Assembly (NCBI GenBank): GCA_947503785.1
Contig: CANNFB010000006.1
Coordinates: 1 to 64,000, forward strand
Source of the DNA: an uncultured Campylobacterales bacterium
Lineage (GTDB): Bacteria > Campylobacterota > Campylobacteria > Campylobacterales > Arcobacteraceae
Direction: 5' to 3'
Length of the DNA stretch: 64,000 nucleotides
A program made the position numbers and the translations under genes. The notes beneath the pieces are model-generated. The model was given only the letters and a program-made list of their open reading frames with translations. It ran no database searches and was not told where the DNA came from. Below are positions 1-64,000 of this stretch, piece by piece; within the stretch, counting starts at the first letter, position 1; every line of letters starts with the position of its first letter.

Positions 1-150
1 AAAGATTACTTTATAAACTATTTACATTGTTAAAGATCATCCATCTTTCGCAACATTGTGTGTCACTTAATTTGGACAGGAATTATAGGAGATTTATCTA
101 GCTTTGTCAAGAGGTATTACTTAAATCTAGTTTAAATTTTGGAATTTATA
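1..150 (-). promoter_or_regulatory. rRNA operon promoter and boxA leader (operon lies left of window)
   Basis: On the minus strand a perfect -35 TTGACA (105-110) and a perfect -10 TATAAT (82-87) are separated by 17 bases. Transcription would start near 75 and run out of the window to the left. The leader contains ATGATCTTTAACAA (27-40), which matches the boxA antitermination element of rRNA operons, and a boxB-like small hairpin AAAGAT/ATCTTT (32-48). The stretch upstream of the -35 (111-150) is A/T-rich, as in an UP element. No other class of gene commonly combines a consensus promoter with boxA, so I infer a 16S rRNA gene just beyond position 1. The rRNA itself is not in the window. Confidence 0.8.
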
Positions 151-193
151 TTCTCACTTCTTTATTACTATAATTTACTTGTATTTATTCTAC

Positions 194-1432
194 TTATAAT
201 AAATGTCCTGCTAAGTTTCCACTTGAAAAAGACCATTGAAGATTAAAACCTCCACAAGGTCCATCTAAGTCCATTACTTCACCACAAAAATATAAACCAT
301 CTACTAGTTTACTCTTCATTGTTGTTGGATCTATTTCTTTTAATGTAACTCCACCTCTTGTAATCATTGCTTTTTTAAATCCTACAGAATCAATTACAGT
401 TAAAGGTGTATTAGTAAGTATTTTGATTAAATTATTTCGAACTTCTCCATTTTGTTCTTTAAACTTTTTAGTAACATCTGCATTTACTATTTGGCATAAT
501 TCTTTTGCAACAGAGAGTGGAACTAAAGTAGAGGTATTATCTAATACATTTGAATCAAGATTAGTACTTGCATGTTTTTTTATAATCTGTAAAACCTCAT
601 CTTCATTTTTGCCTTTTACCATGTTTATTAATAATGGCACTTCATCATATTTTTCAAGCAAGGGTGTGATTTCTCTTGAGAAATCTAAGATAACTGGTCC
701 TCTTAATCCTTTTGATGTAAAAATTAAATCTCCTACAGCTTTTAATTTCTTTGCTTTTTTCAAATCTATTTTTACTATTGCTTTGGCAATTGTATCAGCA
801 GTACAGTTTGCAACCCATGTTTCTTTTGTATAAACAGGAAGCATTGCAGGATAAAGGTCTGTAATTTTATGACCTAGTTCTTTTGCAAATTCATAACCAT
901 CACCATGAGCTCCTAGAACTGGAAAACCTAATCCTCCTGTTGCTACTATTACATTTGGTGCATTAAAAATAGTATCTTGTGTTTGAACTCCAGAAATTCT
1001 ATCTTCAGATATTAAAAGTTTTTTTACTGATTGATTACACTCTATTTCTACACCTAAAGTATTTAACTCTTTTTCTAAAGCCTTTATTATTGTTGAAGAG
1101 TTATGAGTAACAGGGAAAATTCTAAATCCATCTTTTGTATCTGTTTGAACTCCTATATTTAGAAAGAATTCTCGTAAGCTATCTCTATTTAGCATATTAA
1201 TAGCAGTTGTCATAAATCTACCATTTTTACCAAAAGAGTTCATAAATTCTTCACTACTTAAAGTATTAGTTAGATTACATTTTCCTCCACCTGTTGCTTT
1301 TAATTTTGCACCAAGTGCTGGTAGTTTTTCTAGAAGAAGTACATTTTTACCTTGTTTTTTTGCAGTTATTGAAGCAATCATTCCAGCACCGCCAGAACCT
1401 ATTACTATTACATCATAATTATTTGTTTTCAT
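194..1432 (-). CDS. BaiN/HI0933-family FAD-dependent oxidoreductase
   Basis: This 412-residue flavoprotein begins with a Rossmann FAD-binding motif (VIVIGSGGAGMIASITA, about residues 9-25). A second conserved stretch, LGAKLKATGGGKCNLTNT, is typical of the HI0933/BaiN family of NAD(P)/FAD-dependent oxidoreductases. The C-terminal GLYFCGEVMDLDGPCGG motif closes the FAD site. The length is normal for the family. The physiological substrate is not established for most members, so the reaction cannot be named. It is cytoplasmic by sequence, with no signal peptide. The gene stands alone on the minus strand, 59 bp from a divergent exonuclease-family gene, and reads toward the rRNA promoter at the window edge with no obvious terminator between. 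Confidence 0.85.
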   Translation of the reverse strand: MKTNNYDVIVIGSGGAGMIASITAKKQGKNVLLLEKLPALGAKLKATGGGKCNLTNTLSSEEFMNSFGKNGRFMTTAINMLNRDSLREFFLNIGVQTDTKDGFRIFPVTHNSSTIIKALEKELNTLGVEIECNQSVKKLLISEDRISGVQTQDTIFNAPNVIVATGGLGFPVLGAHGDGYEFAKELGHKITDLYPAMLPVYTKETWVANCTADTIAKAIVKIDLKKAKKLKAVGDLIFTSKGLRGPVILDFSREITPLLEKYDEVPLLINMVKGKNEDEVLQIIKKHASTNLDSNVLDNTSTLVPLSVAKELCQIVNADVTKKFKEQNGEVRNNLIKILTNTPLTVIDSVGFKKAMITRGGVTLKEIDPTTMKSKLVDGLYFCGEVMDLDGPCGGFNLQWSFSSGNLAGHLL

Positions 1433-1490
1433 TGGCTAATAATAACTAAAGATTGTTAAATATAATCCATTATTTGGATATACTAAATTT

Positions 1491-2492
1491 ATGAAAATAA
1501 GACTTGGTACATTTAACCTCTTTCAATTTGTAGAACCTCCTTACTCTTGGTATACTAAAAAAGAAAAATTCAATAAACTTCAATGGACAGAAAAAACACT
1601 GTGGATTAAAAATCAAATTATTCAAATGAATTGTGATGTAATTGGATTTCAAGAAGTCTTTTCTAGAAATGCATTAAAAAATATTGTTAATGATTTAGGT
1701 TTTAAGTATTTTGAAACTACTGATATTGCAAAAATTAGTAAAGATAATCCAAATGTTTATAGCACTACAACAGTTGCCATTGCTTCAAAGTTTCCTATAT
1801 CACATGTACAAGAAGTTAAAGCACATATTCCTAGTATTAAAAAACATAATTATGAAGGCTTTTTCAAATTTGCTAGAATTCCTATTAAAGCTACAATTGT
1901 ACTTCCAAACGAACAAGAAATACTTGTATATGTTTGTCATTTAAAATCTAATAGATTAAATGAGTTTGAATATACTTTTAAACAAGAGGATTCTTTAGAG
2001 CATAAAAAATCTCTGATTGATGAAGCTTTAAAAAATAAATATTCTAGTTCTTTAAAGCAAAGACTGTGTGAAGCCTCATCACTTTTCTTTGATATAAAAA
2101 AAGAAAAAAATAAACCTAGTATTTTAATGTGCGATTTAAATGATAAAGAGTTTTCTCTAACTATTGATGCTTTATGTAATAATCAGTATCACGATGAAAA
2201 AAGAAAAGAAAGTTTGATTTTACACGATGTACATAATCAATATGAAAAAACTATATATAATCCACATCCTGAACAAAAAGAAATAAAAAGAACTCCCACA
2301 AGTTTTTTTGCAGGAAAAGGAAATGTTCTTGATTATATATTTATTTCAAAAGAGTTTAATAAAAAGAATAAAAACTGTATTGCTGAAGTTACTAACTATA
2401 CTATTTGTGATAAGCACTTACAAGAAAATCCAGATGGTTCATTACTAAAAAGTGATCATGCACAAGTTGTTTGCGAACTAACATTTAAATAA
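1491..2492 (+). CDS. endonuclease/exonuclease/phosphatase family protein
   Basis: The 333-residue protein has the four landmarks of the EEP (DNase I-like) fold in order: GTFNLFQF at the N-terminus (Asn), VIGFQEVF (catalytic Glu, about residue 55), MCDLND (about residue 218) and a C-terminal SDHAQVV (catalytic His). Members hydrolyse phosphodiester bonds in nucleic acids or phosphoinositides and need divalent metal. The substrate here cannot be told. There is no signal peptide, so it is probably cytoplasmic. The length is normal. It is monocistronic, with its start 58 bp from the divergent flavoprotein start. It is followed by a 182-base gap that holds a separate promoter and hairpin. Confidence 0.8.
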   Translation: MKIRLGTFNLFQFVEPPYSWYTKKEKFNKLQWTEKTLWIKNQIIQMNCDVIGFQEVFSRNALKNIVNDLGFKYFETTDIAKISKDNPNVYSTTTVAIASKFPISHVQEVKAHIPSIKKHNYEGFFKFARIPIKATIVLPNEQEILVYVCHLKSNRLNEFEYTFKQEDSLEHKKSLIDEALKNKYSSSLKQRLCEASSLFFDIKKEKNKPSILMCDLNDKEFSLTIDALCNNQYHDEKRKESLILHDVHNQYEKTIYNPHPEQKEIKRTPTSFFAGKGNVLDYIFISKEFNKKNKNCIAEVTNYTICDKHLQENPDGSLLKSDHAQVVCELTFK

Positions 2493-2502
2493 ATACAATC
2501 TA

Positions 2503-2556
2503 TTAACAAATCGTTTACAAACTCTTTACAAACTATTAACATTAACGCCCTATAAT
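2503..2556 (+). promoter_or_regulatory. phased promoter of a candidate small RNA
   Basis: A perfect -10 TATAAT lies at 2551-2556. It is preceded by four T-rich units that start exactly 11 bases apart, at 2503 (TTAACAAATCG), 2514 (TTTACAAACTC), 2525 (TTTACAAACTA) and 2536 (TTAACATTAACG). Promoters of the main sigma factor in Campylobacterota often have periodic T-rich upstream sequence in place of a strict -35, which fits. Transcription should start near 2563. No open reading frame follows, so this is unlikely to be an mRNA promoter. Confidence 0.6.
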
Positions 2557-2562
2557 AATTTT

Positions 2563-2685
2563 AGCATTTGAATTAAGCCGCGAACTTATATAGATGTAGT
2601 AAAGATAATTTTTTCATTTCTCCTTAAGTAAAAGTAAGCCAAGTTCTCTCTTAACTTGTCTTACTTTTACTATTTTATTTTCTTA
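2563..2685 (+). ncRNA. candidate small RNA (about 115-120 nt) ending in a long hairpin
   Basis: Between the exonuclease-family gene and mfd lies a transcript-like unit: a good -10 box at 2551, about 65 bases of unstructured-looking sequence, then a long hairpin at 2627-2671 followed by a T-rich tail. I find no start codon followed by a worthwhile reading frame. The sequence does not resemble tRNA, tmRNA, SRP RNA or RNase P that I can recognise. I infer a small RNA. The alternative is that the hairpin only terminates mfd and the promoter is fortuitous. Confidence 0.4.
2627..2671. terminator. long bidirectional hairpin terminator
   Basis: AGTAAAAGTAAG (2627-2638) pairs perfectly with CTTACTTTTACT (2660-2671). 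After one mismatch the inner arms CAAGTT (2640-2645) and AACTTG (2653-2658) also pair, around a 7-base loop. The plus-strand side is followed by a T-rich stretch, so it can end the candidate small RNA. On the minus strand it comes directly after the mfd stop codon. Confidence 0.75.
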
Positions 2686-5662
2686 AATACTTCAATGTTG
2701 TAATAATAATATCATCATCATCTTTACTAGGACTTTTTATTGTTTCTTTTGTATCATCACTTTTTGTAAAAGTAATATTCATTTCATATGAACTAATAGT
2801 TTGAATACCTTTTTGTAAACTTAAAATTTTAATCATAATTAATTCTAGGAATTGTTTAGTTGGTAAATCTGGCTTTCCAAATCTATCTTCCATTTCTTCT
2901 TCAATTTTATAAACTTCATCTTTTTGCGTAGTTTTTGAAAGTCTTCGGTATAGTTCTAATCTCACCCTATCTTCAACTATGTAATCATCTGAAATAAATG
3001 CAGAAATTGCTAATTTTATATCAACATTTTTCTTTTCTTCTTTTGCATCGCCACTTAGTGTTGCTAGTGTATCTTCTAACATTTTTAAATATAAGCCATA
3101 TCCAATCTGTTTAATATGTCCACTTTGAGCTTCCCCTATAATATTTCCACCACCTCTAATTTCTAAATCTTGGTGAGCTAAGGCTGTTCCACTTCCTAAG
3201 TATGAGTTTGATTCTAAGGCAACAAGTCTTTTAATAGCATCTGCTGTAATTTGCTTTTTATCTTCAACTACGTAGTAACAGAATCCTTCTTTATTACTTC
3301 GACCTACTCTTCCTCTTAATTGGTGTAAATCTGCAATACCAAATCTATCTGCTCCATCGATTATGATTGAGTTTGCATTTGGAAGATGAAGACCTGACTC
3401 TACTATTGAAGTAGCTAATAAAATATCAAACTTCTTTTCTTCAAATGCATCAAGAATTTTTTCTGCATCTGCTGGTTTAATTTTTGAGTGAATAATTTCA
3501 ACTTTTATATTTGGGATTATTTCTTCTATATCAGCTTTCTTAGCTTCAATTGAAGCAATATTGTTATGCACATAAAAAAGTTGCCCGCCTCTTCTTTTCT
3601 CTCTTAAAACTATTTCTTTAATTAGTTTATCACTGTATTCTTTAACATAAGTTCTAACACCTAGTCTCTCACTTGGAGGAGTAAGCAGTGAACTCATACC
3701 TTTTAATTTTGATAAGGCAAGGTTCAGTGTTCTTGGAATTGGAGTTGCAGACATTGAGAAAATATGTACATCATCTCTTAAGTTTTTAAGTTTTTCTTTT
3801 TGCTTTACACCAAACTTATGTTCTTCATCTACAATTACTAAAGCTAAATCTTTTGCTGTAATATTAAGTAGTGAGTGAGTTCCAATTACAAATTGGATTT
3901 CTCCTGAGTTTAAACCTTTTTTAATTTCAGTTTTTTCTTTTGCTGTTGATTTTCCATCTAGTTTAGCCATAGAAAAACCATATTCTTCAAATCTTTTTTG
4001 CATTCCATGGAAATGTTGAGTTGCAAGAAGTGTAGTAGGACATACAAAAACTACTTGATTACCATTTAACACTGTTGCTAAAATTGCGTTCATAGCAACT
4101 TCTGTTTTTCCAAATCCAACATCACCAGAAAGTAATCTATCCATTACTCTTCCTGAGCTTAAATCTTTGAAAATCTCATTTACAGATCTTGCCTGATCTT
4201 TTGTATAATCAAAGCCTGAGCTTTTTCTAAAGTCACTTAAAATTTGTTTATCAACATCAATTTTTATACCATTTACTAACTCACGTGCTGCTGCTAGTCT
4301 TATGATGTCATTGGCAATTGCGAATAATCTATCTTTTACTTTTTCTTTTAATTTTGCAAAAGAACCTTTTCCTAGCTTATCAACCATAGCATAAGAACTA
4401 CCATCCGCTACATATCTATCTACTAAGTCAATATTTTCAACAGGAATTAAAAGCTTATCTTCTCCAGCATATTGTACAATTACAAAATCACGTTTAGCTC
4501 CCATTACGGTAACAGGTTCAATTCCTTTATATTGTCCAATACCATGTTTTTCATGAACTACATAATCATTTACTTGTAATTCATCAATTACTAGTTTTAT
4601 TTTTTTCTTTCTTCTTTTTTTAATCTCTTTATTTAAAGAAATTATTACTTCATCATCACTTACAAGATTTATAATATAAGATTCAAAAACATACTTAATA
4701 TTTGAATCACTTAAGTCTAAATCAAAAGCTTTTACTTTAGCTTCCGTACTTGAGATAATCGTAACTTTTTTACTTTTATGAAAAGAAATAAACTCTTTTA
4801 CATTTGCAGGTGCTATTTCTTTATGAGTTTTACTTTTATATATTTGTGGAGTTACTAGGAATTTATCTTTATTTATTCTTTTTTCTTCAAAAACATAAAC
4901 TTCTTCTATTTCTTCTAATGATTCTTGTGTAATAAAGCAATTCATACTTGAAGGTAAATATTCACCTAAATCATTTAAGTACCAAAAACCTAAAGAATGA
5001 ATATCTTTTATAAAAGCATCACTTGAAACAGTTTGAATTTCATTTGTAATATTTTCATAAGTTTCTTCATCTAAAGCTAAAAAAGCAGGTGTTATCTCTA
5101 TAGTTTCAATCTCTTCTTTAACAGACTTTTGATCTTCTATATCAAACTTTCTAATACTCTCAACTTCATCATCAAAAAGAGAAATCCTATATCCAACATC
5201 ACTTCCAAGAGGACAAATATCAATAATATCTCCTCTAATTGAGGCTTCTGCTTCACTTGTTACAATATCTACAAAATAGTATCCCCAATTATAAAGTTTT
5301 GATTTAAACGCTTCTAAATTTATTGTGTCTGCAAAATTAATTGTATATGAATCAAAACATTTTGCTTTTGGAAGAGGAAAGGATATCGTACGAATTGGAG
5401 AAATTAAAATTTTATTTTGTTTTTTATATGAATAAAATTCATTTAATACTTTTGTAATTTCTTGAAGTTCACTTGAAAATGACAATAAATCATCTCCAAA
5501 ATTTGCTCTAAAATCTGATAATACAAAAGGAGTGAAGCCTAAAAAAGAGACAATATCACTTGCAATTTGAGCTTGTTTATCATCATTTACTATTAGAAGT
5601 TCGCACTCTTTTAGTTGTTTATCATCTTTTAAATTCTTTAGAAATTCATATATATTGTTCAC
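2675..5662 (-). CDS. mfd: transcription-repair coupling factor Mfd
   Basis: Mfd is a DNA translocase that removes RNA polymerase stalled at lesions and recruits UvrA. The 995-residue product has the UvrB-like N-terminal part, the RNA-polymerase-interacting CarD-like domain (LQVNDYVVHEKHGIGQYKGI, about residues 360-380) and superfamily 2 helicase motifs: Walker A GDVGFGKTE with Lys519, then DEEH in motif II and SMSATPIPRT in motif III. The C-terminal TRCF domain is present. It is shorter than the roughly 1,150 residues of the E. coli protein, as is usual in this phylum. The start codon is GTG and shares its G with the TAG stop of the upstream gene, so translation is probably coupled. Confidence 0.96.
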   Translation of the reverse strand: MNNIYEFLKNLKDDKQLKECELLIVNDDKQAQIASDIVSFLGFTPFVLSDFRANFGDDLLSFSSELQEITKVLNEFYSYKKQNKILISPIRTISFPLPKAKCFDSYTINFADTINLEAFKSKLYNWGYYFVDIVTSEAEASIRGDIIDICPLGSDVGYRISLFDDEVESIRKFDIEDQKSVKEEIETIEITPAFLALDEETYENITNEIQTVSSDAFIKDIHSLGFWYLNDLGEYLPSSMNCFITQESLEEIEEVYVFEEKRINKDKFLVTPQIYKSKTHKEIAPANVKEFISFHKSKKVTIISSTEAKVKAFDLDLSDSNIKYVFESYIINLVSDDEVIISLNKEIKKRRKKKIKLVIDELQVNDYVVHEKHGIGQYKGIEPVTVMGAKRDFVIVQYAGEDKLLIPVENIDLVDRYVADGSSYAMVDKLGKGSFAKLKEKVKDRLFAIANDIIRLAAARELVNGIKIDVDKQILSDFRKSSGFDYTKDQARSVNEIFKDLSSGRVMDRLLSGDVGFGKTEVAMNAILATVLNGNQVVFVCPTTLLATQHFHGMQKRFEEYGFSMAKLDGKSTAKEKTEIKKGLNSGEIQFVIGTHSLLNITAKDLALVIVDEEHKFGVKQKEKLKNLRDDVHIFSMSATPIPRTLNLALSKLKGMSSLLTPPSERLGVRTYVKEYSDKLIKEIVLREKRRGGQLFYVHNNIASIEAKKADIEEIIPNIKVEIIHSKIKPADAEKILDAFEEKKFDILLATSIVESGLHLPNANSIIIDGADRFGIADLHQLRGRVGRSNKEGFCYYVVEDKKQITADAIKRLVALESNSYLGSGTALAHQDLEIRGGGNIIGEAQSGHIKQIGYGLYLKMLEDTLATLSGDAKEEKKNVDIKLAISAFISDDYIVEDRVRLELYRRLSKTTQKDEVYKIEEEMEDRFGKPDLPTKQFLELIMIKILSLQKGIQTISSYEMNITFTKSDDTKETIKSPSKDDDDIIITTLKYLRK

Positions 5663-5973
5663 TATTTATTTTCTTCTTCTTTTGATAACTCAAAATCATT
5701 TGTGTCATGATCATAATAATATGCAGGATAAGGTGTTTCATTTAAAAGAAAAATCAAGTTTGCATCTTTAAAAATATTTTTTTGAAGTCCTTTTCTAAAT
5801 ACTTCTAATATATATGCTTTTGTTGAAAATGTCGTTGTTGAACTTTGTGCAGTATAAACAAAAGGTTCTTCTTCAACAAAAGAAAAACCTTCTTTTTTTA
5901 AATGCTTTTCAAACTTTTCTTTATCTTCTAATCCTGATACATCTAATAATACTAATACTTCTATTTTTTCCAT
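5662..5973 (-). CDS. hypothetical protein translationally coupled to mfd
   Basis: I do not recognise this 103-residue protein. It is acidic at its C-terminus, has no signal peptide or membrane segment, and begins EKIEVLVLLDVSGLEDKEKF, which suggests a small alpha/beta fold. Its stop codon overlaps the GTG start of mfd by one base (TAGTG), so the two are almost certainly co-translated. A link to mfd function is inference from this arrangement only. Confidence 0.7.
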   Translation of the reverse strand: MEKIEVLVLLDVSGLEDKEKFEKHLKKEGFSFVEEEPFVYTAQSSTTTFSTKAYILEVFRKGLQKNIFKDANLIFLLNETPYPAYYYDHDTNDFELSKEEENK

Positions 5974-6045
5974 ATTCTTTATTTTCCTATATATTTATTA
6001 CATTAGAATCTACAATTGAATCTAATTTTAAAAAACATATTGTAG

Positions 6046-8637
6046 TTAAATGTGCTTTAACTTTTTATTCGAAAGTGGTATTTGTATTACAAAAGTAGCA
6101 CCATTAAGTTTATTATTATAAACAAATAGTTTACTATTCATATTTTTTTCAATAATTGTTTTACTCATATAAAGACCAATACCAATACCTTGTCCTTCTT
6201 CTTTTGTTGTAAAATAAGGGTCAAAAACTTTTTCTATAGATTCGTCATCTATTCCAGTTGCATTATCAATAATTTCTACAAATGCAAAAGAATCTTTTTC
6301 ATAAGTGCTAACAATAATTTTTGCATTACTAACAGTACTTTCACTAAAAGCATCTTTTGCATTATTTAAAACATTAACAATTACTTGAGAAAATTCATTT
6401 AAATAACCTTCAATAAAAATATCTTTTTTATCAAATTTTTTGATAATCTCAATCTGATTGTGATTAAAAGCTGCATTCAATAAGTTTACAGATTTATCTA
6501 TGGAATCATTTAAATTAAATAGTTCTTTTACTTTATTGGGTTTAAAAAAGTTTCTAAAATCATCAATTGTTTTAGACATATTATCTATTAGCATATTTGC
6601 TTTGTTTACTGATTTATCCATAAATTTGTCATTTAAATCGTCAAGTTGATATGAAAAATGTATATTTTGGACTACTAAACCTAAAGCGTTTAAAGGTTGT
6701 CTCCATTGATGAGCAATATTTCCTATCATTTCTCCCATTGATGCTAACTTTGATTGCTGAATTAATAATTCTTCTTGCTTTCTTACCTTTGCAATTCCTT
6801 TTTTAACTTTTAATTCAAGAGATTCATTTAATTGCTTTTCATCATTTATTAAATTCTCTATTTTTCTAGCCATATTATTAAATGACTTCTCTAACTTACC
6901 AATTTCATCATCAGATGTTATTTTTATTCTATAATCTAATTCATTATTTGAAAACTTATTTGTTCCTAAAAGAAGATTATTTATTTTTGTACTTATATAG
7001 TTTGATAGCCATAACGCAATTATAATAATTAGAAGAACCATTAAAACCGTAACAAAAGATAGTTCATTCATTAATCTATTTATTGAATTATTAATTTGGT
7101 ACTCATTTTCTTTAACAATTTCTTCGATATTTTCAGTTTGACTTTTAAGTATCTTATTTACATTTAACCTAGTTTCATCTGCTGCTGAATGAAACTCATT
7201 TACATTTGCACCAATAGTTACAAAACCAAATCCTCTTTTACCCTTATATTGTCCAGTAAAATATGGAATTGAAGCAGCTGTAGTTAATTTCCATACCTTA
7301 CTCCAAAGAATGATAAAAGAGCCATAACCACCTTCTCTTGTAACTTGCATCCAGCCTTGACATTGAGGTGCGAAATTTAGATATCTACAATCTAAGCCAA
7401 TATTACCATCTTTTAAAAGTTGTTTGAAATTTGGTTTTTTATTTAAAGATTGCTCTTTAAATATTGGGTATTTTTTTAAAAAAGCAATTGGTTCCTCTTT
7501 TGAAATTTCAATTTCTTTACTAAGACTTTTACTTAACCAAGGAACAACTTGTTCTCCTGTTTTTTTATCATATCCTACTATAAAATAATCTCTAGGATGA
7601 GAAATATTTCGACCTTTATTATCCCACATAAAAGCATAATTTCCAACACTAGCATCAGCAATATCTTGCTTAGCATTAACACTAGTAGGATTTGTTGTAT
7701 CTGTAAATTGCATAATATGTTCATGATCTAAGGCTAAAGATAAATATCCAACTTTTTTATTTTTTTTAAATATTGGAGTAATAAATCTAATAATACCCTT
7801 GAATTTTTTTCCTACTGGATTTTCTTTTCCTGCATAAGCATATTTTTTAGGTTCAAATTCTATTCCTTGTTTTCTTGCATTCTCTTCACTAAAAGTTCCA
7901 ATAACCTTACTTCCAATATATTCTCCAATTACTTTTGAAACATATATTTCCCCATTTTTTAAAGAACTTAACTTATTAAAATATATTTCTGAGTTTATAT
8001 ATGTATTTTCTCTTTTTGAAATATTTTTTAAGTTTTTATCTATTTGCGATACCTTATATTTTTCATTCCCATTTAAATCAAAATATGAAATTTCTTTATA
8101 TATTGGTATTGTAATTTTATTATTATCTAAAGGATTAGTAAGATTAAATTCTTTTTCATTATCTTTTAATTCAGCTTTTACAGCTTTATTATTTTTTAGT
8201 TCTTTAGGATTTAATTCTAGCCATTTATTAACTTTTTTATCATAAGTATAATCTCCATGAATTATAATATCTCTTTTTTTACTATTGTAAAAGCTATTCA
8301 AAATATTTTGATTTAATTCTAGTTTTGAAAGAAATAATATATCTTCATCTCTTTGATATAAGAACTGAGCTACATTGTTTGCAATTTCATAAGACAATCT
8401 TTCAATTGATAATTGAGATTTTTTATCTAAATACTTAACACTATCACTAATTGATTCATTTGCCGTATTAATAATAATCTCTTTACTTTGGTTATATAAA
8501 AATCTTGTACTGTCTTTCAAATATTCATCTAATTTTTGGACACCTGTATAAGCTATATATGTAATAATTAATAAAGGAATAATTTTAATTATAATAAAAA
8601 TTATTATAAGTTTTATTTTTATGCTAAGGTTTTTCAT
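6046..8637 (-). CDS. Cache/HAMP membrane sensor histidine kinase
   Basis: The 863-residue kinase has a transmembrane helix at about residues 7-29 and a very long periplasmic region of about 500 residues that contains a Cache-type sensor (for example IGEYIGSKVIGTFSEENA and SHPRDYFIVGYDKKTGEQVV). A second transmembrane helix at about 535-555 leads into a HAMP domain and a short coiled coil. The H-box GNIAHQWRQPLNAL has the phospho-acceptor His643, and the ATPase domain shows NVLNNAKDAF (N box) and GIGIGLYMSK (G2). The ligand is unknown. It lies downstream of the HD-GYP response regulator, which is its most likely partner. Confidence 0.9.
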   Translation of the reverse strand: MKNLSIKIKLIIIFIIIKIIPLLIITYIAYTGVQKLDEYLKDSTRFLYNQSKEIIINTANESISDSVKYLDKKSQLSIERLSYEIANNVAQFLYQRDEDILFLSKLELNQNILNSFYNSKKRDIIIHGDYTYDKKVNKWLELNPKELKNNKAVKAELKDNEKEFNLTNPLDNNKITIPIYKEISYFDLNGNEKYKVSQIDKNLKNISKRENTYINSEIYFNKLSSLKNGEIYVSKVIGEYIGSKVIGTFSEENARKQGIEFEPKKYAYAGKENPVGKKFKGIIRFITPIFKKNKKVGYLSLALDHEHIMQFTDTTNPTSVNAKQDIADASVGNYAFMWDNKGRNISHPRDYFIVGYDKKTGEQVVPWLSKSLSKEIEISKEEPIAFLKKYPIFKEQSLNKKPNFKQLLKDGNIGLDCRYLNFAPQCQGWMQVTREGGYGSFIILWSKVWKLTTAASIPYFTGQYKGKRGFGFVTIGANVNEFHSAADETRLNVNKILKSQTENIEEIVKENEYQINNSINRLMNELSFVTVLMVLLIIIIALWLSNYISTKINNLLLGTNKFSNNELDYRIKITSDDEIGKLEKSFNNMARKIENLINDEKQLNESLELKVKKGIAKVRKQEELLIQQSKLASMGEMIGNIAHQWRQPLNALGLVVQNIHFSYQLDDLNDKFMDKSVNKANMLIDNMSKTIDDFRNFFKPNKVKELFNLNDSIDKSVNLLNAAFNHNQIEIIKKFDKKDIFIEGYLNEFSQVIVNVLNNAKDAFSESTVSNAKIIVSTYEKDSFAFVEIIDNATGIDDESIEKVFDPYFTTKEEGQGIGIGLYMSKTIIEKNMNSKLFVYNNKLNGATFVIQIPLSNKKLKHI

Positions 8638-8693
8638 TTAACGCTTTCTTTTTGTATTTTAATGCCATTGTTTCAAACTTAATACAAAAAATT

Positions 8694-10520
8694 TTAATCT
8701 TCATTTGTATCCTCATACATATCTCTTATTTTTAAGAATTCATCTAAATTTTCCATAAAGATATCTATTAATTTTGGTTCAAAATGTTTGCCTCTTTGAT
8801 TTTTAAAGAATTCTAATATTTTATCCAGTTCCCAAGCTTTTTTGTAGCATCTATTACTACCTAATGCGTCAAAAACATCTGCTAGGGCAGTTATTCTTCC
8901 AAATATATGAATATTATTGCCTTCTAAACCATTTGGATAGCCACTACCGTTCCATTTTTCATGATGAGTATAAGATACTATTGCTGCTGCTTGTAAAATT
9001 TCTCTGCTTGATGACTTTAAGATTTCATAACCAAGCTCTGAATGAGTTTTCATCACTGTCCATTCTTCGCTAGTTAATTTTCCTGGTTTATTTAATATCT
9101 CATCAGGTATACCAACTTTTCCTATATCATGCATAGGAGAGGCTGTGAATAAAGTATTTATATCATTGTCACTTAAGCCATATTCTCTAGCTAAAAGCTT
9201 AGAATACTCAGCGACTCTTTTTACATGACTTCCTGTTTCTTTACTTCTAGTTTCTCCAACTTCTCCAAGCTTATAAACTATTTCTCTTTGAGTATTTTCA
9301 AACTCTTTATGTAAATTTTCTGCTTCTGTAATATCATGTCTAATTCCAAGATATTCAGTAATTTTTCCTTCTTTATCTGTTATAGGATAAACTGTGATAT
9401 TACAATGAAACAAAGAGCCATCTTTTTTAGTATTTGAAATTTTTCCTTTCCAAATATTTTTTTCTAAAATAGATTCATCTAATTTATTAAGATCTTCTAT
9501 ATAATCAGATAAAGAAATTCTATAATCTCGAATTAAAGAATAATCTTTTCCTATCAATTCTTCTTTTGTATAACCACTAATTTCATAAAAAGCATCATTT
9601 GCATATATTATTTTTTTATCCATATTAATTTTTAATATAATATTACTTTTATCAATAGCTTCCTCAAAAAGTTTTGTAATTCTAATAGATTCATCTAGAT
9701 TTAAAGATACTTCTAGATTTTCTTTTTTAAAATAGTTTTTAGTATTTTCTAGGTCTGTGATATCATTACTTAAAGCAATAAACTCTTGAATATTCCCATC
9801 TTTATCTAAGATTGGTTTTATCATAATATCTACTATAAAATAATCACCATTTTTCTTTTTATTTTTTACAATTCCATTCCAAATTTTTTTATTTAAAATA
9901 GTTTCCCACATTAAAGTAAAAATACTAGCATCCATTCCTTCAGAAGATAAAAAATTATGATTTTTACCAACAATTTCATCACTTGAATATCCAGAAATTT
10001 TTTCAAAAGGCTTATTTACATAAGTGATAATACCCTTTAAATCCGTTTTTGAAACAATTGAGCGTACATCAACAATATCTTTATATTGGTTAAGTGTATT
10101 ATATACTTCTTCATTTTCTTTTTCTAAAAAAATTGTTTTAGCAATTTTTCCCATTATTTCAACTAATACATTTATCTTTAAAGGCTTTGTAATATAATTA
10201 TCAATATGAAGTTTTATAGCTTCAAATAAATACACACTATCATTAAATGCTGTAAGCAGTATAATTTTTGCATTATCATCATAATCTTTTATAAATTTAC
10301 TCATTTTAATACCGTCTAATTTAGGCATTTGAACATCTGTTATAACTAAATCAGGTGATTTTTCTTTATATAAAGACAATCCTTCTTCCCCATCTTTTGC
10401 AATATAAAGTTCAGATACTCTACCTTCCAAAAAGTAAGATAATTCTTCTCTAGTATGCATATCATCTTCAACATATAAAACTTTAATTTCTTTTAGATAT
10501 TTTAAATATTCTTTCATCAT
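8694..10520 (-). CDS. response regulator with two PAS domains and HD-GYP c-di-GMP phosphodiesterase
   Basis: This 608-residue protein starts with a receiver domain (acidic pair Asp19-Asp20, phospho-acceptor Asp62 in VITDVQMP). Two PAS domains follow at about 145-260 and 285-400. The output is a complete HD-GYP domain with HD at 464-465 (MHDIGKVGIPD) and GYP at 527-529. HD-GYP enzymes hydrolyse cyclic di-GMP, and all the metal-binding landmarks I know are present, so it should be active. It overlaps the upstream kinase gene by four bases and lies 56 bp from the next kinase gene downstream. This gives a kinase-regulator-kinase operon. Confidence 0.93.
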   Translation of the reverse strand: MMKEYLKYLKEIKVLYVEDDMHTREELSYFLEGRVSELYIAKDGEEGLSLYKEKSPDLVITDVQMPKLDGIKMSKFIKDYDDNAKIILLTAFNDSVYLFEAIKLHIDNYITKPLKINVLVEIMGKIAKTIFLEKENEEVYNTLNQYKDIVDVRSIVSKTDLKGIITYVNKPFEKISGYSSDEIVGKNHNFLSSEGMDASIFTLMWETILNKKIWNGIVKNKKKNGDYFIVDIMIKPILDKDGNIQEFIALSNDITDLENTKNYFKKENLEVSLNLDESIRITKLFEEAIDKSNIILKINMDKKIIYANDAFYEISGYTKEELIGKDYSLIRDYRISLSDYIEDLNKLDESILEKNIWKGKISNTKKDGSLFHCNITVYPITDKEGKITEYLGIRHDITEAENLHKEFENTQREIVYKLGEVGETRSKETGSHVKRVAEYSKLLAREYGLSDNDINTLFTASPMHDIGKVGIPDEILNKPGKLTSEEWTVMKTHSELGYEILKSSSREILQAAAIVSYTHHEKWNGSGYPNGLEGNNIHIFGRITALADVFDALGSNRCYKKAWELDKILEFFKNQRGKHFEPKLIDIFMENLDEFLKIRDMYEDTNED

Positions 10521-11527
10521 ACTTTATCCTTATATAATGGAATCTTAATAATAAATTCAGCTCCATTTTCAACATTTTTTACTTCAATTTTGCCGTTCAT
10601 ATTTTGCTCTATAATAATCTTAGCCATATATAGACCAATACCCGTTCCTTTACCTTCTTCTTTTGTTGTAAAATATGGCTCGAAAACTTTATTTAAATGA
10701 TTAGAGGAAATTCCGCCTGCATTATCTTTAATAATTATAATGCCATAAATATTATCTGATTTAATACTAATATTTACAATTGCATTTTCTATTTTATTAT
10801 CAAAAAAAGCATCTTTAGCATTATTCAAAATATTTAGTAATGTCTGAGAAAATTCATTTGGAAAGCCATAAACTAAAACATTATTGTATGAACTTTCAAT
10901 TTTTATATTATGATGCTCGTATGAAGCTTCTACTAAAGATTCGGTATCTTTTAGTGAAGTAGTTAAGTCAAATATATCTTTATCTTTATTTGGTTTAAAA
11001 AAACTTCTAAAATCATCAATTGTTTTTGACATATTTTGATTAAGAAGATTAACTTTATTAATAGATTTTTCCATAAATTCATCATTTAACTCATTATTCT
11101 GATATGAAAAATAAATATTTTGAACCACTAAACCTAAGGCATTTAATGGTTGTCTCCATTGGTGAGCAATATTACCTATCATTTCTCCCAGAGAGGCTAA
11201 CTTAGATTGTTCCACTAATAGTTGCTCTTTTTTGTATCTTTCATTTATTTGATATTCAATTTCATTTTTTAAATTTATATTTATATCTTCTAATTGTTTA
11301 TTGATTTTAGCAGCTTCTTTAACTCTTCTAAAAGCGAAGAAAATTGATAAAAAACCAATTATAATAATAAGTAAAAGAACTTCATCTAGTTCATAATCTT
11401 CGTGTGATTCTAAATATTCTAAAAGATATTCAAAACTATCATAATAACTAAGAATAAGCCATGAGCCTATAGATAAAAGAATCAAGATAAAAAGATCTCT
11501 TTTTGTATTTAATTTATCAATCATCAT
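10517..11527 (-). CDS. membrane histidine kinase, short sensor
   Basis: The 336-residue kinase has two membrane helices (about residues 13-27 and 50-67) enclosing a short acidic loop of about 22 residues, so there is hardly any external sensor domain. A coiled coil follows, then the H-box GNIAHQWRQPLNAL with His122 and the ATPase motifs NILNNAKDAF and GTGIGLYMAK. The catalytic half is close to identical in its motifs to that of the 863-residue kinase two genes downstream. It is the first gene of the operon and overlaps the HD-GYP regulator by 4 bp. The start ATG-ATG gives two possible first codons. Confidence 0.88.
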   Translation of the reverse strand: MMIDKLNTKRDLFILILLSIGSWLILSYYDSFEYLLEYLESHEDYELDEVLLLIIIIGFLSIFFAFRRVKEAAKINKQLEDININLKNEIEYQINERYKKEQLLVEQSKLASLGEMIGNIAHQWRQPLNALGLVVQNIYFSYQNNELNDEFMEKSINKVNLLNQNMSKTIDDFRSFFKPNKDKDIFDLTTSLKDTESLVEASYEHHNIKIESSYNNVLVYGFPNEFSQTLLNILNNAKDAFFDNKIENAIVNISIKSDNIYGIIIIKDNAGGISSNHLNKVFEPYFTTKEEGKGTGIGLYMAKIIIEQNMNGKIEVKNVENGAEFIIKIPLYKDKV

Positions 11528-11640
11528 ATATTTAATAATCCTTATATATTTGCAATATTTTATTATAACAAAAAATTATTAGTTTTTTACTGATTCTTTA
11601 TTAAAGGCTTTATAAGTATTATTAATTGATTATAAAAATT

Positions 11641-12345
11641 CTATAAGAATGTACTAATAAATCCAATTAGTCCACCAAATACAGCACCCCATATAACTAA
11701 CCATCCTAAATGTTCTTTAATTATATTTTGAACCATTTCTTTAACTATTACAGGTGTTAGCTCTTCTAATCTTTTATTTACTATTGAACTTAATTTATTA
11801 TAAATATCTTCTGATAAATCATCTGATTTTAAAGCTTCTTCTAATACTTCTTGAAAAGCTTCACTTTTTGTAATATCAATTATTGAAGTTTGAAGTTTAT
11901 TTGTAAAGGGTTCTTTTAAAGGTTCTAAAGCAGCTTCTCCACCAAACATTCCTAACATTCCACCAAAAGATGATTCCATAACTGATTCTTTTAAAGAGTT
12001 ATAAGCTGGTGTAAAATCTGTTTTATTTAGTATCTTTTCAAAATCTACTGTACTTTTTGCACTTTTCATCTCTTCTTGAAAAAATCTTGATAAGTTCTCT
12101 TTTGTGAAAAACTGATTCATAAGTAGATTATGAATTGAAGATTTAAACTTTGTAAAGTTTTTTTCAATTACGCCACTTCCATAAAGATATGGTACTTTTT
12201 CAAAAAGCATGTGAATTGCTAAAGTATTTGTAATTGCACCACTTAAGGCAAAAAGACCAACTATAAAAATAGTGTCATTACCATTTGAGTAACCATAGGC
12301 CATTATTAAAACTGTAAGTATATTTGTTATATCTGATTTGTTCAT
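11641..12345 (-). CDS. DUF445 family membrane protein
   Basis: The 234-residue protein matches the DUF445 family (YheB/SpoIIM-like membrane proteins of unknown function). It has a hydrophobic N-terminal segment (FIVGLFALSGAITNTLAIHM), the family's conserved pattern VPYLYGSGVIEKNF, a helical middle, and a C-terminal transmembrane helix (WLVIWGAVFGGLIGFISTFL). It is probably in the inner membrane with both ends anchored. The function is not established. Its likely ribosome-binding site lies inside a hairpin at 12351-12377. Confidence 0.75.
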   Translation of the reverse strand: MNKSDITNILTVLIMAYGYSNGNDTIFIVGLFALSGAITNTLAIHMLFEKVPYLYGSGVIEKNFTKFKSSIHNLLMNQFFTKENLSRFFQEEMKSAKSTVDFEKILNKTDFTPAYNSLKESVMESSFGGMLGMFGGEAALEPLKEPFTNKLQTSIIDITKSEAFQEVLEEALKSDDLSEDIYNKLSSIVNKRLEELTPVIVKEMVQNIIKEHLGWLVIWGAVFGGLIGFISTFL

Positions 12346-12350
12346 TTATT

Positions 12351-12377
12351 AAATCCCTTTTAATTAAAAAGGGATTT
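12351..12377. terminator. hairpin after the di-haem lipoprotein gene, overlapping the next RBS
   Basis: AAATCCCTTTT (12351-12361) and AAAAGGGATTT (12367-12377) form a perfect 11-bp stem around a 5-base loop. On the minus strand it lies after the di-haem lipoprotein gene and just before the DUF445 gene. Its 3' arm contains AAGGGA, the probable ribosome-binding site of the DUF445 gene. Confidence 0.65.
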
Positions 12378-12393
12378 TAACATAAATTAACTT

Positions 12394-14187
12394 TTATAAT
12401 TTTATTGCATTAATTCCTGTAGATTTATTGATAATTACTTTTTTAAATACCGTATCATCTAAAGGTTTTACATGTGCATCTTTTCCATAAATAAAACTTT
12501 GCTCATCAACAATAACTTTATATGCCTTATTTAATAAAAGGGCTCGTTGGATACTTGGATATATTAGATATGTAATGTCATCTTTTATTTTATTAATTTC
12601 ACTTTGTATTAAATTTCCGTTTGTATCAAAGAATTTATTTTTTACCTCAGCATTTGCTCTAAATTCATCACCTGCTTTATTTTGTTCTAAATAAAAGGCA
12701 TATTCACCTTTGTTATTAGATAAAACTCTATCCTTTAAAGAACTTAAATCCCTTTTACTCCAATGATACCAACCCTTATCAAAATCATTAACTTTTCTTT
12801 TAAAAGCAAAAGTAGAATCAGTAATTGCTCCAACTCCTGAATGACAACCAATACAAGACAATGTTTCTTCATAAGATTGTGGTCTTAAGTTTCCATGTTT
12901 GTCTTCAATAAAACCTTGATATACCCATCCAAGTCCTGTTTTTAGACCTGTTTCATTATTTCCACTTATTCTTCTTAATCTTTGTGGAAAGGCATCTTTT
13001 TCTTTAATTTCAGCATTTGCTGCATTGTTTAATTGAGTATAATTATTCCAAGAGAGTTTTTTAGCATATCTTAATTCTTTCATTCTCTTTGACATTTTAA
13101 TACTTGAATTATCATCTTTAACATCTATATATCTTACAGAATGAAGAAACTCTGTACCATTTGGATATAAGCCAGGAGATATATGTATATTGTTTTTTTC
13201 AAGTTCATCTTTTGCTTTTCCAACATAATAGTTTTTATAGATTACTTTAGGATAAGAACTAAGACTATCAGGAGTATTCCATTTAAATACAACTTTTGAT
13301 GTAATATCTAAAATACCATTATGATTTAAATCAACTCCATATTTTTCTTCATCCACTAAATCAATCTCTATATCTGCTTCTTTTATCATTGATTCAACAA
13401 TTGCTAAATTTATTTTATATACTTCTTTTGAAAAAGTTCCATTTTTATCTTTCATCATAGAACTTGGTAGTCTAATTAAAACATCATCTGTACTTCCATT
13501 CGTTGGCCAAAATGTTCCTAAAAAAGGTGTGTATGCAAATGCACGCCAACCTGTAAATTTATTTTCATTATCAAGGTCAAAACCTTCATCATCAAAATTG
13601 AAATAACTATCAGGAATATACCCAGACCACTTTGAATCTTTTATATCACTATAAGAAAAATCCCATTCTTTTGGTAAATCATATTTTAATTTATTGCTAA
13701 GAATAATATCACCATTTTTATCTTTATAATTATCTTCTCTTACATAAGATAGAATTTCCTTATTGCTTATTGCCTTAACTAAAGTACTTCTATCTTTAAA
13801 ACTATTTGTAAAAGGATTGATATTGCTATTTTCAGAAAACCCATAGCTTTCTTGAATATCGGCATCATCTATAAAGTTTGGAGCTTTTGAATTTATATGA
13901 CATGAAAAACAAGGATTATGTACATTATTATTTGTATCTTCAGTTTTTGTATAACACTGTGGAGAGATATAAGCACTTTTTTTATTTACTATAACTTTTG
14001 ATGTTAAATCTTTTGTTTCATAAATAGGTAGATTTTTCTTAATTAAATCTATATCTTTAGGTGAAGAATCCTTACTTGAAGTTTTATTACTACTACAAGA
14101 ACTAAGTAAAAGTATAAGAGTTAAAAAAAAGAAAGCTTTAGAAAGGAAGTGAAAAGCACTTCCTCTTTTTAAATTATTTAACTTCAT
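12394..14187 (-). CDS. di-haem c-type cytochrome lipoprotein of unknown role
   Basis: The 597-residue product has a lipoprotein signal peptide with a lipobox ending LLSSC (Cys31) and two haem-c attachment motifs, CFSCH at 93-97 and CIGCH at 445-449, far apart. It is therefore predicted to be a membrane-anchored periplasmic di-haem protein. I do not recognise its family. The start codon lies within the end of the PhoX-like gene (14-bp overlap), and no other start codon exists before the signal peptide, so I keep it. A terminator-like hairpin sits at codons 9-15. The context suggests an electron-transfer partner or companion of the PhoX-like protein. Confidence 0.75.
   Translation of the reverse strand: MKLNNLKRGSAFHFLSKAFFFLTLILLLSSCSSNKTSSKDSSPKDIDLIKKNLPIYETKDLTSKVIVNKKSAYISPQCYTKTEDTNNNVHNPCFSCHINSKAPNFIDDADIQESYGFSENSNINPFTNSFKDRSTLVKAISNKEILSYVREDNYKDKNGDIILSNKLKYDLPKEWDFSYSDIKDSKWSGYIPDSYFNFDDEGFDLDNENKFTGWRAFAYTPFLGTFWPTNGSTDDVLIRLPSSMMKDKNGTFSKEVYKINLAIVESMIKEADIEIDLVDEEKYGVDLNHNGILDITSKVVFKWNTPDSLSSYPKVIYKNYYVGKAKDELEKNNIHISPGLYPNGTEFLHSVRYIDVKDDNSSIKMSKRMKELRYAKKLSWNNYTQLNNAANAEIKEKDAFPQRLRRISGNNETGLKTGLGWVYQGFIEDKHGNLRPQSYEETLSCIGCHSGVGAITDSTFAFKRKVNDFDKGWYHWSKRDLSSLKDRVLSNNKGEYAFYLEQNKAGDEFRANAEVKNKFFDTNGNLIQSEINKIKDDITYLIYPSIQRALLLNKAYKVIVDEQSFIYGKDAHVKPLDDTVFKKVIINKSTGINAIKL
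14145..14163 (-). terminator. terminator-like hairpin inside the gene overlap
   Basis: GGAAGTG (14145-14151) and CACTTCC (14157-14163) form a perfect 7-bp stem with a 5-base loop. On the minus strand it is followed by a T-rich run that includes eight T in a row. It lies just past the stop codon of the PhoX-like gene but inside the first codons of the di-haem lipoprotein, so it could act as a terminator or attenuator between the two. Confidence 0.6.
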
Positions 14188-17100
14188 AAACTACTGTTGA
14201 ACCACTTACTTCAAAGGCAACTAATAGTAGCGCCGTTCCTGTTGGTGAATCTTCTGCTTTTACAAACTTCATTCCTTCAGGAGAAATGTCATCTGTTTTT
14301 GTATTTATATATCTTACAAATTTTGATTTTTCTGGTGTTGTAATATCATATACTACAATTGCACTTTGTCTTTCAAGACCAATAAAAGCATAAGTCTTAT
14401 CATTTACTTCGCCTAAAGTTAAAGCTTCAGGTTCAACACCTTTATTTCCACTTCTACCATCCATTTCCCCATCATCCATATTAAATAATAAAGGTTCAAA
14501 TTTTGAAGCTAATTTTGATAATTCATTTTTACTATCAAATACTAAAGCACCTTTGTCATCCCAAATTGAAAAACTTCTTGCACCAAATGAATAAAGTTCA
14601 GTATAAACATCCCCTACTTTTCCTAGTTCATTATTTACTTTTAAATCATTATCATTTGCATATACATCAACTAATGATGATTCTAAAGCTAGTTTTGAGA
14701 TTTTACTTTCATTTTCATAATCACCATATTCTCTTCCATCACCCTCATTTGCACTTACAACATAAGTTTTACCTGCGACTTTATATGAAGCAATAGAATC
14801 TGGCTGATACATACCGTATAAATTTTTATACGTTTTTAATGAAATTTCACCATCTTCTTCTATATCAATAGCATTTTCTAATTTTGAATAATCTTTAAAT
14901 CCAAAAGCAACAACAGAATCAATCTTTTTTGTATCTAAATCTACTATTGCCATTGCATTATTTTCTTGTAATGATACGTAAGCTTTATTATCTTTTACAG
15001 TTATATACTCAGGTTCTAAATCTTTACTAGCACTTGTATCTTTCTTAATAATTACATTACTAGGAATCGTTACTTCATCAAATGTAAGATCAGTATAAGC
15101 ATAATCTTTTGATATATCTATAATACCAATAGAACCTATTGGATCATAAGAATAATCCTTGTTAGGTTCACCTTCATTTGCTACAATTATTTGTGTTCCA
15201 TCTTCATTAAAAGTTACCATATCTGGTAAGTACCCAGCTTCAATAGTTTTTAAATGATTTCCATTTGTATCAAATACAACAACTACACCTTTTAACTGTT
15301 TAGATGAATCTATTGCATCTACTTTTTTCATGGCAACTGCTACTTTTGAGTTTGTAACTGCTACAGAATTAACACCATCTCCGTATGTTGATAAATCAAT
15401 TGAAGATAAAGCACTTGTGCTTGTTTGTTTTGTTTCTTCATTATAAACAATTGTATTTACATCAATACTATTTGTTGCACCATTAGTTGTAAACATTCTA
15501 TTTGTTTTTTTATCAAAAGCGACTATTTCACTTCCAGCTTCTACTGATGTTTCAAACGATGTAAGTTTTTTAATTGAACTTAATGTATTTGAACTTTGCA
15601 CTTTTGTTAAGTTTTTAAATGGCCCTACAAAACCAATTGCAGATTCTTTATCTCCAGCATCTGGATGTTGAGTTACAACTGATAAATAACCAAAGCCATC
15701 TTTTAAATCAGCATACCAAAATGGAGATGTAGTTTCAGCACCAACGGGTGTTGTAAATGTTCTTGTTAATTCTTTCGTTTTTGTATTATATGCCCATACA
15801 ACATTATTAATATGAGAGCTTGTATCTTCTCCAATAGTTAAAATATCTGAGTTTTCTAAAAATGTAATATTATCAGGATTTGAAATTGCATTTACATTAC
15901 ATTTATTTCCAGCATATTTTGATTCATCACCATATATTTGAGGTATTCCTTCTAAAATAGAATACATATTATTAACAACATAAGATGAATCAATAACTGT
16001 ATTTTTAGTATCATTTATTTTATCAACTGATAAATCTAATGCATAAACAGCCCCACATGAGTTTGCTTCTAGTTTAATATCATTATTTCCACCAAGGTCT
16101 GATGAACTATTATCTTCCATACCTTTTCGAACTTGACTCATTGCAACAAATAATCGTCCCGAGTTTTTATCAAAAGTTATACCTTCTTCTTTTCTAAACT
16201 CAGTAGTTGCACCCATTAAAGCTGCATATCTTCTTGTTTCTAATCTTGAAGCTGCCATTTCCATTCCAGCTTTTATTTTTAAACACTCATTACCTGCACT
16301 TGTATTAATTGATTTAAATCCACTTGTTGTACATGTTCCATCTTCTAAAGCTTCTTCATAATCAAATAAATCAGAAAACTTTTTTGCATCATTTGTTGTT
16401 ATATCATCATCTGAATCTAAATATTCTCTAACTGCATCATTAGTTGCATGACCTAAATTAACCCATGTAATATCAGCACTTCCTGCACCTATATTTGATG
16501 TTTGATTCCATTTTGCTGCATATAATGTTCCGGCACTTAAATCTCTTTTTTTATCTGCTATAAACATAAAGAAACCTACATTTGTTCCATCATCAGACAT
16601 ATATACTGTTTTTTCATCTGGCATTACATACGATAATTCATGAGAGAATCTACCCATTGAATAATGTTTTGAATATATAGGTTCACCTGCTTCTATTTTA
16701 ACCTCAGGAGTCCAGCCATAGTAATATGGAGAAATCTTTGTTGCATCACCTTTCCAAAACTTAGCAACTTCATCATAATATTTATTTCCTATTATTCCTG
16801 CTTCATTTGCATTATCTTCTACTTGTTTTGCATTTGTTTCATATTCTTCACTACCTAAGTGTGATTCCCAAGGAGTTTTTTGTCCTGCACAATGTACAAA
16901 TCCACCAAACTCATCTTTTTGTGAAATAAACTTCATTGAGTTTTCTTTAGCACTTAAAATACCCGTTTTAGGATTTTGTTCTAATTCACTCATATACATA
17001 GCACCAACTTGACATTCAAATTGAGAAACCATATAAATTTTTCCATCTTTATTTAAAAAAGATGAATAATCAAGTCCTGAACCTACACCATCATTTGTTC

Positions 17101-17869
17101 CATTACAAATATAGGGAGAGGCATCTGTAGAAAAAGTAATTGCTGTATCTGTATAATCTTTTAATAAGCCAAAAATTTCTCCATTATTTGTATCCCCAGT
17201 TTTCATAATAGTATGATAAGCAATTGTTTGTTCTTCACCATTAACTAAAACTTTTGAAGAAGCTTGTTGTGTAGTTTTTCGTTCTTCACTAAGAGGAGTT
17301 GTAATTTCTTCAAATTCAATATTTACTTTTTTAGCAAATCTCTTTTTTACTTCATATTGTGTATTTTTAACTTTTTCTTTTATATCATTATCTTTTATAT
17401 TAAGTAATAAATTTTCAATTGAATCAAAAGGAAGTGAACTTGCACTATCACCTTCAATATCATCTGGTAGTTCAAAAGTTGAAGGTAAATTATTAATATC
17501 ATAAGTAATACCAGTTTTCTTACTCATCTTTGCAATTAAATAAGCAGATATTGCTTCACTTGAAACGCCATCATTTTCTTGTGCTATTTGCTCGATAGTA
17601 AGCTTTGAAGTAGGTTTTGCACTTAGTTTCTTTCCTCCGATTTGAAAAGTACATGTATCATTTTTATTATATTTGTAAGAGCCTTTCGCATCAGTTACAC
17701 CTTTAATATCACCACATATATAATCTATATTTGCAAGATTAGGATTTAAACTCAATGTTCCTGAACTAGGAGTAGTAGCGTTTGTACCTGTTGAACTACC
17801 ACCACAACCAACAAATGTTAATGAAGCTAAAAGTGCAGATGCACCAATACTTAAATATACTTTTTTCAT
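14174..17869 (-). CDS. large lipoprotein: PhoX-like phosphatase domain fused to a choice-of-anchor I domain
   Basis: The 1,231-residue product begins with a lipoprotein signal peptide (MKKVYLSIGASALLASLTF, then VGC). I use the ATG at 17869, which has AAGAGGA nine bases upstream, and not the in-frame TTG at 17905. Residues of about 200-700 resemble the DUF839/PhoX beta-propeller (TPWESHLGSEEYE, GRFSHELSYVMPDEK, FDKNSGRLFVAMSQ, NPDNITFLENSD). The second half, from about 750, matches the choice-of-anchor I domain (GSEIVAFDKKTNRMF, SVAVTNSKVAVAMK, SANEGDGREYGDYENE), which is also linked to phosphatase or phytase-like enzymes. PhoX enzymes are calcium- and iron-dependent alkaline phosphatases. Activity is inferred, not shown. 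The joining of the two domains in one chain is unusual. Confidence 0.75.
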   Translation of the reverse strand: MKKVYLSIGASALLASLTFVGCGGSSTGTNATTPSSGTLSLNPNLANIDYICGDIKGVTDAKGSYKYNKNDTCTFQIGGKKLSAKPTSKLTIEQIAQENDGVSSEAISAYLIAKMSKKTGITYDINNLPSTFELPDDIEGDSASSLPFDSIENLLLNIKDNDIKEKVKNTQYEVKKRFAKKVNIEFEEITTPLSEERKTTQQASSKVLVNGEEQTIAYHTIMKTGDTNNGEIFGLLKDYTDTAITFSTDASPYICNGTNDGVGSGLDYSSFLNKDGKIYMVSQFECQVGAMYMSELEQNPKTGILSAKENSMKFISQKDEFGGFVHCAGQKTPWESHLGSEEYETNAKQVEDNANEAGIIGNKYYDEVAKFWKGDATKISPYYYGWTPEVKIEAGEPIYSKHYSMGRFSHELSYVMPDEKTVYMSDDGTNVGFFMFIADKKRDLSAGTLYAAKWNQTSNIGAGSADITWVNLGHATNDAVREYLDSDDDITTNDAKKFSDLFDYEEALEDGTCTTSGFKSINTSAGNECLKIKAGMEMAASRLETRRYAALMGATTEFRKEEGITFDKNSGRLFVAMSQVRKGMEDNSSSDLGGNNDIKLEANSCGAVYALDLSVDKINDTKNTVIDSSYVVNNMYSILEGIPQIYGDESKYAGNKCNVNAISNPDNITFLENSDILTIGEDTSSHINNVVWAYNTKTKELTRTFTTPVGAETTSPFWYADLKDGFGYLSVVTQHPDAGDKESAIGFVGPFKNLTKVQSSNTLSSIKKLTSFETSVEAGSEIVAFDKKTNRMFTTNGATNSIDVNTIVYNEETKQTSTSALSSIDLSTYGDGVNSVAVTNSKVAVAMKKVDAIDSSKQLKGVVVVFDTNGNHLKTIEAGYLPDMVTFNEDGTQIIVANEGEPNKDYSYDPIGSIGIIDISKDYAYTDLTFDEVTIPSNVIIKKDTSASKDLEPEYITVKDNKAYVSLQENNAMAIVDLDTKKIDSVVAFGFKDYSKLENAIDIEEDGEISLKTYKNLYGMYQPDSIASYKVAGKTYVVSANEGDGREYGDYENESKISKLALESSLVDVYANDNDLKVNNELGKVGDVYTELYSFGARSFSIWDDKGALVFDSKNELSKLASKFEPLLFNMDDGEMDGRSGNKGVEPEALTLGEVNDKTYAFIGLERQSAIVVYDITTPEKSKFVRYINTKTDDISPEGMKFVKAEDSPTGTALLLVAFEVSGSTVVYEVK

Positions 17870-17948
17870 ATTAAAATTTCCTCTTTTTAATTTTTTCCTA
17901 AACAATTATATAAAGTAAGAATTACATTTTGATGACAAAAAATATATG

Positions 17949-17998
17949 GTTACTAAAGGAGTTACTGTTACCTTTTTGTAATCAAAGGTAACTATAAT
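17949..17998 (+). promoter_or_regulatory. promoter and operator of the ornithine-lipid synthase gene
   Basis: A -10 TATAAT at 17993-17998 is directly preceded by a perfect dyad, GTTACCTTT (17967-17975), an 8-base spacer, and AAAGGTAAC (17984-17992). Two further GTTAC copies lie upstream at 17949 and 17961. The dyad covers the place of a -35 box, so a regulator bound there would contact the polymerase. The regulator is not identified. Confidence 0.55.
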
Positions 17999-18015
17999 TA
18001 GATAAAGGAGTATAA

Positions 18016-19728
18016 ATGATTGATGTACAAAAAGAGATAGAAAAAAAGTTTCCAAATATAAATAAAAAACAAAATTTATTTAAAAAATCTCTATTTAAAA
18101 TTGCTAAAAAAATAGTTCATGAAGATTCAATAAATAAATTTCTAGATGAAAACTCGCACTTAAAAGGTTTTGAATTTGTTGATTCAGTTTTAGATTATTT
18201 TGATTTTGATTATACTGTTTCAAGCACTGATTTAGAAAATATTCCAAGTTCAGGAAAAGTTGTAATCATTGCAAATCATCCTTTAGGTGGACTTGATGCT
18301 CTTTGCTTGCTAAGATTAGTTTCACAAGTTAGGTCTGATGTAAAAATCGTTGCAAATGATTTTTTAGCAGGCTTTGAGGCATTAAATAATCTTTTAATAC
18401 CAATAAATAATTATAAAATCAGACAATCAAAAAAAGATATAAAAAAAATTTATGAATCATTAAATAATGAAGAAGCTGTCATTATATTTCCAGCAGGAGA
18501 AGTTAGCCGAACATCAAGTAAAGGAATAAAAGATCCCTCATGGAATAAAGGCTTTTTAAACTTTGCCAAAAATACAAATGCCCCAATCCTACCAATATTT
18601 TTAGATGCAAAAAATTCTAAAACATTTTATACTATATCCATGATAAATAAGACTTTTTCAACATTACTTTTATCAAATGAAATGTTCAACAAAAAATCAA
18701 AAAGAATTACAATTAAAATTGGAGAAATAATTCCAAATGAGAATATTGCACCAAAAGGTTTAGACAAAAGATATCTAATAAACTTATATAAAAAACATCT
18801 TTATGCATTGAAAAAAAGAAAAAAAAGTTACTTTCAAACACAAAAAGCAATTGCTCATCCACAAAAAAGGCAAGATTTAATTAATGAGTTGAAGTCATCA
18901 CAATTAATTGGGGAAACAAATGATGGCAAAAAAATATACTTGTATGACTACACTGATGATTCAATTGTATTAAAAGAATTAGGACGACTAAGAGAATTAT
19001 CTTTTAGAAAAGTAGGAGAAGGTTTAAATAAAAAAAGAGATACAGATAAGTATGATATATATTATCAGCATATTATTCTTTGGGATGAAAATGACTTAGA
19101 AATAGTAGGCTCATATAGAATAGGAAATTCAGATTTTATTTTTAAAAACATTGGTGTTAAAGGTTTTTATTCTAATACTTTATTTAAATATAATGACGAT
19201 TTTACACCTTTTTTAAAAAACTCTATTGAATTAGGAAGAAGTTTTGTACAGCCAAAATATTGGGGAACTAGAGCACTTGATTACCTTTGGTATGGCATTG
19301 GAGCATATTTAAAAAAGAATCCAAATATAAAATATATGTTTGGTCCTGTTAGTATGAGTGCAACTTTTCCATCAATTGCAAAAGACTTAATGATATTTTA
19401 TTATTCTCACTACTTCAAAGACTCAAAACAATTAATAACACCTAAACTTTCATATCAATATTCAAATAATATAAATGAAATAAAAGAACAATTTTTATTA
19501 AATGATAGAAAAAAAGATTTTAAGTTTTTAAAATCAACTCTATCAAATATTGGAGTATCTATTCCAACTTTATATAAACAATATAGCGATATAACAGAAG
19601 AAGGAGGAGTTAAATTTCTAGGTTTTAATGTAGATAAAGATTTTTCTTACTGTATTGATGGTTTTATATTAGTTGATGTTCAAAGAATCAAAGATGCACC
19701 AAGAAAGAGATATATACAAAGAGATTAA
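18016..19728 (+). CDS. olsF: OlsF-type bifunctional ornithine-lipid synthase (PlsC-like plus OlsB-like domains)
   Basis: The 570-residue protein joins two acyltransferase domains. Residues of about 60-270 are a PlsC/OlsA-like O-acyltransferase with the active-site block NHPLGGLD (His88, Asp94) and FPAGEVSR. Residues of about 310-560 are an OlsB-like (GNAT/hemolysin-type) N-acyltransferase with VGSYRIG and ELGRSFVQPKYWG. This order matches OlsF, which makes ornithine lipid from ornithine and acyl-ACP. The membrane association is peripheral. The start is supported by AAAGGAG seven bases before the ATG. It is monocistronic and divergent from the PhoX-like gene. Both ornithine lipids and PhoX are commonly induced by phosphate limitation. 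An alternative is an acyltransferase with another amino-acid head group. Confidence 0.8.
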   Translation: MIDVQKEIEKKFPNINKKQNLFKKSLFKIAKKIVHEDSINKFLDENSHLKGFEFVDSVLDYFDFDYTVSSTDLENIPSSGKVVIIANHPLGGLDALCLLRLVSQVRSDVKIVANDFLAGFEALNNLLIPINNYKIRQSKKDIKKIYESLNNEEAVIIFPAGEVSRTSSKGIKDPSWNKGFLNFAKNTNAPILPIFLDAKNSKTFYTISMINKTFSTLLLSNEMFNKKSKRITIKIGEIIPNENIAPKGLDKRYLINLYKKHLYALKKRKKSYFQTQKAIAHPQKRQDLINELKSSQLIGETNDGKKIYLYDYTDDSIVLKELGRLRELSFRKVGEGLNKKRDTDKYDIYYQHIILWDENDLEIVGSYRIGNSDFIFKNIGVKGFYSNTLFKYNDDFTPFLKNSIELGRSFVQPKYWGTRALDYLWYGIGAYLKKNPNIKYMFGPVSMSATFPSIAKDLMIFYYSHYFKDSKQLITPKLSYQYSNNINEIKEQFLLNDRKKDFKFLKSTLSNIGVSIPTLYKQYSDITEEGGVKFLGFNVDKDFSYCIDGFILVDVQRIKDAPRKRYIQRD

Positions 19729-19739
19729 TCTCTTTGTAT
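19714..19739. terminator. bidirectional palindromic terminator between olsF and the antiporter gene
   Basis: A 26-base perfect palindrome has the left half ATACAAAGAGATT. It covers the olsF stop codon and lies directly next to the antiporter stop on the other strand. Both sides are followed by T-rich sequence, so it can end both convergent genes. Confidence 0.7.
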
Positions 19740-21358
19740 TATTTATCATCCAATCTACAATACATAACTTCATCAACTACAGCTTTTGATAATTGTTTTG
19801 TTTCAACAATTATATGCTGTAAGTGAAGACTTTTTAAAGTCTCTTTTTCACTATCACTTGTAACTGTTACAATAGTTTTAGTATTATGAGTTAAATCATC
19901 AATAGCTTCACAAATTATATGCAAAGAATCTGGATTATTAACCGCAACAATAACAGCTGAAGAACTTATAATATTAACTGAATTTAAAATATGTCTTTGC
20001 GCTGCATTTCCAAAAACAATTGGTTCATTTTTATCTAACCCTTGCTGATAAAACTTTACATTATGTTCAATAATTATATATTTTTGATCCATTGCTTTTA
20101 ACTCTTCAACAATAGCTTGACCATAACGTCCATACCCTAAAACTACAACATGATTAGATGTATCTTTATCAACATTATACGTACTACATACCATTAAAGG
20201 ATCTTCACTTATTAATAATCCAGCAGCTTTTGATAAATTTTTTAGAATAATTGGTGTTAAAATCATTGATATAACAATAGTAACTATTAAGATTTGAGAA
20301 TATGTTTTATCAACTAAATCTTGACTTCTAGCTAATTCTAAAATAGCTAAAGAAAATTCACCAATTTGAATTAAAGAAAATGCTGTTTTAAAAGCAACTC
20401 TTTTTGTATCTTCGAGTTTTACTAATGTGTAAATAATGATATATTTTAATCCCATTAATACAGGTAATAAAACAAGAATAACTAAAATATATTCTGAAAT
20501 TACAGAGAAATTAATTTGCATACCAACAGTTACGAAGAATACCCCTAATAAAATATTTCTAAAAGGAATAAGGTCAGCTTCAACTTGATGTTTAAACTTA
20601 GTTTCTGCAATCATCATACCTGCAATAAAAGCTCCAAGAGAGTATGAAAAACCAAAATAATATGCTAAATAAGAAGATCCTATAGCAAGAAGTAATACCG
20701 AGGCTACAAATAATTCATCAGATTTTGTTTTTGATACATGAGTTAGAAATGGTTCAAGTAAATATTTACCTGAAACATAAAGTAATGCTAATAGTACAAT
20801 TGCAGCTATTACCGTTTCAAAAATCATAAAAGAGACACTCTTGTCATCACTCATAGTAAAGAATGAAATCATTAATAAAATAGGTATAACTGCAATATCT
20901 TGCATTATTAAAATACCTAAAACTCTTTTCCCATAAGGTTTTTTTATCTCTTTTGTTTCATTAAATGTTTTTAATACAATTGCTGTTGAAGATAAAGAAA
21001 GTGCTGCACCTATTACCATTGAAGACTTAATATCTATTCCTACAACATAATGACAAAGAAGGAAAACAAAAAGTGTTGTTATTATAATTTGTAAAGAACC
21101 TGTAAAAAATACTTCTTTTTTCATTTTCTTTAAGTGCTCAATAGAAAACTCTAAGCCTATTGTAAACATTAAAAAGACTACACCAAACTCCGCGATTTCT
21201 TTTAAATCATGATTATTAACAGCTGCATGCAGATTAAAAGCATAAGCTATTATTGTTCCTGTAAAAATATATCCAATAATTGTTGGTAAATGGAATCTTT
21301 TTAATATTAAATTTATTACAAGGGCTATAAATATAGTTGCTACTATTATTCCTAACAT
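19739..21358 (-). CDS. CPA2-family monovalent cation:proton antiporter with RCK domain
   Basis: The 539-residue protein has about twelve membrane helices of the Kef-type cation/proton antiporter family, including the conserved GVVFLMFTIGLEFS and GAALSLSSTAIVLK stretches. A cytoplasmic TrkA-N (RCK) domain starts with HVVVLGYGRYGQAIVEEL at about residue 405 and would bind NAD(H) or a nucleotide. This is the KefB/KefC layout, and potassium efflux against protons is the usual activity, but the ion cannot be decided from sequence alone. It is the last gene of a minus-strand run that follows the primase-helicase gene by 14 bp. Confidence 0.88.
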   Translation of the reverse strand: MLGIIVATIFIALVINLILKRFHLPTIIGYIFTGTIIAYAFNLHAAVNNHDLKEIAEFGVVFLMFTIGLEFSIEHLKKMKKEVFFTGSLQIIITTLFVFLLCHYVVGIDIKSSMVIGAALSLSSTAIVLKTFNETKEIKKPYGKRVLGILIMQDIAVIPILLMISFFTMSDDKSVSFMIFETVIAAIVLLALLYVSGKYLLEPFLTHVSKTKSDELFVASVLLLAIGSSYLAYYFGFSYSLGAFIAGMMIAETKFKHQVEADLIPFRNILLGVFFVTVGMQINFSVISEYILVILVLLPVLMGLKYIIIYTLVKLEDTKRVAFKTAFSLIQIGEFSLAILELARSQDLVDKTYSQILIVTIVISMILTPIILKNLSKAAGLLISEDPLMVCSTYNVDKDTSNHVVVLGYGRYGQAIVEELKAMDQKYIIIEHNVKFYQQGLDKNEPIVFGNAAQRHILNSVNIISSSAVIVAVNNPDSLHIICEAIDDLTHNTKTIVTVTSDSEKETLKSLHLQHIIVETKQLSKAVVDEVMYCRLDDK

Positions 21359-21372
21359 TTTAAAACTCCTTT

Positions 21373-23502
21373 TTATTTATAATGCATTTGCTTATATCCC
21401 TCAGCTCTTTTTTTAAAAGCTGAATTAAGCATTGCGTTGTTTGTATCTAGAAAATCTATTGCTAAACACTCTTGATTTCCTCTTCCTATTCGACCTAAGT
21501 ACTGAACTAATCTTCCATAATATGAAATAGGAGTTGCGAAGAAAATAGTATTTAAATGAGGGAAATCTATTCCCTCTCCAAAATATGAAGTAGTTGCAAG
21601 AATTAAAGACTTCTCTTTTACTAAATTCATATTCTCTACTTGTTCTTTTTTATTCATACTTCCATGAATACTTACATAATCAATCTCTTCTAAATTAAGT
21701 AAATGTTCTAGTATATTTATGTGCTCTATTCTATCAGTTAAAAGTAAAATTTTTCTATTAATATTATTTTTTATTTCATCAATTATTAATTTATTTCTTT
21801 TTTCATCAATACACAATTCATTTATAATGCTCGCATAATTATCTGCTTGGCTAATAAAATCAGTTCTTACTATTTTTAATTTATTATAATGAGTTTTTTT
21901 CTTTTTATACTCATAAGCAATATCTCCTAGTTGTTGATATAAAATTGGCTGTAAACCATCTTTTCTATTAGGCGTTGCACTTAAACCTAAGATATATTTT
22001 CCTCTAAAGTTTTTTACAATTTGCTCAAAAGTAATTGCGGGAATATGATGACACTCATCTATAATTACAAAAGAATAATTATGTATATAATCAGGTGAGT
22101 TTTTCAAACTTTGCATTGTTGCTACATCAATACTTCCGTTTAGTTTATTTTTGCTTTTTCCTAAATATCCTATATCTTTCTTATCATATTCAAAATAATC
22201 TACAAATCTTTCAATCCATTGATTTAATAACATATTTTTATTTACAATAATAAGTGTTTTACATGCTCTTTTTTCAAACATTTTTGCACCAATTAATGTT
22301 TTTCCAAAGCCTGGAGGTGCTACACAAATACAAAAATCATTTTTCATTATTTCATTTATTGCATCATTTTGTTCTGGTCTTAATTTGAATTTTACTTCTT
22401 TAGTTTCACAAGAGTTAAAATACCTTTTATCATCTATTTTAAAAGAAGCACCATTAGAATTTAAAAAATCACTAACTGTGTTTAGTAAACCTCTAGGAAG
22501 CATTAAATGAGTTTCATCTTCTTCAAAACTTTGAATTACTCTTGGTATATTATATAAAGGCTTGCGAAGTCCTAATAAAACTTTTATCTGCGGATTTTCA
22601 AAAGATGCAAAGGATTTTAACTTATTTATTAAAGACTTTGATAATATTGATATAGGAATATATAAAAAATCATATAAAACTATTTCTATTTGTTCAATTG
22701 GAAATTCTATATTACCAAAATCTTTTTCACTATTAACACTAGTACTTATTTGAGTATTATTATAAACTACTTGTTTTGAGACTTTTTGAACACTATTTAA
22801 AACCATCCATTGATCTTCATAAATTTTACTCGTATTTGTATCAATAAAAACAGTTTTATTTTTATTTCTACTTTTTAAATGAAGTGGTAATTCAAGACTT
22901 AATCCTAAGTTCCCATTATTTGCAAATTCATTACTAGGATACATTTTTGCACTTATATTAGCTTTTTTTAAAAGATATTTTCCAAAGTTATAAACAACTT
23001 TTGTTTCTATACTCTGTTCTAAAAATATCCATACAATTAGTGAGTTATCTGAGTTTAGTTCATAATAAGCTCTAATATTTAAGCTATTAAGAGCGATTTG
23101 AAGTTTAAATTTATCTTCGTCTAAAATTTCTAAAGCTAAAAATTTAGACATATTATTTGAATCAATGCAATATGTTGCTAGATGAATCAAACCTCTTAAA
23201 TGACTCTCTATTTCTTTATTTGTTAAAGGAATATAATCTTCACCTTGAAAAGTTCTAGTAACTGGATAAAAGCCCTGTTTATTTCCATCTTTACTTATCC
23301 ACTTTTTTGCATAAATATCTGAACGAGCTATAAATAAAGATTTAAAAATATCAATTTTTTCATCTTTTGTAAACGTAGTTTTTAAAGGTTTAGATACTTT
23401 TTCTTTTTCATTTTTTATTTGTTCTTCTAAATTCTTTATCTCTTCTTCTATATTCTCTTTTTGTAAATAAAGGTTTTTTAGTTTATTTTCAAGATTTATC
23501 AT
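21373..23502 (-). CDS. TOTE conflict-system-type protein: degenerate archaeo-eukaryotic primase fused to SF2 helicase
   Basis: The 709-residue protein starts with a coiled coil (about 1-38). Residues of about 45-235 resemble the primase domain of TOTE systems (ARSDIYAKKWISKDGNKQGF, then NLGLSLELPLHLKSR and TVFID). A superfamily 2 helicase follows, with Walker A APPGFGKT (395-402), DECHH (482-486), GLSATPNRKDG and a C-terminal QYLGRIGRG. In the family as I remember it, the primase has a DxD pair and an SGxGGHVWIF motif. Here these read LEILD (124-128) and SLIVWIF (154-160), so the catalytic residues appear lost. It overlaps the bactofilin gene by 14 bp and lies in an otherwise housekeeping run. 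It could be a defence protein or a domesticated repair helicase. Confidence 0.75.
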   Translation of the reverse strand: MINLENKLKNLYLQKENIEEEIKNLEEQIKNEKEKVSKPLKTTFTKDEKIDIFKSLFIARSDIYAKKWISKDGNKQGFYPVTRTFQGEDYIPLTNKEIESHLRGLIHLATYCIDSNNMSKFLALEILDEDKFKLQIALNSLNIRAYYELNSDNSLIVWIFLEQSIETKVVYNFGKYLLKKANISAKMYPSNEFANNGNLGLSLELPLHLKSRNKNKTVFIDTNTSKIYEDQWMVLNSVQKVSKQVVYNNTQISTSVNSEKDFGNIEFPIEQIEIVLYDFLYIPISILSKSLINKLKSFASFENPQIKVLLGLRKPLYNIPRVIQSFEEDETHLMLPRGLLNTVSDFLNSNGASFKIDDKRYFNSCETKEVKFKLRPEQNDAINEIMKNDFCICVAPPGFGKTLIGAKMFEKRACKTLIIVNKNMLLNQWIERFVDYFEYDKKDIGYLGKSKNKLNGSIDVATMQSLKNSPDYIHNYSFVIIDECHHIPAITFEQIVKNFRGKYILGLSATPNRKDGLQPILYQQLGDIAYEYKKKKTHYNKLKIVRTDFISQADNYASIINELCIDEKRNKLIIDEIKNNINRKILLLTDRIEHINILEHLLNLEEIDYVSIHGSMNKKEQVENMNLVKEKSLILATTSYFGEGIDFPHLNTIFFATPISYYGRLVQYLGRIGRGNQECLAIDFLDTNNAMLNSAFKKRAEGYKQMHYK

Positions 23503-23926
23503 GAGCTATGGCAGAAGGACTTACTATAATATTATTAATTTTTTGTTCTACTTCGTTATATCTACTTTTTAAATCAGAATCTTTTCTAATTCCTCTTCCT
23601 TCAAACTTTCCATTTGGCTCAATAATTAGTTCATTATATTTCATATCACCAATTACTTTCCCATTTTCTAAAATCTGAACTAGATTACAATCAATTTTAC
23701 CATCAAATAAACCATTAACAATTAAATTATTAGCTTTTATATCTCCAATAACCTCACCTGTTAGTCCAATAGCAATTACATCAGCTTCTAAGATAACACC
23801 TTCAAATTTTCCATCAATATTAACTGTACCTTTAGTACTAATACCACCAATTATACATGTTCCTTGGGCTATTACTGTAGCGCCATTTGGTGTTGATCCT
23901 TTATCAGACTTATTAAAGACTCCCAT
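23489..23926 (-). CDS. ccmA: bactofilin (CcmA-type polymer-forming cytoskeletal protein)
   Basis: The 145-residue protein is a bactofilin: a right-handed beta-helix domain of about 100 residues (GTCIIGGISTKGTVNIDGKF, then VIGDIKANNLIVNGLFDG and KVIGDMKYNELIIEPNGKF) with short flexible ends. Bactofilins polymerise without nucleotide and organise cell-wall enzymes to set cell curvature. The ATG at 23926 lies 55 bp inside the upstream M23 gene but has a strong ribosome-binding site, AAGGAAGG, six bases before it. The same overlap with an M23 endopeptidase is known for Helicobacter ccmA and csd1, which supports a cell-shape role. Confidence 0.9.
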   Translation of the reverse strand: MGVFNKSDKGSTPNGATVIAQGTCIIGGISTKGTVNIDGKFEGVILEADVIAIGLTGEVIGDIKANNLIVNGLFDGKIDCNLVQILENGKVIGDMKYNELIIEPNGKFEGRGIRKDSDLKSRYNEVEQKINNIIVSPSAIAHDKS

Positions 23927-24774
23927 TCAACCTTCCTTTCATTTTTAAAAATAGTATCATATGTATCCAAATTCCATTTTATAAAGTTTTTTGGATTTAA
24001 AAGTGTACTTGCATATCTTATTTCATAGTGTAAATGTGGACCAGAACTTCTTCCTGAACTTCCAACTAAACCAATTATTTGGCCTTTTTTTACAATATCA
24101 CCTATTTTTACATATGTTTTATGCATATGTGCAAAGGTAGTTTTAAACCCATAATTATGACTTAATCTTATAACTCTACCATAATCTCCTATATTTTTTG
24201 GTTGTACATGCTCAACTATACCATCAGCAGTAGCTCTAATAGGTGTTTTTCTGGGAGCTGCTAAATCCAAACCTCTATGAAATTGTTTTCTTTTTGTAAT
24301 TGGATTAATTCTATATCCAAAGTTTGAAGAAACTCTACTTTTTTTAAGTGGCTTGCCATTTGGGATAACCATTAATGTATATTTTTTCTTATCAATATTT
24401 ATAGCAGCTAATGTTTTTTTAGTAATTTCACTTTTAGTAGCATTTTTTCCAACACCTATAATAGTATGAATTTCATCTAACTTTTGATTTAACTCATCAA
24501 TATCTTTTACTTTATTTTTTATTTGTATTGAATAAAGTTTATTTTGAGCAAGAAGTTTTTCTTCTTTTTCATTTAATATTTTGAATTCTGTTTCTTTATT
24601 TTTTTTTACATTTTGAACTTCTTCATCTAAATATGAAATTAGCCAAAAGCTTCCAGCTATTACTATTAAAACTATTAGAATAAGAGAGAGTAAAACTTTT
24701 TTTATAAACTGATGAACATTATAAGACTTGGTACCCTTTATGTCAGAAACTGTAATTATTAATCTATTTTTCAT
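23872..24774 (-). CDS. M23 family peptidoglycan endopeptidase (Csd1-like)
   Basis: The product is 300 residues from the ATG at 24774; a TTG three codons upstream is less likely. A single membrane helix (about residues 25-47) is followed by a periplasmic coiled coil (about 50-110) and a LytM/M23 domain with the zinc ligands in HRGLDLAAP and GPHLHYEIRY. Such enzymes cut cross-links in peptidoglycan. The N-terminal KNRLIITVSDIKGTKSY resembles Helicobacter Csd1. It overlaps the folC stop by 11 bp and the bactofilin gene by 55 bp. Together with the bactofilin it should control cell shape. Confidence 0.88.
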   Translation of the reverse strand: MKNRLIITVSDIKGTKSYNVHQFIKKVLLSLILIVLIVIAGSFWLISYLDEEVQNVKKNKETEFKILNEKEEKLLAQNKLYSIQIKNKVKDIDELNQKLDEIHTIIGVGKNATKSEITKKTLAAINIDKKKYTLMVIPNGKPLKKSRVSSNFGYRINPITKRKQFHRGLDLAAPRKTPIRATADGIVEHVQPKNIGDYGRVIRLSHNYGFKTTFAHMHKTYVKIGDIVKKGQIIGLVGSSGRSSGPHLHYEIRYASTLLNPKNFIKWNLDTYDTIFKNERKVEWESLISLIKDQHQMALQ

Positions 24775-25933
24775 TAATCCCAATCAAATATAAAAAATTT
24801 TCAACAACTAAAAAGGAACCAAAGACTAAATACTCTTCATTCTCATTAATTTTTATTGTATCTTCTTTTATTATATTTAATTTATCTATAATCTTTAATA
24901 AATTATTTTTAGAAACCATTCTTTTATCATCAATATCTATAATAATTATTTTATTTATTATTGGTTTTAATATTCGCAAGACTTCTTCATAATCTTTATC
25001 TTTATAAGAATTATAAATTAATGTGATTTTTTTATTTTTAAACTCTTCTTTTAAAACTCTTGCAGCAAGCGGATTATGGCCTACATCAATAGTAATATTT
25101 TTAGCAATTTTTTGACACCTACCAAAAAGCTCCACATCATCAAATAAATTTAAAGTTATATCTATTTTTAACTCGTCTAAACAAGCTATTACTAGATGTA
25201 AATTTCTTTTTAAATAGCTTGCAAATTTCTTATTTAATTTATATTTATCAAAGTTTTGAACTTTTTGTATTGTTATTTTAGTATTTCTCTCTTCTAAAAT
25301 CTGTTCTTTTACTTTTTGTGCTGTGCTATAAACACTCTCATGTATTTGATATCCTATAATCATCTTATTATCAACTGAACGCATCTTAGTTTGAGCTATC
25401 TCTTCAACACAATTTCCTAAAAAACTTTGATGATCCAAATCAATTGTTGTAATTAAAGATAAATCATTTTTAACAACATTAGTAGCATCAAACTCTCCGC
25501 CCAGACCAGCTTCTAAAACTAAATAATCACAATCTTTTGATAAATAAAATGATAAAAGTGTTGTGTACTCAAAGTATGTTAATTTTTCTAATAAATTTAA
25601 AGGATAAAGTTCTTGTAAAAATTTATGTGCATTTTCTAAAGAAGTATCACTTACATCATTTCCATTTATCCAAATACGTTCATTAAACTTAATAATATGA
25701 GGTGAACTGTAGTGCAATACTTTATAATTGCTTTTATTTAAATAATGAGATAAAAATCTACCTGTACTTCCTTTTCCATTGGTTCCAACAATATGAATAA
25801 CAAAAGGTAAAGAGATTTTTTTTGATAGTAAATCCCAAGAAGATTTTACAGTTGTAAAATCTATCTTGTCATAATAAAGAGTTTTAAATTCTAAAAATTT
25901 TGCTAAATTAGCCTTTTTTAAATCAACTTTCAT
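24764..25933 (-). CDS. folC: bifunctional folylpolyglutamate synthase/dihydrofolate synthase
   Basis: FolC adds glutamate to dihydropteroate and to folates in the cytoplasm. The 389-residue protein has the Mur-ligase-like ATP-binding loop HIVGTNGKGST (about residues 47-57), the folate-site region HYSSPHIIKFNERI and a conserved LEAGLGGEFDATNV. The C-terminal domain contains TIDVGHNPLAARVL. The length is slightly below the usual 410-430. The gene follows lptE by three bases and overlaps the M23 gene, so it belongs to the leuS-lptE-folC run. Confidence 0.93.
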   Translation of the reverse strand: MKVDLKKANLAKFLEFKTLYYDKIDFTTVKSSWDLLSKKISLPFVIHIVGTNGKGSTGRFLSHYLNKSNYKVLHYSSPHIIKFNERIWINGNDVSDTSLENAHKFLQELYPLNLLEKLTYFEYTTLLSFYLSKDCDYLVLEAGLGGEFDATNVVKNDLSLITTIDLDHQSFLGNCVEEIAQTKMRSVDNKMIIGYQIHESVYSTAQKVKEQILEERNTKITIQKVQNFDKYKLNKKFASYLKRNLHLVIACLDELKIDITLNLFDDVELFGRCQKIAKNITIDVGHNPLAARVLKEEFKNKKITLIYNSYKDKDYEEVLRILKPIINKIIIIDIDDKRMVSKNNLLKIIDKLNIIKEDTIKINENEEYLVFGSFLVVENFLYLIGINEK

Positions 25934-25936
25934 TGA

Positions 25937-26476
25937 CTATTTTTTAAAAGACTGTATTGCTATTCTTGATAATACTTCATCTAAAGCATCATCCGAAGCA
26001 CTTTTAATAGCTTCGTAACGTTTTGTATCTGTAATTGTTGTACTACTTCCTAGAGAGAAATCATTCTCTCCAGTAACAGTAAAGTTTCTAGATATGTTCT
26101 CTGCCTTTTTAGTATATCTTACATTAATACTAACATTTGCTCGATATAAGTTATTATATCCATCAGCATCATATTGAAGTTCTGTCATTCTTACAGAATT
26201 GATTTTAATATTCATAATAGTATCAGCCATCGCTTCATCATATACAAGCTTTGAATCAAGCTTATGTGCAAGTAGTTGATTCATTGCATCTTTAATTAAA
26301 ACACTATTTTGTGGATCTTTTAAATCAATAAATAATTTTACAAAAACTTTACCAGCAAGTTCTTTTTTTGCATAATGAGTTGTTGGTTTATATCCACATC
26401 CACTAAGAGTAAAAAAACAAAAAGTTAAAGTTAAAAGTACCAATAGTACTTTTTTTATATTATTCGTACTTTTCAT
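25937..26476 (-). CDS. lptE: LPS-assembly lipoprotein LptE-like
   Basis: The 179-residue lipoprotein has a signal peptide with lipobox LSGC followed by GYKPTTHYAKKEL, the typical start of LptE. LptE sits inside the LptD barrel in the outer membrane and helps deliver lipopolysaccharide to the surface. The family is weakly conserved, so the call rests on the N-terminus, the size, and the position directly after leuS (7 bp), which is where lptE lies in many Gram-negative bacteria. Confidence 0.82.
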   Translation of the reverse strand: MKSTNNIKKVLLVLLTLTFCFFTLSGCGYKPTTHYAKKELAGKVFVKLFIDLKDPQNSVLIKDAMNQLLAHKLDSKLVYDEAMADTIMNIKINSVRMTELQYDADGYNNLYRANVSINVRYTKKAENISRNFTVTGENDFSLGSSTTITDTKRYEAIKSASDDALDEVLSRIAIQSFKK

Positions 26477-26483
26477 GCTTTAA

Positions 26484-28949
26484 TTATCCTTTTATTACTA
26501 AGTTTACTAATTTATTTGGAACAACAATTTCTTTAATAATCTCTTTACCATCAATCCATTTACCAGAGTTTTCTTTCGCAATTGCTAAGATATCTTCTTT
26601 TGAAGCATTTGGTTCAACTTCGATTTCACATCTTTTCTTACCATTAATAGTAACTGCTAAAACTATAGAATCCATTTGAAAAACTTCATCTTTAACTTCA
26701 ATTGTGTTATTGAAGTTTTCTTGTTTAAATAATGCATTAGATATTTCCCATGATGCATGAGGAATAATTGGCTCTAAGATATTTGATAATATATAATAAC
26801 CTTCTGACCAAACTGCTTCATTTTTTTGTGCTGATAAGGCATTTAAAGCTTCCATTGAGGCTGCAATTAATGTATTGAAAGTATAAGTTTTATTAAATAC
26901 TTCATTTGATTTCTGTAAGGCTTCATAAACTTTTTTTCTAGCATATTTTTCATCTTTGCTTAAAGATTTATGATCAATATTTTCAAAAGTCTCAATCCCA
27001 ACTTTAGTAACATTTGAAGCTCTTTCAAAAAACTTTTTGATAAATCTAAAAGCTCCATCTACTGCTGAATCATTCCATTCTAATTCTTTTGTAGGAGGTG
27101 CAGCAAACATCATGAACAATCTTGCAGTATCAGCTCCATATTTTTCTACAATTAAATCTGGATCAACAACATTTCCTTTTGATTTTGACATCTTAGAGCC
27201 ATCTTTTAAAACCATTCCTTGTGTAAGAAGTTTTTTAAAGGGTTCTTTAGAATTTGTATAACCTAAAGAGTTTAATGCTTTTGTAAAAAATCTAGCATAT
27301 AAAAGGTGTAAAATTGCATGTTCTATTCCACCTATATATTGATCAACATCCATCCAGTAATCACTATCAGATTTTGATATTCCTTCTTCATTCCACTTTT
27401 TAGGATTTGTTGCATATCTTAAAAAATACCAAGAAGATTGAACAAATGTATCTAAAGTATCAGTTTCTCTTACAGCATCTTTTCCACATTTAGGACAAGC
27501 ACAATATTTCCATGTAGGATGAGTATCTAAAGGATTTCCTTCTCCTGTAATTTCAACATCATCAGGTAAAGCAATAGGTAAATTTTCTGTCTTTTCTGCA
27601 ACTAAACCACAGTCATCACAATGAACAAAAGGAATAGGAGCTCCCCAATATCTTTGTCTTGAAATACCCCAATCTCTAAGTTTAAAGTTAACTTTTTTAA
27701 TACCTAAAGAATTTTGTTCAAAGTGATAAACAATAGCTTTCTTTGCTTTTGTATTTTTTAAACCAGTGAAACTTTCAGAGTTAATTAATTCGCCTTCATA
27801 AGTATAAGCTTCACTTTGATCTTCAAGTAATCCATCTTTTCCTACAATTACTTGTCTCATTGGTAAATCATATTGTTTAGCAAATTCAAAATCTCTTTGG
27901 TCATGAGCTGGAACTGCCATAACTGCACCACCACCATAAGAAGCTAATACAAAATTAGCAACCCATACTGGAATTTTTTCACCAGTTAAAGGATGCATAA
28001 CATCAATTTCTAAAGAAATACCTTCTTTATCTTGAGTTGCTCTATCTCTTTCAGATACTTTTTGCATATCTTTAATAGCTTTTATTTTTTTCTCTGGAAG
28101 TAAATTATGGTCAACTATATATTTTACAATTGGATGTTCTGGTGCTAATGCAGAGTATGTAACTCCATAAATTGTATCAGGTCTAGTTGTAAATACTTCA
28201 TATTTTGTAAATGCTCTATCTAATTTATTTTTTGAGTCTTTTGATAATTCTAGTTTAAATTCTAGACCTTCACTTCTTCCAATCCAATTTTCTTGCATTG
28301 TTAAAACTTGTGATGGCCATGTATCTTTTAAGTCATCTAAATCATCTAAAAGCTCTTGAGCATATTGAGTAATACCAATATAATATCCGGGCATCTCTTT
28401 TTGTTCAACTGGAGTATCACATCTCCAACAACAACCCTCTTCAACTTGTTCATTAGCTAAAACTGTATGACAAGGTTCACACCAGTTAACAGTAGTTGAT
28501 TTTCTATATAATAACTTCTCTTCATACATTTTAATGATAAACTCTTGTTCCCATTTTGTGTATAACTCATCAGAAGTTGCAAATTCTCTTGTTTCACTAA
28601 AAGATAAACCTAATGTTCTTAATTCATCTCGCATATAATCAATATTTTCATAAGTCCATTTTTTAGGATGTGATTTGTGTTTTATAGCTGCATTTTCAGC
28701 TGGCATTCCAAAACTATCCCAACCAATTGGATGTAAAACATTAAAATCAGATTTTCTAAAATGTCTAGCAAAAGCATCTCCTAGACAATAATTTCTAACA
28801 TGTCCCATATGGATTCTTCCACTTGGATAGGGAAACATACTAAGAATATATTTCTTTTCTTTACTTTGATCATCACTTGGCTCAAATGATTTGTTCTCTG
28901 TCCAAAACTTTTGCCATTTATTTTCTATTGCTTTTGCATTATATTCCAT
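26484..28949 (-). CDS. leuS: leucyl-tRNA synthetase
   Basis: This is a complete class I leucyl-tRNA synthetase of 821 residues. The HIGH signature reads [15 protein letters not shown] (about residues 42-56). The CP1 editing domain contains [25 protein letters not shown] is at 586-590. The length fits the bacterial form. Translation of the gene is coupled to the upstream DUF6394 gene, whose stop overlaps the leuS ATG by one base (TAATG). Confidence 0.98.
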
Positions 28950-29293
28950 TAAAACTCTTCCTTATCGTGACTTTTTGCGCTTTCAATTAAAGCTAGGGCA
29001 ATTGAGAAAATATTTGCAACAACTGCACCAATAGCTAATGAAATTGCTAAAGATATATCATTCATAAAAGTTAATACCATAAATGCTGGGATTAAATGTA
29101 AATCAGCTACTAAAGAACTTGCTAATAATTCAGCTGCTAGTAAATTCTTAACACCAATTTTTAATATTGTTGATATTACATTTACACCTGCTGCTATAAA
29201 TAATGCAATCTCATTTTGTTCATACAGGAATCCTGCTGTAGTTGTTAATGACATTAGTGAAAAAAATATGTAAGTTACTTTACCCCAATCCAT
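28949..29293 (-). CDS. DUF6394 family small membrane protein
   Basis: This 114-residue protein has four hydrophobic segments and matches the DUF6394 family known mainly from Campylobacterota and related bacteria. It starts [20 protein letters not shown] and has a polar acidic tail ([10 protein letters not shown]). It is predicted to be an inner-membrane protein. No function is known. It is the first gene of the leuS run and overlaps leuS by one base. Confidence 0.75.
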
Positions 29294-29400
29294 TTGAATC
29301 CTTTATAATTTTACTTTTAAATTTAAGATGAGATAATAGCTAAATTATGATAACAAATCGCTTTTATTATCTATTTTGTAGGCTTTATAAAGTTTGTTTT

Positions 29401-29889
29401 TTAATCTTTTTGTTTTTGTTTTTTAATAGAAATCAACATTTTTATTACTAAATAAGTAATAATTAGTTTTAATAATACTTGAACAAGTAGATAAAAACTA
29501 AATCCATTGCTAAGTAAGCTACTAGGATTTAAATTATGAATTAATAAATTAAATGTAATATCATGAGTAATAAGTAAATAAATACATAATGAGCTATATA
29601 AAGCAAGAGTAATAAACTGTTTTCTATACATAAAAACGATACTATAAACACAATACCAAATAAACAATACAAATAACAATGCAATAAATAACTCTTTAAA
29701 TAGTCCATCTTCCATGTGAAAAATATATTGTTCAGAAACATCTAAATATTCGTATTCTAAGATTGTAGAAGTAAACTCAAGAATTAAAATCCATATAAAA
29801 GTTAATAATGAGTCTTTCCCATTATTTGATGTAAGTTTATCAAATTTGTATAAAAAGTTTTTTGGGTTGCTTAAAATATCTTTTTTCAT
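29401..29889 (-). CDS. hypothetical four-helix membrane protein
   Basis: The 162-residue protein has four membrane helices (about 28-45, 65-86, 92-110 and 128-150) and a lysine-rich C-terminus (IKKQKQKD). I do not recognise a family. It stands between the secF terminator and the DUF6394 gene, with gaps of about 70 and 107 bases, so it probably has its own promoter. A reading frame nested inside it in another frame is a shadow. Confidence 0.6.
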   Translation of the reverse strand: MKKDILSNPKNFLYKFDKLTSNNGKDSLLTFIWILILEFTSTILEYEYLDVSEQYIFHMEDGLFKELFIALLFVLFIWYCVYSIVFMYRKQFITLALYSSLCIYLLITHDITFNLLIHNLNPSSLLSNGFSFYLLVQVLLKLIITYLVIKMLISIKKQKQKD

Positions 29890-29920
29890 ATAGTATTTCT
29901 TTTCATGTGTGTTGATTTAT

Positions 29921-29951
29921 GTAAAAAGAGGAGGAATGCTCATCTTTTTAC
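29921..29951. terminator. hairpin after secF
   Basis: GTAAAAAGA (29921-29929) pairs with TCTTTTTAC (29943-29951). After one mismatch GAG and CTC pair inside, leaving a small loop. It lies ten bases past the secF stop on the minus strand and probably ends the yajC-secDF transcript. No strong T-run follows in that direction. Confidence 0.5.
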
Positions 29952-29960
29952 TCTTTTAAA

Positions 29961-30929
29961 TTACATTGTACCTTGTTCGTACATTGCTCTCATTTTGTCT
30001 TTTTCTTTTTGTCTTTTTAATTTATTAGCTTCTTTAGATCTAAAATCTTCAATTGAGAATTTTAATTCTACTAAGAATGAAGCTGCAATAAATATTGATG
30101 AATAAGTCCCTACAATAACACCTACAAGCATGGTAAATGCAAATCCATGGATAATCTCTCCACCAAATAAGAATAAAGTTAAAACAACAAAGAATGTTGT
30201 TAATGAAGTAAGAGTAGTTCTTGATAAAGTTCTACTAACAGATTCATTTACTACTTTTTCTAATATTGATTCTTTAGATGTTTGCACACCTTCTCTAACT
30301 CTATCAAATACAATAATTGTATCATTTAAAGAGTATCCTAAGATTGTAAGAATTGCTGCTAAAATATCAAGATTAACTTCGATATTAAATAAACTTATTG
30401 CACCTAATGCTATGATAATATCATGTGCTAAAGCTAAAATAGAAGCAACTGCGAATCTCCACTCAAATCGATATGACACATAAGCCAATATTATAATTAA
30501 TGATAAAGTTAAGGCCATAAGACCTTTTTCTCTTAATTCACCACCTACTTTTGGTCCAACAATATCAACTCTTCTGATTTCAAAATCGCCTGTAGTTTTT
30601 AATAATACATGCATCTCATCACCAATATCATTTGCAATATCTGAAGATGAACCTGTAATTCTTATTACAACTTCTTCTGGACTTCCAAATTCTGTTATTG
30701 ATGCATTTGAATAATTAGTCTTTTTTAATGTATCTCTAATCTTATCAATCGGAGCTTTTTGTTCATATTTAACTTGAACAATAGTCCCTCCTGCAAAATC
30801 AATACCAAAGTTTACACCTTTAGTTAATAATAAAACAATTGAAGCAATAACTAATAAAGAAGATAAACCTAAAAAAGGTAATCTTTTTCCCATAAAATTA
30901 TAAATTTTATCTGATTTAAAAATTTCCAT
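29961..30929 (-). CDS. secF: protein translocase subunit SecF
   Basis: SecF pairs with SecD to use the proton motive force to pull secreted proteins through SecYEG. The 322-residue protein has six membrane helices, the N-terminal signature LLTKGVNFGIDFAGGT and the conserved GYSLNDTIIVFDRVRE in helix 4-5. The length is normal. Its ATG overlaps the secD stop by one base, so the two are translationally coupled. Confidence 0.97.
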   Translation of the reverse strand: MEIFKSDKIYNFMGKRLPFLGLSSLLVIASIVLLLTKGVNFGIDFAGGTIVQVKYEQKAPIDKIRDTLKKTNYSNASITEFGSPEEVVIRITGSSSDIANDIGDEMHVLLKTTGDFEIRRVDIVGPKVGGELREKGLMALTLSLIIILAYVSYRFEWRFAVASILALAHDIIIALGAISLFNIEVNLDILAAILTILGYSLNDTIIVFDRVREGVQTSKESILEKVVNESVSRTLSRTTLTSLTTFFVVLTLFLFGGEIIHGFAFTMLVGVIVGTYSSIFIAASFLVELKFSIEDFRSKEANKLKRQKEKDKMRAMYEQGTM

Positions 30930-32494
30930 TAGCTAACTCCAAACCATTTTTTTAAGTCTTTATCTTTTGCTATTTTTGCACCCAATGCTTCATAAATACC
31001 ATGAGTACCTAAAATAGCTGTTAACATTGATGCTAAAATACCAATAGAAATAGTAATTGCGAAACCTTTAATAGCTCCTGTTCCATAGGCATAAAGAATA
31101 ACAGCAACTAATAAAGTTGTGATATTCGCATCTAAAATTGCACTCATAGCATTTGAATATCCATCTTCTATTGACTTTTGAACGGATACTCCAGCTTTAA
31201 GTAATTCTCTAACTCTTTCACTAATAATAACATTAGCATCAACAGCCATACCAACTGTTAATACAATTCCTGCCATACCAGGTAAAGTAAGTGTTGCGCC
31301 AAACATTGCCATAACTGCAATAATAATGAAAATATTAGTAATTAATGCAATATTAGCAATAACTCCGGCACGTCTGTAATAAACTATCATAAATACAAAT
31401 ACTATTAAGAAACCTGAAACTAAAGCAATTGTTGAAGCTTTAATAGAATCAGCACCCAAAGAAGGACCAACTGATCTTTTTTCAAGTAAATTAACAGTTG
31501 CAGGAAGTGCACCTGATCTTAAAGCAATAGCAACATTTCCAGCTTCAGAAGTTGTAAAACCACCTGAAATTTGTCCTGAACCACCACCGATTCTTTCTCT
31601 AATATTAGGTGCTGAATAAACTTTTCCATCTAATACAACGGCTAATCTTTTACCAACACTCTTACCTGTAAAGTCTCCAAAAATTCGAGCCCCTGTAGAA
31701 TTTAGTGTAAAGTTAATAATAGGTTGATTTCCTTGATCAAATGCAACTTGTGCATCTACAACTTGAGAACCATTTAAAATAGGAATCTCTTTTACAAGAT
31801 ACTTTTTATTAGGATCTCTTGTATCTTCTAAAATTATATCTCCATACTCAGCAGCTTGAGCTCTAGATAAAGTATATACTTGATCTGCTCTTTCTTCATC
31901 AACTGCCATTAACTCTAAGTTTGCAGGCTTAGAAATAAGTTCTCTTGCTGCTTTTTCTTCAGCTTGTGTTTTAATCCCAGGTAACTGAACAACGATATCA
32001 GTACTACCTTGCCTTATAACAGTTGGTTCTGAAAGTCCAAACTGATCAAGTCTATTTCTAATTGTTTCAACAGCTTGTGATACAGCTAAGTCTTTTGTTT
32101 TTTCAATATCATCAGCAGTTAAGATTAAAGTATAAGATAATTCATTTTTTGAAATATCTAAACCTTTGATTTGCTCTAGCATCTTATCCATTTTAGGAAT
32201 CTCATCTTTATCTAAAACAGTAAAAACAACACTATCTGAATCAATAGATAATCCATCTATAAGTAAGTCTTCATCATCTGCATAATATTTTACAGTAGTT
32301 GCAATTGTTTTGATTTTAGCAGTAACTGCTTCATGAGTATTTACACCAAGTAGCATGTGAAGACCACCTTGTAAATCAAGTCCTAGAGATATTTTTTTTC
32401 CACTATCTGTTTGCATAAGCGAAGGGATTGCAAAAACAACACCAAAAATTATACTTAATGCAAAGATAACAAGTCTATAATTAAAGATTTTCAA
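30929..32494 (-). CDS. secD: protein translocase subunit SecD
   Basis: The 521-residue protein has the N-terminal helix and the SLGLDLQGGLHMLLGV signature, a large periplasmic P1 domain (QAVETIRNRLDQFGLSEPTV), and five C-terminal helices with GMAVDANVIISERVRE. It forms the SecDF complex in the inner membrane. It lies between yajC and secF, which is the standard order. A hairpin in the 77-base gap after yajC may lower its expression relative to yajC. Confidence 0.97.
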   Translation of the reverse strand: MKIFNYRLVIFALSIIFGVVFAIPSLMQTDSGKKISLGLDLQGGLHMLLGVNTHEAVTAKIKTIATTVKYYADDEDLLIDGLSIDSDSVVFTVLDKDEIPKMDKMLEQIKGLDISKNELSYTLILTADDIEKTKDLAVSQAVETIRNRLDQFGLSEPTVIRQGSTDIVVQLPGIKTQAEEKAARELISKPANLELMAVDEERADQVYTLSRAQAAEYGDIILEDTRDPNKKYLVKEIPILNGSQVVDAQVAFDQGNQPIINFTLNSTGARIFGDFTGKSVGKRLAVVLDGKVYSAPNIRERIGGGSGQISGGFTTSEAGNVAIALRSGALPATVNLLEKRSVGPSLGADSIKASTIALVSGFLIVFVFMIVYYRRAGVIANIALITNIFIIIAVMAMFGATLTLPGMAGIVLTVGMAVDANVIISERVRELLKAGVSVQKSIEDGYSNAMSAILDANITTLLVAVILYAYGTGAIKGFAITISIGILASMLTAILGTHGIYEALGAKIAKDKDLKKWFGVS

Positions 32495-32530
32495 TCTTGG
32501 TCCTTAGTAAGGGTTTTGTATTTTGAAGTA

Positions 32531-32559
32531 TAAAACATGTAAAATGATTACATGTTTTA
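32531..32559 (-). terminator. hairpin between yajC and secD
   Basis: TAAAACATGTAA (32531-32542) and TTACATGTTTTA (32548-32559) form a perfect 12-bp stem with a 5-base loop in the gap after yajC. It lacks a clear T-run, so partial termination or mRNA stabilisation is as likely as full termination. Confidence 0.45.
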
Positions 32560-32571
32560 ATTTAGTAAAGT

Positions 32572-32847
32572 TTAGTCTTCTAAAAGTTTAGAAACAAATT
32601 CTTTTACAAGCTTCATTTCTGATCCATCACTGTTTTTAACAGTAAGACTATCATCAGTTACATTAGAAACTTCTACGATTAAGCCTCCATTTGTTACAAT
32701 TTTATCACCTTTTTTCAAATTAGCAACCATTTCTTTGTGAGCTTTCGCTTGTTTTTGTTGTGGTCTAATGATTAAGAAGTAAAATATTGCAAATAATGCA
32801 ACAAGAGGTAATAATGAGCTTAATAAATCAGTACTTGAACTATCCAT
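32572..32847 (-). CDS. yajC: preprotein translocase auxiliary subunit YajC
   Basis: The 91-residue protein has one N-terminal membrane helix followed by the family signature YFLIIRPQQKQAKAHKEMVA and NLKKGDKIVTNGGLIVEV. YajC associates with SecDF. It is the first gene of the yajC-secD-secF run and lies only 28 bp from the divergent lnt start. Confidence 0.95.
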   Translation of the reverse strand: MDSSSTDLLSSLLPLVALFAIFYFLIIRPQQKQAKAHKEMVANLKKGDKIVTNGGLIVEVSNVTDDSLTVKNSDGSEMKLVKEFVSKLLED

Positions 32848-32875
32848 TAAATTTCCTTTTTATAAGTAGTTTATT

Positions 32876-34108
32876 TTGTTTTTAGTAAAACGCGATAATT
32901 TTAACAAAAATTTGATAATAAAGGGCTTGATTACAGCTATTTTATTAAGTGCTTTCATATACTTAAGCTATTTTAACATTGAATATCGATTTATTAATAC
33001 TATTTTAGGACTATTAGGACTTTATTTTTTAATTACAATTCCAAGAAAAGCAATGTTTTTAGCAGGCTTTACAACAGGAGTTCTTTGGTGTTATTGGATG
33101 GCAGTAAGTTTAAAATATTATGATTTAATATACTTGACACCTGTTTTATTGATAGCTGTTGGAATTATTTATGGATTAATATTTTTACTTTTTTCTATAT
33201 ATGACAAACCTTATTTCAGATTAATAGCTATATTTGCATTTACTTTTTTTGCACCTTTTGGATTTAATTGGATGAAGTTTGAATTAATATTTATTGATTC
33301 ATATTTAGGTACATCAAAAGAAGATTTTGCATTAATTTTAGTATCTATATTTATGATGGTAAAACTAAAAAGAATGAAAATTCTTTCAATTGTCCCACTA
33401 CTTTTTGCTTTTTCTTTTCAAACTGGAACATATATTGATAATCCAAATGCAAAAATTTCGATGCCCCAATTAAATATCAAACAAAACCTAAAATGGGAAA
33501 AAGATTATCAAGCTACCATATTTAAAAAGAATTTTGAATACATAGATAATGCAATTTATAATAAAAAAGATTTAGTGATATTACCTGAAACTGCCTTTCC
33601 TAGTATTTTAAATAAAAGTGAAGAATTGCTTACAATTTTAAAAAACAAATCTTATAAAATAGATATTATCACAGGTTCTTTATACATAGAAAATGAGCAA
33701 TTTTACAATGCAACTTATCATATTTCAAATGGAGATGTTCAAATTGCTAAAAAACTTGTGCTTGTTCCTTTTGGAGAAGAAATACCGCTTCCTAAGTTTT
33801 TTGTTAATTTAATAAATGATATTTTTTATGATGGAGCACAGGATTATTCAAAAGCAAAAGCACCAACTGATTTTATCATTAATGGACAAAAGTTTAGAAA
33901 TGCTATTTGTTATGAAGCAACAACAGATAAAATTTTTGAAAACTTAAATGGTGTGAAATATATGATAGTTACTTCAAATAATGCTTGGTTTACACCATCA
34001 ATTGAGCCAACATTACAAAAACTGCTTTTGCGATATTATGCAAAAAAATATAACATAACAATATTTCATGTAGTAAATGGAAGTCCAAATTTTATATTTA
34101 GACCCTAA
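32876..34108 (+). CDS. lnt: apolipoprotein N-acyltransferase
   Basis: Lnt adds the third acyl chain to the N-terminal cysteine of lipoproteins in the inner membrane. The 410-residue protein has about six N-terminal membrane helices, then a nitrilase-like domain with Glu238 (LPETAFP), VLVPFGEEIPLP and catalytic Cys345 (AICYEATTD). The only upstream start in frame is TTG and has no clear ribosome-binding site, so the exact start is uncertain by a dozen codons. The 28-bp gap to yajC leaves room for little more than one promoter core. The gene converges with the DUF4105 gene. Confidence 0.9.
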   Translation: MFLVKRDNFNKNLIIKGLITAILLSAFIYLSYFNIEYRFINTILGLLGLYFLITIPRKAMFLAGFTTGVLWCYWMAVSLKYYDLIYLTPVLLIAVGIIYGLIFLLFSIYDKPYFRLIAIFAFTFFAPFGFNWMKFELIFIDSYLGTSKEDFALILVSIFMMVKLKRMKILSIVPLLFAFSFQTGTYIDNPNAKISMPQLNIKQNLKWEKDYQATIFKKNFEYIDNAIYNKKDLVILPETAFPSILNKSEELLTILKNKSYKIDIITGSLYIENEQFYNATYHISNGDVQIAKKLVLVPFGEEIPLPKFFVNLINDIFYDGAQDYSKAKAPTDFIINGQKFRNAICYEATTDKIFENLNGVKYMIVTSNNAWFTPSIEPTLQKLLLRYYAKKYNITIFHVVNGSPNFIFRP

Positions 34109-34119
34109 AGTAATAGCCT

Positions 34120-35928
34120 CTAAAAATAATAAAAAAGAGAAAGTTTTAAATTCTCTTCTTTATCACTTAACAAATTATCATTAATATATTTAATATTAAA
34201 GGATAAATCTTTTTTTATTTTAATTGTAGTAAATAGCTCTACTATATTATTTTCTATACCTTTATTATATTTGTCATAGCTATATTTTAAACCTAACTTC
34301 ATATTATTAAATCTATTGCTTACTACTCCTATATTTCCACCATAAGAGTAATAATTACTAGAATTTTTATAAAATACTTTACTTCCAGCCATTAAATATA
34401 AGAAGTCTTTTGAGTTACCAAAAGTATAACCTATTTCTGGATTAATATTAAAATAATCTCTTTTTCTAAAATGTTTATAACCTAAATCTATTCCCCATGA
34501 TAAAGGTTTAAAAAACATATCTCTTTTTGCATACGATTTAATATTTAACAAAGAAAATTTATCTAATCTAATATGATTTTCATCCTTTAAGATATTAAAA
34601 TCAAAAAAGTTAATATATGCACCTTGAAAGTATCCCTTACTAATATCATAAATATCGTTGTATACTGGCTTATATCCTAATTCAATATTATCATTGCTAG
34701 TATTATATAAAATACTAGCACGTGCAGAATCATGCGAATTAATTGGATTAAAGGGCACTTTCATTTTTATGTCAGATTTTTTATTAAAAAGGCTTCTTTG
34801 CTTTAAAAGTTTTACATAAGAAGATAAATATGTATTTTTATTAATTTTATTTTTACTTCTTAAATATTTTATATACTCAATTTTAAAATCTAAATAATAC
34901 ATTTTATCGCTGACACTTAAATTATCATTTAATTCAATCTCGCTATTAACATAATCGAATAAATATTTTTTATTATTTATTTTATTATCAACAATATGCT
35001 TCATTTTAGTCATCTTAGAAGCTCTAAATTTTGAGCTTTCAATTAAATTAAGTTCCTTAAGTAACTTAACTGTATCAAGTGGAATTGTTTTAACATAAAA
35101 CTTATTTACTAATTCTAACTCAGGTTTAGCAATTTCTAAAAGCCATAAAACATTATAAGAACAGTTTTCTTTGAAAAAGAAATAATCTGAATAAGAATCT
35201 TTTAATTCATAAGTATGTAACACAATATCACTAACTTGTTCTTTGTTTAGCTTTAAATCATATTCCCAAACATCTCTTTGTTCTAAATTATTATATTCTT
35301 TAATTTTTTTATAATAAGGTAAGATTGAATACTTACCTTCATATCCTCCAAAGATACCTTTATAAGCAAAAATAAATCCATTTGTATCATCTGATTGTGC
35401 AGCATAATTTACGGCATTAGAAATTAAAGGAGTATCATTATCTTCTGTTAATCTTAAAAATGTGTGTCCATACATAGAGGCAGGAGAATTAATATGAGCA
35501 GTTGGAAAAACTAAAGTTATATAGTTTGCATTAACGCTAGCAACAAATTCATCTAATTCTTTACATTCGTATTTAACAATATTTTCATCTAAATTGTTAA
35601 CTTTACTTTTTAGCCATTTAACTCGTAAAGGAAATCTACATAAAATATCTTTTTCACCTTTTATTAAAGCATCAATAGTTTCAAATAACTCTTTTTTTAA
35701 ATTAGTTTTTCCCCAACTAGAAATAAAAAAGTTATTTGAATCTATTTCACTAACATTATTTTGATAATGCAATAATTTAGACCAATATGGATTTTCATAA
35801 AGTTTTTGATTTGTAATATTTTGTAAAAGTAACTCGTTTGAATATGCAGAGGTAATAAATAGACAAGTAAGTAAAAAATACTTACTTAGTCTAATTAATT
35901 TATTAGATAAATTTAGCAATAGAATCAA
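34120..35928 (-). CDS. DUF4105 (Lnb N-terminal domain) outer-membrane-type protein
   Basis: The 602-residue product has a signal peptide (KYFLLTCLFITSAYS), then a DUF4105 domain, which is now linked to the Lnb class of lipoprotein N-acyltransferases. The conserved stretch SPASMYGHTFLRL gives His155 and ENCSYNVLWLLE gives Cys256, the likely catalytic pair of an NlpC/P60-like fold. The C-terminal 200 residues alternate polar and hydrophobic positions and end in YYF, as in an outer-membrane barrel. The start is uncertain: no ATG exists and the TTG used lies inside the DUF3015 gene with no ribosome-binding site. It converges with lnt, which is suggestive. Confidence 0.65.
   Translation of the reverse strand: MILLLNLSNKLIRLSKYFLLTCLFITSAYSNELLLQNITNQKLYENPYWSKLLHYQNNVSEIDSNNFFISSWGKTNLKKELFETIDALIKGEKDILCRFPLRVKWLKSKVNNLDENIVKYECKELDEFVASVNANYITLVFPTAHINSPASMYGHTFLRLTEDNDTPLISNAVNYAAQSDDTNGFIFAYKGIFGGYEGKYSILPYYKKIKEYNNLEQRDVWEYDLKLNKEQVSDIVLHTYELKDSYSDYFFFKENCSYNVLWLLEIAKPELELVNKFYVKTIPLDTVKLLKELNLIESSKFRASKMTKMKHIVDNKINNKKYLFDYVNSEIELNDNLSVSDKMYYLDFKIEYIKYLRSKNKINKNTYLSSYVKLLKQRSLFNKKSDIKMKVPFNPINSHDSARASILYNTSNDNIELGYKPVYNDIYDISKGYFQGAYINFFDFNILKDENHIRLDKFSLLNIKSYAKRDMFFKPLSWGIDLGYKHFRKRDYFNINPEIGYTFGNSKDFLYLMAGSKVFYKNSSNYYSYGGNIGVVSNRFNNMKLGLKYSYDKYNKGIENNIVELFTTIKIKKDLSFNIKYINDNLLSDKEENLKLSLFYYF
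35861..35892 (-). terminator. hairpin just after the DUF3015 stop
   Basis: AAGTAAGTA (35865-35873) and TACTTACTT (35879-35887) pair around a 5-base loop. The stem is extended by AGAC and GTCT with one bulged base. On the minus strand it follows the DUF3015 stop by about ten bases but lies inside the signal-peptide codons of the DUF4105 gene. It is AT-rich with no strong T-run, so its effect is uncertain. Confidence 0.45.
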
Positions 35929-36343
35929 TAACTGCAGCAGAATTTACATTCTTGCTTGCATAAATATTACTAAAGTTTTTTTGTAATTTAGCAGAAAAAG
36001 ATTCTGAATCTTTAACATTCATTAATTTAGCAACAGTTGATAAAGTTTCACCTTGACCAGCTGAAATATCTAATGCTAATTCATCCATATTTTCACTTAC
36101 AAATTTATTTAATTTGTCATTTGAAGCAATAGTAGCTGGTTTATCACAATTTAATGTTCCTGATGTAATTCCAAAAGTTTGGTTACCTGATGTACCATTT
36201 GTAGTTGCTGCTAATACTTGCATTACAACAGAATTTTGATCTTTAATTAAAACTGAACCTAAACCACAACCTGTGTTTGAGTTTGCGAATAAACTTGATG
36301 TTAATGCTACTGCAGCAATTGAACTTAATAATAATTTTTTCAT
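35903..36343 (-). CDS. DUF3015 family periplasmic protein
   Basis: The 146-residue protein has a clear signal peptide (MKKLLLSSIAAVALTSSLFA) and the conserved DUF3015 pattern NTGCGLGSVLIKDQNSV followed by LAATTNGTSGNQTFGITSGT. It is predicted to be periplasmic or outer-membrane associated. The function is unknown. Its last 26 bases overlap the proposed start of the DUF4105 gene, suggesting that the two are co-transcribed. Confidence 0.82.
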   Translation of the reverse strand: MKKLLLSSIAAVALTSSLFANSNTGCGLGSVLIKDQNSVVMQVLAATTNGTSGNQTFGITSGTLNCDKPATIASNDKLNKFVSENMDELALDISAGQGETLSTVAKLMNVKDSESFSAKLQKNFSNIYASKNVNSAAVIDSIAKFI

Positions 36344-36400
36344 TTGTACTCCTTTAAAGTGAAAGTATTATAGGTTATAATAACTAATAATATTCTTAAA

Positions 36401-37807
36401 TTATATTCGAATATATTTAATTATTATATTATTTAGTATTTCTTCTTTATTTGCATTTTCATCTATTTGTAAATTAAGTGCAAAATCTAATATCTCTTTA
36501 AACTCTTTACTAGGTTTTAAACCTAAGTTTATTAAGTCTCTACCTTGAACAAGTGATTTAAGAGCAACTTGTGAAATATTTAAATCTCTTGCCTTTTTTA
36601 AAAGCCATAAAACTGCCTTGTCACAAATCTCTTTATTAGGAATAGTTCGACCTTTACAGTCTGCTAAACAAACAAGACATAAATCTTCAATATTACATTT
36701 TAAAGATAATCTTTTTACAGCTTTTAAAGACGAACTGTCTTTAAATAATTGAAAAGGTGCTAAGTGATTTTTTACAAGTGGAATAACTTTTTCTATAAAT
36801 TTACTTTCATTTGTAAGTTTAGATAAAAAAGAAATAGTTGGTTCTACTCCTAAACTTTCATGTTTATATGAAGTTATTTTTCCATTTATCTCTTCGGTAC
36901 AATACGGTTTTCCCAAATCATGGCATAAAATGGCATAAAAAAGATACAAAATTCTATATTCATCTTGAATATTCTCTTTTTTGATAATCTTTGCCATTTC
37001 ATCTAAAGTCATCAAAGTATGAACCCAAACATCACCTTCGGGGTGATATTCTTTTTCTTGCTCACAATTTATCAATGCTTTTAATTCAGGAAAATACTTA
37101 AGTACTTCCAACTCTTTTAATAGTTCAAAGCCAATTGAAGGTTTTTGTGATTTTAAAAATAGTTTTTTTAATTCTTCATAAACTCTTTCTTTTGGAAGAT
37201 ATGATAAATCGTCATTTAAAACCATTTGTTTACAAAGTTCCTTAGTTTTATCATCAATAATAAACTCAAACCTTGAAGCAAATTGTATTGCTCTATAAAC
37301 TCTTAAAGGATCTTCAATAAAAGTTGTATCATTTATATGTTTTATTTTTTTATGTTTTAAATCTTCTATTCCATTAAAAGGGTCAAGATAGACATCTTTA
37401 CAAAAATCATATCCTATTGCATTGATAGTAAAATCTCGTCTCGTAGCTGCTTGCTTAAAGCTTAGATTTGCATTAGTAGTGACTTCAAAGTCTTGATGAC
37501 TATGTCCAATTTTTTTCTCAGTTCGAGCAAGTGCAAAATCGAAATCATAAGTATCCACTTTTAAAGTAAGAACACCAAAGGATTTACCAACTAATTTAAC
37601 AGGACCATATTTTTCTAGGGATTTTATAATACTTTCTAAAGAGTCAATGCCAAAGATTTCAACATCATAATCTTTACAAGGAATTTGTAGAAGAGCATCA
37701 CGAACACATCCACCTACTAAAATAGGAATAGCTCCTATTTTTTGTAGGTTATTAAGAATCTCTTCTAATATTTTAGGAATATTAGGCTTGATTATGGTGG
37801 TGAACAT
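36401..37807 (-). CDS. cca: CCA tRNA nucleotidyltransferase with HD domain
   Basis: The enzyme adds or repairs the CCA end of tRNA. From the ATG at 37807 the protein has 468 residues. The nucleotidyltransferase domain shows PILVGGCVRDALL and CKDYDVEIFG. Arg-rich ATRRDFTINAIGYD and the DPLRVYRAIQFASRF region follow. An HD domain (HDLGKPYCTEE) is in the C-terminal half, as in multifunctional Cca proteins. A longer in-frame start at 37846 would lie deeper in the mscS gene and is less likely. The overlap with mscS is 26 bp. Confidence 0.92.
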   Translation of the reverse strand: MFTTIIKPNIPKILEEILNNLQKIGAIPILVGGCVRDALLQIPCKDYDVEIFGIDSLESIIKSLEKYGPVKLVGKSFGVLTLKVDTYDFDFALARTEKKIGHSHQDFEVTTNANLSFKQAATRRDFTINAIGYDFCKDVYLDPFNGIEDLKHKKIKHINDTTFIEDPLRVYRAIQFASRFEFIIDDKTKELCKQMVLNDDLSYLPKERVYEELKKLFLKSQKPSIGFELLKELEVLKYFPELKALINCEQEKEYHPEGDVWVHTLMTLDEMAKIIKKENIQDEYRILYLFYAILCHDLGKPYCTEEINGKITSYKHESLGVEPTISFLSKLTNESKFIEKVIPLVKNHLAPFQLFKDSSSLKAVKRLSLKCNIEDLCLVCLADCKGRTIPNKEICDKAVLWLLKKARDLNISQVALKSLVQGRDLINLGLKPSKEFKEILDFALNLQIDENANKEEILNNIIIKYIRI

Positions 37808-38609
37808 CTTGTTGTGGATAAGGAATAGAAATACCTTCTTTATCAAATCTAAGTTTTACTTCTTCTGTTAAAGCAAACTTTACAGCCCAGAAGTCTGGAG
37901 TATTAACCCAAGCACGAACTACAAAATTAACTGAAGAATCAGCAAGTTCTGAAACAGCAACTGTTAAACCTTTTTCTTGAAGAATTCTATTATCAGATTC
38001 TAAGATATTTGTTAATACATTTTTAGCTTTTTTAATATCATCGTCATAACCAATTCCAATAACTAAATCTACTCTTCTTGTAGGATTAGCATTTACATTT
38101 ACAATAGTCCCTGCAATAATCGCACCATTTGGTACAATCATTCTTTGATTATCTCCAGTTGTTAAAATTGAAGAAAAAATTGATATTTCGTTTACAGTTC
38201 CTGAAACTCCAGCAACTGTAACAAAATCACCAACTCTAAAGGGTTTAAATAGTATCAACATAACACCAGCTGCAAAGTTACCTAAAGAATCTTTTAAAGC
38301 CAAACCAATTGCTAAACCAGCAGCTCCTAAGATTGCAAAAAAGGAAGTTGTTTCAATACCTAGTTTTGAAAGAGCTGTTAAAATAACAACCATCATTAAA
38401 ACATAATAAATTATATTTTCAATAAATTTTACAAGTGTTGAATCAATTCCTTTTATTCTATTTAAAATTGATACTATTATATTCGTAATTTTTCTTGCTA
38501 ACCATTTACCTACAATAAATACTACAATTGCTATACCTAAATTTAGAATATAAGGTAGCATCATTTCAAGTATACTTTGTATTTTTTCTTCGTTAAAATA
38601 TTCGTTCAT
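37782..38609 (-). CDS. mscS: small-conductance mechanosensitive channel (MscS family)
   Basis: The 275-residue protein matches MscS in length and layout. Three membrane helices (to about residue 115) end in the pore helix AAGLAIGLALKDSLGNFAAGVM. The beta domain (FKPFRVGDFVTVAGVSGTV) and the alpha/beta vestibule follow. Such channels open under membrane tension and release solutes after osmotic down-shock. It lies between proS and cca in a housekeeping run. Confidence 0.92.
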   Translation of the reverse strand: MNEYFNEEKIQSILEMMLPYILNLGIAIVVFIVGKWLARKITNIIVSILNRIKGIDSTLVKFIENIIYYVLMMVVILTALSKLGIETTSFFAILGAAGLAIGLALKDSLGNFAAGVMLILFKPFRVGDFVTVAGVSGTVNEISIFSSILTTGDNQRMIVPNGAIIAGTIVNVNANPTRRVDLVIGIGYDDDIKKAKNVLTNILESDNRILQEKGLTVAVSELADSSVNFVVRAWVNTPDFWAVKFALTEEVKLRFDKEGISIPYPQQDVHHHNQA

Positions 38610-38626
38610 TTATTCTCTTCTTTTTT

Positions 38627-40348
38627 TTAAATTAATTCTTGTAATTTTGTTGCAACTTCAGCAATAGATACTTCGATTTTTTCTGAAGTATTTCTTCTAT
38701 CAACAATTTCAACAAGTCCATCTTGTAATTTTTTACCAACAACTACAGCATAAGGAAATCCTATTAACTCAAAATCTCCCATTTTAAAACCAAATCTCTC
38801 TTTAGTTCTATCATCAATAATTGTAGAAATTCCTTTTTCTTTTAAAGCTTCATAGATTTTTAAACCAGCATTTAATTCATCTTCTTTTTTTGCATTTGAA
38901 ACAATAACATCAACCATAAAAGGAGCTGTTGATTTAGTCCAAATACAACCTTTTTCATCATGGTTTTGTTCAATTACAGCAGCTACTAATCGAGATACTC
39001 CAATTCCATAACATCCCATTATAAATGGCTGTGATTTTCCATTTTCATCTAAAAATTTTGCATTCATAGCTTCAGAATATTTTGTTCCTAATTGGAAAAT
39101 ATGTCCAGCTTCTATTCCTTTTGTGTATTCTAGTTTCCCACCACAACAAGTACAAATATCACCTTCTTGAACAATAATTAAATCTTTGTAAACAGCATCT
39201 TTAAGTAAAGATAAATCCGTATTAATAAAATGATAATGATCTTCATTAGCTCCACAAGCTAAGCCAATTTCATTTTCTAATTCACTATCAAGTACAAATT
39301 TAATAGCCTCAGGTAAATTAAATGGTCCACAATATCCTGGAGTCAATCCAGCATCTTTTAATTCTTCTTCTGTAATATCTACTAATTCTAAAGCATCAAC
39401 TGCATTACAAGCTTTAGTTTCTTCTAGCTCATCATCACCACGTACAAAGAAAATAACAGCTTCAGAACTATCTTCATAAATAGCTTTTTTCATTACAGCT
39501 TTAATATTTTGTGCTTTTGAAATACTTAAAAAATTAGATACATCTTCAATTGTTTTTAAATCTTGTGTTAAAACTTTTTCCATTGATACAGGAGTATTTG
39601 TGTTTTCAAACCAAGCATCAAAATGTCTTTTTTTTCTAACTGCTGCTTCAATATTTGCACCATATTCACAATCAGGACATACAACAATTGTATCTTCACC
39701 TGAGTTTGCTAATACATGAAATTCTTTTGAACCACTTCCACCAATTGCACCAGAATCTGCTTCAACAACTCTAAATTCTAAACCTAATCTTTGATAAACT
39801 TTTTTGTAAGTTTCTTCCATTAAGTTAAATTCTCTTACTAAATCTTCTTGAGATGAATGAAAAGAGTAAGCATCTTTCATTAAAAATTCTCTACCTCTCA
39901 TCAAACCAAATCTAGGACGTGCTTCATCTCTAAATTTTAAGTTAATATGATAAAGATTTACAGGTAAGTTTTTATATGAAGTAATACGATTTTTAACCAT
40001 ATTAACAACGGATTCTTCGTTTGTAGGAGATAAAACATATTCAGCATTTTTTCTATCTTTAAATCTCAACAATTCATTTCCCATCGTAGTTGATCGTCCC
40101 GATTCATCCCAAAATGATTGTGGAGTTACAAAAGAACATAACATTTCATTTGCACCCGCTTCGTCCATTTCTTCTTTTACAATTGCTCTAATTTTATCTA
40201 ATACAATTTTTCCTAATGGCATAAAATCATAAAGACCAGCTCCTGATTGAGAAATAAATCCACCTCTTACTAAAAATTGATGAGATGGTAAAGTTGCATC
40301 ACTTGGAGTTTCTTTAGTAGTTGGCATAAACATATTAGTAAATTTCAT
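38627..40348 (-). CDS. proS: prolyl-tRNA synthetase (bacterial type)
   Basis: This class II synthetase has 573 residues, the length of the bacterial type with the INS editing insertion. Motif 2 is seen in [21 protein letters not shown] in the form [18 protein letters not shown], and motif 3 in [13 protein letters not shown]. The editing domain lies between about residues 225 and 400, and the anticodon-binding domain is at the C-terminus. It follows hemA by 16 bp. Confidence 0.97.
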
Positions 40349-40364
40349 TAATTATTTTCCTATT

Positions 40365-41657
40365 TTATTTTTTTGATAAATGTTCACATTTATATTCTTC
40401 ATTATCCTCATCCATATTAGGAGAAAACATATTTTGTATTGTTCCTACAACAATATCACATTCCATATTCTTAGAAATATTCTTTAATTTCTTTGAAGGA
40501 GCATGCAGATACTCAGTTATAACTGTTTGACAAAGTTTTCTAATATTTTCTTCGTCATCTGCTTTTATATAACCTTTTTTTATTGCTTGTTGTACTTTTT
40601 TATCTATTACTAAATCAGCTTTGGTATAAAGACTTTTTACAACTGGTTCAATATCTAAAGATTTTAACCAATCATAAAATTCTAAAGACATTTTACTTAC
40701 AATTGAGTATGCAGTTTTTGCTTGTTCTGCTCGCAAACTCATATTTTTATCCACTATATCTTGTAAGTCATCAACAGAATAAATATGCAATCCAGAACTA
40801 TCAATATCATCAATATCTCTTGGAACTGCTATATCAAACCAATGTCTATTAAAGTTAGCATCGGGTGTATTATCAGCTGTTATAATTGGATAAGGAGCTG
40901 ATGTTGCTGTTATCATTACAGGAATTTGTCCTAATAATGAAGTTAAGTTTTCATATGGAGCAACATCTATATTTTGCTCAAATGTATTTGCTAAATTTTG
41001 TGCTTTCTTAATATCTCTACTAGTTAAGATAACATCAAAACCTGAAGATAATAAATGTTTAATTGTTAATTCACTCATTTCTCCAGCACCAATTACAAGA
41101 GCTTTTACACCACAAGGATTTTTTATAATATCTTTTGCTTTTGCAACTGCTGTTGATGCCACTGATACAGAACCAGTTCCTAAAGATGTCGCATTTCTTA
41201 CAGTTGCTGCACATTTAAAGGCAAAGTGCATTAATCTTGTGATTTTTTGATCACAGTGTCCCTTTGATTGTGAAAATCTAAAGGAATCTTTTAATTGTCC
41301 TACAATTTGTGTTTCACCAATTACAAGTGAATCAAGTGCTGAAGCTACTGAAAAAAGATGATGTACAGCACTATCATTATCATAAATATCTGCTCTTTTA
41401 TATAAAAGATCATAATCAACACCAGAATATTTAGCTAACTCTTCTAAAATAAGCTTAGCTCCAGTTTTAATATTTACTGATCTTGTAATGATTTCAACTC
41501 TATTACATGTAGATAATAAAACTGCCTCTTTTGTAACATTATTTGATAATATTGATCTAATAAATCTATCTTTATCTTCATCTGACCCAAATGCTAATTT
41601 TTCTCTCATTTCAATATCTGTATTTTTATGAGAAAAACTAATTATTAAATAACTCAT
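40365..41657 (-). CDS. hemA: glutamyl-tRNA reductase
   Basis: HemA reduces glutamyl-tRNA to glutamate semialdehyde, the first step of the C5 haem pathway. The 430-residue protein has the catalytic cysteine in LLSTCNRVEI (about residue 50), the SLVIGETQIVGQLKDSF signature, and an NADP-binding domain with VIGAGEMSELTIKHL. A C-terminal dimerisation domain completes it. Its ATG overlaps the stop of the polyprenyl synthase gene by one base. Confidence 0.97.
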   Translation of the reverse strand: MSYLIISFSHKNTDIEMREKLAFGSDEDKDRFIRSILSNNVTKEAVLLSTCNRVEIITRSVNIKTGAKLILEELAKYSGVDYDLLYKRADIYDNDSAVHHLFSVASALDSLVIGETQIVGQLKDSFRFSQSKGHCDQKITRLMHFAFKCAATVRNATSLGTGSVSVASTAVAKAKDIIKNPCGVKALVIGAGEMSELTIKHLLSSGFDVILTSRDIKKAQNLANTFEQNIDVAPYENLTSLLGQIPVMITATSAPYPIITADNTPDANFNRHWFDIAVPRDIDDIDSSGLHIYSVDDLQDIVDKNMSLRAEQAKTAYSIVSKMSLEFYDWLKSLDIEPVVKSLYTKADLVIDKKVQQAIKKGYIKADDEENIRKLCQTVITEYLHAPSKKLKNISKNMECDIVVGTIQNMFSPNMDEDNEEYKCEHLSKK

Positions 41658-42556
41658 TAAAACTCTCTTTCAATCATAGCTTTCATTATGAATACTAAAG
41701 TCTCACTATTTTCTTCATCTTTTACAGCTTCTATTGCTTCATTTCCAATATCTTTAGCCATTTTAATAGAATCTTCAAGGGCATTTGTTTCATGCATTTG
41801 TTCTTTTATCCAAGAAGATTCATCTTGTGTTAACTCTTTTTTATATAGTGATTCAAGTTTTGATTTGTCTTCTAATCTCTCATGTAATAAAAGATAAGGG
41901 ATAGTAACTTTTCCTTCAACAAAATCTAACATTGCCGGTTTTCCTAAGGTTTTGCTATCTTGTGTGATATCTAAAATATCATCTACCATTTGAAAAGCAA
42001 GACCTAGATTTCTTCCATATAAAGCATATTTTTCTTCATTTAAACCTGCCATTATAGCTGCTGCTTTTGCTGCTGCTTCTATTAATGATGCAGTTTTTTT
42101 GTAAATCATATCATTGTATTTTTCGTATGAAGTATTAAATGTATTTGTTAAATCTACATCTAACATCTCTCCAATACTTAAAAGTGTTACTGCATTTGAA
42201 ACTGTATAAGCAATTTTTTTATCCATTTGTGTAAGTTCAGTAAAAGCCTTAGAATATAAAATGTCACCAAACATAATTGATGTTTTATTATCATATAAAG
42301 CATTTACAGAAGGTTCACCTCTTCTTGTATCCGCTTCATCAATAACATCATCATGCAAAAGTGATGCAGCGTGAATCATCTCAACAACTGCACATAATTT
42401 TATACTTTGTTCATTTACTCCAGCAATTTTTAAAATAAGTTTAGATCTTAGCATCTTTCCATTTGCTAACTTTTCTAAAAGTTCTAAACTTTTTTCATCA
42501 TTACACTCTCTAACAAACTCTTTAATTTGACTTTTTACAGCTTCTAATTCTTCCAC
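41657..42556 (-). CDS. ispB: polyprenyl (octaprenyl-type) diphosphate synthase
   Basis: The 299-residue trans-prenyltransferase has both aspartate-rich motifs: LLHDDVIDEADTRRG (first) and AFQMVDDILD (second). In this phylum the long-chain product makes the side chain of menaquinone. The chain length cannot be read from the sequence with certainty, so the symbol is by analogy. It lies between the DUF2018 gene and hemA, with one-base coupling to hemA. Confidence 0.87.
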   Translation of the reverse strand: MEELEAVKSQIKEFVRECNDEKSLELLEKLANGKMLRSKLILKIAGVNEQSIKLCAVVEMIHAASLLHDDVIDEADTRRGEPSVNALYDNKTSIMFGDILYSKAFTELTQMDKKIAYTVSNAVTLLSIGEMLDVDLTNTFNTSYEKYNDMIYKKTASLIEAAAKAAAIMAGLNEEKYALYGRNLGLAFQMVDDILDITQDSKTLGKPAMLDFVEGKVTIPYLLLHERLEDKSKLESLYKKELTQDESSWIKEQMHETNALEDSIKMAKDIGNEAIEAVKDEENSETLVFIMKAMIEREF

Positions 42557-42564
42557 TTTTACCC

Positions 42565-42867
42565 TTATGAATCTAATCTACAAATAATTTCACCAGTAAA
42601 TTCAACATAAAGTCCTTTTTTTACTGCGTTAACTTTGTCTATATTATCAAAAGTGTATTGCTTAATAACTTGATTAATATCAAAGTCTTCGCCTTTTCCT
42701 TCTGAAAGCATCATTTCTAATACTGCAACTTTCTCAACAACTTTGTCCCATTCATCTTGAACAACATCTTCAGATGCTGTTTTACTTACGTCAAAAAACT
42801 TTGATTTAGGACTTCCCATAAATATATCATCTTCATCTTCACTTAACCAATCATTAAAAACTGACAT
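42565..42867 (-). CDS. DUF2018 family protein
   Basis: The 100-residue acidic protein matches DUF2018, a family of small soluble proteins restricted to Campylobacterota. It begins SVFNDWLSEDEDDIFMGSPK and has a helical middle. The function is unknown. It sits 8 bp before the polyprenyl synthase gene in the same orientation. Confidence 0.8.
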   Translation of the reverse strand: MSVFNDWLSEDEDDIFMGSPKSKFFDVSKTASEDVVQDEWDKVVEKVAVLEMMLSEGKGEDFDINQVIKQYTFDNIDKVNAVKKGLYVEFTGEIICRLDS

Positions 42868-42902
42868 TTAATTTCCTTTTATTTCTTTATAATTTATAAA
42901 AT

Positions 42903-44198
42903 TTATTTATTTTCTAATCTAACTCTTACAGATTTTGCATGAGCTGTTAAACCTTCGGTATCTGCTAATAATGCACAAGCTTCACCTAATTCATCAATCG
43001 CATTTTTTGAAAAGTTAATAATTGAACTTTTCTTCATAAAATTCTCTACATTTAGTGGACTATAAAACTTAGCAGTACTTCCTGTAGGCAAAGTATGATT
43101 AGGACCTGCTATATAATCACCAATAGGTTCAGGAGTATTTTCACCTAAGAAAATAGCCCCTGCATGTTTAATATATGGTAATAATTCAAAAGCATTTGCT
43201 GTCATTACTTCTAAGTGTTCAGGAGCAATTTCATTCATAAGTTCAAGTGCCTCTTCCATAGAAGAGGCAATAATAATTACACCTCTATTTTCAATAGAAG
43301 TTCGAGCAATCGTTTCTCTCTCTAAAGTTTTAAGATAATTCTCTACCTCAGCACTTGTTTCTTTAGCAATATTTACATCTGTTGTAATCAAAATAGAACT
43401 AGCCATTTCATCATGTTCAGCTTGAGATAATAAATCAATCGCTAAATATTTAGGTTTAGCAGTACTATCTGCTAAGATACCAATTTCACTTGGACCTGCA
43501 ATCATATCGATATTTACTTCACCAAATACTAGTTTTTTAGCAGTTGCTACAAAAATATTTCCAGGACCTGTGATAACATCAACTTTTGGAATAGTTTCAG
43601 TTCCATAAGCCATAGCAGCAACAGCAGAAGCTCCACCAACTTTAAAAGCTTTTTTAATTCCACAAAGGTGGCAAGCAGCTAATAATAATTCATTTACTTC
43701 ATTATCAGGAGTTGGAGTACATACAACTATTTCTTCAACACCCGCAACAATTGCAGGAATTGCATTCATTAAAAGAGAACTAGGATACGCAGCTTTTCCA
43801 CCAGGAATATATAAACCAGCTCTATCAACAGCAGATACTTTTTGACCTAAAATAGTTCCATTTTTTTCAAAATCAATCCAAGATTTTGGAAGTTGTTTTT
43901 CATGATATTTTTTTATTCTATCGTATGCTGTGTGTAAAGCAGCTCTTAGTTTTTCATCAATATTTTCATAAGCTACTTTCATATCATCACATGAAATCAT
44001 TAAATCAGAATCTGATTTCACTTCCCACTTATCAAACTTCTCAATATGTTTTTTAACAGCAGTATTTCCATCTTCAACAATTTCATCAATAATGTTCATA
44101 ACTATTGATGAAACACCTTTTATATCACTTTTTGCTCGTGCTAATATTCCATCAAACTCTTCTTTAAAGTTTGAATCTTCTGTATTTATAATTTTCAT
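42903..44198 (-). CDS. hisD: histidinol dehydrogenase
   Basis: HisD carries out the last two steps of histidine synthesis. The 431-residue protein has the signature IDMIAGPSEIGILAD, the zinc-binding region DLLSQAEHDEMA and the C-terminal PEPIGDYIAGPNHTLPTGST. It is complete and of normal length. It follows aroK directly (the stop and start are adjacent), so the two are co-transcribed, away from the other his genes. Confidence 0.97.
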   Translation of the reverse strand: MKIINTEDSNFKEEFDGILARAKSDIKGVSSIVMNIIDEIVEDGNTAVKKHIEKFDKWEVKSDSDLMISCDDMKVAYENIDEKLRAALHTAYDRIKKYHEKQLPKSWIDFEKNGTILGQKVSAVDRAGLYIPGGKAAYPSSLLMNAIPAIVAGVEEIVVCTPTPDNEVNELLLAACHLCGIKKAFKVGGASAVAAMAYGTETIPKVDVITGPGNIFVATAKKLVFGEVNIDMIAGPSEIGILADSTAKPKYLAIDLLSQAEHDEMASSILITTDVNIAKETSAEVENYLKTLERETIARTSIENRGVIIIASSMEEALELMNEIAPEHLEVMTANAFELLPYIKHAGAIFLGENTPEPIGDYIAGPNHTLPTGSTAKFYSPLNVENFMKKSSIINFSKNAIDELGEACALLADTEGLTAHAKSVRVRLENK

Positions 44199-44714
44199 TT
44201 AAATTTGTCCTAATATCTCTTTAACAATATCTTCTAGAGGTTTTTTTTCAACATCAACAACTATGTCTGACACTCTTTCATAATCATTAACTCTTGAGGC
44301 ATAAAGTTTTATTGCTTCATCTAGATTTTGAAGTAATGGTCTTTTCTTTAGTTTGCTTTTTGCATTTGGACAGGCATTTATTCTGTCTAATATCCCTTGA
44401 AAAGATGATTTTAAATATACTACTTTTCCAATATTATTTATATTTTCTTGCTTATAAAACCCACCACCTGTAGAAATAATTGTATTAAATACATTATTCT
44501 CCAGCCAAAGAGCAGTCTTTTTTTCTAAATTTCTAAAATATGCTTCGCCGTCATGTTCAAAAATTCTTTTAATTTTTCGATTTTCCATACTTTCTATTAA
44601 ATCATCAGTATCTATTGCAAACATCGAAGAATTCTTTACTAATCCTCTTGCAATTGTACCTTTACCAACACCCATAAAACCTATTAATATTATATTGTTC
44701 TTTTTCATAGTCAA
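44199..44714 (-). CDS. aroK: shikimate kinase
   Basis: The 171-residue kinase has the P-loop GFMGVGKGTIARGL, the shikimate-binding FAIDTDDLIE and STGGGF motifs, and the lid region KKRPLL. It phosphorylates shikimate in aromatic amino-acid synthesis. The P-loop ends GKG-T, where most homologues have GK-S/T, a mild variant that should still bind ATP. The first codon could be either of two Met codons (M-T-M). It is divergent from the GGDEF-EAL gene. Confidence 0.93.
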   Translation of the reverse strand: MTMKKNNIILIGFMGVGKGTIARGLVKNSSMFAIDTDDLIESMENRKIKRIFEHDGEAYFRNLEKKTALWLENNVFNTIISTGGGFYKQENINNIGKVVYLKSSFQGILDRINACPNAKSKLKKRPLLQNLDEAIKLYASRVNDYERVSDIVVDVEKKPLEDIVKEILGQI

Positions 44715-44813
44715 AGATTATATCTAAAGTTATGTAAATTTTTATAATCTTGACTTTTATTAACATTATTATAAAAAAATAGGCTAAAATATATTTACTT
44801 AAAGGACCTAAAT

Positions 44814-47800
44814 ATGGGAATAAATAATTTAATTACTTTTTCAAATGATTTTATGAATTTTGATGTTTCTTTGCAAGATGTTTTGAATTTTATGATTAAG
44901 AATAAAACTAAACATGTTGTACTATTAAAAAATAAAAAAGCTATTGGAATTTTAACAGAAAGAGATGTTTTATTTTTATATACAAAACATGTAAGTTCTA
45001 ATTTAAAAGCACTTGACTTTACAAAAACTAATTTAATTTCTAGTAAAAATAATAGAAAAGTTGATTATATATTAAGCCTTATGGTTAATCATAATATTAG
45101 AAGAATTGTAATCAATGATGATAATGATGAATACTTAGGTTCAATAATTCAAGAAGATATCATTTTTCAATTTGAACATGATTTTTATAAATCAGATATT
45201 AGAATTGAAAACATATTAAAAAAGACAAATATTGCATTATATGTAGAAAAAGAGTTTACCTTACAAGAATCTATAGAATTAATGTCAAAAAAGAATATAG
45301 GTTCAATTTTAATTTATGAAAGAAATAATCCAATTGGAATTTTAACAGAGAGTGATATTATATCTTTAGCTCAAAAGAATGTTGATACAAAAGAAAATAT
45401 CCAAAAACACATGCATTCACCAATAATATTATTTTCCTCAAATGATTTACTTTTTGATATTGTAAAAACAATGAGAGATAAAAAAATTAGGCGTGCTGTT
45501 GTATTTCATGAAATACAAAAAGAATATTTTATTATAACATCTAAAGATATTTTAAATAATATAAAAGGAAACTATAGTCTATTTTTAGAGGCAAAAATAA
45601 AAGATGCTAATGAAACATTTAACTCTTTAGATGAAGCGGTTATCGAATTATTTGATAATGGGAAAGATGAACAATTAATTCACTGGTTTAACAAAAAAGC
45701 ATTTGAACTTTTTAATTTAGCAATTGATGATAATATCACAAGTATTATTCAAAAAAAAGAATGGAAAATTATTTATAACTCTATATTAAATAAAAATATT
45801 TCTGAAAACAAAATTATTGAAATTGACAATAACATCTTTAGATTAAATATTATTTCTACAACAATTTTAGATAATTCAATTATTAAACTGCTATTTACAA
45901 ATATATCCCAAATAGTTAACGCTAATAAAGAAGTAGAGAACAAGTTAAATGAAACATTTGAACAAGAAAGTATTGGAATTTTAAATATTGATTTAAATGG
46001 AGAAATAACAGATGCTAACTCTAAACTTGTTTCATTATTTAAATACTCAAAAAGAGAGCTAGTTGGGAAAAATATTTTAGAGTTAACAGACGAAGAAGAT
46101 AAAGAAAGAACTACATCTAAAATCAATCATCTATTAGCAAATCCAAAAGAAAAGTATTTTTCTTTAGAAAAGAAATGTATAAGAAAAGATGGCTCACCAA
46201 TATGGGTAAATATTACAAACTCTTTAGCTCTAGATGAAAATAGCAATCCTAAATATTTCACTTGTTTTGTTATGGATATTTCAAAGCAAATAGATTTAAA
46301 ACAAGAAATTATAGTACATGAAGAAAAATTCAAAATTTTATATGAAGAAGTTCCTTATGCGTATCAATCTTTAAATAAAGATGGGATAATAAAAGACGTA
46401 AATAAAAAATGGCTTGAATTAACAGGATATACAAAAGAAGAAGTAATTGGAAAAAAGTTTTCTTCATATTTAAAAGATGATGAAGAAATATTAATAACAA
46501 ATTTTTCAAAATTTTTAGAAAACAAATATATTAACAATGTAAAATACACCGTTATAAAAAAAGATGGAAGTACAATATTAGTTAGCTTTAATGGAAAAAT
46601 ATCAAATATAAAAAATAAAATAAGAACTCATTGTGTTTTACAAGATATTACACAAAAAGTTAAGATTGATAAAAAATTAAAACTATCAGATATTGTGTTT
46701 GAAAATACCACAGAAGGTATAGTAATTACAAACTCTAGAAATGAGATTGTTTCAGTAAATAAAGCTTTTTCACAAATCACACAGTATGAAAAAAATGATG
46801 TATGTGGCAAGAATCCTTCCATTTTTAGTTCGGGAAGACATGATAAAATATTTTATGGAAATTTATGGAAAAATTTAAAGGAACATGGTTTTTGGAAAGG
46901 TGAAATTTGGAATAGAAAAAAAGATGGAGAGATATATCCAGAATGGATAAATATAAGTACTGTTGTAAATGAAAACAAACAAATCACAAATTATATTGCA
47001 ATATTCTCTGATATTACAAAAATTAAAGATTCTGCAGCAAAAATAGAATATTTAGCACATCATGATCCATTAACAGATTTACCAAATAGATTACTACTAC
47101 ATGCCAGATTAGAAAATTCTCTTGAACGTGCTAGTGAGGAACAAAAAAGATTAGCTGTATTATTTATTGATATTGATAATTTTAAATTAGTTAATGATAC
47201 TTATGGTCATACAATTGGAGATAAACTAATCTCTTTAGTAGCTAAGAAGCTAGAAAAAAATATAAGAAAAAATGATACCATTGCAAGAATTGGTGGAGAT
47301 GAATTTATAATAGTTATAGAAGATGTAAGAGATCATAGTAATATTGAAAAAATAGCCTATAAATTAATTCAAGAGTTTAGAAATCCACTTAAACTTCAAG
47401 AATATAAATTTGATACAACAGTAAGTATTGGTATTTCTATTTTTCCTAATAATGGATTAAACTCTGAAGACTTAATAAAACAAGCAGATACGGCAATGTA
47501 TAGTGCTAAAAACGCAGGAAAGAATCAATTCCAATTTTATAAACAGCAAATGACTTCTGAGATATTTGAAAAAATTATTATGAAACAAGAGATAAAAGAA
47601 GGATTAGAAAATGAAGAGTTTGAAGTATATTATCAAGCACAAATAGACATAAAAAGCAAAAAAGTTATTGGAGCAGAGGCACTTGTAAGATGGAATCATA
47701 AAAGTTTAGGTCTTATTACACCTGATAACTTTATTCCTCATGCTGAAGAAACGAAACTGATTATTCCTTTGGGAGAATTTGTTCTAAAAAAAGCATGTCT

Positions 47801-48350
47801 ATTTATGAAAAAATTGCATGATTTAAAGATTCTGGAAAAAGGAAAGGTAGCTGTAAATATTTCTGCTGAACAAATAAAGCATAGTAATATTGTACGAACA
47901 GTACTTGATACTTTAAAATATTCAAAATTAGATTCACAATATTTAGAAATTGAAGTTACCGAAACATTTATTATGGACGATATAGAGAAATCCACTTCAA
48001 TACTTAAAGAATTAAAAGATATTGGAGTTAATCTTTCAATCGATGATTTTGGAACGGGATATTCTTCACTTAGTTATTTAAAGCAATTTCCTATTGATAA
48101 ATTAAAGATTGATAAGTCTTTTATTGATGAATTGCCTTTTAATCATAAAGATGTTGCAATTGCAAAAACTGTAATTGCTCTTGCTCAAGGACTTAGAATT
48201 AAAACTATTGCAGAAGGGGTTGAAACAAAAGAACAAAAAGAGTTTTTAGAGAACTCTTTTTGTGATGAAATTCAAGGATGGTTCTATTCTAAAGCCCTAA
48301 AAGAGAATGACTTTATTAAATATATAGAAGAGTACGCAGATAACTCTTAA
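44814..48350 (+). CDS. CBS-PAS-GGDEF-EAL cyclic di-GMP signalling protein
   Basis: The 1,178-residue cytoplasmic protein begins with four CBS repeats (about 1-240; for example GILTERDVLFLYTK and GILTESDIISLAQK), which usually bind adenine nucleotides. PAS-like domains follow at about 285-370, 385-500, 505-625 and 630-745. A GGDEF domain has an intact active site at 827-831 (RIGGDEF), and the EAL domain has EAL at 955-957 and DDFGTGYSSL. Both cyclase and phosphodiesterase could be active. No membrane helix is seen. The ATG has AAAGGA nine bases upstream. The start of the next gene is convergent with a one-base gap and a shared hairpin. Confidence 0.92.
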   Translation: MGINNLITFSNDFMNFDVSLQDVLNFMIKNKTKHVVLLKNKKAIGILTERDVLFLYTKHVSSNLKALDFTKTNLISSKNNRKVDYILSLMVNHNIRRIVINDDNDEYLGSIIQEDIIFQFEHDFYKSDIRIENILKKTNIALYVEKEFTLQESIELMSKKNIGSILIYERNNPIGILTESDIISLAQKNVDTKENIQKHMHSPIILFSSNDLLFDIVKTMRDKKIRRAVVFHEIQKEYFIITSKDILNNIKGNYSLFLEAKIKDANETFNSLDEAVIELFDNGKDEQLIHWFNKKAFELFNLAIDDNITSIIQKKEWKIIYNSILNKNISENKIIEIDNNIFRLNIISTTILDNSIIKLLFTNISQIVNANKEVENKLNETFEQESIGILNIDLNGEITDANSKLVSLFKYSKRELVGKNILELTDEEDKERTTSKINHLLANPKEKYFSLEKKCIRKDGSPIWVNITNSLALDENSNPKYFTCFVMDISKQIDLKQEIIVHEEKFKILYEEVPYAYQSLNKDGIIKDVNKKWLELTGYTKEEVIGKKFSSYLKDDEEILITNFSKFLENKYINNVKYTVIKKDGSTILVSFNGKISNIKNKIRTHCVLQDITQKVKIDKKLKLSDIVFENTTEGIVITNSRNEIVSVNKAFSQITQYEKNDVCGKNPSIFSSGRHDKIFYGNLWKNLKEHGFWKGEIWNRKKDGEIYPEWINISTVVNENKQITNYIAIFSDITKIKDSAAKIEYLAHHDPLTDLPNRLLLHARLENSLERASEEQKRLAVLFIDIDNFKLVNDTYGHTIGDKLISLVAKKLEKNIRKNDTIARIGGDEFIIVIEDVRDHSNIEKIAYKLIQEFRNPLKLQEYKFDTTVSIGISIFPNNGLNSEDLIKQADTAMYSAKNAGKNQFQFYKQQMTSEIFEKIIMKQEIKEGLENEEFEVYYQAQIDIKSKKVIGAEALVRWNHKSLGLITPDNFIPHAEETKLIIPLGEFVLKKACLFMKKLHDLKILEKGKVAVNISAEQIKHSNIVRTVLDTLKYSKLDSQYLEIEVTETFIMDDIEKSTSILKELKDIGVNLSIDDFGTGYSSLSYLKQFPIDKLKIDKSFIDELPFNHKDVAIAKTVIALAQGLRIKTIAEGVETKEQKEFLENSFCDEIQGWFYSKALKENDFIKYIEEYADNS

Positions 48351-48374
48351 CTTAGATATTAAGATTAAGAGTTA
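48341..48374. terminator. bidirectional terminator between the GGDEF-EAL and kinase genes
   Basis: TAACTCTTAA (48341-48350) pairs perfectly with TTAAGAGTTA (48365-48374). The inner arms CTTA and TAAG extend the stem around a 5-base loop. The hairpin contains the stop codons of both convergent genes. Confidence 0.65.
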
Positions 48375-50265
48375 ATTTAAATGCTGCACCTTTATATTCT
48401 TTTTTATTAAAAGTATACTCATCATTTTCTACACTTATTGAACCTTTCATATGCTTAACTATAATCTCTCTTGACATATAAAGGCCAATTCCAGTACCTT
48501 GACTTTTATGTTTGGTACTAAAGTATGGTTCAAATACTCTATCAATAATCTCTTCTTTTATTCCACCTGCATTATCTTTAATTAAAATGTGAGCAGTATT
48601 ATTTTTCTTTTTCACTTCAAGAATAATTATTTTTTCATCTAAACTTGATTTGATTAATTCATCTTTTGCATTATTACAAATATTGATAATTACTTGGATA
48701 AATTCATTTTCATATCCATAGATATCAAAATCTTCAATACTTTGTATTATCTTTATTTCTTTATCTTTAAATTGAACTTCTAAAAGGTTAAGTGCTTTAT
48801 TTATAGTTTTTTCTAAATTAAAAAGAACTACTTTTTTATTTGGATTAAAAAAATCACTAAAATCCTCAATTGTTTGAGATAAGTATTTAGTAGATTTATT
48901 AATATCATCCATTGATTTATAAAGATCTTTATCTTCCAATAAACCAAATTCTTTTTTGAATTTTACTCCACTTGAAAGCATAGAAATTGAGCTTAGAGGT
49001 TGTCTCCATTGATGAGCAATATTTTGCAACATCTCACCCATTGCTGCCATTTTTGATTGTTGGGCATATATATTATCTTTTTCTCTATTTTCATTTATGT
49101 AAGATAAAACTTCTTTTTTATATTTTAAAAATTGCTTTTCTAAAACTTTCGAAATATAAAAAGATAAAAGTATAAATATAAATATCACTGTTATACTAAG
49201 AATAAAGAAATTAAATATATCTTTTTTATTCTCTTTATTTATTTCTAATTCTTTTTCTTTAATTTGTTTTTCAAGCTCATCATTATAAAAACCTGTGGCA
49301 ATTGCCCAGTTCCATGTATCAAATCCTTTAATGTATGTTGTTTTTTTAGCAGGTTTATTTGTATCTGGCTTTATTGTTCCAACATATTTTATAAATCCAG
49401 AACCATTCTTAGCAGTTTTAATAATTTCCTTGGTAATCATAAAGTTATCACTATCTTTTAAATCTATTCTATTTAAACCAATATAAGATTTTTTAATATG
49501 AGATAAATATTTCCCATTGTAATCAACAATAAAGATATATCCATTTTTTGAATACTTTAACTTATGTATATATTGAAGAACTTTATCTTTAATTTTTTCC
49601 TCATAATCTTGAATATATTCTCCAGTTCCTATAAATAAATCATAAGGTTTAAACTCTTTTACAATTCCTATTTTCTTTTTTTGTTTTATATTTTCATTGG
49701 GTTTATACCAATACCATTCATAAAAAGGTTCTTTTTCTTTTTTTAATAAAGCAACCATATCTTGAATAATATAAGAACCTTTAGAATCAATATGATTCCA
49801 AAAGTTCGTGCCTTCCATATGAGTTTGGGTAGGTAACATAATATTTTTACCAGTTTTCTCATATATATAAAAATAACCTCGACCTTGATTAAATCTATAA
49901 TGTCTTAATGCATCTTTTATTCTTTCTAAAATCTGTTTTTTAGATTCAGTTCTTTTATGTTTTTCATAGATATAAGTCATAATTTTATGAGCTTCTTGAA
50001 TTTTCATCTTCATTAATATTTTAAGATCAGATTCACTATTCTTTTTTTCATACATTATATAGTCGTGTATTCTATTAACTTCTATATCTATTCTATTTTT
50101 ATTGTTGTTTAGAAATGTCTTCTTTAATTCAACAATTTCATTTTTATATTGAGTATTTTTATCTAAGAAAATTATATATGTGATAAGTATTGAGAAAAAC
50201 CCAACAATAAAGACAGGTGTATATTTTATAAGTTTTAGTATTTTTGTTTCATTTTTAGAAAGCAT
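48352..50265 (-). CDS. double-Cache sensor histidine kinase
   Basis: The 637-residue kinase has a membrane helix at about 14-33. A periplasmic region with two Cache-type modules follows (GRGYFYIYEKTGKNIMLPTQ ... FIGTGEYIQDYE, and NGYIFIVDYNGKYLSH ... WAIATGFYNDELE). A second helix is at about 350-370. The H-box is QNIAHQWRQPLSSI with His418, and the ATPase domain shows NICNNAKDEL and GTGIGLYMSR. Small organic ligands are usual for such Cache sensors. No response regulator is adjacent, so the partner is unknown. Confidence 0.9.
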   Translation of the reverse strand: MLSKNETKILKLIKYTPVFIVGFFSILITYIIFLDKNTQYKNEIVELKKTFLNNNKNRIDIEVNRIHDYIMYEKKNSESDLKILMKMKIQEAHKIMTYIYEKHKRTESKKQILERIKDALRHYRFNQGRGYFYIYEKTGKNIMLPTQTHMEGTNFWNHIDSKGSYIIQDMVALLKKEKEPFYEWYWYKPNENIKQKKKIGIVKEFKPYDLFIGTGEYIQDYEEKIKDKVLQYIHKLKYSKNGYIFIVDYNGKYLSHIKKSYIGLNRIDLKDSDNFMITKEIIKTAKNGSGFIKYVGTIKPDTNKPAKKTTYIKGFDTWNWAIATGFYNDELEKQIKEKELEINKENKKDIFNFFILSITVIFIFILLSFYISKVLEKQFLKYKKEVLSYINENREKDNIYAQQSKMAAMGEMLQNIAHQWRQPLSSISMLSSGVKFKKEFGLLEDKDLYKSMDDINKSTKYLSQTIEDFSDFFNPNKKVVLFNLEKTINKALNLLEVQFKDKEIKIIQSIEDFDIYGYENEFIQVIINICNNAKDELIKSSLDEKIIILEVKKKNNTAHILIKDNAGGIKEEIIDRVFEPYFSTKHKSQGTGIGLYMSREIIVKHMKGSISVENDEYTFNKKEYKGAAFKLTLNLNI

Positions 50266-50279
50266 TATTATCCATATTT

Positions 50280-51134
50280 TTAAATAATTTTATCATATTT
50301 ATATTTATATCTTTGTATCATTGATATATTACCCAATAATCCGCCTTGATGTATATATAAAATACTACTTTTACAAGTTTTTAAGTGTTTTTTTACACAT
50401 AACCATCCTTTTGAATCATATAATAGGTCAAATTCAATATTTGTTTGTTCTTTTAAATCTTTATGTATTTCATAAAATTCTTTATAGAGTTTTCCAAAAT
50501 GATATTTTTTATCTAAGCTTATAATTTTAGGATGCTTCTTCTTTTCCAAAAGAGAAAATTGTTTTTCTAAGTATTTTTCATCTCCCACACAAGAACATGT
50601 TATTACTTCAAAGGGTAGATACTTTTGTAAATAAAGGGCAGTTGTTCCAGTACCAGAAGGTAAAAAAACCTTCAAATCTTTTGTATTTGTTTGCTCTGCC
50701 CATTTTATTATCTCTTGCGCTAATATTTTTATTCCTAAAGAGGCTTCTTTTAAAGCTCCACCTTCAGGTATAAATAAAGTATTTGTATCAATATTTTCTG
50801 GTACTTTTCCCTCAATTATATTCATGCCATTTGATAAAGCTTCTTTATAATTTCCAATAGGATTTGTTTTTATATAATCAGCAACATGATCCACATAATA
50901 ATCAAAATCCCACTTCCTTAGTTTACAAAGAACAGATAAAGAATACATAGCATTTGATTGCACGGAACCATAAGATACAACTTTTGTAATATTTTTAAAA
51001 TCATTTTTCAAAAAGTAGTAAAACTTTCTAGCTTTATTTCCTGAAAAATCTTTATCTAGTAAATCATCTCTTTTTATAAAGAATTTTTTATTATTAAAAG
51101 TGATTTGTTCTATTGGGGAGTTTGTATATTTCAT
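50280..51134 (-). CDS. PLP-dependent ACC deaminase/D-cysteine desulfhydrase family protein
   Basis: The protein has 284 residues from the ATG at 51134; a TTG nine codons upstream is less likely. It belongs to the fold-type II PLP enzymes, with the pyridoxal-binding lysine in FSGNKARKF and the phosphate-binding loop SYGSVQSNAM and PSGTGTTALYL. Members include 1-aminocyclopropane-1-carboxylate deaminase and D-cysteine desulfhydrase. The substrate cannot be told here. It follows in the same direction as the kinase gene (14-bp gap) but need not be related to it. Confidence 0.82.
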   Translation of the reverse strand: MKYTNSPIEQITFNNKKFFIKRDDLLDKDFSGNKARKFYYFLKNDFKNITKVVSYGSVQSNAMYSLSVLCKLRKWDFDYYVDHVADYIKTNPIGNYKEALSNGMNIIEGKVPENIDTNTLFIPEGGALKEASLGIKILAQEIIKWAEQTNTKDLKVFLPSGTGTTALYLQKYLPFEVITCSCVGDEKYLEKQFSLLEKKKHPKIISLDKKYHFGKLYKEFYEIHKDLKEQTNIEFDLLYDSKGWLCVKKHLKTCKSSILYIHQGGLLGNISMIQRYKYKYDKII

Positions 51135-51160
51135 AGAAGAAATTGTACCATCTATTAACA

Positions 51161-51187
51161 AAGTTTTTGTACAATTGTAAAAAACTT
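51161..51187. promoter_or_regulatory. dyad at a divergent promoter
   Basis: AAGTTTTT (from 51161) and AAAAACTT (to 51187) flank the palindrome ACAATTGT, with one bulged base. It sits in the 64-base gap between the PLP-enzyme start and exbB, overlapping any promoter of either gene. It may be an operator; no regulator is identified. Confidence 0.3.
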
Positions 51188-51198
51188 CTGAGGTATAT

Positions 51199-51678
51199 AT
51201 GATAATAATGGACTATATTGATAAAGGTGGAATAATCGTATATATTTTAATTGTATTAAATGCAATTGGTTTTACAATTATTCTTTGGAAATTCTTCACA
51301 CTTCCTAGAAAAAATGCAATGATAAAAAGAATTAAAGATAAAACTGATTTAAATTCTAACTCAAGTATAATCTCACAAATAGAGTATGAAGTAAAAAAAC
51401 TAGAATCAGGACTTACTTATATAAAAAACATTGCAACAATTGCACCACTTCTAGGATTATTAGGAACTGTAATAGGTGTATATAAATCCTTTGAAGCAAT
51501 TACTGCGAATGGTTTAGGAGATCCAACAATTTTCTCAAATGGTATTGCAGTTGCTCTTATTACTACAATTGCAGGTCTTATTGTGGCAATTCCACATCAT
51601 ATTGCTTATAACCACTTTATTTTTATGATTGATGCAATTGAACTTAAAGCAAAAAAAGAGATAGTTGGTTCAAGGTAG
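51199..51678 (+). CDS. exbB: MotA/TolQ/ExbB proton-channel family protein
   Basis: The 159-residue protein has three membrane helices and the family signature LGLLGTVIGVYKSFEAI with GIAVALITTIAGLIVAIP. It is short, as in the ExbB proteins of Campylobacterota, and not the 220-plus residues of TolQ. ExbB and ExbD use the proton motive force to energise TonB-dependent transport. GAGG lies five bases before the first ATG, which supports that start. exbD follows after nine bases. No tonB or tolA gene follows. Confidence 0.85.
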   Translation: MIIMDYIDKGGIIVYILIVLNAIGFTIILWKFFTLPRKNAMIKRIKDKTDLNSNSSIISQIEYEVKKLESGLTYIKNIATIAPLLGLLGTVIGVYKSFEAITANGLGDPTIFSNGIAVALITTIAGLIVAIPHHIAYNHFIFMIDAIELKAKKEIVGSR

Positions 51679-51687
51679 CATGATAAT

Positions 51688-52074
51688 ATGAAAAGAAGAG
51701 AAACCTTAGGTTTAGATTTAACACCAGTTATTGATGTTGTTTTTATCCTACTAATATTTTTTATTGTAAGTTCAGTCTTTAAAAAAGATGAACTAGCACT
51801 TATTTTAGATTTACCAAGTTCAAGTGCAAAAGAAATGCAAATAGATAAGAATCAAGTATTTATAGAATTGAGTGCAGAAAAACTAGCTATAAAAGGTATT
51901 GAAGTATCTTTTGATTCCTTAGAAGATAATCTAAAAGAAATTGAAGATAAAAATAAATCCGTAATAGTAAGAATTGATAAGAAAGTAGAGTATCAAAGAG
52001 TTGTAAGAGTTTTAGACTTATTACAAAAATATAATCTAACTAACTTAGCACTTGTAACAAATGAAGAGAAATAG
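51688..52074 (+). CDS. exbD: ExbD/TolR family protein
   Basis: The 128-residue protein has a single N-terminal helix with the essential aspartate in LDLTPVIDVVFILLIFF and a periplasmic ExbD domain (VIVRIDKKVEYQRVVRVLDL). It forms the proton-driven motor with ExbB. It ends at a bidirectional hairpin that it shares with the convergent DUF779 gene. Confidence 0.87.
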   Translation: MKRRETLGLDLTPVIDVVFILLIFFIVSSVFKKDELALILDLPSSSAKEMQIDKNQVFIELSAEKLAIKGIEVSFDSLEDNLKEIEDKNKSVIVRIDKKVEYQRVVRVLDLLQKYNLTNLALVTNEEK

Positions 52075-52095
52075 AAGTTTAGCTCTATTTCTTTT
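52064..52095. terminator. bidirectional hairpin terminator between exbD and the DUF779 gene
   Basis: AGAAATAGA (52067-52075) and TCTATTTCT (52084-52092) form a 9-bp stem that can be extended by a few A-T and G-T pairs, around an 8-base loop. It covers both stop codons. T-rich sequence follows on the plus side. Confidence 0.6.
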
Positions 52096-52465
52096 CCTTT
52101 TCATCTAATTGAGCATACTCTTCATCTGTAAAAATTCTAGATACAGTAATAAACTGATATCCCATATCAATCTCTAAAGAAAAAGAATTACCAAAAGCAC
52201 CCTTTTCTTCTTTTACATCAACTGTAATATGAGAGTGTCTAAAGTATTCAAATTGGTCTTTATCTATAAAAAACTCACATCCACAAAGTTCGCCTAATTT
52301 TACGTTTCTGGAAGGTACATAAAAATCACCTTTGGCATAACACATAGGAGCAGTTCCATCACAGCAACCACCACTTTGATTAAACACAAGTTCTCCATGT
52401 TCTTCTTTTAACTTCTCTACAACCTCTACTGCAGCAGGAGTAATAGCTACTCTTTCAATACTCAT
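52085..52465 (-). CDS. DUF779 protein, partner of aldehyde dehydrogenase
   Basis: The 126-residue protein matches DUF779, with the cysteine-rich signature NQSGGCCDGTAPMC and the later LCGCEFFID. DUF779 genes usually lie next to aldehyde dehydrogenase genes in bacteria that oxidise alcohols. A metal-binding role is likely from the clustered cysteines, but the function is not established. It lies 107 bp downstream of the aldehyde dehydrogenase, with a strong terminator between. Confidence 0.85.
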   Translation of the reverse strand: MSIERVAITPAAVEVVEKLKEEHGELVFNQSGGCCDGTAPMCYAKGDFYVPSRNVKLGELCGCEFFIDKDQFEYFRHSHITVDVKEEKGAFGNSFSLEIDMGYQFITVSRIFTDEEYAQLDEKEKK

Positions 52466-52510
52466 AATAAATCCTTTTAATTTTTATCATTAAAATATAT
52501 AAAAATTTGC

Positions 52511-52546
52511 AAAAAAAAATGCATAGAAGATATTCTTCTATGCATT
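52511..52546 (-). terminator. strong terminator after the aldehyde dehydrogenase gene
   Basis: AATGCATAGAAGA (52518-52530) and TCTTCTATGCATT (52534-52546) form a perfect 13-bp stem with a 3-base loop. On the minus strand nine T follow. This is the best intrinsic terminator in the window. It separates the dehydrogenase from the DUF779 gene, so DUF779 is expressed by read-through or from its own promoter. Confidence 0.85.
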
Positions 52547-52572
52547 TATCATACTGTGTTTAGACTTTAGAC

Positions 52573-54069
52573 CTAAAAGAATCCCATTGCATCTTTTGAG
52601 TAAGAAGTTAAAATATTTTTAGTATGTCTGTAAGAGTTTAACATCATCATGTGAGTTTCTCTACCGATACCTGATTTTTTGTATCCACCAAATGATGCAT
52701 GTGATGGGTACATGTGGTAACAATTCACCCAAACTCTACCAGCTTCAATTCCTCTTGAGAATTTATGTAATTGGTGAGCATCTCTTGACCATACCCCTGA
52801 ACCTAATCCGTAGATAGTATCATTTGCAATTTCAAGTGCTTCTTCTTCAGTTTTAAATGTAGTTACTGCTAAAACTGGTCCAAAAATTTCTTCTTGGAAG
52901 ATTCTCATTTTATTATGACCTTTGAAAATTGTTGGCTTAATATAGTTTCCGTTAGGGAAAGTTTTATTATCGTAAGCTTCACCACCAATTAGACATTCAG
53001 CTCCTTCTTCTTTACCTATTTTAATATAAGAAAGAATTTTCTCTTTTTGAGAAGTTGAACATTGTGCACCCATTTTAGTTGTAGGATCTAATGGATTTTC
53101 TTGTGTAATTGCTTCAATTCTTTCTAAACATCTTTTCATAAATGGTTCATAAATTGATTCTTGAATTAATGCTCTAGTTGGTGCTGTACAAACTTCACCA
53201 GAGTTAAATGCGAATAATACTAAACCTTCAATTGCTTTATCAAAGAATGCATCATCAGCATCCATAATTGATTCTAAGAAGATGTTTGGAGATTTTCCAC
53301 CAAGCTCTAATGTAGAAGGAATAATATTTTCAGTTGCATATTGCATAATTAACTGACCAGTTGTAGTTTCACCTGTAAATCCAACTTTTTTGATATCTGG
53401 ATGAGTTGATAAATGTTTACCAATTTTTCCACCAGCACCATTAATAATATTAACAAGACCTTTTGGAAGAACTTCTTGAATTGTTTCCATTAAGATTAAA
53501 ATTGACATTGGAGTTGCAGATGCAGGTTTTAATACAACAGTATTACCAGCTGCTAATGCAGGAGCAATTTTCCATGCTGCCATTAATAATGGGAAATTCC
53601 ATGGAATGATTTGAGCAACAACACCTAATGGTTCATGAATTTCTTGAGAAATTGTATTTTCATCTAAATCAGAAACCGCGCCAGATTCTCCTCTAATTAC
53701 AGAAGCAAAATATCTAAAGTGGTCAACAACCAAAGGAACATCAGCTGCTAAAGTTTCTCTAACTGCTTTACCATTATCTAAAGTTTCAGCAATTGCTAAA
53801 GCTTCTAAGTTAGCTTCAATAGCATCTGCTACTTTATTTAACATTGTTGATCTTTCAACTACTGAAGTGTGTTTAAATGTTTGAAAAGCTTCTAGTCCAG
53901 CTGCAACTGCTGCATCTACATCTGCTTCATTTGATCTTGGAATTCTTGTTAAAACTTCACCATCTACAGGTGATACATTATCAAAATATTCTCCACTTAG
54001 TGGGGCAACCCACTCTCCACCAATGAAGTTTTCGAATTGTGCTTTATATTGAGGTTTAGTATATGCCAT
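52573..54069 (-). CDS. NAD(P)-dependent aldehyde dehydrogenase (ExaC/AcoD-like)
   Basis: The 498-residue enzyme is a complete aldehyde dehydrogenase: NAD-binding IIPWNFPLLMAAWKIAPALA, general-base glutamate in LELGGKSPN, catalytic cysteine in NSGEVCTAPTR, and EEIFGPVLAV. It should oxidise acetaldehyde or a related aldehyde to the acid in the cytoplasm. Together with the PQQ alcohol dehydrogenase at the right edge it would complete alcohol oxidation. The start is supported by AAGGA seven bases upstream. Its promoter region contains four 11-bp repeats. Confidence 0.93.
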   Translation of the reverse strand: MAYTKPQYKAQFENFIGGEWVAPLSGEYFDNVSPVDGEVLTRIPRSNEADVDAAVAAGLEAFQTFKHTSVVERSTMLNKVADAIEANLEALAIAETLDNGKAVRETLAADVPLVVDHFRYFASVIRGESGAVSDLDENTISQEIHEPLGVVAQIIPWNFPLLMAAWKIAPALAAGNTVVLKPASATPMSILILMETIQEVLPKGLVNIINGAGGKIGKHLSTHPDIKKVGFTGETTTGQLIMQYATENIIPSTLELGGKSPNIFLESIMDADDAFFDKAIEGLVLFAFNSGEVCTAPTRALIQESIYEPFMKRCLERIEAITQENPLDPTTKMGAQCSTSQKEKILSYIKIGKEEGAECLIGGEAYDNKTFPNGNYIKPTIFKGHNKMRIFQEEIFGPVLAVTTFKTEEEALEIANDTIYGLGSGVWSRDAHQLHKFSRGIEAGRVWVNCYHMYPSHASFGGYKKSGIGRETHMMMLNSYRHTKNILTSYSKDAMGFF

Positions 54070-54142
54070 TTTTTGTCCTTTTATTTGTTTAATTTATGAA
54101 AAAACATCTCTTTTAAAGAGTTACTGTTTTTCGCTTAGTGAA

Positions 54143-54148
54143 ATTCTA
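54143..54148 (-). promoter_or_regulatory. probable -10 box of the aldehyde dehydrogenase gene
   Basis: On the minus strand TAGAAT lies 74 bases before the ATG, with no good -35 box. The place of a -35 is taken by the repeat array that begins nine bases upstream. This layout is typical of promoters activated by OmpR/PhoB-type regulators. Confidence 0.45.
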
Positions 54149-54157
54149 CATGAGTTT

Positions 54158-54201
54158 TATAGCGTGAATTTAGCGTTTGTATAGCCTGAGTATAGCAGTG
54201 C
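54158..54201. promoter_or_regulatory. four 11-bp direct repeats (TATAGC units) in helical phase
   Basis: Units start at 54158 (TATAGCGTGAA), 54169 (TTTAGCGTTTG), 54180 (TATAGCCTGAG) and 54191 (TATAGCAGTGC), each exactly 11 bases after the last. Tandem 11-bp units are the kind of site bound by OmpR/PhoB-type response regulators. The array lies in the gap between the aldehyde dehydrogenase gene and the FIST kinase gene, whose partner regulator is of that type. Confidence 0.6.
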
Positions 54202-54273
54202 GTTTTTTTGTTACAGTTTCCCTATTTTTCGAGCTTTTTAAGGGTTTTTTTTCTTTAAATTTTTTATTTTATA

Positions 54274-54282
54274 TGCTACAAT
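54274..54282 (+). promoter_or_regulatory. extended -10 promoter of the FIST kinase gene
   Basis: TGCTACAAT is a perfect extended -10 element (TG, one base, TACAAT) preceded by T-rich sequence. Transcription would start at about 54288-54290, which is the start codon itself, so the mRNA may be leaderless. Confidence 0.5.
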
Positions 54283-54287
54283 ATTTT

Positions 54288-56204
54288 ATGAAAACATTTA
54301 ACTATACTTATAATAATAAAGCACTAGATACCTTAATTGATTTTAATTCCTTTAAAAATCAAGATAATATATTAATTCAGATATTTTGTGGAGATAAAAA
54401 ACCCATCTTGAAAAAAATTGTTTCAACCTTGTTAAAGGAACTACCTCAAGCTATTTGTGTTGGTTCATCCACTGATGGAGAAATTAATAATAGTGAAATT
54501 ACTACTTGTAAAACTATTATCTCAATATCTACATTTGAAAATACAAAATTAAAAACAACACTTGTTAGAAATAAAGACTCTTTTAATAATGGTGTTGATT
54601 TAGCAAATAACTTATGTTCAGAAGATACGAAGCTACTTATACTATTTACTGATGGGGATAAGACAAATGGAGAATCCTTCTTAAAAGGTATACAATCAGT
54701 AAATGATAAAGTCATAATCTCAGGTGGAATGGCAGGAGATAATGCAAACTTTACGCAAACTTTTGTTTCATCACAAAATCAAATAATCACTAAAGGTGCA
54801 GTAGGTGTTGCCTTAGATTCTAAAATATTAAAAGTTCATAATGCATATAACTTTAACTGGTCACCAATTGGTATTGAACATACTATTGATAAAGTAACAG
54901 ATAATAGAGTTTATCAAATATCTGGAATGAAACCCTTAGATTTTTATGAAAAATATTTAGGAGAATATGTAGCAAAAGCACTTCCTGCAACTGGTATTGA
55001 GTTTCCTTTAATTGCAGAAAGAAATGGTCTTCCTGTAGCAAGGGCTGTTATACAAAAACATAAAGATGGAAGTTTAAGTTTTGCAGGAAACTTATATAAA
55101 GGAGATAGAGTAAAACTAGGATTTGGTAATGTTGAACTTATTATGAATAATCCATTAGAATCTTTATTTGATAGATCTAATATAAAAGATACACAATCTT
55201 TTTTTATATATTCATGTATGGCAAGAAGGAGATATATGCCAAGTATGGTTGATATTGAAATCAAGCCTTTTTCATTAATAGCTCCAACTTCTGGATTTTT
55301 TACTTATGGTGAATTTTATCATGATAATGGAAATAATGAATTATTAAATCAAACCTTTACAATTGTTGCCTTAAGCGAATTGGAAAATAATAAAAATGAT
55401 GAAAAAACTTCTTGTGAATTAGAAAAAGATACGCAAGCTATAAGTGAACATGCAAGAAGTTTACAGGCTTTAACACACTTAATACAACAGTCATCTGAAG
55501 ATTATAATAGACAATCAAAAGAGTTAGAAGAAGGGAAAATTTACGCACAAAATTTAGTAGACTCTCAAAAACAGTTTTTAAAACATGCTGTTCATGAAAC
55601 AAACACTCCCTTATCAATTATAATGGGAAATATTGAAATGTATGAGATGGAAAATGGAAAAAACAAACACTTATCAAATATTGAAGTTGCTATGAAAAAT
55701 ATCTCTAGTATATATGATGATTTAAGCTATTTAATTAAAAAAAACCAAGTAAATGAAGCAACTCATGAAATAAACTTAGTAGATTTTGTAAGAAGTAGAA
55801 TTGATTTTTTCTCACAATCTGCTATAAAGTTTAAATCTGAATTTGATTTCTCAGCACAAAGAGAAGAAATATTATTAGATTTCAATGAAATTAAACTTCA
55901 AAGAATAGTTGACAATAATTTAACAAATGCAATCAAATACTCACTTCCTAATGAAATAATACAGGTAAAGTTACATGTTAAAAATAATGAGTGTCACTTA
56001 ATAATAGAGAGTCGTTCTAAACAAATTTTAGATCAGCAAATGATATTTGAAGAGTATTATAGAGAACAAATAAATGACACTGAAGGTTTTGGCCTTGGGT
56101 TAAACTTAGTAAAACGTATTTGCAGTGAAGAAAATGTTGGAATACTATTAGCATCTGGTGAGAATTGGGCATCATTTACATATATATTTAAGGAAATAAA
56201 ATGA
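54288..56204 (+). CDS. cytoplasmic FIST-domain histidine kinase
   Basis: I place the start at the ATG at 54288, giving 638 residues. An in-frame start at 54177 would add a 37-residue hydrophobic stretch that overlaps the promoter and repeats. Residues of about 20-380 hold the FIST and FIST_C sensory domains (AICVGSSTDGEI, ISGGMAGDNANF, FIYSCMARRRY), which are thought to bind small molecules. A coiled coil leads to the H-box KHAVHETNTPLS with His436 and an ATPase domain with DNNLTNAIKYS and GFGLGLNLVKR. There is no membrane helix. It overlaps the response regulator gene by four bases (ATGA) and is divergent from the aldehyde dehydrogenase gene. Confidence 0.88.
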   Translation: MKTFNYTYNNKALDTLIDFNSFKNQDNILIQIFCGDKKPILKKIVSTLLKELPQAICVGSSTDGEINNSEITTCKTIISISTFENTKLKTTLVRNKDSFNNGVDLANNLCSEDTKLLILFTDGDKTNGESFLKGIQSVNDKVIISGGMAGDNANFTQTFVSSQNQIITKGAVGVALDSKILKVHNAYNFNWSPIGIEHTIDKVTDNRVYQISGMKPLDFYEKYLGEYVAKALPATGIEFPLIAERNGLPVARAVIQKHKDGSLSFAGNLYKGDRVKLGFGNVELIMNNPLESLFDRSNIKDTQSFFIYSCMARRRYMPSMVDIEIKPFSLIAPTSGFFTYGEFYHDNGNNELLNQTFTIVALSELENNKNDEKTSCELEKDTQAISEHARSLQALTHLIQQSSEDYNRQSKELEEGKIYAQNLVDSQKQFLKHAVHETNTPLSIIMGNIEMYEMENGKNKHLSNIEVAMKNISSIYDDLSYLIKKNQVNEATHEINLVDFVRSRIDFFSQSAIKFKSEFDFSAQREEILLDFNEIKLQRIVDNNLTNAIKYSLPNEIIQVKLHVKNNECHLIIESRSKQILDQQMIFEEYYREQINDTEGFGLGLNLVKRICSEENVGILLASGENWASFTYIFKEIK

Positions 56205-56860
56205 AGATATTACTATTAGAAGATGATGTAATGTTAAACGAGATGATTGAAGAATACTTATCATCAACAGGACATGTAGTACAAAGTACAACGACAGGGA
56301 AAGAGTGTTTAGAAGTATTAGATAAAGAGAAATTTGACTTATTAATATTAGATATTAACTTGCCAGATATTAACGGTTTTACAATACTAGAAACCTTACA
56401 TCAACAAAAAAGAATGATTCCAACTATTTATATTTCTGCTTTAATTGAAATAGAAGATATTTCAAGGGCCTTTGATATTGGATGTCATGATTATTTAAAA
56501 AAGCCCTTTCATTTAAAAGAGTTAACAATTAGAATAAATAAAATATTAAAAACAACAATAGTGCCACAAAAACATAAACGATTATCAAAAAACTACTCTT
56601 ATGATTCTGAGACTATGACACTTTTATTTAATAATGAACCTCAGATTTTACCAAAAAGACAAATTCAAATCATAGAATTACTTGCCCATAATAGAAGCTT
56701 AGTTGTTCAATATGATATGTTTAGAAACTATGTTTGGAATGATGATTTTATTGACAATGCTACAATAAGAGCAGAAGTAAATAGAGTTAAAAAAGTTTTA
56801 AAAGAAGATTTTATTAAAAATATTAGAGGAAGTGGATATATGGTAGAAAGGCCTAATTAA
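56201..56860 (+). CDS. OmpR-family response regulator
   Basis: The 219-residue regulator has a receiver domain (Glu7-Asp8-Asp9, phospho-acceptor Asp51 in LILDINLP, and conserved Lys in YLKKPF). A winged-helix DNA-binding domain follows, ending NIRGSGYMVERPN. It is the cognate partner of the FIST kinase by overlap. A likely target is the 11-bp repeat array at 54158-54201, since OmpR-family proteins bind tandem repeats as head-to-tail dimers. Confidence 0.92.
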   Translation: MKILLLEDDVMLNEMIEEYLSSTGHVVQSTTTGKECLEVLDKEKFDLLILDINLPDINGFTILETLHQQKRMIPTIYISALIEIEDISRAFDIGCHDYLKKPFHLKELTIRINKILKTTIVPQKHKRLSKNYSYDSETMTLLFNNEPQILPKRQIQIIELLAHNRSLVVQYDMFRNYVWNDDFIDNATIRAEVNRVKKVLKEDFIKNIRGSGYMVERPN

Positions 56861-56884
56861 AACTTAAATTCATAAGTTTTAATT
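56855..56884 (+). terminator. terminator after the response regulator gene
   Basis: AATTAAAACTTA (56855-56866) pairs perfectly with TAAGTTTTAATT (56873-56884) around a 6-base loop. It includes the stop codon. The T-rich 3' arm makes it a plausible intrinsic terminator. Confidence 0.55.
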
Positions 56885-56944
56885 ATCTAAATATTTTACT
56901 TGTAATTATTACAAATACTATGTAGTAGATTCTAAATAGTAACT

Positions 56945-56965
56945 ATTATAAGAATTACTTATAAT
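56945..56965. promoter_or_regulatory. PerR/Fur-like operator upstream of the peroxidase gene
   Basis: ATTATAAG, five bases, CTTATAAT forms a perfect 21-base palindrome about 65 bases before the peroxidase start. Fur-family operators (PerR, Fur) are of this type, and peroxidase genes are common PerR targets in this phylum. A second Fur-like half-site, AATAATCATTATC, lies at about 56982-56994. Assignment to PerR rather than Fur is inference. Confidence 0.45.
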
Positions 56966-57027
56966 AATATTAATTTTTATTTAATAATCATTATCCTAAA
57001 ATGTCATATTGACAAAAAGGAAACTAA

Positions 57028-58050
57028 ATGAAATTAATAAAAACATTAGCAATATGTGTATTAGGTACAGGTTCTATATTTGCATCATCATTAATGCAAA
57101 AAGCTACAGATAATGGAATGATTCCAATTCCTGCTGATAAAGTTGAAGTAATGAAGTTAATTGATGACAAAAATGACCCAATAACAAAAGAGAAAATTGA
57201 ACTTGGTAAAAAGTTATATTTTGATCCACGGCTTTCAAAAAGTGGATTAATCTCATGTAACACTTGTCATAATATTGGACTTGGTGGGGCAGATGGGATA
57301 CCTACTGCAATTGGTCATATGTGGACAGCAAATCCTCATCACTTGAACTCACCAACTGTATATAACTCTATATTTTTTAAATCACAATTTTGGGATGGAA
57401 GAAGTCCTCACTTAGCTGATCAAGCCAAAGGTCCTATTGAAGCTGGCCCAGAAATGGCTGCACCTGCATCACTTGTGGAACAAAGAATAAATTCAATTCC
57501 TGAATATGTTAGTGAATTTCAAAATGCTTATGGAAAAGATGTAAAAGTAGATTTTACAAAAATCACTGAAACTATTGCTACTTTTGAAAAGATTTTAGTT
57601 ACTCCATCGCTATTTGATGATTATTTAAATGGTAATGAAAATGCTTTAACAAAAGAAGAAAAGGTAGGGCTTAATACTTTTATAGACAAAGGCTGTGCCT
57701 CTTGTCATAATGGAATTGCACTTGGTGGAACAATGCAACCATTTGAATTAGCTGCTAAATATAAATTTTCTAATGTTGGAGATTTTAAAGGTAATGAACA
57801 AGGAATGGTAAAAACACCAACGCTAAGAAATATTACAGAAACTGCTCCATATTTTCATAATGGACAAATTTGGTCTTTAAGTGAAGCTGTACAAGAAATG
57901 GGTTCGACTCAATTAGGAATCAAGATTTCAGATGTTGAAGCTTCTTCAATTGTTACTTTCTTAAAAACATTAAAAGGTAGAAAACCAGATATTTCATATC
58001 CTCAACTTCCAGAATCTACTAAAGATACGGCAAAGCCAGCATTTGATTAA
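57028..58050 (+). CDS. di-haem cytochrome c peroxidase
   Basis: The 340-residue periplasmic protein has a signal peptide (MKLIKTLAICVLGTGSIFA), then two haem-c motifs, CNTCH (about residue 76) and CASCH (about residue 227). The family stretches QFWDGRSPHLADQAKGPIE and TPTLRNITETAPYFHNG are also present. It reduces hydrogen peroxide to water with electrons from small c cytochromes. AAAGGA lies seven bases before the ATG. It is monocistronic with its own operator-like palindrome and terminator. Confidence 0.94.
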   Translation: MKLIKTLAICVLGTGSIFASSLMQKATDNGMIPIPADKVEVMKLIDDKNDPITKEKIELGKKLYFDPRLSKSGLISCNTCHNIGLGGADGIPTAIGHMWTANPHHLNSPTVYNSIFFKSQFWDGRSPHLADQAKGPIEAGPEMAAPASLVEQRINSIPEYVSEFQNAYGKDVKVDFTKITETIATFEKILVTPSLFDDYLNGNENALTKEEKVGLNTFIDKGCASCHNGIALGGTMQPFELAAKYKFSNVGDFKGNEQGMVKTPTLRNITETAPYFHNGQIWSLSEAVQEMGSTQLGIKISDVEASSIVTFLKTLKGRKPDISYPQLPESTKDTAKPAFD

Positions 58051-58058
58051 AATATTAG

Positions 58059-58088
58059 GCTTAAGATAAATTCAATTTTATCTTAAGC
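58059..58088. terminator. bidirectional terminator after the peroxidase gene
   Basis: GCTTAAGATAAA (58059-58070) and TTTATCTTAAGC (58077-58088) form a perfect 12-bp stem with a 6-base loop. T-rich sequence follows on the plus strand. The convergent AraC-type gene ends 26 bases away. Confidence 0.75.
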
Positions 58089-58113
58089 TTCTTCTTTAAA
58101 TATTTTATGTTTA

Positions 58114-58989
58114 TTAAAAACTTATTGAAACATAAAAACTAATATCAAATTCATCATCTTCACTTAGATAATTATTCTTTTTATATTCAGTGTATGAAGG
58201 TTTTGTAGTTGTTTCATATTCACTATTTGGAAGCCATTCGTGATAAACCCAATGAATAAACTTCAACACATCACCTTTTTTTCCTTTTAAATCAAATTTA
58301 GCGTAAACTCCTTGGGCTATATAAAAAGTTGGTAATCTATCACTTTTTATATCTTCACTTTCATCAGGAACAATACATGCAATATATTGGCATTCACTTA
58401 AAGGTGTAATTGTTGGATTATCATGAAAAAGTGCAATTTGCTTGTAAGATTTAATATCATTGCTTAAAACCCAAGTATATAGTTTTTGCCAAGTATTTGT
58501 AATATTTACGTTATATCCTCTATTTCTAATATAAAAACTTTTTAATGCTGGCATTTTTACAATTGTTGGCCTAATATTTGAAAAATCTGCTGTGGAATTT
58601 CTTGCTATTAAAGATTGTTTTAAAATCTCTTGTGAGTACTCTTTATATCCACCTATTCTCCACTGCTTTGGAGTTTGTTCAAATCTTTCTTTGAATATTT
58701 TTATAAAAGAAGATTGAGATGAGTATCCACAAATATTTGCAATATTTGAAATAGTTGATGATTTATTTGTTAATAGTAAGTTTGAAGCTTTTTGCAATCT
58801 TATTGATTTTATACTTTCATAAATATTTCTTCCAAAAGCCTCTTTAAATATTCTATGCATATGAAATTTACTTACTTTTAAATCTATACTCAATTCTTCA
58901 ATATCAATATCTGTATCAATATGAGTATAGATATAGTACATAATATTATTTGCTATTTTAGTTCTTTTTTTAAGAGTTTCTTTCTTCAT
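58114..58989 (-). CDS. AraC-family regulator with GyrI-like effector domain
   Basis: The 291-residue protein has the double helix-turn-helix at its N-terminus (residues of about 8-110: LSIDLKVSKFHMHRIFKEAF and IANICGYSSQSSFIKIFKERF). A C-terminal GyrI-like domain (about 140-290) may bind a small hydrophobic or cationic ligand. This order, with DNA binding first, is typical of the Rob/SoxS-GyrI type. Its targets are not evident. Both the divergent unknown gene and nearby metabolic genes are candidates. Confidence 0.88.
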   Translation of the reverse strand: MKKETLKKRTKIANNIMYYIYTHIDTDIDIEELSIDLKVSKFHMHRIFKEAFGRNIYESIKSIRLQKASNLLLTNKSSTISNIANICGYSSQSSFIKIFKERFEQTPKQWRIGGYKEYSQEILKQSLIARNSTADFSNIRPTIVKMPALKSFYIRNRGYNVNITNTWQKLYTWVLSNDIKSYKQIALFHDNPTITPLSECQYIACIVPDESEDIKSDRLPTFYIAQGVYAKFDLKGKKGDVLKFIHWVYHEWLPNSEYETTTKPSYTEYKKNNYLSEDDEFDISFYVSISF

Positions 58990-59118
58990 AAAAAATTATA
59001 GCACAAATAAAATATAAAAATAGCAATAATAAACAATTAATTTAGCACAAATAAAGAAGAAGTATTTTTTTTTAAATCCTATAATAAGAGACTTTAAATA
59101 TTTAGAGGAATTTTATAT

Positions 59119-59805
59119 ATGGATCAAGATAAGCAGTTTCAATTAGCAATAAATCAATGTAAAACAATAAATTTAAAAAAATTAAAAATTGATACATTTT
59201 TACTTGTTATACATTTTTTATTAAAAGATTATCAAAAAATTGACCCAGATAAAACTGCTGATGATATGACAATATATGCAAGTAAAGAAGAGATTGTTTT
59301 TATAAATAATAGCGTTGCAAACTTGAAAACATATCTTGAAAACAATATTATTATAAGTGATACCTTATTTAGTATATTTAAAGAACAAAATAAATCCCTA
59401 ATTTTTGATAAACTCTCAAGAAATCTCGAACCAATGAAAATCTACTATAAATATCTTATAAATACTTTTTCAAGTAGATTAAAAAATGGTTCTACTTGGA
59501 TTCCTGAACTTTTGGCTTTTAGCTTAATTTATAATTATAGAAAAGAGCATAATAAATCTTTTCATTCTTATCCTGAACTTGAAAAATTACCTATTGAAAA
59601 GATTGTAAATATATATAATAAAAACAATTTAGAGTTAAAAAAAAGAATTTCCCAAAAAAATGGAATTTCTACTTGGAAAATAAATACAAATATTGATGAG
59701 ATGTATGATGTTTCAGAAGTAATGGTTATGAAATATTTACAATATACATATAAAATAAATACACGAAGACAATCAAGAAGTAAAGACAAAAGAAAGAAAC
59801 GTTAA
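59119..59805 (+). CDS. hypothetical protein with basic tail
   Basis: I do not recognise this 228-residue protein. It is rich in Lys, Ile and Asn, has no signal peptide or clear membrane helix, and ends in a strongly basic tail (RRQSRSKDKRKKR) that could bind nucleic acid. The ATG has TAGAGGA upstream, so it is likely translated. It is divergent from the AraC-type gene (129-bp gap) and converges with pqqE. Confidence 0.55.
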   Translation: MDQDKQFQLAINQCKTINLKKLKIDTFLLVIHFLLKDYQKIDPDKTADDMTIYASKEEIVFINNSVANLKTYLENNIIISDTLFSIFKEQNKSLIFDKLSRNLEPMKIYYKYLINTFSSRLKNGSTWIPELLAFSLIYNYRKEHNKSFHSYPELEKLPIEKIVNIYNKNNLELKKRISQKNGISTWKINTNIDEMYDVSEVMVMKYLQYTYKINTRRQSRSKDKRKKR

Positions 59806-59825
59806 TACAAATGTTTCTTTCTTTT
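59788..59825. terminator. bidirectional terminator between the unknown gene and pqqE
   Basis: AAAAGAAAGAAAC (59788-59800) and GTTTCTTTCTTTT (59813-59825) form a perfect 13-bp stem around a 12-base loop that contains the stop codon of the unknown gene. Both strands have T-rich 3' arms. Confidence 0.65.
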
Positions 59826-59832
59826 AATTAAT

Positions 59833-60936
59833 TTAGCTAGATAATTCTAAAGAATTTTTTCTATTTCTATACCATATTTTTGCATCAGTAGTTCCTAAAC
59901 TCTCTTCTACTTTATCTGTAACTACATGATGAAATTTTGATTTAGAACAAACAGGATCTGCTTCATTCATATCTCCTGTTAGTGCAAAAGCTTGACATCT
60001 ACATCCCCCAAAGTCTTGCTCTTTCTCATCACAAGTTGCACATGTAGGATTCATCCATTTATCACCTCTAAAGTAATTAAAAGCATGAGATTCATTCCAA
60101 ATTTGTTCAATTGAGAAATCCTTTACATTTGGAAACTCTAAAGGTAAAGTATTAGCCGTATTACAAGGAAGGGCAACACCATCTGGATTTATAGTTAAAA
60201 ATGTAGTTCCCCATCCATTCATACAAGCTTTTGGTCTATCTGCAAAATAATCGGGAACCACAAAGAATACTTTCATAGGTTTTTCTTTACTTCTATAAAA
60301 ATCAGTTACTTTTTTTGCTTCATCTAATTGCTCTTGTGTAGGAAGTAATGCATTTATATTTTTTAAAGCCCAACCATAATATTGGATATTTGCAATTTCA
60401 AGATAATTACCACCAAGTTCATCAGCAAATTCGATAATATCAGCTACTTGATGAATATTTTGTCTTGTAATACAAGTATTAATAATAAGTTGAAGACCAG
60501 CTTCTTTTACTTCCTTTGCAAAGGCAATTTTTTCATCATAGGAATTTTTATTATTCGTAATTAAAGTCATAGTATTTCTATCATGAGATTGAATTCCAAG
60601 TTGAACAGTTTTAAGTCCAGCCTCTTTTAACTTCTTTACTATTCCTTTGGGAGCTCCAACACCTGAAGTTATAAGATTAGTGTAAAACTTTTTATCATTT
60701 GCATACTCTACAATTTTTACTAAGTCTTTATTTAATAATGGCTCTCCACCTGAAATACCAAGTTGAACTGCACCCATTTCTCTTGCTTCATCCATTACTC
60801 TAAACCAGTCTTTAGTACTCATAGCATCTTTTGTATTAGTAAAATCAAGTTGATTATAACAATATGCACATTCTAAGGGACATTTATGAGTTAGTTCTAG
60901 TAATATCCATAATGGTGGTTTTATTTCATTAGTCAT
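59833..60936 (-). CDS. pqqE: PQQ synthesis radical SAM enzyme PqqE
   Basis: PqqE makes the first carbon-carbon bond, between Glu and Tyr of the peptide PqqA, with PqqD as peptide chaperone. The 367-residue protein has the radical SAM cluster cysteines Cys19, Cys23 and Cys26 (KCPLECAYCYNQ), then GGEPLL, and a SPASM C-terminal domain with CNTANTLPL and CATCDEKEQDFGGCRCQAF for the auxiliary clusters. The length is normal. It overlaps pqqD by eight bases and is the last gene of the operon. Confidence 0.97.
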   Translation of the reverse strand: MTNEIKPPLWILLELTHKCPLECAYCYNQLDFTNTKDAMSTKDWFRVMDEAREMGAVQLGISGGEPLLNKDLVKIVEYANDKKFYTNLITSGVGAPKGIVKKLKEAGLKTVQLGIQSHDRNTMTLITNNKNSYDEKIAFAKEVKEAGLQLIINTCITRQNIHQVADIIEFADELGGNYLEIANIQYYGWALKNINALLPTQEQLDEAKKVTDFYRSKEKPMKVFFVVPDYFADRPKACMNGWGTTFLTINPDGVALPCNTANTLPLEFPNVKDFSIEQIWNESHAFNYFRGDKWMNPTCATCDEKEQDFGGCRCQAFALTGDMNEADPVCSKSKFHHVVTDKVEESLGTTDAKIWYRNRKNSLELSS

Positions 60937-61198
60937 TGTAAATTACCCACTTTCTGCTCATTGCATCTTCAATAAATTCACTAACGTCATTTATTAAATC
61001 ACTTGTATTAAACTTTTTTTCTAAAAGTTTTGATATATCTTGTGCACTGTTTTTCCCATCACATAAATTCATAATTTCTCCAGCACTTTGACTTAACTGA
61101 ACCATTCCCTCAGGATATAGTATTACGTAACAATTTTGTTTTTCTTCCCATTGTAATTGAAAGTGCTCATTAATCGCAAGTGATTTTTCTAGTTGCAT
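60929..61198 (-). CDS. pqqD: PqqA-binding chaperone PqqD
   Basis: The 89-residue protein matches PqqD ([27 protein letters not shown], and DAMSRKWVI). It holds the PqqA peptide for PqqE. The ATG at 61198 has AAGGA five bases upstream, which supports this start even though it overlaps the end of pqqC by 29 bases. Confidence 0.94.
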
Positions 61199-61910
61199 TA
61201 CAATCCTTAATATTAAAATATGGTGGTCTTTTTAATTCGTATGCTAAGTATAAAGCATCACACATTGTCCATAGAATATCTAGTTTAAATTGTAATATTT
61301 CACAAGCTCTACTTTGTAATTCAACTGTATCAAACTCAACTAAAGTCATAGAAAGGCCATGTTGAACATCACGTCTAGCTTCACTTAACCTTTTTTGGAA
61401 ATACTTTAATCCGTCTTGTTCTATCCATGGATAGTTTTTAGGCCAAGTATCAAGTCTTTGTTGATGAATTTGAGGTGCAAACATTTCAGTTAAAGATGAC
61501 ATTGCAGCTTCTTTCCAAGGAGCTCTTCTCGCAAAGTTCACATAAGCATCAACTGCAAACCTAACTGCTGGCAATACAAACTTATGAGAAAGTAAATCTT
61601 CTTTTTCTAAGCCAACAGCAACTCCTAAATCAAGCCAAGCTTCAATTCCACCACCAACACTATCATGATCTAAAATTCTATCAACCCATTTTCTTCTATC
61701 TTCAATTGGAGGATTATTTGACATAATTGCAGCATCTTTAATTGGAATTGCACATTGATAATAAAATCTATTTGCTACCCAACCTTGAATCTCTTCTTTA
61801 GTACAAGTACCTTCATACATTCTTACATGAAAAGGATGGTGAATATGATACATTGAACCCATATCTCTTAATTTTTTTTCAAAATCTTCTTTACTTAGTA
61901 ATTCATTCAT
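61170..61910 (-). CDS. pqqC: pyrroloquinoline-quinone synthase PqqC
   Basis: PqqC carries out the final ring closure and oxidation to PQQ without a cofactor. The 246-residue product starts best at the ATG at 61910, with AAAAGGA seven bases before it; earlier in-frame starts lie too near or before that site. Conserved stretches are [34 protein letters not shown] and [12 protein letters not shown]. It lies 16 bp after pqqB. Confidence 0.96.
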
Positions 61911-61926
61911 TTTCATTTCCTTTTCT

Positions 61927-62844
61927 TTATATTTCAATACTCATACCATCATATGAAACTTCAATTCCATGTGAAATAAGCTCTTTATATTCATCATTTG
62001 CTTCATCTAATATTGGATTAGTATTATTAATGTGAATTAGTATCTTTCTTGGTTTTTCTAATTGGTCAAATATTTTAATTAAGCCATTTTCACCACTTAA
62101 TGGTAGGTGTCCCATATCAGTTCCTAACTTATTTGAAAACTCACCTTTTATCATTTCATCATTTGTCCAAAGAGTTCCTTCAATTAATAGAACATCTGCT
62201 TTCTTCATTTCTTCAAAAACATGGTCCTCTAAAACTCCAAGACCTGGTAGATAAAACAATCTTTTTCCTGTATTTTTATTTACTACAGTAATACCAATAT
62301 TATCACCACTTCTAGGTTTATCTCTATAAGAAGAGTATGGTGGAGCATTTGAGATTAAGGCATGTGCATAAAACTCATAATTTGGCATTACTGGAATTTC
62401 AAACTTTGTAGTACTATTGGGAATAATTTCATTCCACTTTGTACCTCCACCATCCCAGTGTTGTAACATCTTAAATAAAGGGAAAGAAGTATTCAGTTCT
62501 TCATTTACTTCTTTAGTACAATAAACTTCATGAGGACAGCCTTCTCTTAACATTAAAAGTCCAGTTGTATGGTCTATTTGTCCATCATTAAAAACTATTG
62601 CTTTAATTTTAGTTTCTCTTTTTTTTGTTGGATGTAAAAAAGGAGAATTATGTATTTGCTCTAAAATATCAGGGGATGTGTTAAATAACACCCAGTTTTC
62701 ACCATCTTCACTAATAGTAATCGAAGATTGTGTTCTTCTTTTAATTGTTTTTTTACCTTCTCTATAACCTCTACAGTTATCACAGTTACAATTAAATTGA
62801 GGAAGACCTCCTCCAGCACCTGAGCCTAAAACTTGAATTTTCAA
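61927..62844 (-). CDS. pqqB: PQQ biosynthesis protein PqqB
   Basis: The 305-residue protein is a metallo-beta-lactamase-fold oxygenase that hydroxylates the Glu-Tyr intermediate. It shows the family start [21 protein letters not shown], the metal-site region [18 protein letters not shown] and [12 protein letters not shown]. The length is normal. It is separated from pqqA by a terminator with a TTCG loop. Confidence 0.96.
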
Positions 62845-62905
62845 AATAAATCCTTTTATTTTTTCATTAAGATAAGCTCATATAAATAAGCCCATTTAAA
62901 TGAAA

Positions 62906-62935
62906 AAAAGATTAAAGCCGAAGCTCTAATCTTTT
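62906..62935 (-). terminator. intrinsic terminator between pqqA and pqqB
   Basis: On the minus strand AAAAGATTA (rising from 62935) pairs with TAATCTTTT (to 62906). One mismatch follows, then three more pairs and a TTCG tetraloop. A run of seven T follows the stem. It lies just after pqqA and would let pqqA be made in excess over pqqBCDE. Confidence 0.8.
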
Positions 62936-62950
62936 AAATCTTAAATGAAA

Positions 62951-63025
62951 TTATACTGTACAAATGTACATTGTAACTTCAAATCCAAATCTATTATCTA
63001 CGTAAGTTGGTTTTTTCCATTCCAT
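62951..63025 (-). CDS. pqqA: PQQ precursor peptide PqqA
   Basis: This 24-residue peptide begins MEWKKPTYVDNRFGFEV and continues TMYICTV. The FGFEVTMY core has the conserved Glu (residue 16) and Tyr (residue 20), three residues apart, that are joined to form PQQ. AAGGAG lies eight bases before the ATG. It is too short for usual gene callers. It sits 39 bp after the alcohol dehydrogenase gene and just before a terminator. Confidence 0.95.
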   Translation of the reverse strand: MEWKKPTYVDNRFGFEVTMYICTV

Positions 63026-63064
63026 AATAATCTCCTTTCATTAAGATTTTTTATATTTATACTT

Positions 63065-64000
63065 TTATTTGTGCAACTTAAACACGTGAACTGATCCACC
63101 TTGATTTAAATACTTAACAGTTTTTGCAACTTCACCACCCCATAAAGGAACAGCTCCACCCCAACCTGCAACGATTGCAATGTATTGTTCACCATCTTGT
63201 TTCCAAGTAATTGGAGAACCTACGATTCCAGTACCAACATTAAATTTCCAAACTATTTCACCAGTTTGATCATCAAATGCCATAAATTTACCTTCAGGAG
63301 TACCTGTGAATACAAGTCCACCACCAGTAGTTAAAACTCCACCCCATAATGGTGCATTGTTTTTATAAGTCCATTTAATCTCACCAGTTTTAGGATCAAC
63401 AGCTTTTAAAGCTCCGATATGATCTTCAAATGTTGGTTTAATAGTAAATCCAGCACCTAAGTAAGCAGCACCTTTTTTATATGCAACAGGCTTATTCCAA
63501 ATATCCATTCCCCACTCATTTGCAGGAACATAAAATAATCCTGTATCTTGTGAAAATGCCATTGGATTCCAGTTTTTACCACCTAAGAAAGATGGAGTTG
63601 CATAGACAGTTTTACCTTGTTTTTCACCAACTGGTTTTCCAGGTCTATTATCTTCATTTACAATTGGACGACCGTCTTTATCCATACCACTTGCCCAAGT
63701 AACATTTTCTACAAAAGGTACTGATCTAATATACTTTCCAGTAACTCTATCTAATACATAGAAGAACCCATTTTTATCGGCAGTAGCTCCAGCTTTTACC
63801 ATTTTTCCATTTTTGTCTTTATATTCAAAAGCTACAAATTCAGAAATACCATCATAATCCCAACCATCATTTGGAGTTGTTTGGAAATGCCAAACAATTT
63901 TTCCAGTATCTGGATTAATTGCTACTCTTGAAGCTGAATAAAGGTTATCACCTGGTCTATCATGTGAATTCCAAGGAGAAGGATTTCCTGTTGGAACATA
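63065..64000 (-). CDS. PQQ-dependent alcohol dehydrogenase (5' part beyond window)
   Basis: The frame stays open to the right edge; about 311 C-terminal residues are visible. They show the propeller tryptophan motifs of the PQQ family ([30 protein letters not shown]), the substrate-site stretch [18 protein letters not shown] and [14 protein letters not shown]. Catalytic Asp (codon 63857-63859) is followed two residues later by a second Asp (63851-63853), the DYD pattern of lanthanide-dependent XoxF and PedH-type enzymes. The protein should be periplasmic and pass electrons to a c cytochrome. Ethanol-type and methanol-type enzymes cannot be separated from this part. pqqA follows directly. Confidence 0.9.

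Follow-up and report, generated by a model that had tools for sequence, protein, structure and literature searches.

Response regulators of the OmpR/PhoB type bind to direct repeats with a period of about 11 bp in a head-to-tail arrangement. The closest described system is that of PceP (RR2) in Sulfurospirillum, a regulator that in gel shift assays binds CTATA repeats with an 11-bp period, most of them overlapping the -35 box, and for which the authors gave the consensus CTATW-N17-CTATW (PMC7755780). Other examples are KdpE, with 6-bp half-sites located 5 bp apart, TTTATA-N5-TTTACA (PMC3264566), and the PhoP of M. tuberculosis, which acts cooperatively on repeats with an 11-bp period, made of 7-bp units and a 4-bp spacer, and binds three or four units tighter than two (PMC4832192).

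We have analyzed a window of 64 kb from an uncultured Campylobacterales bacterium of the family Arcobacteraceae, in which an array of this type is found in front of an aldehyde dehydrogenase gene (52573-54069, minus strand; Pfam Aldedh). Throughout, genes were named from Pfam and NCBIfam matches or by inspection. The dehydrogenase is nearest to the acetaldehyde dehydrogenase ExaC, with an NCBIfam score of 814 bits that is below the model cut-off of 900. On the other side of the array, and on the plus strand, are a sensor kinase with FIST, FIST_C, HisKA and HATPase_c domains (54288-56204) and an OmpR/PhoB-type response regulator with a receiver and a winged-helix Trans_reg_C domain (56201-56860), which by domain content and co-occurrence is the proposed binder of the array. 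The kinase gene has its own extended -10 element, TGCTACAAT (54274-54282, plus strand), 5 nt before the ATG. Since this element, of the type TGnTACAAT, is conserved and ends 5-7 nt before the ATG in 55/59 relatives, the kinase mRNA is probably leaderless. Farther along the window, a PQQ-dependent dehydrogenase of the methanol/ethanol type (63065-64000, minus strand; TIGR03075, 770 bits) runs past its end, and downstream of it there are pqqE-, pqqD-, pqqC- and pqqB-like genes (59833-62844, minus strand), named by inspection from gene order and sequence, that are possible indirect targets through read-through from the PQQ dehydrogenase.

Like the operators of PhoB, KdpE and PhoP, which are bound in tandem and head-to-tail, the array consists of direct-repeat units of 6-7 bp with an 11-bp period, although the unit sequence, the bacteria and the regulons are others. 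The resemblance to PceP includes the CTATA units every 11 bp that are common to both arrays, the OmpR family of the regulator and the taxonomic order. However, PceP is only 26% identical to the FIST regulator, has a different recognition helix (GPAIRTLVKDLRKHL), works with a kinase of another type and controls a tetrachloroethene regulon. On the basis of the low identity and the different helix, PceP was rejected as an orthologue. The original prediction had called this an undescribed operator; in the light of PceP the type of operator is known (PMC7755780), and what stands as undescribed, within the open-licence PMC literature, is the regulon. A BumR paper that was also consulted gives no operator sequence.

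The same prediction had placed four repeats in 11-bp phase at 54158-54201, nine bases from a -10 box of the dehydrogenase, and both points held. The plus-strand units TATAGC, TTTAGC, TATAGC and TATAGC begin at 54158, 54169, 54180 and 54191, in exact 11-bp steps. The functional reading is that of the minus strand, where GCTATA-CTCAG-GCTATA-CAAAC-GCTAAA-TTCAC-GCTATA-AAACTCATG-TAGAAT is oriented towards the aldehyde dehydrogenase, so that the array occupies the -35 region at a fixed distance from the -10 box. This box (TAGAAT, 54143-54148) is separated from the proximal unit by a 9-bp spacer (54149-54157); a TAnnnT is equally placed in the great majority of the homologous promoters, and 9 is the dominant distance (67 cases). 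The two promoter-proximal units, GCTATA (unit 1, 54158-54163) and GCTAAA (unit 2, 54169-54174), hold 1.83 bits per base over 60 sequences and 1.74 bits per base, respectively. The two distal ones, both GCTATA (unit 3, 54180-54185; unit 4, 54191-54196), appear to be auxiliary. They are kept in most relatives, with 0.79 and 0.62 bits per base, and are absent in several genomes (G032, G033, G034, G058, G060, G065 and G089). Overall, column information was 1.7-1.8 bits in the proximal units, 0.6-0.8 in the distal units and 0.2-0.4 in the flanks. The only near-invariant parts were thus the proximal pair and the N9 spacing, and we have defined the core as GCTAWA-N5-GCTAWA-N9-TAnnnT. Upstream of the aldehyde and PQQ dehydrogenases of the relatives, pairs of GCTAWA were found at lags of 11 (133 pairs), 22 (63) and 33 (35), all other lags having at most 9. 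Within the window, the four-unit pattern (up to three mismatches) was found at this single place, in two registers, and 100 dinucleotide shuffles gave 0 matches, the chance expectation also being 0.

Pattern searches of the complete assembly retrieved the core at five exact and nine one-mismatch places, compared with two for the reversed control pattern. Six core sites are located on contig C6, all of them within the cluster of aldehyde and PQQ-alcohol dehydrogenases. Besides the aldehyde dehydrogenase promoter (54143), there is a copy upstream of the PQQ alcohol dehydrogenase (C6:64881-64912, one mismatch, N9 to TATACT), where the original prediction had suggested looking for one. The remaining four make up two divergent pairs. 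Of the pair at C6 67900/67945, one site faces an operon that encodes a small protein, a YVTN propeller and an ABC ATPase and permease and extends in the direction of the PQQ dehydrogenase, and the other faces a gene for a periplasmic binding protein. The pair at C6 72085/72138 lies before the gene of an ABC substrate-binding protein and that of a c-type cytochrome. Elsewhere, an exact core (C8:27637) precedes a gene for a pyridine-nucleotide-disulfide oxidoreductase, first suspected to be a type II NADH dehydrogenase and identified at class level only, and a one-mismatch core (C2:245148) precedes a NosR-like/ApbE-like pair. The tie of these two targets to aldehyde is only indirect, yet both sites are probably real, because relatives have the two kinds of site before the same genes. 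The view of the array as the operator of the dehydrogenase was therefore supported but too narrow: it belongs to a regulon that in this genome comprises six promoters or more.

The gene content of the C6 cluster recalls that of the ped/exa system of Pseudomonas, with a PQQ alcohol dehydrogenase, an ExaC-type aldehyde dehydrogenase, a cytochrome, ABC genes and two-component control, which is here a prediction. The regulators of ped/exa belong to another class, the LuxR type, and a review of the ped genes makes no mention of FIST or OmpR. A possible link of FIST to ped/exa control is hinted at by the NCBIfam model 'near_NosP_CTERM' (NahK/ErcS family). NosP itself senses NO as a free-standing protein, acting through a separate kinase, and it has FIST and FIST_C sensory domains like the kinase of the window, in which, however, the FIST part and the kinase form one protein, whose partner is a regulator of DNA-binding type. 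A related kinase (L248) gave a weak match to the NosP model, 44.7 bits, below the cut-off of 450.

Evidence for the regulator involved comes from the distribution of the core over 104 genomes of Arcobacteraceae, among which the close relatives include Poseidonibacter and Arcobacter. A clear gap in the scores served to define orthologues of the kinase/regulator pair (kinase at least about 480 bits, regulator E <= 1e-98; the lowest-scoring kinases, near 480 bits, are copies cut by contig ends), which was present in 62 genomes. The exact core was found in 56 of the 104 and the reversed pattern in none. The core was present in 55/62 genomes with the pair versus 1/42 without it (Fisher p = 2e-20, a value that ignores kinship). 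Of the seven genomes that have the pair but no exact core, G077 is cut by a contig end and the other six have variants or arrays that are slightly degenerate. It had been named beforehand as a refutation that relatives keeping both genes might not conserve the array; in fact the core scored at least 11/12 in every one of the 61 genomes with the pair that were examined. Conversely, the 13 examined relatives that have the aldehyde dehydrogenase elsewhere and lack the pair showed no core (13/13), their best two-unit scores being 8-10/12. The PQQ dehydrogenase was present in 31 genomes, every one of them with the pair, and the core was found at 33/33 of its promoters examined. From comparison of sequences, then, the array is a real, conserved control element common to the aldehyde dehydrogenase and the PQQ ethanol-oxidation genes, and the co-occurrence supports the initial idea of an OmpR/PhoB-type operator controlled by the FIST pair.

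Some relatives carry the core at other genes. In three Arcobacteraceae it heads eutBC, coding for ethanolamine ammonia-lyase (L220:1504, L221:1659 and L222:2078), and in three genomes of a single genus of the family it heads pta-ackA (L227:1734, L228:1768 and L229:1853). The products of these genes form or consume acetaldehyde or acetyl phosphate. Across the order, exact cores were rare outside Arcobacteraceae. One case was family f20 (genus g39, presumably Sulfurospirillum itself, since it has the reductive dehalogenase region known from that genus). In 12/12 f20 genomes examined the FIST pair is divergent from a molybdopterin aldehyde oxidoreductase with the core in between; six of the cores match exactly, and the other six differ by one mismatch in the second unit. 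The f20 regulator is 61-65% identical to that of the window, while the oxidoreductase (907 residues and 1588 bits to NF045668 in the one scanned) is unrelated to the NAD-dependent aldehyde dehydrogenase. In family f16, one genome has a core upstream of the gene for an ABC protein in a cluster of similar kind; in another (G174), the site heads genes for a porin-like protein and an SSS-type permease and adjoins a related regulator, here accompanied by a different kinase. Site-like matches before kdsB-type and hydrogenase-type genes in other families (G379, G454, G122 and G232) were judged to be due to chance or to other regulators. The theme shared by the targets is C2-aldehyde and acetate metabolism.

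Because the core tracks the pair and its targets are aldehyde/C2 genes in two families, the array is very likely the operator of an acetaldehyde/C2-oxidation regulon, worked, probably in an activating sense, by the FIST kinase and the OmpR/PhoB-type regulator. In the mechanism that we propose, the kinase would sense a signal of C2-aldehyde metabolism and phosphorylate the adjoining regulator, which would bind head-to-tail to the GCTAWA units at their 11-bp intervals, with one protomer on each. The bound regulator would take the place of a -35 element and recruit RNA polymerase to the -10 box located 9 bp downstream. Two units would be enough at most promoters; the four at the aldehyde dehydrogenase would accommodate two dimers and give tighter binding, by analogy with M. 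tuberculosis PhoP and its preference for three or four units. We infer the binding itself, activation as opposed to repression and the identity of the signal.

The main binder of a real operator might instead be another regulator of the same clade, or the site might be shared. This genome has a second FIST kinase/OmpR regulator pair (L144:6436-9014, contig C9:96453-99013; kinase 52% and regulator 65-66% identical), with no core array near it. On contig C15 (L267:1144), a related regulator and its kinase adjoin a gene for an SSS-type symporter, in front of which there is a weaker site, GCTACC-N5-GCTATA-N9-TATACT. The C15 regulator is 55% identical to the FIST regulator. The recognition helices of the C9 and C15 regulators (NATIRAEINRLKK and NPTIRAEISRLKK) are similar to that of the FIST regulator (NATIRAEVNRVKK), and weaker or single sites before genes of acetate-symporter type, at L267 and in G102, a genome without the FIST pair, would suit a role for such regulators. 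The G102 site, before an operon with an ActP-type acetate symporter, probably does belong to a related regulator, and GCTAWA may perhaps be an operator type of the whole clade. However, most genomes of the family have a C15-type regulator (E about 1e-70) and yet 41/42 genomes without the FIST pair lack the exact core, the C9 paralogue is confined to a few genomes, and those with a single core have it exactly beside the FIST pair. Control of the array mainly by these paralogues is thus improbable. Most orthologues of the FIST regulator have a recognition helix nearly identical to NATIRAEVNRVKKVLKE, and three regulators with a changed helix, DISTIRSEINR[IV]KK[IV]LKE (G056, G062 and G063), go together with arrays that are among the most degenerate, a suggestive coincidence that involves one clade only. 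Deep branches of the regulator tree were weak.

With the FIST regulator as the binder, its effect could also be negative, by occluding the -35 region until the signal relieves the repression, and the array does sit where RNA polymerase would contact that region. However, a promoter scan found no sigma-70-type match and no consensus -35 at the aldehyde dehydrogenase promoter, and the rigid distance of 9 bp to the -10 box across many promoters suits activation by contact; PceP, with similar geometry, was inferred to be an activator. Repression is consequently unlikely, and the FIST regulator probably activates the C2 regulon. Much less plausible is that the array serves autoregulation of the divergent kinase gene, with which it shares the intergenic region: its orientation and 9-bp spacing point to the dehydrogenase, many genes headed by cores have no kinase nearby, and in G041 and G042, where the pair and the aldehyde dehydrogenase are on different contigs, the core stays at the dehydrogenase. 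We have rejected autoregulation on the grounds of orientation and these two genomes. A chance or low-complexity repeat without function, conceivable in an AT-rich region, is refuted by conservation of the core and of the 11-bp lags in relatives, with nothing comparable in shuffled sequence or, as a reversed pattern, in the family.

As for the signal of the proposed activating system, control by aldehyde or alcohol had been predicted. The aldehyde/C2 step is the common thread; the alcohol part did not stand, eutBC for example not being an alcohol gene. Since, in addition, genomes with one core site carry it at an aldehyde-oxidizing enzyme, the most economical signal would be acetaldehyde or a close C2 metabolite. 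That the FIST domain itself senses such a compound directly is a tentative proposal, and one that could well prove wrong: the operator and the pair follow two unrelated families of aldehyde-oxidizing enzymes and the acetaldehyde-producing eutBC, but FIST domains elsewhere have been reported to bind NO or heme. What they sense, aldehyde versus NO or heme, becomes in this way a testable question. If true, an acetaldehyde-sensing FIST would provide a small-metabolite ligand together with a full regulon, a combination that we did not find described in the open-licence PMC literature. Neither did that literature contain this C2 gene set with its control, or any earlier operator, regulator or regulon for the oxidation of ethanol, ethanolamine and aldehyde in Arcobacteraceae, to which, with their relatives, all three can now be provisionally assigned. 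In two families, the pair and operator accompany two non-homologous aldehyde-oxidizing enzymes, which suggests a control system linked to the reaction that is catalysed and not to a particular enzyme.

The f20 genomes also contain the intergenic site of PceP, which reads CCTATA-N5-CCTATA-N5-CCTATA (L274:11438 and equivalents). The published consensus, CTATW-N17-CTATW, passes over the central one of these three units, so that a period of 11 bp may describe the site better. Finally, the number of units in an array seems to vary quickly, since G350 has up to five GCTATA units spaced 11 bp apart before its molybdenum aldehyde oxidoreductase (L251:6218-6270) and its close relatives have two or three.
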